A stretch of 15,533 nucleotides of DNA, taken from Pseudomonadota bacterium. Lineage in GTDB: Bacteria; Pseudomonadota; Gammaproteobacteria; Xanthomonadales; Xanthomonadaceae. Positions within the stretch are counted from its first letter, which is position 1. Every line of letters begins with the position of its first letter. Made by a program: the position numbers and the translations under genes. The notes under the pieces are model-generated. The model was not told the DNA's origin, ran no database searches, and saw nothing but the letters and a program-made list of their open reading frames with translations. The DNA lies in NCBI GenBank assembly GCA_019348095.1, contig JAHWKC010000016.1, positions 1 through 15,533 of the forward strand, in the 5' to 3' direction. This document shows, in pieces, positions 1 to 15,533 of the stretch.

Positions 1-80
1 CGAATCCATGCGTCCTCGGCGCGCTCGGGTGCGTCGGCATCGTCGAAGCCGGCGAGGCGCTGCGCGAGCACGCCGCTCAT
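1..80 (-). CDS. Unidentified protein, N-terminal fragment cut by the window edge
   Basis: An ATG at position 80 on the minus strand opens a frame that runs off the left edge; 26 codons are visible, beginning MSGVLAQRLAGFDDADAPER. The start overlaps the TGA of the upstream mosaic frame in an ATGA arrangement, the usual sign of translational coupling, so it is probably a real gene start rather than a chance frame. The visible part is acidic and alanine-rich and has no motif I recognise. No function is proposed. Confidence 0.45.
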   Translation of the reverse strand, partial: MSGVLAQRLAGFDDADAPERAEDAWI

Positions 81-937
81 CGCGCGACCAGATCGAACTC
101 GTCGAAACCGGCGGCGTGCGGCGCGTGCCTCCCCTTTGGGATGCGGTCATGGGAGCGGCGGTGGTCATGGCTGCGCAGGTACTCCACGAAGACCTCGCGC
201 GACGCCCACCGGCTGACCATCAGGTAGCGGCCCGGGTCGCGCACCCCGAGCGCCAGCAGCCGGGTCCCCATCGCGGGCTCGACGACGTTGCGCACCGCCC
301 CCAGCACCTGGCCGCCGAGCGGCTGGTCCCACAGCGGGTCCAGCGGTTGCCGCGTCAGCGTGTCGGCGTCCAGGTACACGAGCCGCTCGACGTCGGGCAG
401 CAGGTCGGGAAGCAGGAGGCGGGCGCAGCTGACCGCACCGCCGTGCGCGCTGACGGCGTCCGGCAGCCGACCGAGAGCCAGCTCCGCGACCGGGTGCGGG
501 CGCAGCTCGGCGCCCTCCGCCTCGACCATCGCGCGCAGGCGCCCGAGGTCGTGCGCGGAGACGTCCGGCGCGTGCAGCAGGTGGACGACGACGTCGCGGG
601 TGCCGGCGCGCAGGCACGACAGTGCCCCCAGCAGGATGTCGCGCTGCAACGGATGCGGCATCGCCAGCAGGCCGAGCCCGGAGACAATGGCGTCGGCACG
701 CCCGGCGGCCAGCCAGCCGCTGTCGGCGACCAGTTGCGGCAGCGAGCGGGCATCGCCGAGCACCACCGGCACCCGCGGGAACTGCCGTTGCAGATGCGCC
801 TGCAGCTCCTCGTTGAGTTCGAGCACGAGCAGGTGCTCGTCGGCGATGCCGGCCTCGAGCAGCGCCTGGGTGATTGCGCCGGTGCCGCCGCCGAGCTCGA
901 TTACCCGCGTGGTGTCATCGGGCAGCTCGGCGATCAT
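77..937 (-). CDS. Mosaic open frame: PmtA-like methyltransferase / GT8-like glycosyltransferase / ABM-like monooxygenase pieces
   Basis: One uninterrupted 286-codon frame joins three partial, unrelated proteins. Residues 1-110 resemble PmtA-type phospholipid N-methyltransferases: a SAM-binding VIELGGGTGAITQALLE, LLVLELNEEL and DAIVSGLGLLAMP. Residues ~115-238 resemble glycosyltransferase family 8: VVVHLLHAPD, RLLLPDLLPDVERLVYLDAD with its DxD motif at 190-192, PLDPLW, and LGVRDPGRY. Residues ~234-286 resemble the C-terminus of an antibiotic-biosynthesis monooxygenase: RYLMVSRWASREVF, HRRSHDRIPKGRH, GFDEFDLV. Methyltransferase homology continues in frame upstream of the ATG to about 1033 (WTFFRQWLKNPLRTAAVAP), but no ATG, GTG or TTG lies between the TGA at 1040-1042 and 937, so the head lacks a normal start. 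Each domain is incomplete, so no working enzyme is expected. A natural fusion is possible but less likely than recombination or misassembly. Domain calls are from motif memory, not a search. Confidence 0.6.
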   Translation of the reverse strand: MIAELPDDTTRVIELGGGTGAITQALLEAGIADEHLLVLELNEELQAHLQRQFPRVPVVLGDARSLPQLVADSGWLAAGRADAIVSGLGLLAMPHPLQRDILLGALSCLRAGTRDVVVHLLHAPDVSAHDLGRLRAMVEAEGAELRPHPVAELALGRLPDAVSAHGGAVSCARLLLPDLLPDVERLVYLDADTLTRQPLDPLWDQPLGGQVLGAVRNVVEPAMGTRLLALGVRDPGRYLMVSRWASREVFVEYLRSHDHRRSHDRIPKGRHAPHAAGFDEFDLVAR

Positions 938-1092
938 CGCCGCGGCCAGCTCGAAACTGGACGGGGCGACGGCGGCGGTGCGGAGCGGGTTCTTCAGCCA
1001 CTGGCGGAAGAAGGTCCATGCGGGCGGCTTGATGGCAGGTCACCTGGGCGATGCATCGCCGGTATCGTGACCGAGGCGATGTTCGACCGCCG

Positions 1093-3351
1093 TTAAAACG
1101 CCCCGCCGTGACGCCTGCGCAGCCGCCAGCAGCGGTGGATGCGTGCGTCGCGGGCGAAGTCCGGCGGGATGGTCTGCGCGCTGATCTCCTCGCAGTCGGC
1201 GAACGCTTCGACGCTGGCCTGGTCCATGCGGAAGCGGCGGAAGTTGTTTGAGAAATACAGCACCCCCTCGCGCGCCAGCCGTGCCACCGCGGCGCGCAGC
1301 AGGCGCACGTGCTCGGCCTGCACGTCGAAATCCTGCGCTCGCTTGGAATTGGAGAAGGTCGGCGGGTCGCAGAAGATCAGGTCGTACTCGCCGCTGTCGT
1401 TTTCCAGCCAGGCCAATGCGTCGGCCTGGACCAGGCGGTGGCGGGCGCCGCCCATGCCGTTCTCGCCGAGGTTGTCGGCGCACCATTGCAGGTACGTTGC
1501 CGAGAGGTCGACGGTGGTGGTCTGGCGCGCGCGGCCGACCGCCGCGTGCACGGTGGCCGCCCCGGTGTAGCCGAACAGGTTGAGGAAGCGGGTGTCCTCG
1601 GCCTCCTCAAAGATGCGCAGGCGCAGCGGACGGTGGTCCAGGAACAGGCCGGTGTCGAGGTAATCGAACAGGTTGACGCGCAGGCGTGCACCGCCCTCGC
1701 GCACGGCGACGAACTCGCCGCGCGCGTCGGGGTTTCCCGCTCTTAGATCGGCATACTTGCTGCCGCCCTTGCCGCGCGCGCGGGTCTTCATCGCGATCTG
1801 CTCGCGCGGCACCGAAAACACCTCGCGGGCCGCGGCGAGCAGCTCGTTGCGGCGGCGGCGCTGGTCGGGCTCGGGGATGTCGGCCGGCGCGGCGTACTCC
1901 TGCACGTGCAGGAAGGTGCGCGACGGGCTTTCCTCGGTCTGGTAGACGTCGATCGCGGAGGCGTACTCGGGCAGGTCGGCGTCGTAGGCGCGGAAGCAGG
2001 TGACGTGGTCGCGCTCGCGCCAGGCCTTGAGCTTGCGCAGGTTCTTGCGCAGCCGGTTGGCGACCATCTGTGCGCCTTCCGACAGCGCCGGGGCCGAGGC
2101 AGGCTCGGCCGGTTCGCGCTGCGGCAGCGCGATCGGATCGCTGACGATCAGGGTGCATTCGATCGCGCCGTTGAACACCTGGTACTTCTTCGCCGCGCGC
2201 AGGCCGGTGGCGTAGGCCAGTTCGGCGTCGCCGCACAGCAGGCTGGCGCGCCAAGCCGGCACGGTGTTTTTCAAAGCGGTGCCGAGGGCGCGGTAGAGCG
2301 CCGGGTCGGCGGCGAGGCGGGCGTCGTAGGGCGGGTTGCAGACGACGAGGCCGCTTGGCTGGGCAGACCCGGAAAGCGGCTCCTGCGATTGTTGCTGTTG
2401 CCCGTCATCCTCGCGCAGGCGGGGATCAAGGATCGTTTGCGGCAACGCCAATGCCTGCTGTTGTACGACATCCGCGACCTTCAGGTCGATCACGCCGGCC
2501 AGGCCGGCCATGACCTCGTTGTCGCGCGCGGAACGGATCGCGTGCGGGTCGATGTCGCGGCCGAAGAACACCGGGCGCAGCGCGGCGCGGCCGGCGGTTT
2601 CGCGCTGGCGGGCGTCCTCGGCCAGCGCCTGCCATGCGGCGTGGTCGAAGCCGCGCCAGCGGGTCGGCGGTTTGCCGCCGTGACGCAACAGGCCCGGGGC
2701 GACGTCGGCCGCCATCAGCGCGCCTTCGATCAGCAACGTACCGCTGCCGCACATCGGGTCGAGCAGCGCGCCGCCGTCGGCGTACACCTGTGGCCAGCGG
2801 CCGCGCAGCAGCACCGCGGCGGCGAGGTTCTCCTTGAGCGGCGCCTCGCCCTGCTTCTGGCGCCAGCCGCGGCGGTGCAGCGAGCCGCCGCCCAGGTCGA
2901 TCGAGACGATCGCGCGGCCTTTGCGCACCACCAGGTTCAGGCGCAGATCGGGCGACTCGACATCCACGTCCGGGCGCGCGCCGGTCTGCTCGCGCATCAC
3001 GTCGACCACCGCGTCCTTGACCCGCTGCGCGGCGTAGCGCGCGTGGGTGATCGCGGTGCCGGAGACGTGCGCGTCGACCGCCAGGGTATGGCCGTTGTCG
3101 AGATGTTCCGGCCACCCCATCGCGGCGACGCCGGCGTACAGGGCGTGCTCGTCGGGACAGTCGAACTCGGTGATCGGCCACAGCACGCGGCTGGCCAGGC
3201 GCGACCACATGACCGCGCGCTGCGCATCAGCCAGATCGCCCTCGGCATTGGCGCCGGCGAGCGCGGCGGTCGCGCGCGTGCAGCCGAGCGCGACCAGCTC
3301 ATCAGCGAGCAGGTACTCGAGGCCTTTGCCGCAGCTTGCGAAGAATTTCAA
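1093..3351 (-). CDS. rlmL: Bifunctional 23S rRNA methyltransferase RlmKL (m2G2445 / m7G2069)
   Basis: This fused enzyme makes m2G2445 (RlmL half) and m7G2069 (RlmK half) in 23S rRNA during large-subunit assembly; it is cytoplasmic. The 752 residues begin [19 protein letters not shown], typical of the family, followed by a THUMP region to about residue 155. RlmL has SAM motif [15 protein letters not shown] at 198 and catalytic NPPY at 339-342. RlmK (about 440 to the end) has [30 protein letters not shown] at about 592 and [10 protein letters not shown] at 662-671. Between the RlmL motifs, residues ~307-330 are an extra low-complexity stretch starting [14 protein letters not shown], encoded partly by a dispersed hairpin repeat; the frame stays open. 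It sits 104 bp downstream of the hydrolase gene on the same strand. Identification is firm; activity of the RlmL half with the insertion is untested. Confidence 0.95.
2402..2432. repeat. Dispersed hairpin repeat translated inside rlmKL
   Basis: The stretch GTCATCCTCGCGCAGGCGGGGATCAAG closely resembles the widespread bacterial repeat GTCATCCCCGCGcAGGCGGGGATCCA. The minus strand reads it as [11 protein letters not shown] within RlmKL, at about residues 307-317, in a loop between SAM motif I and NPPY. It adds codons without breaking the frame. The match to the general repeat is from memory. Confidence 0.6.
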
Positions 3352-3436
3352 TGTCGGGTTCCGGTGTGTGGTTCAGCCGCATTTCGCGGGAGCGCCCCAC
3401 GGGTGCGATGTGCTTGTGGCGCCTGATCGAAATGCA

Positions 3437-3460
3437 TCGCGGGCATGGCCCGCTCCTACA
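3437..3460. repeat. REP-like hairpin at the 3' end of the hydrolase gene
   Basis: On the minus strand this reads TGTAGGAGCGGGCCATGCCC followed by GCGA, a REP-type element with stem GCGGGC/GCCCGC (3439-3453) and a 3-nt loop. Its leading TAG (3456-3458) is the stop codon of the upstream hydrolase. It lies in the 104-bp gap before rlmKL and may act as a weak terminator or mRNA stabiliser. Confidence 0.65.
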
Positions 3461-3980
3461 GCGTCGCGAGCAGGTCGGCGAAGGCGTCGGCGCTGGCCTT
3501 GACGCTCGCGGCCAGGCGGTGGCTGTCATCGACCAGCAGCAGGCGGGCGCTGCGCGGTTGCGCCCAATCGACCACGTGAGCGGCCGGGATCAGCTCGTCG
3601 TGCCAGCCGTGGATGATCGTGGTCGGCACGCGCGCGGCATCGAGCGGGTGATCCTGGTCGAGCCGGATCGGCGGCGCCATCAGGAACAGCCCGGCGACCG
3701 GCACCTGCATCGACACCAGCCCGGAGATCCAGGCGCCCAGGCTCGACCCGGCCAGCACCAGCGGCCCCTGCGCCGATGCGGCGCGGGCCAGCTCAAGCAG
3801 GCGCTGGCGGCGCGCGGGGACGTCGCCGAGTTCGCCAACCTCGCGCCGCGCATCCAGGTCGGTGTAGTCCGGGCGCTGGTGGGTCCAGCCGAGGTGCTCG
3901 GCGGCCTCGGCCAACGCGGTGACCTTGGTCGCGTCGGGGCCGCTCTCGAAGCCGTGGGAAAGAATGCAGTGTCCGCGCAT
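3456..3980 (-). CDS. Small alpha/beta-fold hydrolase (YqiA/RBBP9-like esterase)
   Basis: A 174-residue single-domain cytoplasmic alpha/beta hydrolase without signal peptide. The likely triad is Ser80 in the nucleophile elbow AGSSLGAW, Asp128 in IIHGWHDELIP and His154 in DDSHRL; the N-terminal HGFESGPDATK is the usual oxyanion-side loop of this compact family. The substrate cannot be read from sequence; relatives are esterases of unknown physiological role. The start ATG at 3980 lies one base after the TGA of the upstream MOSC gene, so the two are probably translated together. The stop codon belongs to a REP-like repeat, which suggests the repeat landed at or redefined the gene's 3' end. Confidence 0.85.
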   Translation of the reverse strand: MRGHCILSHGFESGPDATKVTALAEAAEHLGWTHQRPDYTDLDARREVGELGDVPARRQRLLELARAASAQGPLVLAGSSLGAWISGLVSMQVPVAGLFLMAPPIRLDQDHPLDAARVPTTIIHGWHDELIPAAHVVDWAQPRSARLLLVDDSHRLAASVKASADAFADLLATL

Positions 3981-3981
3981 G

Positions 3982-4509
3982 TCAGGCCGTTCCCGGCTCG
4001 GTGGAGGTGTCGATGGCCAGCGCCGTCACAGCATCGCCCAGGCGGATGGTGCCGCCCTCCAGGATCCGCGCGCACAGCCCGCCCATGCCGCGCATCGCGT
4101 TGTAACCGCCAGGTCCGAGCGCCTGCTCCATGCGCGAACACGGGTCGCAGGGATCGGTGCCTTCCAGCAGCGCCTCGCCGACGCGAAAGCGCCGGCCCTT
4201 GAGCGCGATCAGCGGCAGGCCGGAGACCACCAGGTTGCGGCGCAGCAGCCCCGGCAACACCCGCGCGTGGCCCGACAGCGCCGCGATCACCGGCAGGTGC
4301 TCGGCCTGGATCAGGGTGACGTCGCGCTTGCCGCTGCCGCCTTTGTAGCGGTCCCCGACCAGGCCGCCGCCGGGCTCGGCAACCACCGCCTCGACCGCCA
4401 CCATCGGGACGTCGCGTGCGGGGCGCAGGCCGATCCAGTCGACACGGCCGCAACGCGGCAGGGTGGCCATCAATCGGCCGAGCGCGGAATCGGCGGGGGG
4501 CAGTTTCAT
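3982..4509 (-). CDS. MOSC domain-containing protein (molybdenum-cofactor sulfurase C-terminal-like)
   Basis: A 175-residue standalone MOSC protein. Supporting motifs are VGDRYKGGSGKRDVTLIQAEHL from about residue 51, RRNLVVSG at 90-97, RFRVGEALLEGTDPCDPC with Cys121 and Cys124, and GGLCARILEGGTIRLGD near the end. MOSC domains handle sulfur transfer or molybdenum-cofactor-linked redox chemistry; the candidate sulfur-carrying cysteines here are Cys121 and Cys124. The frame is open further upstream to 4608, but that extension is proline/alanine-rich and unlike the family, so the ATG at 4509 (MKLPPADSALGRLMATLP) is preferred. It is the first gene of a leftward group with the hydrolase and perhaps rlmKL, and is divergent from the amidase gene. 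Specific substrate unknown. Confidence 0.85.
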   Translation of the reverse strand: MKLPPADSALGRLMATLPRCGRVDWIGLRPARDVPMVAVEAVVAEPGGGLVGDRYKGGSGKRDVTLIQAEHLPVIAALSGHARVLPGLLRRNLVVSGLPLIALKGRRFRVGEALLEGTDPCDPCSRMEQALGPGGYNAMRGMGGLCARILEGGTIRLGDAVTALAIDTSTEPGTA

Positions 4510-4523
4510 CGAGGCTGTCCAGT

Positions 4524-4559
4524 GGAACCGGAGCGGCGGAACCGCAGCGGGCGGAACCG
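4524..4559. repeat. Short tandem GGAACCG repeat upstream of the MOSC gene
   Basis: GGAACCG occurs at 4524, 4538 and 4553, giving three degenerate units of 14-15 bp in the 106-bp gap between divergent genes. The spacing is longer than a helical turn (10.5 bp), so an operator is not implied. It may be simple replication slippage. Confidence 0.5.
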
Positions 4560-4602
4560 CGCGGATGGGGCCGGGCGGCCGGGCCGCAGCGGGGCCGAAT
4601 GG

Positions 4603-4608
4603 TAGCAT
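4603..4608 (+). promoter_or_regulatory. Candidate -10 element for a leaderless amidase mRNA
   Basis: TAGCAT ends 7 nt before the amidase ATG at 4616, which would put transcription start at or next to the ATG. No Shine-Dalgarno sequence is visible in front of this start. The same spacing occurs before bpt and the 11123 gene. This is an inference from spacing only. Confidence 0.3.
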
Positions 4609-4615
4609 CCGGCCG

Positions 4616-5203
4616 ATGCTGCCCGACCTGCCGCCGGCCCCGCTCCACCTCGATCCGCTGCCCTACGAGGCGCGGCTGGAGCCGCGTCCGCGCGAGCAGA
4701 TCGACCTGGTGGTGATCCACTGCACCGAGGTGCCCGACCTGGCCATGGCGCGGCGCTTTGGTGAGCGGGAGCTGTACCCTGGCTCGCGCACCGGCAACAG
4801 CGGGCACTACTACGTCGACCGCGACGGCAGCCTGCACCAGTACGTGGCCGCCGAGCGCGTGGCAAACCACACGCGCGGCTACAACCCCCGTTCGGTCGGG
4901 ATCGAGCTGGTCAATACCGGGCGCTTCCCCAACTGGCTGGACTCGCGCCACCAGGCGATGGAGGAGCCCTATACCGAGGCGCAGATCGTCGCGCTGATCG
5001 CGCTGCTGCAACGGCTGCGTGCGGAGTTGCCGGGGCTGCGGTTCATCGCCGGGCACGAGGAGCTGGACACGACGCTGGTGGCGGCGAGCGACGACGCCTC
5101 GCTGCAGGTGCACCGCAAGCGAGATCCCGGGCCGTTGTTTCCGTGGGAGCGGGTGATGGAGGCGATCGACCTGCAGCGCCTGCAGCCGGGCGACGCATTG
5201 TAG
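4616..5203 (+). CDS. N-acetylmuramoyl-L-alanine amidase, AmpD-like (Amidase_2)
   Basis: A 195-residue zinc amidase that splits the bond between muramic acid and L-alanine in (anhydro)muropeptides. No signal peptide is seen, so it probably acts in the cytoplasm in peptidoglycan recycling. Domain evidence: VVIHCTEVPDL with zinc ligand His35, GHYYVDRDGSLHQYV, RVANHTRGYNPRSVGIEL, FIAGHEELDT with His147, and RKRDPGPLFPW with Asp170. The His147-Asp170 spacing is longer than in E. coli AmpD (10 residues), giving an extended loop. The frame opens at 4463, but the ATG at 4616 puts the protein start just ahead of the conserved domain. The TAG stop is the first part of a hairpin repeat. Which paralogue (AmpD or a relative) is not certain. 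Confidence 0.88.
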   Translation: MLPDLPPAPLHLDPLPYEARLEPRPREQIDLVVIHCTEVPDLAMARRFGERELYPGSRTGNSGHYYVDRDGSLHQYVAAERVANHTRGYNPRSVGIELVNTGRFPNWLDSRHQAMEEPYTEAQIVALIALLQRLRAELPGLRFIAGHEELDTTLVAASDDASLQVHRKRDPGPLFPWERVMEAIDLQRLQPGDAL

Positions 5204-5275
5204 GAGCGGCTTCAGCCGCGATCGGATAACTGGCTGATTGCGCCCATTTGGGTTCGCGGCTAAAGCCGCTCCTAC
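5200..5275. repeat. Inverted pair of REP-like elements (BIME-like)
   Basis: The arms at 5200-5221 and 5254-5275 are 22-bp inverted copies differing at one base; each contains GTAGGAGCGGCTT and GCCGCGA, and is itself a small hairpin. The intervening 32 bp are unstructured. The left arm supplies the amidase stop codon TAG (5201-5203). Such pairs resemble elements mobilised by REP-associated tyrosine transposases, though none is encoded here. It may also attenuate read-through into the thioesterase gene. Confidence 0.85.
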
Positions 5276-5297
5276 GGGGGCAGTTGCAGGCGGCGGC

Positions 5298-5303
5298 TAT
5301 ACT
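5298..5303 (+). promoter_or_regulatory. Candidate -10 element for the thioesterase operon
   Basis: TATACT lies 28 bp upstream of the thioesterase ATG and just after the hairpin repeat. No good -35 box is visible 16-18 bp upstream. It would drive the thioesterase gene and the membrane-protein gene 3 bp behind it. Confidence 0.35.
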
Positions 5304-5331
5304 GGCGCGCCTGTTTCCGACGACCGTGCGC

Positions 5332-6228
5332 ATGACCTCCACCGTTTCCGAGTTGATCGAACTGCTCTCGCTCGAACGCCTCGAGGACAACCTGTTCCGT
5401 GGTCAGAGCCGCGACATCGGCACCAAGTACGTGTTCGGCGGGCAGGTGCTCGGACAGGCGCTTTCGGCGGCCCAGGCGACGCTGGAGGCCTCGCGCGCGG
5501 CGCATTCGCTGCACGCGTATTTCCTCAAGGCCGGCGACATCCGCGCGCCGATCGTCTACCAGGTCGACCGCACCCGCGATGGCGGCAGTTTCTCGGTGCG
5601 CCGGGTCACCGCGATCCAGCACGGTCAGCCGATCTTCTTTCTCGCCGCCTCCTTCCAGAAGCCGCAGGACGGCGGCGAGCACCAGCTGACGATGCCCGAG
5701 GTACCGGGGCCGGAGGACCTCGAGCCGGCGGCCGCGGTGCCGGACAAGGTGATGGCGACGCTGCCCGACAAGATCCAGCGCTGGCTGTCGCGGCAGGGAC
5801 CGTTCGAGTTCCGCCACGTCTATCCTCGCGACGAGCTCAAGCCGCCCAAGCGACCGCCCTACCAGCAGGTCTGGTTCCGCCTGGGCGAGCGCGTCGGCGA
5901 TGCGCCCGAGCTGCACCGGACCCTGCTGGCCTACGCCTCGGACTTCCACCTGCTCGGCACCGCGACCTTCCCGCACGGCATCAGCTACTACCAGCCGAAC
6001 GTGCAGATGGCCTCGCTCGACCACGCGATGTGGTTCCACCGCCCGTTCCGGGCCGACGAGTGGCTGCTGTACTCGATCGACAGCCCCAGCGCCCAGGGCG
6101 CGCGCGGGCTGGCCCGCGGGCAGATCTTCGACCGCGTGGGCCGGCTGGTGGCCAGCACCGCGCAGGAAGGCCTGATCCGGGTCGTCGTCGATGCGCAAGC
6201 CGCCGCGCAAGTGCCGACAAGGGGCTGA
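5332..6228 (+). CDS. tesB: Acyl-CoA thioesterase II
   Basis: Hydrolyses medium- and long-chain acyl-CoA to free acid and CoA in the cytoplasm. The 298 residues match the usual double-hotdog length. The N-terminal hotdog includes FRGQSRDIGTKYVFGGQVLG and RAAHSLHAYFLKAGD; the C-terminal one includes VWFRLGERVGD, YASDFHLLG, LDHAMWFHRPFRADEWLLY and ARGQIFDRVGRLVASTAQEG. The catalytic set known in E. coli TesB (Asp204, Thr228, Gln278) maps to Asp204, Ser228 and Gln278, a conservative Thr-to-Ser change. The start is the ATG at 5332 (MTSTVSELIELL); the open frame from 5248 reads through the repeat and is not used. A membrane-protein gene follows 3 bp later, so they are probably cotranscribed. Confidence 0.93.
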   Translation: MTSTVSELIELLSLERLEDNLFRGQSRDIGTKYVFGGQVLGQALSAAQATLEASRAAHSLHAYFLKAGDIRAPIVYQVDRTRDGGSFSVRRVTAIQHGQPIFFLAASFQKPQDGGEHQLTMPEVPGPEDLEPAAAVPDKVMATLPDKIQRWLSRQGPFEFRHVYPRDELKPPKRPPYQQVWFRLGERVGDAPELHRTLLAYASDFHLLGTATFPHGISYYQPNVQMASLDHAMWFHRPFRADEWLLYSIDSPSAQGARGLARGQIFDRVGRLVASTAQEGLIRVVVDAQAAAQVPTRG

Positions 6229-6231
6229 GCG

Positions 6232-7056
6232 ATGCGCCAGGTCTTCAGCAGTCCGCGCCTGGAGAATGTCGAGAAGCTCGCCGAGCTGCTGCGCGAGGCC
6301 GACATCGAGGTGCGCATCACCGACGGGCGCTCCTACCAGGGCAGCCGCCGCAAACGGTTCAGCTACGGCGACAGCGAGGGGTCACGGCCGGCGCTGTGGG
6401 TGGTGCGCTCGGAGGACCAGGTCAAGGCGCGCGCGATCCTGCGCGAGGCGGGCCTGCTCGACAGCACGCGACCCGGCAGCTTCGCCGGCCCCTCGTTCCG
6501 GATGGAGCCGCCGCCTACCCCGCAGGCCGTCTCGCGCAAGAAGCGCGCATTCCGGGTCAAGCTGTTTCTGCTGGCGGGTATCTCGGTGGTGCTGGCGCTG
6601 ATGATGTCGCACATCATCAACTACGAGCCGCCGCAGCAGCTCGCCTCGCCGCCGTTCGACGGCACCGCCGCGCCCACCCTGCTGCCGGTGGCGCGCGCGG
6701 TGTTCGCCAGCGAGATTTCCGCCGCGCGCATTCCAATCGTCTGCCTGGCGGTGGACGGCGAGGATGCGCCGCAGCCGATGATCGATGCATTGAACAGCGA
6801 TGCGGTGGCCGTGGTGCCGGCCTCGTACTGCGTGCGCGTGGCCGACGAGGACCGTGCCGCGTACCACGCCGCCGCCTCCGGCCGCGAGGCGATGCTGCTG
6901 GACGTGCATGGCTTCCGCGCGTCGTCCCCTGAACTCGCGCAGGTCCAATTCAGCGCCTACCACCACCGCCTGTTCGGCTCCTACAAGACCCTGGAAGTGC
7001 GGCGGGTGGACGAGAAGTGGCAGGTGACGCGGGTGCTGCGTCACGTCGCCTCCTGA
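6232..7056 (+). CDS. Membrane-anchored protein with DUF2007-like N-terminus
   Basis: A 274-residue protein of unknown function. Residues 1-75 (MRQVFSSPRLENVEKLAELL, then ADIEVRITDG and ALWVVRSEDQVKARAILRE) resemble the DUF2007 'putative signal-transducing' domain. A basic patch (SRKKRAFRVK) precedes one transmembrane segment at about 110-129, followed by a ~145-residue domain containing FASEISAARIPIVCLAVDGE, SYCVRVADEDRAAYHAA and EVRRVDEKWQVTRVLRHV. The positive-inside rule places the DUF2007 part in the cytoplasm and the C-terminal domain in the periplasm. I do not recognise the C-terminal domain. It starts 3 bp after tesB and shares its transcript; a functional link to acyl-CoA metabolism is not evident. 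Confidence 0.8.
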   Translation: MRQVFSSPRLENVEKLAELLREADIEVRITDGRSYQGSRRKRFSYGDSEGSRPALWVVRSEDQVKARAILREAGLLDSTRPGSFAGPSFRMEPPPTPQAVSRKKRAFRVKLFLLAGISVVLALMMSHIINYEPPQQLASPPFDGTAAPTLLPVARAVFASEISAARIPIVCLAVDGEDAPQPMIDALNSDAVAVVPASYCVRVADEDRAAYHAAASGREAMLLDVHGFRASSPELAQVQFSAYHHRLFGSYKTLEVRRVDEKWQVTRVLRHVAS

Positions 7057-7150
7057 GCCCTCGGCACCCCAATGTCGGCAGGATTGGCTGCCTTTGCGGC
7101 CGAACCACTTGGATCGTTCAGGTGAAGGGCGACCATGACACCGCCGGCGC

Positions 7151-7156
7151 TATGCT
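7151..7156 (+). promoter_or_regulatory. Candidate -10 element for a leaderless bpt mRNA
   Basis: TATGCT (4 of 6 matches to TATAAT) ends 6 nt before the bpt ATG at 7163, and no ribosome-binding site precedes that ATG. A transcript starting about 7 nt after the box would begin at the start codon. Inference from spacing only. Confidence 0.35.
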
Positions 7157-7162
7157 GCCGGC

Positions 7163-7912
7163 ATGGGCACCGAGCACCACGACAGCGATGACCTGCGCCT
7201 GTTCCACACCGGGGAGCACCCCTGCGGCTACTGGCCCGACCGCATCGCCCGCGACCTGGTACTCGACCCGCGCGATTCGCGCCTGCCGCAGTGGTATCCG
7301 CTGGCGCTGGGCTGGGGCTTCCGCCGCTCCGGCGACATCGTCTACCGCCCGCATTGCCAGGGCTGCCGTGCGTGCGTGGCCGTCCGCATACCGGTCGAGC
7401 AGTTCGTCCCCGACCGCAGCCAACGTCGCTGCCTGGCGCGCAATGCCGACCTGGAAATGCGCGTGTGCCCGGCGCAACGCAGCGATGAGCACCTCGCGCT
7501 GTACCGCCGCTATCTCTCCGCGCGCCATGCCGGCGCGGGCATGGACGGCCACGGCGCGCTGGAGTTCGACCAGTTCCTGATAGGGAGCTGGAGCGAGAAC
7601 CGGTTTCTGGAGCTGCGCGAGCGCGCCGAGCACGGCCAGGGACGCCTGCTTGCGGTGGCGGTCACCGATGTCACCGAACGAGCGCTGTCGGCGGTGTACA
7701 CCTTCTTCGAACCCGAGGCCGCCGCGCGCGGGCTCGGCACGCTGGCCATCCTCAAGCAGATCGAATGGGCACGGCGCGAGCGACGCAGCCACCTGTACCT
7801 GGGCTACTGGATCCAGGCGCACGCCAAGATGGACTACAAACGCCGCTTCCGGCCGCTGGAAGCGTTCGACGGTCGCAGCTGGCGCGATCTCGATGCCGGA
7901 GACTGTGGATGA
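7163..7912 (+). CDS. bpt: Aspartate/glutamate leucyltransferase (leucyl-tRNA--protein transferase)
   Basis: Transfers leucine from Leu-tRNA to proteins with N-terminal Asp or Glu, making them N-degrons for ClpS/ClpAP. The 249 residues have the ATE-type N-terminal domain with its cysteines: HPCGYW (Cys21) and HCQGCRACV (Cys65, Cys68, Cys71). The GNAT-like C-terminal domain shows [56 protein letters not shown] and RFRPLEAF. Length and motifs are normal for proteobacterial Bpt. The start ATG at 7163 gives [20 protein letters not shown], in line with the family. Its stop overlaps the ATG of the lipoprotein gene by 4 nt (ATGA), implying translational coupling. Confidence 0.93.
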
Positions 7913-9198
7913 CGTGGCCCAACCGCATCACCGCGGCAGCGGCTTGCCTGCTGGCCGCCGGCGCCATCGCCGGCTGCGTGCGACTGAAGGTCCACGGCGA
8001 CAACCCCCCGGAGCCGCAGCCACGGGCCGATACGATGCCAACCGACCGGCCGCTGCGCGTGGCGACCTACAACACCTCGCTGTATGACGACGCCGCGGGC
8101 GGGCTGATCCACCGCCTCGAGCACGCCGATCCCGGGGCACGCAACATCGCCGCGGTGCTGCAGCGGGTGCGGCCGGACCTGGTGCTGCTCAGCGAGTTCG
8201 ACTACGACCCGGGACAGCGCGCGGCCGACCTGTTCCAGCGCGAGTACCTGGAGGTGGCGCAATCCGGCGGCGGCGAGCCGCTGCACTACCGCTACCGCTA
8301 CCTCGCGCCGGTCAACACCGGCGTGCCGAGCGGGCTGGATCTGGACCGCGACGGCGTAGCGCGCGACAGCCGAGCCGCTGATGCCGCCCGTGCGCACGGC
8401 AACGACGCCTGGGGCTACGGCCTGCACCCGGGCCAGTACGGCATGCTGGTGCTGTCGCGCTACCCGATCGATGACGAGGCGGTACGCACCTTCCAGCGGC
8501 TGCGATGGAGCGCGCTGCCGGGCGCGCGGCAACCACTGGACCCCGGCACTGGGCAGGCCTGGTACCGGCCGCAGGTCTGGTCGCAATTGCGACTGTCGTC
8601 GAAGTCGCATTGGGACGTGCCGGTGCATACCCCGCTGGGCACCGTGCACCTGTTGGCGTCGCACCCGACGCCGCCGGTGTTCGACGGACCGGAGGATCGC
8701 AACGGCGCGCGCAACTTCGACGAGATCCGGCTGTGGGCCGAGTACCTGTCGGCCGATTCGGCGGCGGGCGATGCGCCCGACTGGCTGTGCGACGACCAGG
8801 GCCGGTGCGGCGGGCTGCCGCCGCAGGCCCGTTTCGTGATTGCCGGCGACCTCAACGCCGATCCGCACGATGGCGATGGCGCGCCCGGCGCGATCGCGCA
8901 GCTGCTGCAGCATCCGCGGGTGGATGCGGGGGTGGTCCCGCGCAGCGCCGGTGCGGCCGAGCGGGCGAGGCAGCGCGGCCTGCCGCGCGAGGGCGATGTC
9001 GCCAGCCACACCGGTGATTTCGGCCCCGGCGGCGGCACCTTGCGGCTGGACTACGTGCTGCCGTCGCAGGGGTTCGCGGTGCGCGATGCGGGGGTGTTCT
9101 GGCCGGCGGGCGCCACGGCGCAGGCGTCGATTGCCGGGGCCAGCGACCATTACCTGGTCTGGATCGATCTGGCCGATCCGACCGATCCGACCGAGTGA
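7909..9198 (+). CDS. Endonuclease/exonuclease/phosphatase-family lipoprotein
   Basis: A 429-residue lipoprotein with a signal sequence and lipobox AIAGC (Cys23), so it is exported and lipid-anchored facing the periplasm or outside. The mature part has the metal-dependent EEP fold: [10 protein letters not shown] (Asn55), [10 protein letters not shown] (Glu96), [10 protein letters not shown] (His252), [12 protein letters not shown] (Asp314, Asn316), LDYVLPS (Asp381) and ASDHYLVW (Asp413, His414). All usual metal and catalytic residues appear present. Members are nucleases or phosphodiesterases; the substrate here is unknown. The ATG at 7909 overlaps the bpt stop. The C-terminus ends in a DPTDPTE run from a 9-bp tandem repeat. 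Coupling with Bpt is positional only. Confidence 0.88.
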
Positions 9199-9242
9199 CC
9201 GGCGCAGGTATTACGCAGCAGCAGGAAGTGCAGGAACCGTAA

Positions 9243-9262
9243 GCTGGGCCTGTCAGCCCAGC
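9243..9262. terminator. Stem-loop between convergent genes
   Basis: GCTGGGC and GCCCAGC form a perfect 7-bp stem around a 6-nt loop, 45 bp after the lipoprotein stop and 45 bp after the stop of the opposing gene at 9308. No T-run follows on either strand, so it may be a bidirectional, possibly Rho-assisted, terminator. A 12-bp direct repeat GGCGCCGCAGGA (9278 and 9295) lies beside it. Confidence 0.4.
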
Positions 9263-9307
9263 CTGCGTCGATTCGAGGGCGCCGCAGGAGGGATGGCGCC
9301 GCAGGAC

Positions 9308-9736
9308 TCAGGCCTTGCCAGCGCCCTCGCCCGCCTCCGATGCCGCCGCTTCCTTGGCCGACGTCGCCTCCGGGGTGGCTGCGGCGTCCATCGGCGGCTC
9401 CTCCGCGCCAGTGCTGTCGGCGCCGACGGCAGGCAGCTGCGTGACCGGCCGCGGGCCGAAGCCGAACGCCTCGTCGCTGCGCGCCGACACGATCATCCTC
9501 ACCATGCTGGACGGCACCATCAGTTCCAGCTCGACCGGCTCGCCGCTGACGGTATGGCCGTCGAGCGTCATCTCGATCAGCGCGCCGGCGGTGTCGATCT
9601 CCTGGCACAGCACGTGCGGGCCGCCCTTGCCCTCCTGCAGGTAGGGCTTGATCGCCTCGCCCAGGACTTCCAACGCCTGCGGGAACAGGAACACGGCGTA
9701 ACCCTGGCTGTTGTGTTTCAGCAGTCTGTCGACCAT
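9308..9736 (-). CDS. Hypothetical protein, 142 aa, downstream of purT
   Basis: Begins MVDRLLKHNSQGYAVFLFPQ, with a good ribosome site (AGGA about 8 nt before the ATG). Residues 1-95 look like a compact folded domain (ALEVLGEAIKPYLQEGKGGP, DTAGALIEMTLDGHTVSGEP, ELELMVPSSMVRMIVSARSD); residues ~105-142 are an alanine/glutamate-rich, probably disordered tail. No signal peptide or membrane segment. I do not recognise the family. It follows purT by 46 bp on the same strand, so they may be cotranscribed, but nothing points to a purine role. The open frame extends upstream to 9844 inside purT; that extension is rejected because it overlaps coding sequence and has no ribosome site. Confidence 0.72.
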   Translation of the reverse strand: MVDRLLKHNSQGYAVFLFPQALEVLGEAIKPYLQEGKGGPHVLCQEIDTAGALIEMTLDGHTVSGEPVELELMVPSSMVRMIVSARSDEAFGFGPRPVTQLPAVGADSTGAEEPPMDAAATPEATSAKEAAASEAGEGAGKA

Positions 9737-9782
9737 CGATGCGTCCTGTGAAAAAGGGGGGAGGCGGTAGCGACGCGTCCGA

Positions 9783-11018
9783 TCAGCGCAGCTCGATCCG
9801 CAAGGCGGCCGCGGCCGCCCGGGCGCAAGCCCGAGCCTGCTCAATGTCCTCGCCCAGTGCCAGCGTCACCGCAACCCGGCGCTGGCCGTCCACCCGCGGC
9901 TTGCCGAACAGGCGCAATTGTGTGCCGGCCTGCGCGAGCGCAGCGTCGACGCCACCGAACACCGGCACGCCGTGCCCCTGTGCCAGCACCGCACATGACG
10001 CCGCCGTGCCGTTGGTGCGGAGCGACGGGATCGGCAGGCCGAGGATCGCGCGCGCGTGCAGCGCGAACTGGCTGAGCTCCTGCGAGGCCAGGGTCACCAG
10101 GCCGGTGTCGTGCGGCCGCGGCGAGACTTCGCTGAACCAGACCTCGTCGCCCTTGACGAACAGCTCGACACCGAACACCCCGAAGCCGCCGAGGTCGTCG
10201 GTGATCGCGCGCGCGATGTGCTGCGAGCGCTCCAGCGCGAGCGGCGACATCGGCTGCGGCTGCCAGCTTTCGCGGTAGTCGCCGTCGCGCTGCAGGTGCC
10301 CGATCGGCGCACAGAAGGTGGTCCCGCCGGCATGGCGCACCGTCAGCAGGGTGATCTCGTAGTCGAAGTCGATGAAGCCCTCGACAATGACGCGGCCGGC
10401 ACCGGCGCGCCCGCCGGTCTGCGCATGCGTCCACGCCGGGTGGATGTCGTCGGCGCCGCGCACCAGGCTCTGGCCCTTGCCGGAGGACGACATCACCGGC
10501 TTGACCACGCACGGCAGGCCGACCTCGGCCACCGCGGCGCGGTACTGCTCGTAGGTATCGACGAAGCGGTAGGGAGAGGTCGCCAGGCCGAGGGTTTCGG
10601 CCGCGAGCCGGCGGATGCCCTCGCGATCCATGGTCAGCCACGCCGCACGCGCGGTCGGGATGATCCGGGTGCGTGCTGCCGCACCGCTGGCGTGCACGGC
10701 GGGCGCGCGCTCCAGTTCTCGCTCCCACTCGCGCTCCAGTTCAACCAGCGTCGCGGTATGGATCGCCTCGATCTCCGGCACGATCAGCTGCGGGCGCTCC
10801 TGCGCGATGAGCGCGCGGATCGCATCGCCGTCGAGCATGTCGAGCACGTGGCTGCGGTGCGCGACCTGCATCGCCGGGGCATCGGGGTAACGATCGGCGG
10901 CGATCACCTCGCAGCCGAACCGCTGCAGCTCGATCGCGACCTCCTTGCCGAGCTCGCCGGAGCCAAGCAGCAAAACGCGGAAGGCATGGTCAGACAGAGG
11001 CGTGCCGAGCATGGTCAT
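9783..11018 (-). CDS. purT: Formate-dependent phosphoribosylglycinamide formyltransferase (GAR transformylase 2)
   Basis: An ATP-grasp enzyme that joins formate to glycinamide ribonucleotide, the folate-independent route for the third step of purine synthesis. The 411 residues begin MTMLGTPLS and show [140 protein letters not shown] and [10 protein letters not shown]. About 18 extra residues (~98-116, [20 protein letters not shown]) separate LVELE from IIPTARA where E. coli PurT has a short turn, making it longer than the ~392-residue standard. A TTG at 11021 is possible but the ATG at 11018 fits the family. Divergent from the lipoprotein gene at 11123. Confidence 0.95.
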
Positions 11019-11047
11019 CAACGGTCCGTCGGATGTCGGGGCCCGCC

Positions 11048-11053
11048 AGTCTA
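11048..11053 (-). promoter_or_regulatory. Candidate -10 element for purT
   Basis: On the minus strand TAGACT (4 of 6 to TATAAT) lies 29 bp upstream of the purT ATG. No convincing -35 box or PurR-type palindrome is seen in the 104-bp divergent gap. Confidence 0.25.
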
Positions 11054-11122
11054 ACTTCCGCCTCGCGCGCTCGCCGCAGCTCGGGCCTTTGGCCGACGCG
11101 GACGCCGTGCGATGCTTCGGCC

Positions 11123-12061
11123 ATGCTCGACGCGCCTTTCCCGCATGCCGGCCGATGGAGGCTGCCCCGCACGATGGCGGCCCTGGCTGTGGCGCTCGCG
11201 GTCGCGGCCGGCTGCACGCGCAGCAGCGAGGAGCAGCCCGGCGCGCGTCCGAGCGGATTGCTGCTGGACCCGCAGATGAACGAGATCAGCGGGCTGGCGG
11301 CATCGCGGCGGCACGACGAGGTGCTGTGGATGCACGACGACGGCGGCAATCCCGAACGCCTGTTCGCGGTCAGCGACAAGGGCCGGCGGCTGGCGACGTT
11401 CGGGGTCGAGGGCGTGGTCAAGACCGACTGGGAAGATATCGCCGCATTCGAGCTGGACGGCCGCGATTACCTGCTGATCGCCGATACCGGCGACAACGGT
11501 GGCCTGCGCCACACCCTGCAACTGCACGTGATCGAGGAACCGGCGAGGCTGCAGAACGCGAGGCTGCAGCCGGCCTGGTCGATCGCGTTCCGCTGGCCCG
11601 ACGGCGCCCGCGACTGCGAGGCGGTCGCGGTTGACGCGGCGCGTAACCAGGTCCTGCTGGTGTCGAAGAAACGCCACCCGCCGCAGCTGTTCGCGGTGCC
11701 GTTGCGACCGGCCGGGACCGGCCTGCAGACCGCGGTCCAGCTCGGCGAGCTTGCCGGTGTACCGCAGTTGAGCGAACCGGCGCCGCAGCAGGCTCCGGCA
11801 CGCGGACGCTACGACAGCCATGTCACCGCGGCCGACATCTCGCCGGATGGACGCACGCTGGCGGTGATGACCTACCGCTACCTGCTGCTGTACCCGCGGG
11901 CCGAACGCGAGAACTGGGGCACGGCGGTCTCGCGCGCGCCGCAACTGAGCGAACTGCCGTGGCTGCCGCAGGCCGAGGCGCTGGGCTGGTCGGCCGACGG
12001 CGACGGGCTGTACGCGACCGGCGAGTTCGTGCCGGCGCCGTTGTATCGGATCACGCCGTAG
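11123..12061 (+). CDS. Putative lipoprotein with beta-propeller-like sequence
   Basis: A 312-residue protein with a basic N-terminus, hydrophobic segment ([14 protein letters not shown]) and lipobox VAAGC at Cys31. The mature part repeats blade-like signatures: [90 protein letters not shown] [12 protein letters not shown], and [20 protein letters not shown]. This resembles periplasmic propeller or esterase-like/phytase-like proteins, but no catalytic set is evident. The start ATG at 11123 lies 6 nt after GATGCT, a weak -10; the ATG at 11174 is an alternative that still leaves a signal sequence. Function unknown; divergent from purT with no obvious metabolic link. Confidence 0.72.
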
Positions 12062-12096
12062 ATCCAGCCTCTTCCCCTTGGAACTCCGATCTTTTC

Positions 12097-12190
12097 TCCC
12101 CCTTTGAAAAGGGGGACCAAGGGGATTTGCTCTTGCCCTGCTGCAACAGCCAGAGCAAATGCTCCCCAGCCCTCCTTTTCCAAAGGAGGG
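12097..12190. repeat. 94-bp triple-hairpin repeat element
   Basis: Three inverted repeats lie in a row: TCCCCCTTT/AAAGGGGGA (12097-12116), ATTTGCTCT/AGAGCAAAT (arms 12125-12133 and 12152-12160), and CCCTCCTTT/AAAGGAGGG (12170-12190). The outer hairpins are related to each other in inverted orientation, giving an overall palindromic, MITE-like layout. It lies after the propeller lipoprotein stop (12061) and before the SPFH promoter, so it may terminate the former and insulate the latter. I recall similar CCCCCTTTG...AAAGGGGG elements dispersed in xanthomonads; a search is needed to confirm. Confidence 0.75.
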
Positions 12191-12211
12191 AGCAGAACCG
12201 CCCCTGGCAGC

Positions 12212-12241
12212 TTGACTTGATATCAAATTGATATCAATAAT
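12212..12241 (+). promoter_or_regulatory. Sigma70-type promoter of the SPFH cluster
   Basis: A -35 box TTGACT (12212-12217) and a -10 box AATAAT (12236-12241) are separated by 18 bp, giving 5 of 6 consensus matches in each. The predicted start is near 12248, leaving a leader of about 20 nt with TGAGG (12257-12261) as ribosome site before the ATG at 12269. It is the best promoter match in the window and unusually AT-rich for this DNA. Confidence 0.65.
12217..12237. promoter_or_regulatory. Tandem palindromic operator within the promoter spacer
   Basis: Two perfect 10-bp palindromes TTGATATCAA (12217-12226 and 12228-12237) are centred 11 bp apart, so they lie on the same helix face. They fill the spacer and touch the -10 box, so bound protein would block RNA polymerase. 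Arc/MetJ-type ribbon-helix-helix dimers commonly bind such tandem sites, and one is encoded two genes into this cluster. The pairing is an inference. Confidence 0.6.
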
Positions 12242-12268
12242 GCGCCCATCATCCGCTGAGGCCCCGCC

Positions 12269-13129
12269 ATGAAAGAGAACCCGACCCGCTCCCTGCCCGG
12301 CATTCCGATGCTGCTGGTGATGCTCGCAGCGCTGCTGGGCGCGATCTGGCTGTTCGTCGTCGGCGTCCAAGCCGGCAGCGGCATGACCGCCTTCGGCGCA
12401 GGGCTGATCGGCGCGCTGCTGCTGTTCCTGATGTGCGGCCTGTACATGGTCGAACCCAACCAGGCTGCGGTGCTGAGCCTGTTCGGCAAGTACATCGGCA
12501 CGGTCAAGGACAACGGGCTGCGCTGGAACAACCCGTTCTTTTCCAAGCGCAAGGTGTCCTTGCGCGTGCGCAACTTCGAGAGCGGCAAGCTCAAGGTCAA
12601 CGAACTGGAAGGCAGCCCGATCGAGATCGCCGCGGTGATCGTGTGGAAGGTGGTCGATTCGGCCGAGGCGGTATTCAACGTCGACGACTACGAGAGCTTC
12701 GTGCACATCCAGTCCGAGGCGGCGCTGCGGGCGATGGCCACCAGCTATCCCTACGACAGCCACGACCAGGAGATCTCCCTGCGCAGCCACCCCGGCGAGA
12801 TCTCCGACCACCTCAAGCAGCAGCTCGACGAGCGCCTGACCACCGCCGGCGTCGACGTGCTGGAGGCGCGCATCAGCCACCTCGCCTACGCCCCGGAGAT
12901 CGCCCAGGTCATGCTGCAGCGCCAGCAGGCCAACGCGGTGATCGCCGCGCGCACGCGGATCGTCGCCGGCGCGGTCGGCATGGTCGAGATGGCACTGGCC
13001 GAGCTGCAGAAGAACGGTGTGGTGCAACTGGACGAAGAGCGCAAGGCGGCGATGGTCAGCAACCTGCTGGTGGTGCTGTGCGGCGACCGCAGCACCCAGC
13101 CGATCGTCAACACCGGTTCACTCTACTGA
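12269..13129 (+). CDS. SPFH/Band-7 domain membrane protein
   Basis: A 286-residue inner-membrane protein. Two transmembrane segments (~12-33 and ~41-60) form a hairpin, followed by an SPFH domain: [80 protein letters not shown] and [21 protein letters not shown] helical region with [19 protein letters not shown] and [20 protein letters not shown] ends in the [10 protein letters not shown] tail typical of this subgroup. SPFH proteins build cage-like or scaffold assemblies on membranes and often partner with proteases or stress factors; no partner such as an NfeD or HflK/C homologue is adjacent. It is the first gene of the cluster and directly follows the palindromic promoter, suggesting control by the RHH protein encoded next. 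Confidence 0.9.
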
Positions 13130-13149
13130 TGGTCCGACACCCTGCCCTC

Positions 13150-13298
13150 GTAGGAGCGGCTTCAGCCGCGATCACGTCCCCCTGCAGGAGCAACGTAAGT
13201 CGCGACCGCGCGATCTCCGGACGTAGCGCGGTCGCGACTCACGTCGCTCCTACAAAGGTCGTGGCGCCTCGTCCCATCGCAGCTGAAGCCGCTCCTAC
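13150..13298. repeat. Nested double inverted repeat (REP/BIME-like)
   Basis: The outer arms (13150-13172 and 13276-13298) match inversely at 22 of 23 bases and belong to the same GTAGGAGCGGCTTCAGC family as the 5200 element. Between them, a different inner pair (13184-13211 and 13226-13253; 25 of 28 matches, sharing GTCGCGACCGCGC) forms its own long hairpin. The block fills the gap between the SPFH and RHH genes, so a transcript through it would be strongly folded. It may stop or attenuate transcription, or mark a processing site. Confidence 0.85.
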
Positions 13299-13316
13299 AA
13301 GAGCGTCCGCGGCGCG

Positions 13317-13523
13317 ATGAGCGAAAAAAAAGCTTACCCGCTGCGCATCAACGCCGAGGTCATTGCAGCGGCGCAGCGCTGGGCCGACGACGAGTTGCGC
13401 AGCCTCAACGCGCAGATCGAGTACGTGCTGCGCGATGCACTGCGCAAGGCCGGGCGGTTGCCGCAGGCCGGTGACACATCCTCAAAGCCGGCATCCTCAG
13501 GGAAACAGGAGGGAAAGCAGTGA
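13317..13523 (+). CDS. Arc-like ribbon-helix-helix DNA-binding protein
   Basis: A 68-residue protein with the RHH layout: a short basic strand (KKAYPLRIN, residues 4-12), helix A ([14 protein letters not shown]), a turn with the conserved [11 protein letters not shown], and a second helix (RDALRKAGR), then a polar tail. It resembles Arc-family repressors, which bind DNA as dimers or tetramers through the strand pair. The likely role is repressing its own cluster at the TTGATATCAA palindromes, but it could instead be an orphan antitoxin-like protein; no toxin is evident. No clear ribosome site precedes the ATG. Codons 3-5 contain a run of eight A (13324-13331). Its TGA overlaps the GTG start of the following DUF4177-like gene. 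Confidence 0.85.
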
Positions 13524-13695
13524 GCACACGTTGGAGCTACCAGGTGGTGGAGGTGCCGCTGAATATCTTTGGCGGCAAGCAGAAGGACAACTCCAGGACA
13601 CGCTCGACAAGCTGGGTGCCCAGGGGTGGGAGCTGGTCACCGCCCACCAGGCGATGAACGAGGGCACCCGCCTGTATTTGAAGAAGGAGCGCTGA
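13520..13695 (+). pseudogene. DUF4177-like protein split by a one-base frameshift
   Basis: A GTG at 13520 overlaps the RHH stop (GTGA) and encodes [20 protein letters not shown], a typical DUF4177 start. At about 13580-13590 the homology jumps to the -1 frame, where LQDTLDKLGAQGWELVTAHQ and LYLKKER follow, ending at the TGA at 13695. The original frame instead stops at 13657 after an unrelated tail. Rejoined, the product would be about 58 residues, normal for the family. The shift equals loss of one base; no slippery heptamer is present, so programmed frameshifting is unlikely. It may be a true mutation or a sequencing error. Function of DUF4177 is unknown; it is often next to small regulators. 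Confidence 0.75.
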
Positions 13696-13749
13696 ACAGG
13701 CGCTGCCGTCCGGCACCCGCAACACGCACCAGACGGACAGGGATGAGAG

Positions 13750-13766
13750 CGGCCCCTGGTGGGCCG
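13750..13766. other. Small hairpin before the 44-residue membrane peptide
   Basis: CGGCCC and GGGCCG form a 6-bp stem around a 5-nt loop, in the 107-bp gap after the DUF4177-like frame. No T-run follows. It may be a minor RNA structure. Confidence 0.3.
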
Positions 13767-13802
13767 AAGACGCGAACCGACAACCGCAACAGGAGAGACA
13801 TC

Positions 13803-13937
13803 ATGCTGCACATCGTGAGACTGCTTGAAAAACGCTTCCCCGCCCATGCCGCCTTCGTGCTGCCGGCGCTGCTGGCCTTGGCCGCACTGGGGCTGGTGGC
13901 CGGCATGGCGCTGCTGTGGATGCAAGGCGCGCGGTGA
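13803..13937 (+). CDS. Small single-pass membrane protein, 44 aa
   Basis: Starts at an ATG 6 nt after a strong AGGAGA ribosome site (13791-13796), the best in the cluster. The peptide begins MLHIVRLLEKRFPAHAAFVL with a basic, partly amphipathic N-terminus, then has one transmembrane helix (about residues 16-39: AAFVLPALLALAALGLVAGM) and a short QGAR end. Its TGA shares one base with the ATG of the next gene (TGATG), so the two are coupled. No family is recognised. Small hydrophobic peptides of this kind are often subunits or modulators of a membrane partner; the adjacent PH-like or SPFH proteins are candidates by position only. Confidence 0.7.
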   Translation: MLHIVRLLEKRFPAHAAFVLPALLALAALGLVAGMALLWMQGAR

Positions 13938-14545
13938 TGGGATCCGCGCCGGGTGCGGCCCGCGTCGATCCGCGATTGCAGCTGCTGCCGCCGGATGGGC
14001 GCGCTCGACTGTGGCTGCTGGCGCTCACGCTGGTCCTGCCGGTGGCGATCAGCGGGCTCGCGCTCGGCGCCGCCCTCGCCCGCGGCTCCTTCAGTCCGTG
14101 GCTGCTCGACAACGTGCCGCTCAGCGTATCGGCGGTCATCGGATTGGTGCTGGTGGTCAGCCTGCCGCTGTGGCTGGTGCTGGACCGGGCGATGCAGCGC
14201 CATCGCTTGCTGATCCAGGACGGTGCGCTGGAGCTCCACACCAGCTTCTACCGCGAGCGCGTCGGCCTGGACGAACTGCAGCTGGACGCCGCCCGGGTGG
14301 TCGACGTGCACGAGCACACCGGCTACAAGCCGCGGCTCAAGACCAATGGCTTCGCCCTGCCGGGCTTCCAGAGCGGCTGGTTCCGCCTGCGCAACAGGCA
14401 CAAGGCGCTGGTGGCCGGCGTCGGCCAGCGGCGTGCGTTGTGGCTGCCGACCACCCGCGGCCACGGCCTGTGGTTGCAGGTGCGCCAGCCGCAAGCCCTG
14501 CTCGATGCGCTGAAGGACATGGCGCAGCCGCGCCGCGCTCGCTAA
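13937..14545 (+). CDS. Two-TM protein with bacterial PH-like domain
   Basis: A 202-residue inner-membrane protein with transmembrane helices at about 24-46 and 62-83, then a cytoplasmic ~110-residue domain: RHRLLIQDGALELHTSFYRE, VGLDELQLDAARVVDVHEHT, LKTNGFALPGFQSGWFRLRN, KALVAGVGQRRALWLPTTRG and LWLQVRQPQALLDALKDM. Alternating strands closed by a C-terminal helix, with phrases of the 'W...R...LL.....R...I....P..LL..L' type, are characteristic of bacterial PH/DUF304-like domains. The role is unknown; such domains are usually membrane-associated scaffolds. The start is the ATG at 13937 overlapping the stop of the 44-residue gene; the open frame begins at 13916 but that start lies inside the previous gene. 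The carboxypeptidase frame begins about 6-9 bp downstream. Confidence 0.75.
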   Translation: MGSAPGAARVDPRLQLLPPDGRARLWLLALTLVLPVAISGLALGAALARGSFSPWLLDNVPLSVSAVIGLVLVVSLPLWLVLDRAMQRHRLLIQDGALELHTSFYRERVGLDELQLDAARVVDVHEHTGYKPRLKTNGFALPGFQSGWFRLRNRHKALVAGVGQRRALWLPTTRGHGLWLQVRQPQALLDALKDMAQPRRAR

Positions 14546-14554
14546 CCTGCGGTG

Positions 14555-15382
14555 ATGCCGATCGCCGACGCCACCCTGGTCAACACCCCCGACATCGAGA
14601 TCTGGCCCGGCGGCCTGCTGCACGCGCGCAGCAACCGCGACGCGCGGGCGCTGTCGCGCGCCCGCCACGTGCTGCGGCGCAAGCGCGACGGCCAATACCT
14701 CGCCGCCGAACTGCCGGAGGGCCTGCTGCCGCTGGTGCCGCGACTGATGCACGAGCCGGGGATCGACGTCGCGCTCGACGTGCTCGATACCCTCCACGCG
14801 CATCCCCGGCGGCGTCCTCACCGATACAGCGAGCTGCCGCTGGACCGCCTGCATGAGCGCCTGCACTCGCTGGGTCTGGACGATGGTTACGGCGCCGGCA
14901 CCGGCCTGCCGCTGGTGGCCGAACCGGAGCGGCTCGCATTGGCCGGTGTCGACCGCTACCGCCGGCCGCTGTGGCTGCATGGCCAGGCCGCGCGCGCATG
15001 GGAGCACATGCGGCAGGCGGCGTTGCGCGACGACGTGGTGCTGGAGGCGATTTCCGGCTATCGCAGCCACGCCTAACAGCTCGGCATCTTCGAGCGGAAG
15101 CTGGCACGCGGCCTGGACGTCGCCAGCGTCCTGCGGGTCAATGCCGCTCCGGGCTACAGCGAGCATCACAGCGGTCGCGCGCTCGACATCGGCGCCCCCG
15201 GAGAGCCTCCGGCCGAGGAATCCTTCGAGAACACCGGCGCGTTCGCCTGGCTGCGCGACAACGCGCCTACGGACGCCTACGTGCAGCTGATCGCCGAAGA
15301 GGGAACCACGGAATTCTACGAGAGGTACGGCTTCCGGGTACGCACGCCGGATACGTCCGGCATGTCGTTCATGACCCTTTAG
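14555..15382 (+). pseudogene. Broken VanY-type D-alanyl-D-alanine carboxypeptidase with foreign C-terminus
   Basis: The frame starts at ATG 14555 (or GTG 14552) and encodes 173 residues to a TAA at 15074-15076. Upstream is the family's N-terminal half, with YSELPLDRLHERLHSLGL and AISGYRSHA. Homology resumes in the same frame right after the stop: QLGIFERKLARGL, VNAAPGYSEHHSGRALDIG (SxHxxGxAxD zinc motif), ESFENTGAFAWLRDNA. The stop replaces what is normally Tyr or similar in SHAYQ. After about 15257-15268 the expected C-terminus with the EPWHW zinc histidine is absent; instead comes AYVQLIAEEGTTEFYERYGF and RTPDTSGMSF, resembling the end of a GNAT acetyltransferase, ending with TAG at 15382. 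The protein lacks a metal ligand and is interrupted, so it cannot be an active peptidase. Only the 14555-15076 part would be made. Confidence 0.75.
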
Positions 15383-15533
15383 GGCGCTCAGTCCCGGTAG
15401 ACCACGAGCTCCTCCAGGGGCCTCCGGTCCCGGCGCCTGGGGGGGTCTCCCTGGGATTAACCCAGGGTAAGCAGCGCGTGCGGGACGAGCTTTGGGTCCC
15501 GCCCCAGCGCCTCCACGACCTTCTCCGGGCAGA
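15383..15533. other. Unassigned terminal stretch of different style
   Basis: No gene start, RNA or repeat is recognised. The minus strand can be read as 24 codons from the edge (PEKVVEALGRDPKLVPHALL, ending at a TAA at about 15458-15460), then another short open run to a TGA at 15388-15390; this could be the tail of a gene outside the window. The plus strand is also open in one frame. CCC/GGG and AGG-type triplets are more frequent than in the rest of the window. A CCCTGGGattaaCCCAGGG hairpin (15450-15466) is present. Confidence 0.3.

Follow-up and report, generated by a model that had tools for sequence, protein, structure and literature searches.

Two identical palindromes (TTGATATCAA) in front of a gene for an SPFH/Band 7 membrane protein very likely form the operator of an autoregulated SPFH-RHH operon, in which a small ribbon-helix-helix (RHH) protein is predicted to repress its own synthesis. 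Because the palindromes are conserved at a fixed spacing of one helix turn before the same gene pair in several phyla, they are very probably the docking site for RHH control of its own operon, with the RHH protein as the likely, sequence-predicted binder. They lie in a window of 15,533 nucleotides, the whole stretch of DNA that was analyzed (Table 1).

The double palindrome and the genes behind it

A sequence scan together with shuffles confirmed the original prediction that two identical 10-bp palindromes, with centers 11 bp apart, lie at a TTGACT/AATAAT promoter. Both copies of TTGATATCAA are perfect and a single base separates them. They are the only copies in the window, even at one mismatch, and no further copy was found in the window's genome (2,712,322 bases, 72% complete). 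Two copies arose in 0/200 dinucleotide shuffles, and when the surrounding intergenic DNA was simulated 20,000 times with a Markov model, a single palindrome appeared in 3 runs and the pair in 0. A sigma-70-like promoter was sought across 12000-14000, and TTGACT-18 bp-AATAAT, with 10/12 matches, was the sole one; shuffled sequence averaged 0.4 in the same scan, so the promoter by itself is weak evidence. The hexamers had also been described as flanking the palindromes. The double palindrome does sit in the spacer, but it shares one base with the -35 hexamer (its last, which is the first of the first palindrome) and two with the -10 hexamer (its first two, which lie within the second), and it therefore touches both. 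The ATG of the SPFH gene follows 31 bp 3' of the double palindrome. An RNA element was rejected, as 12000-14000 gave no Rfam match.

Table 1 Features of the putative operator and its gene pair in the window
Feature	Position	Strand	Remarks
-35-like hexamer TTGACT	12212-12217	+	sigma-70-like promoter scan
First operator sub-site (putative) TTGATATCAA	12217-12226	.	core GATATC 12219-12224; conserved core
Second operator sub-site (putative) TTGATATCAA	12228-12237	.	core GATATC 12230-12235; 11 bp from first
-10-like hexamer AATAAT	12236-12241	+	exact form and position differ among relatives
SPFH/Band 7 membrane protein gene, 286 aa	12269-13129	+	PF01145, E=6.8e-26
Arc-like RHH gene, 68 aa, proposed operator binder	13317-13523	+	Arc profile match

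The SPFH protein carries a Band 7 domain (PF01145) and is not HflK or HflC, since its scores of 25.8 and 21.7 bits fall far below the respective cut-offs of 159.4 and 134.4 bits. The RHH gene begins 187 bp beyond it. Between the two genes lie REP-type nested inverted repeats (13144-13304; arms of 29-36 nt, 83-90% complementary), which might alter the ratio of SPFH to RHH mRNA. A profile built from 16 members of the RHH family matched single-chain Arc (E=5.9e-8) and Arc (E=7e-4) in the PDB. PF03869 was found in 10/16 members at E<=0.01; the window protein alone (E=0.012, 15.9 bits) scores under the curated cut-off of 20.4 bits, so membership in PF03869 rests on the family. A single-chain AlphaFold model placed a helix at residues 13-45 and no strand (pTM 0.46), a monomer being a poor test of an obligate dimer.

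Conservation of the site before SPFH-RHH gene pairs

To follow the site across genomes, we scored the core GATATC-N5-GATATC 5' of the SPFH gene by its mismatches out of 12. Among 97 loci (window included), 60, 26, 9 and 2 had 0, 1, 2 and 4 mismatches, while only 6/2516 equal-length control windows from the same loci had <=2. We also scanned 84,980 species, each represented by a single genome, with a wide RHH alignment and retained the best 80 of 593 loci; these gave 21, 43, 11, 3, 1 and 1 loci at 0-5 mismatches against 13/2590 controls at <=2. These 97 loci and the 80 named ones (best 80 of 593), less 6 repeat contigs, recognized by their identical lengths, and with 5 later loci added, make 176 distinct SPFH-RHH loci, for which the upstream stretch was slightly shorter than in the two separate counts. 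In this set, which includes the best 80 of 593, 85, 65, 19, 3, 3 and 1 loci had 0, 1, 2, 3, 4 and 6 mismatches. The core is thus present with <=2 mismatches at 169/176 loci (best 80 of 593 included), and conservation at orthologous loci, the check on which the original prediction had been staked, was borne out.

Because a search with N5 presupposes the spacing, we also made a spacing-free count of the distances between each exact upstream GATATC and every other hexamer with at least 5/6 matches. An exact GATATC lies upstream at 170/176 loci, and 170/305 GATATC-like pairs are exactly 11 bp apart, with no other distance holding more than 4 pairs (loci again including the best 80 of 593). A third sub-site at the same pitch, as in GATATA-N5-GATATC-N5-TATATC, is present at 55/176 loci when matches of 4/6 or better are sought on both sides of a GATATC (best 80 of 593 included).

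Across the 176 loci, with the best 80 of 593 among them, SPFH precedes RHH on the same strand in 176/176, with a median gap of 34 bp between the matches. In the RHH ribbon, R10, which aligns with Arc R13, never varies (176/176), and residue 5 is lysine in 171/176. The RHH positions aligned to Arc Q9 and N11 hold small residues (A/S/P and P/A/L), so the contacts of this family would differ from those of Arc.

Closer to the window, the exact pattern TTGATATCAANTTGATATCAA occurs in 9/198 genomes of the family (the window's included), and all nine copies stand 5' of an SPFH gene with RHH beyond it, the RHH frame being cut by the end of the stretch in two. At 42 loci of the window's family the core has zero mismatches in 40 and one in 2. 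The 40 exact-core loci, in which both cores are at 100% by selection, have T before the first core in 80%, A after it in 87%, and TTT before the second core in 85, 77 and 100%; conservation drops outside. Of these 40 loci, 29 carry TTG[AC] <=12 nt before the site, whereas three comparison windows farther 5' gave counts of 0, 0 and 1. No acceptable -35/-10 pair was found in 4/40, and many had weak pairs only, so good support for overlap with a promoter is confined to the -35 side.

Among the loci that depart from the consensus, L057 and L058 (one genus) have a single clear GATATC and 4 mismatches, as does L260. In L057 and L058 (G051, G041) the lone GATATC has ATAC/GTAC-type arms, a variant operator, and the RHH ribbon reads KKSFPLR(L/V). 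The core was not found upstream at L223, perhaps because its SPFH match is partial.

In the best 80 of 593 loci, an SPFH gene lies upstream on the same strand in 80/80, at a gap of up to 810 bp that is <=400 bp in 78/80. Ten of these loci are named outside Pseudomonadota: Bacilli (L212, L218, L239, L261) and metagenome-assembled genomes (MAGs) of Clostridiales (L215), Coriobacteriales (L253), Planctomycetota (L255), Fimbriimonadaceae (L258), Acidimicrobiales (L221) and Sulfurimonas (L246). The core has 0-2 mismatches in 9/10 of them (best 80 of 593); bin names can be wrong, and the L246 proteins are especially close to gammaproteobacterial ones. L221 has three mismatches, yet carries an array at the same pitch (GATAAC-N5-GATCTA-N5-GATATG), and L255 has an array of three GATATA at that pitch. 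The site thus reaches Bacilli, Clostridiales, Coriobacteriales, Planctomycetota and Fimbriimonadaceae, which are several phyla.

Co-occurrence with RHH, number of targets and mode of action

An RHH profile gave 55 matches at E<=1e-3 in 397 Pseudomonadota genomes, of which 48 were strong (E<=2.7e-12) and 7 weak. All 48 strong-RHH genomes carry the SPFH gene, which was found in 51/397 genomes overall; four of the seven weak matches were examined and had no SPFH gene alongside. SPFH loci without RHH numbered three in this sample (G510, G283, G238) and four among 370 class members (G780, G928, G820, G752). The site was absent from all seven (best 5-6 mismatches), and no RHH match was found elsewhere in these genomes by a search that lacked its own positive control. 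By comparison, the class sample also yielded five additional SPFH loci that do have RHH, all with a perfect core. Site and RHH are strongly associated, with the site found at 100/102 loci with RHH and 0/7 without (Fisher p = 1.2e-9), a value that does not count independent events because the loci are related and the seven proteins more distant. Their identity is about 39-49% (tblastn), so lineage is confounded with RHH loss. Family members without SPFH (G003, G008, G010, G017) had neither an RHH match nor the site.

The SPFH gene was found in 49/60 relatives (window's genome included; E<=4.8e-68), and an exact GATATC-N5-GATATC stands in front of it in 39/49. Only six further exact sites lie elsewhere in the 49, and 3/11 other relatives have one. 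We therefore rejected a large regulon; the best reading is that the RHH protein is predicted to have essentially one target. Two of the extra sites (G023:C38, G048:C7) lie inside long frames with linkers that bear G/C, and three (G015:C29, G037:C1:4931283, G057:C216) have G/C-rich linkers. The sixth (G045:C33:9535-9551, L091 position 3036) is a second intergenic copy of the operator with the same linker as its SPFH site. It fronts a gene for a Yip1-type-like membrane protein, behind which lie genes resembling the MacA/MacB ABC efflux system (read by eye), and this second copy is a possible additional target of RHH.

These counts also bear on whether the site could belong to another widely shared transcription factor encoded elsewhere, with RHH a co-transcribed neighbor that acts on something else. 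Binding of RHH to the site is a prediction, and GATATCANNNTGATATC, which is present genome-wide in 18/48 RHH-positive genomes, also occurs somewhere in 8/349 of the others in the sample of 397, those without a strong RHH match (Fisher p = 9.6e-13). However, no SPFH or RHH relative was found beside those eight sites, and such a factor would be needed in all these phyla yet have almost no other site. The six further sites in the 49 SPFH-positive relatives argue the same way, as the three examined comprise two in long frames and one intergenic, and so does the lack of the site at all seven RHH-less SPFH loci. We consider control by such a factor improbable. All eight sites overlap a frame of at least 100 aa, and the one in L273 lies just 5' of a start. 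This L273 site (position 1501, G601:C1:1064812; GATATC-ATTGT-GATATC) is the most site-like of the eight; the genes downstream of it seem to encode a small RHH-like antitoxin and a PIN-like toxin (names read from sequence).

If RHH represses its own operon, each TTGATATCAA (core GATATC) would take one RHH dimer, with the two-stranded ribbon of the dimer in the major groove. The 11-bp pitch would bring two dimers next to each other on the same side of the helix, in a dimer of dimers like those of Arc and AmrZ, and because of this arrangement they are proposed to bind cooperatively. With the -35/-10 spacer filled by the operator and both hexamers in contact with it, the bound pair would exclude or stall RNA polymerase. 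Build-up of RHH would then lower transcription of the operon, and the SPFH scaffold would thereby be kept at a set level. We infer repression rather than activation from the position of the site, and cooperativity and polymerase occlusion are likewise predicted. Tandem palindromic sub-sites in the operon's own promoter at a fixed helical spacing, one mark of an RHH autorepressor, are present here. The core of the original prediction, an operator on which tandem dimers of the cluster's RHH protein would occlude polymerase, is strongly supported by conservation and co-occurrence, and the prediction as a whole is partly supported.

RHH might also bind and activate, or switch between activation and repression with its level, and AmrZ, itself an RHH protein, is capable of both effects (PMC3325190), but a site that spans the -35/-10 spacer is in a repressor position, and we regard activation as very unlikely. 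That the palindromes are a repeat element, a DNA structure or a product of chance to which no regulator binds has a negligible probability, for although REP-type repeats lie nearby, the site occupies a single place in the genome, is conserved solely before SPFH-RHH pairs and has no Rfam match in 12000-14000; a REP element or chance was rejected by the single copy and by conservation relative to controls.

Autorepression by RHH could also be part of a closed membrane-sensing loop kept in several phyla, in which SPFH assemblies bind or release RHH according to the state of the membrane. This is a speculative extension that we think doubtful, as is its corollary that an operator with two or three sub-sites would report membrane state and reset the dose of the scaffold.

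Related systems and neighboring genes

As an autoregulator the RHH protein is ordinary in kind, while its breadth, its partner and its near single-target use are unusual. The Arc operator of phage P22 lies between the -35 and -10 of Pant; no paper on this position was found in the open-licence literature. Arc binds 21 bp as a dimer of dimers through Gln9, Asn11 and Arg13 (PMC12645479), and the likeness extends to the family profile, which matches Arc chains, and to the site, which is also 21 bp. Unlike Arc, the RHH protein here is encoded by a host gene in several phyla, has a membrane-scaffold partner and perfect-palindrome sub-sites, and differs in its ribbon residues except for the arginine. 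AmrZ of Pseudomonas aeruginosa is an RHH autorepressor that binds as two dimers to half-sites separated by five base pairs, and a narrowed minor groove in the A/T-rich linker matters for its affinity (PMC3325190); the linker here is likewise five mostly A/T bases. However, AmrZ both raises and lowers the expression of several genes and carries a C-terminal domain, whereas the RHH protein here ends in a short, variable tail and has about one predicted target. Among RHH antitoxins (for a review of antitoxins, see PMC4803016), RelB and others repress their own operons by way of adjoining palindromic half-sites, the distance between which is critical; RelB requires adjacent half-sites, and extra spacing abolishes repression (PMC2812701). 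In contrast to these operons, the one here showed no toxin gene, has SPFH as the constant partner and places RHH second. Dedicated transcriptional control of an SPFH gene is also known from pspA-ydjGHI of Bacillus subtilis (SPFH protein YdjI), which differs in its control by sigma W, its link to PspA and the lack of an RHH partner in the portion of that report available (PMC8581546).

Searches of the open-licence literature found neither an SPFH-RHH operon nor this operator among the matches listed, and, judged by titles, no bacterial-promoter paper among the matches listed for TTGATATCAA. In the one paper that mentions an operon along with SPFH and ribbon-helix-helix (PMC8656257), the RHH phrase belongs to an entry in the bibliography, as far as its accessible text goes, and a survey from 2026 on the SPFH proteins of P. 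aeruginosa (PMC13086221) does not name an RHH partner in the part available. An apparently unstudied and widespread RHH family gains a predicted target, a constant partner gene and a consensus of TGATATCA-type sub-sites spaced 11 bp apart. Feedback that is dedicated, old and nearly single-target would then govern one class of bacterial SPFH membrane proteins, which implies that SPFH dose must matter and offers a handle on proteins of mostly unclear function.

The gene pair had been predicted to belong to a self-contained module of five genes, which proved too wide. We surveyed neighbors at 42 loci of the window's family (window included; tblastn E<=0.01), 36 of which have at least 1400 bases past SPFH. 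RHH was found in 42/42. The PH-like gene was detected at 14 loci, the pieces of DUF4177 at 10 and 14 loci, and the membrane peptide at just 4 (a 44-residue query, for which misses are likely), so only SPFH and RHH are constant. No second common neighbor family was found in the best 80 of 593 loci, where other clusters mostly resemble shadow frames of coding sequence. The toxin gene that would adjoin a type II antitoxin was not seen beside RHH, whose constant neighbor is SPFH (176/176, including the best 80 of 593; downstream genes covered in part). The window's SPFH, RHH and PH-like proteins had no PADLOC match, and a defence system was rejected on this ground.

Two other frames in the window look incomplete. 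A VanY-like frame (14555-15076) matches only profile positions 3-35/132 before a stop, for which either a damaged gene or an error of assembly may be responsible. The DUF4177-like frame (13520-13695), whose GTG start overlaps the RHH stop codon, is split into pieces in different frames (13520-13594 and 13597-13692), and whether the split is an assembly error or a real break cannot be told. Among relatives, L012 and L023 for example have the DUF4177 pieces in a single frame.
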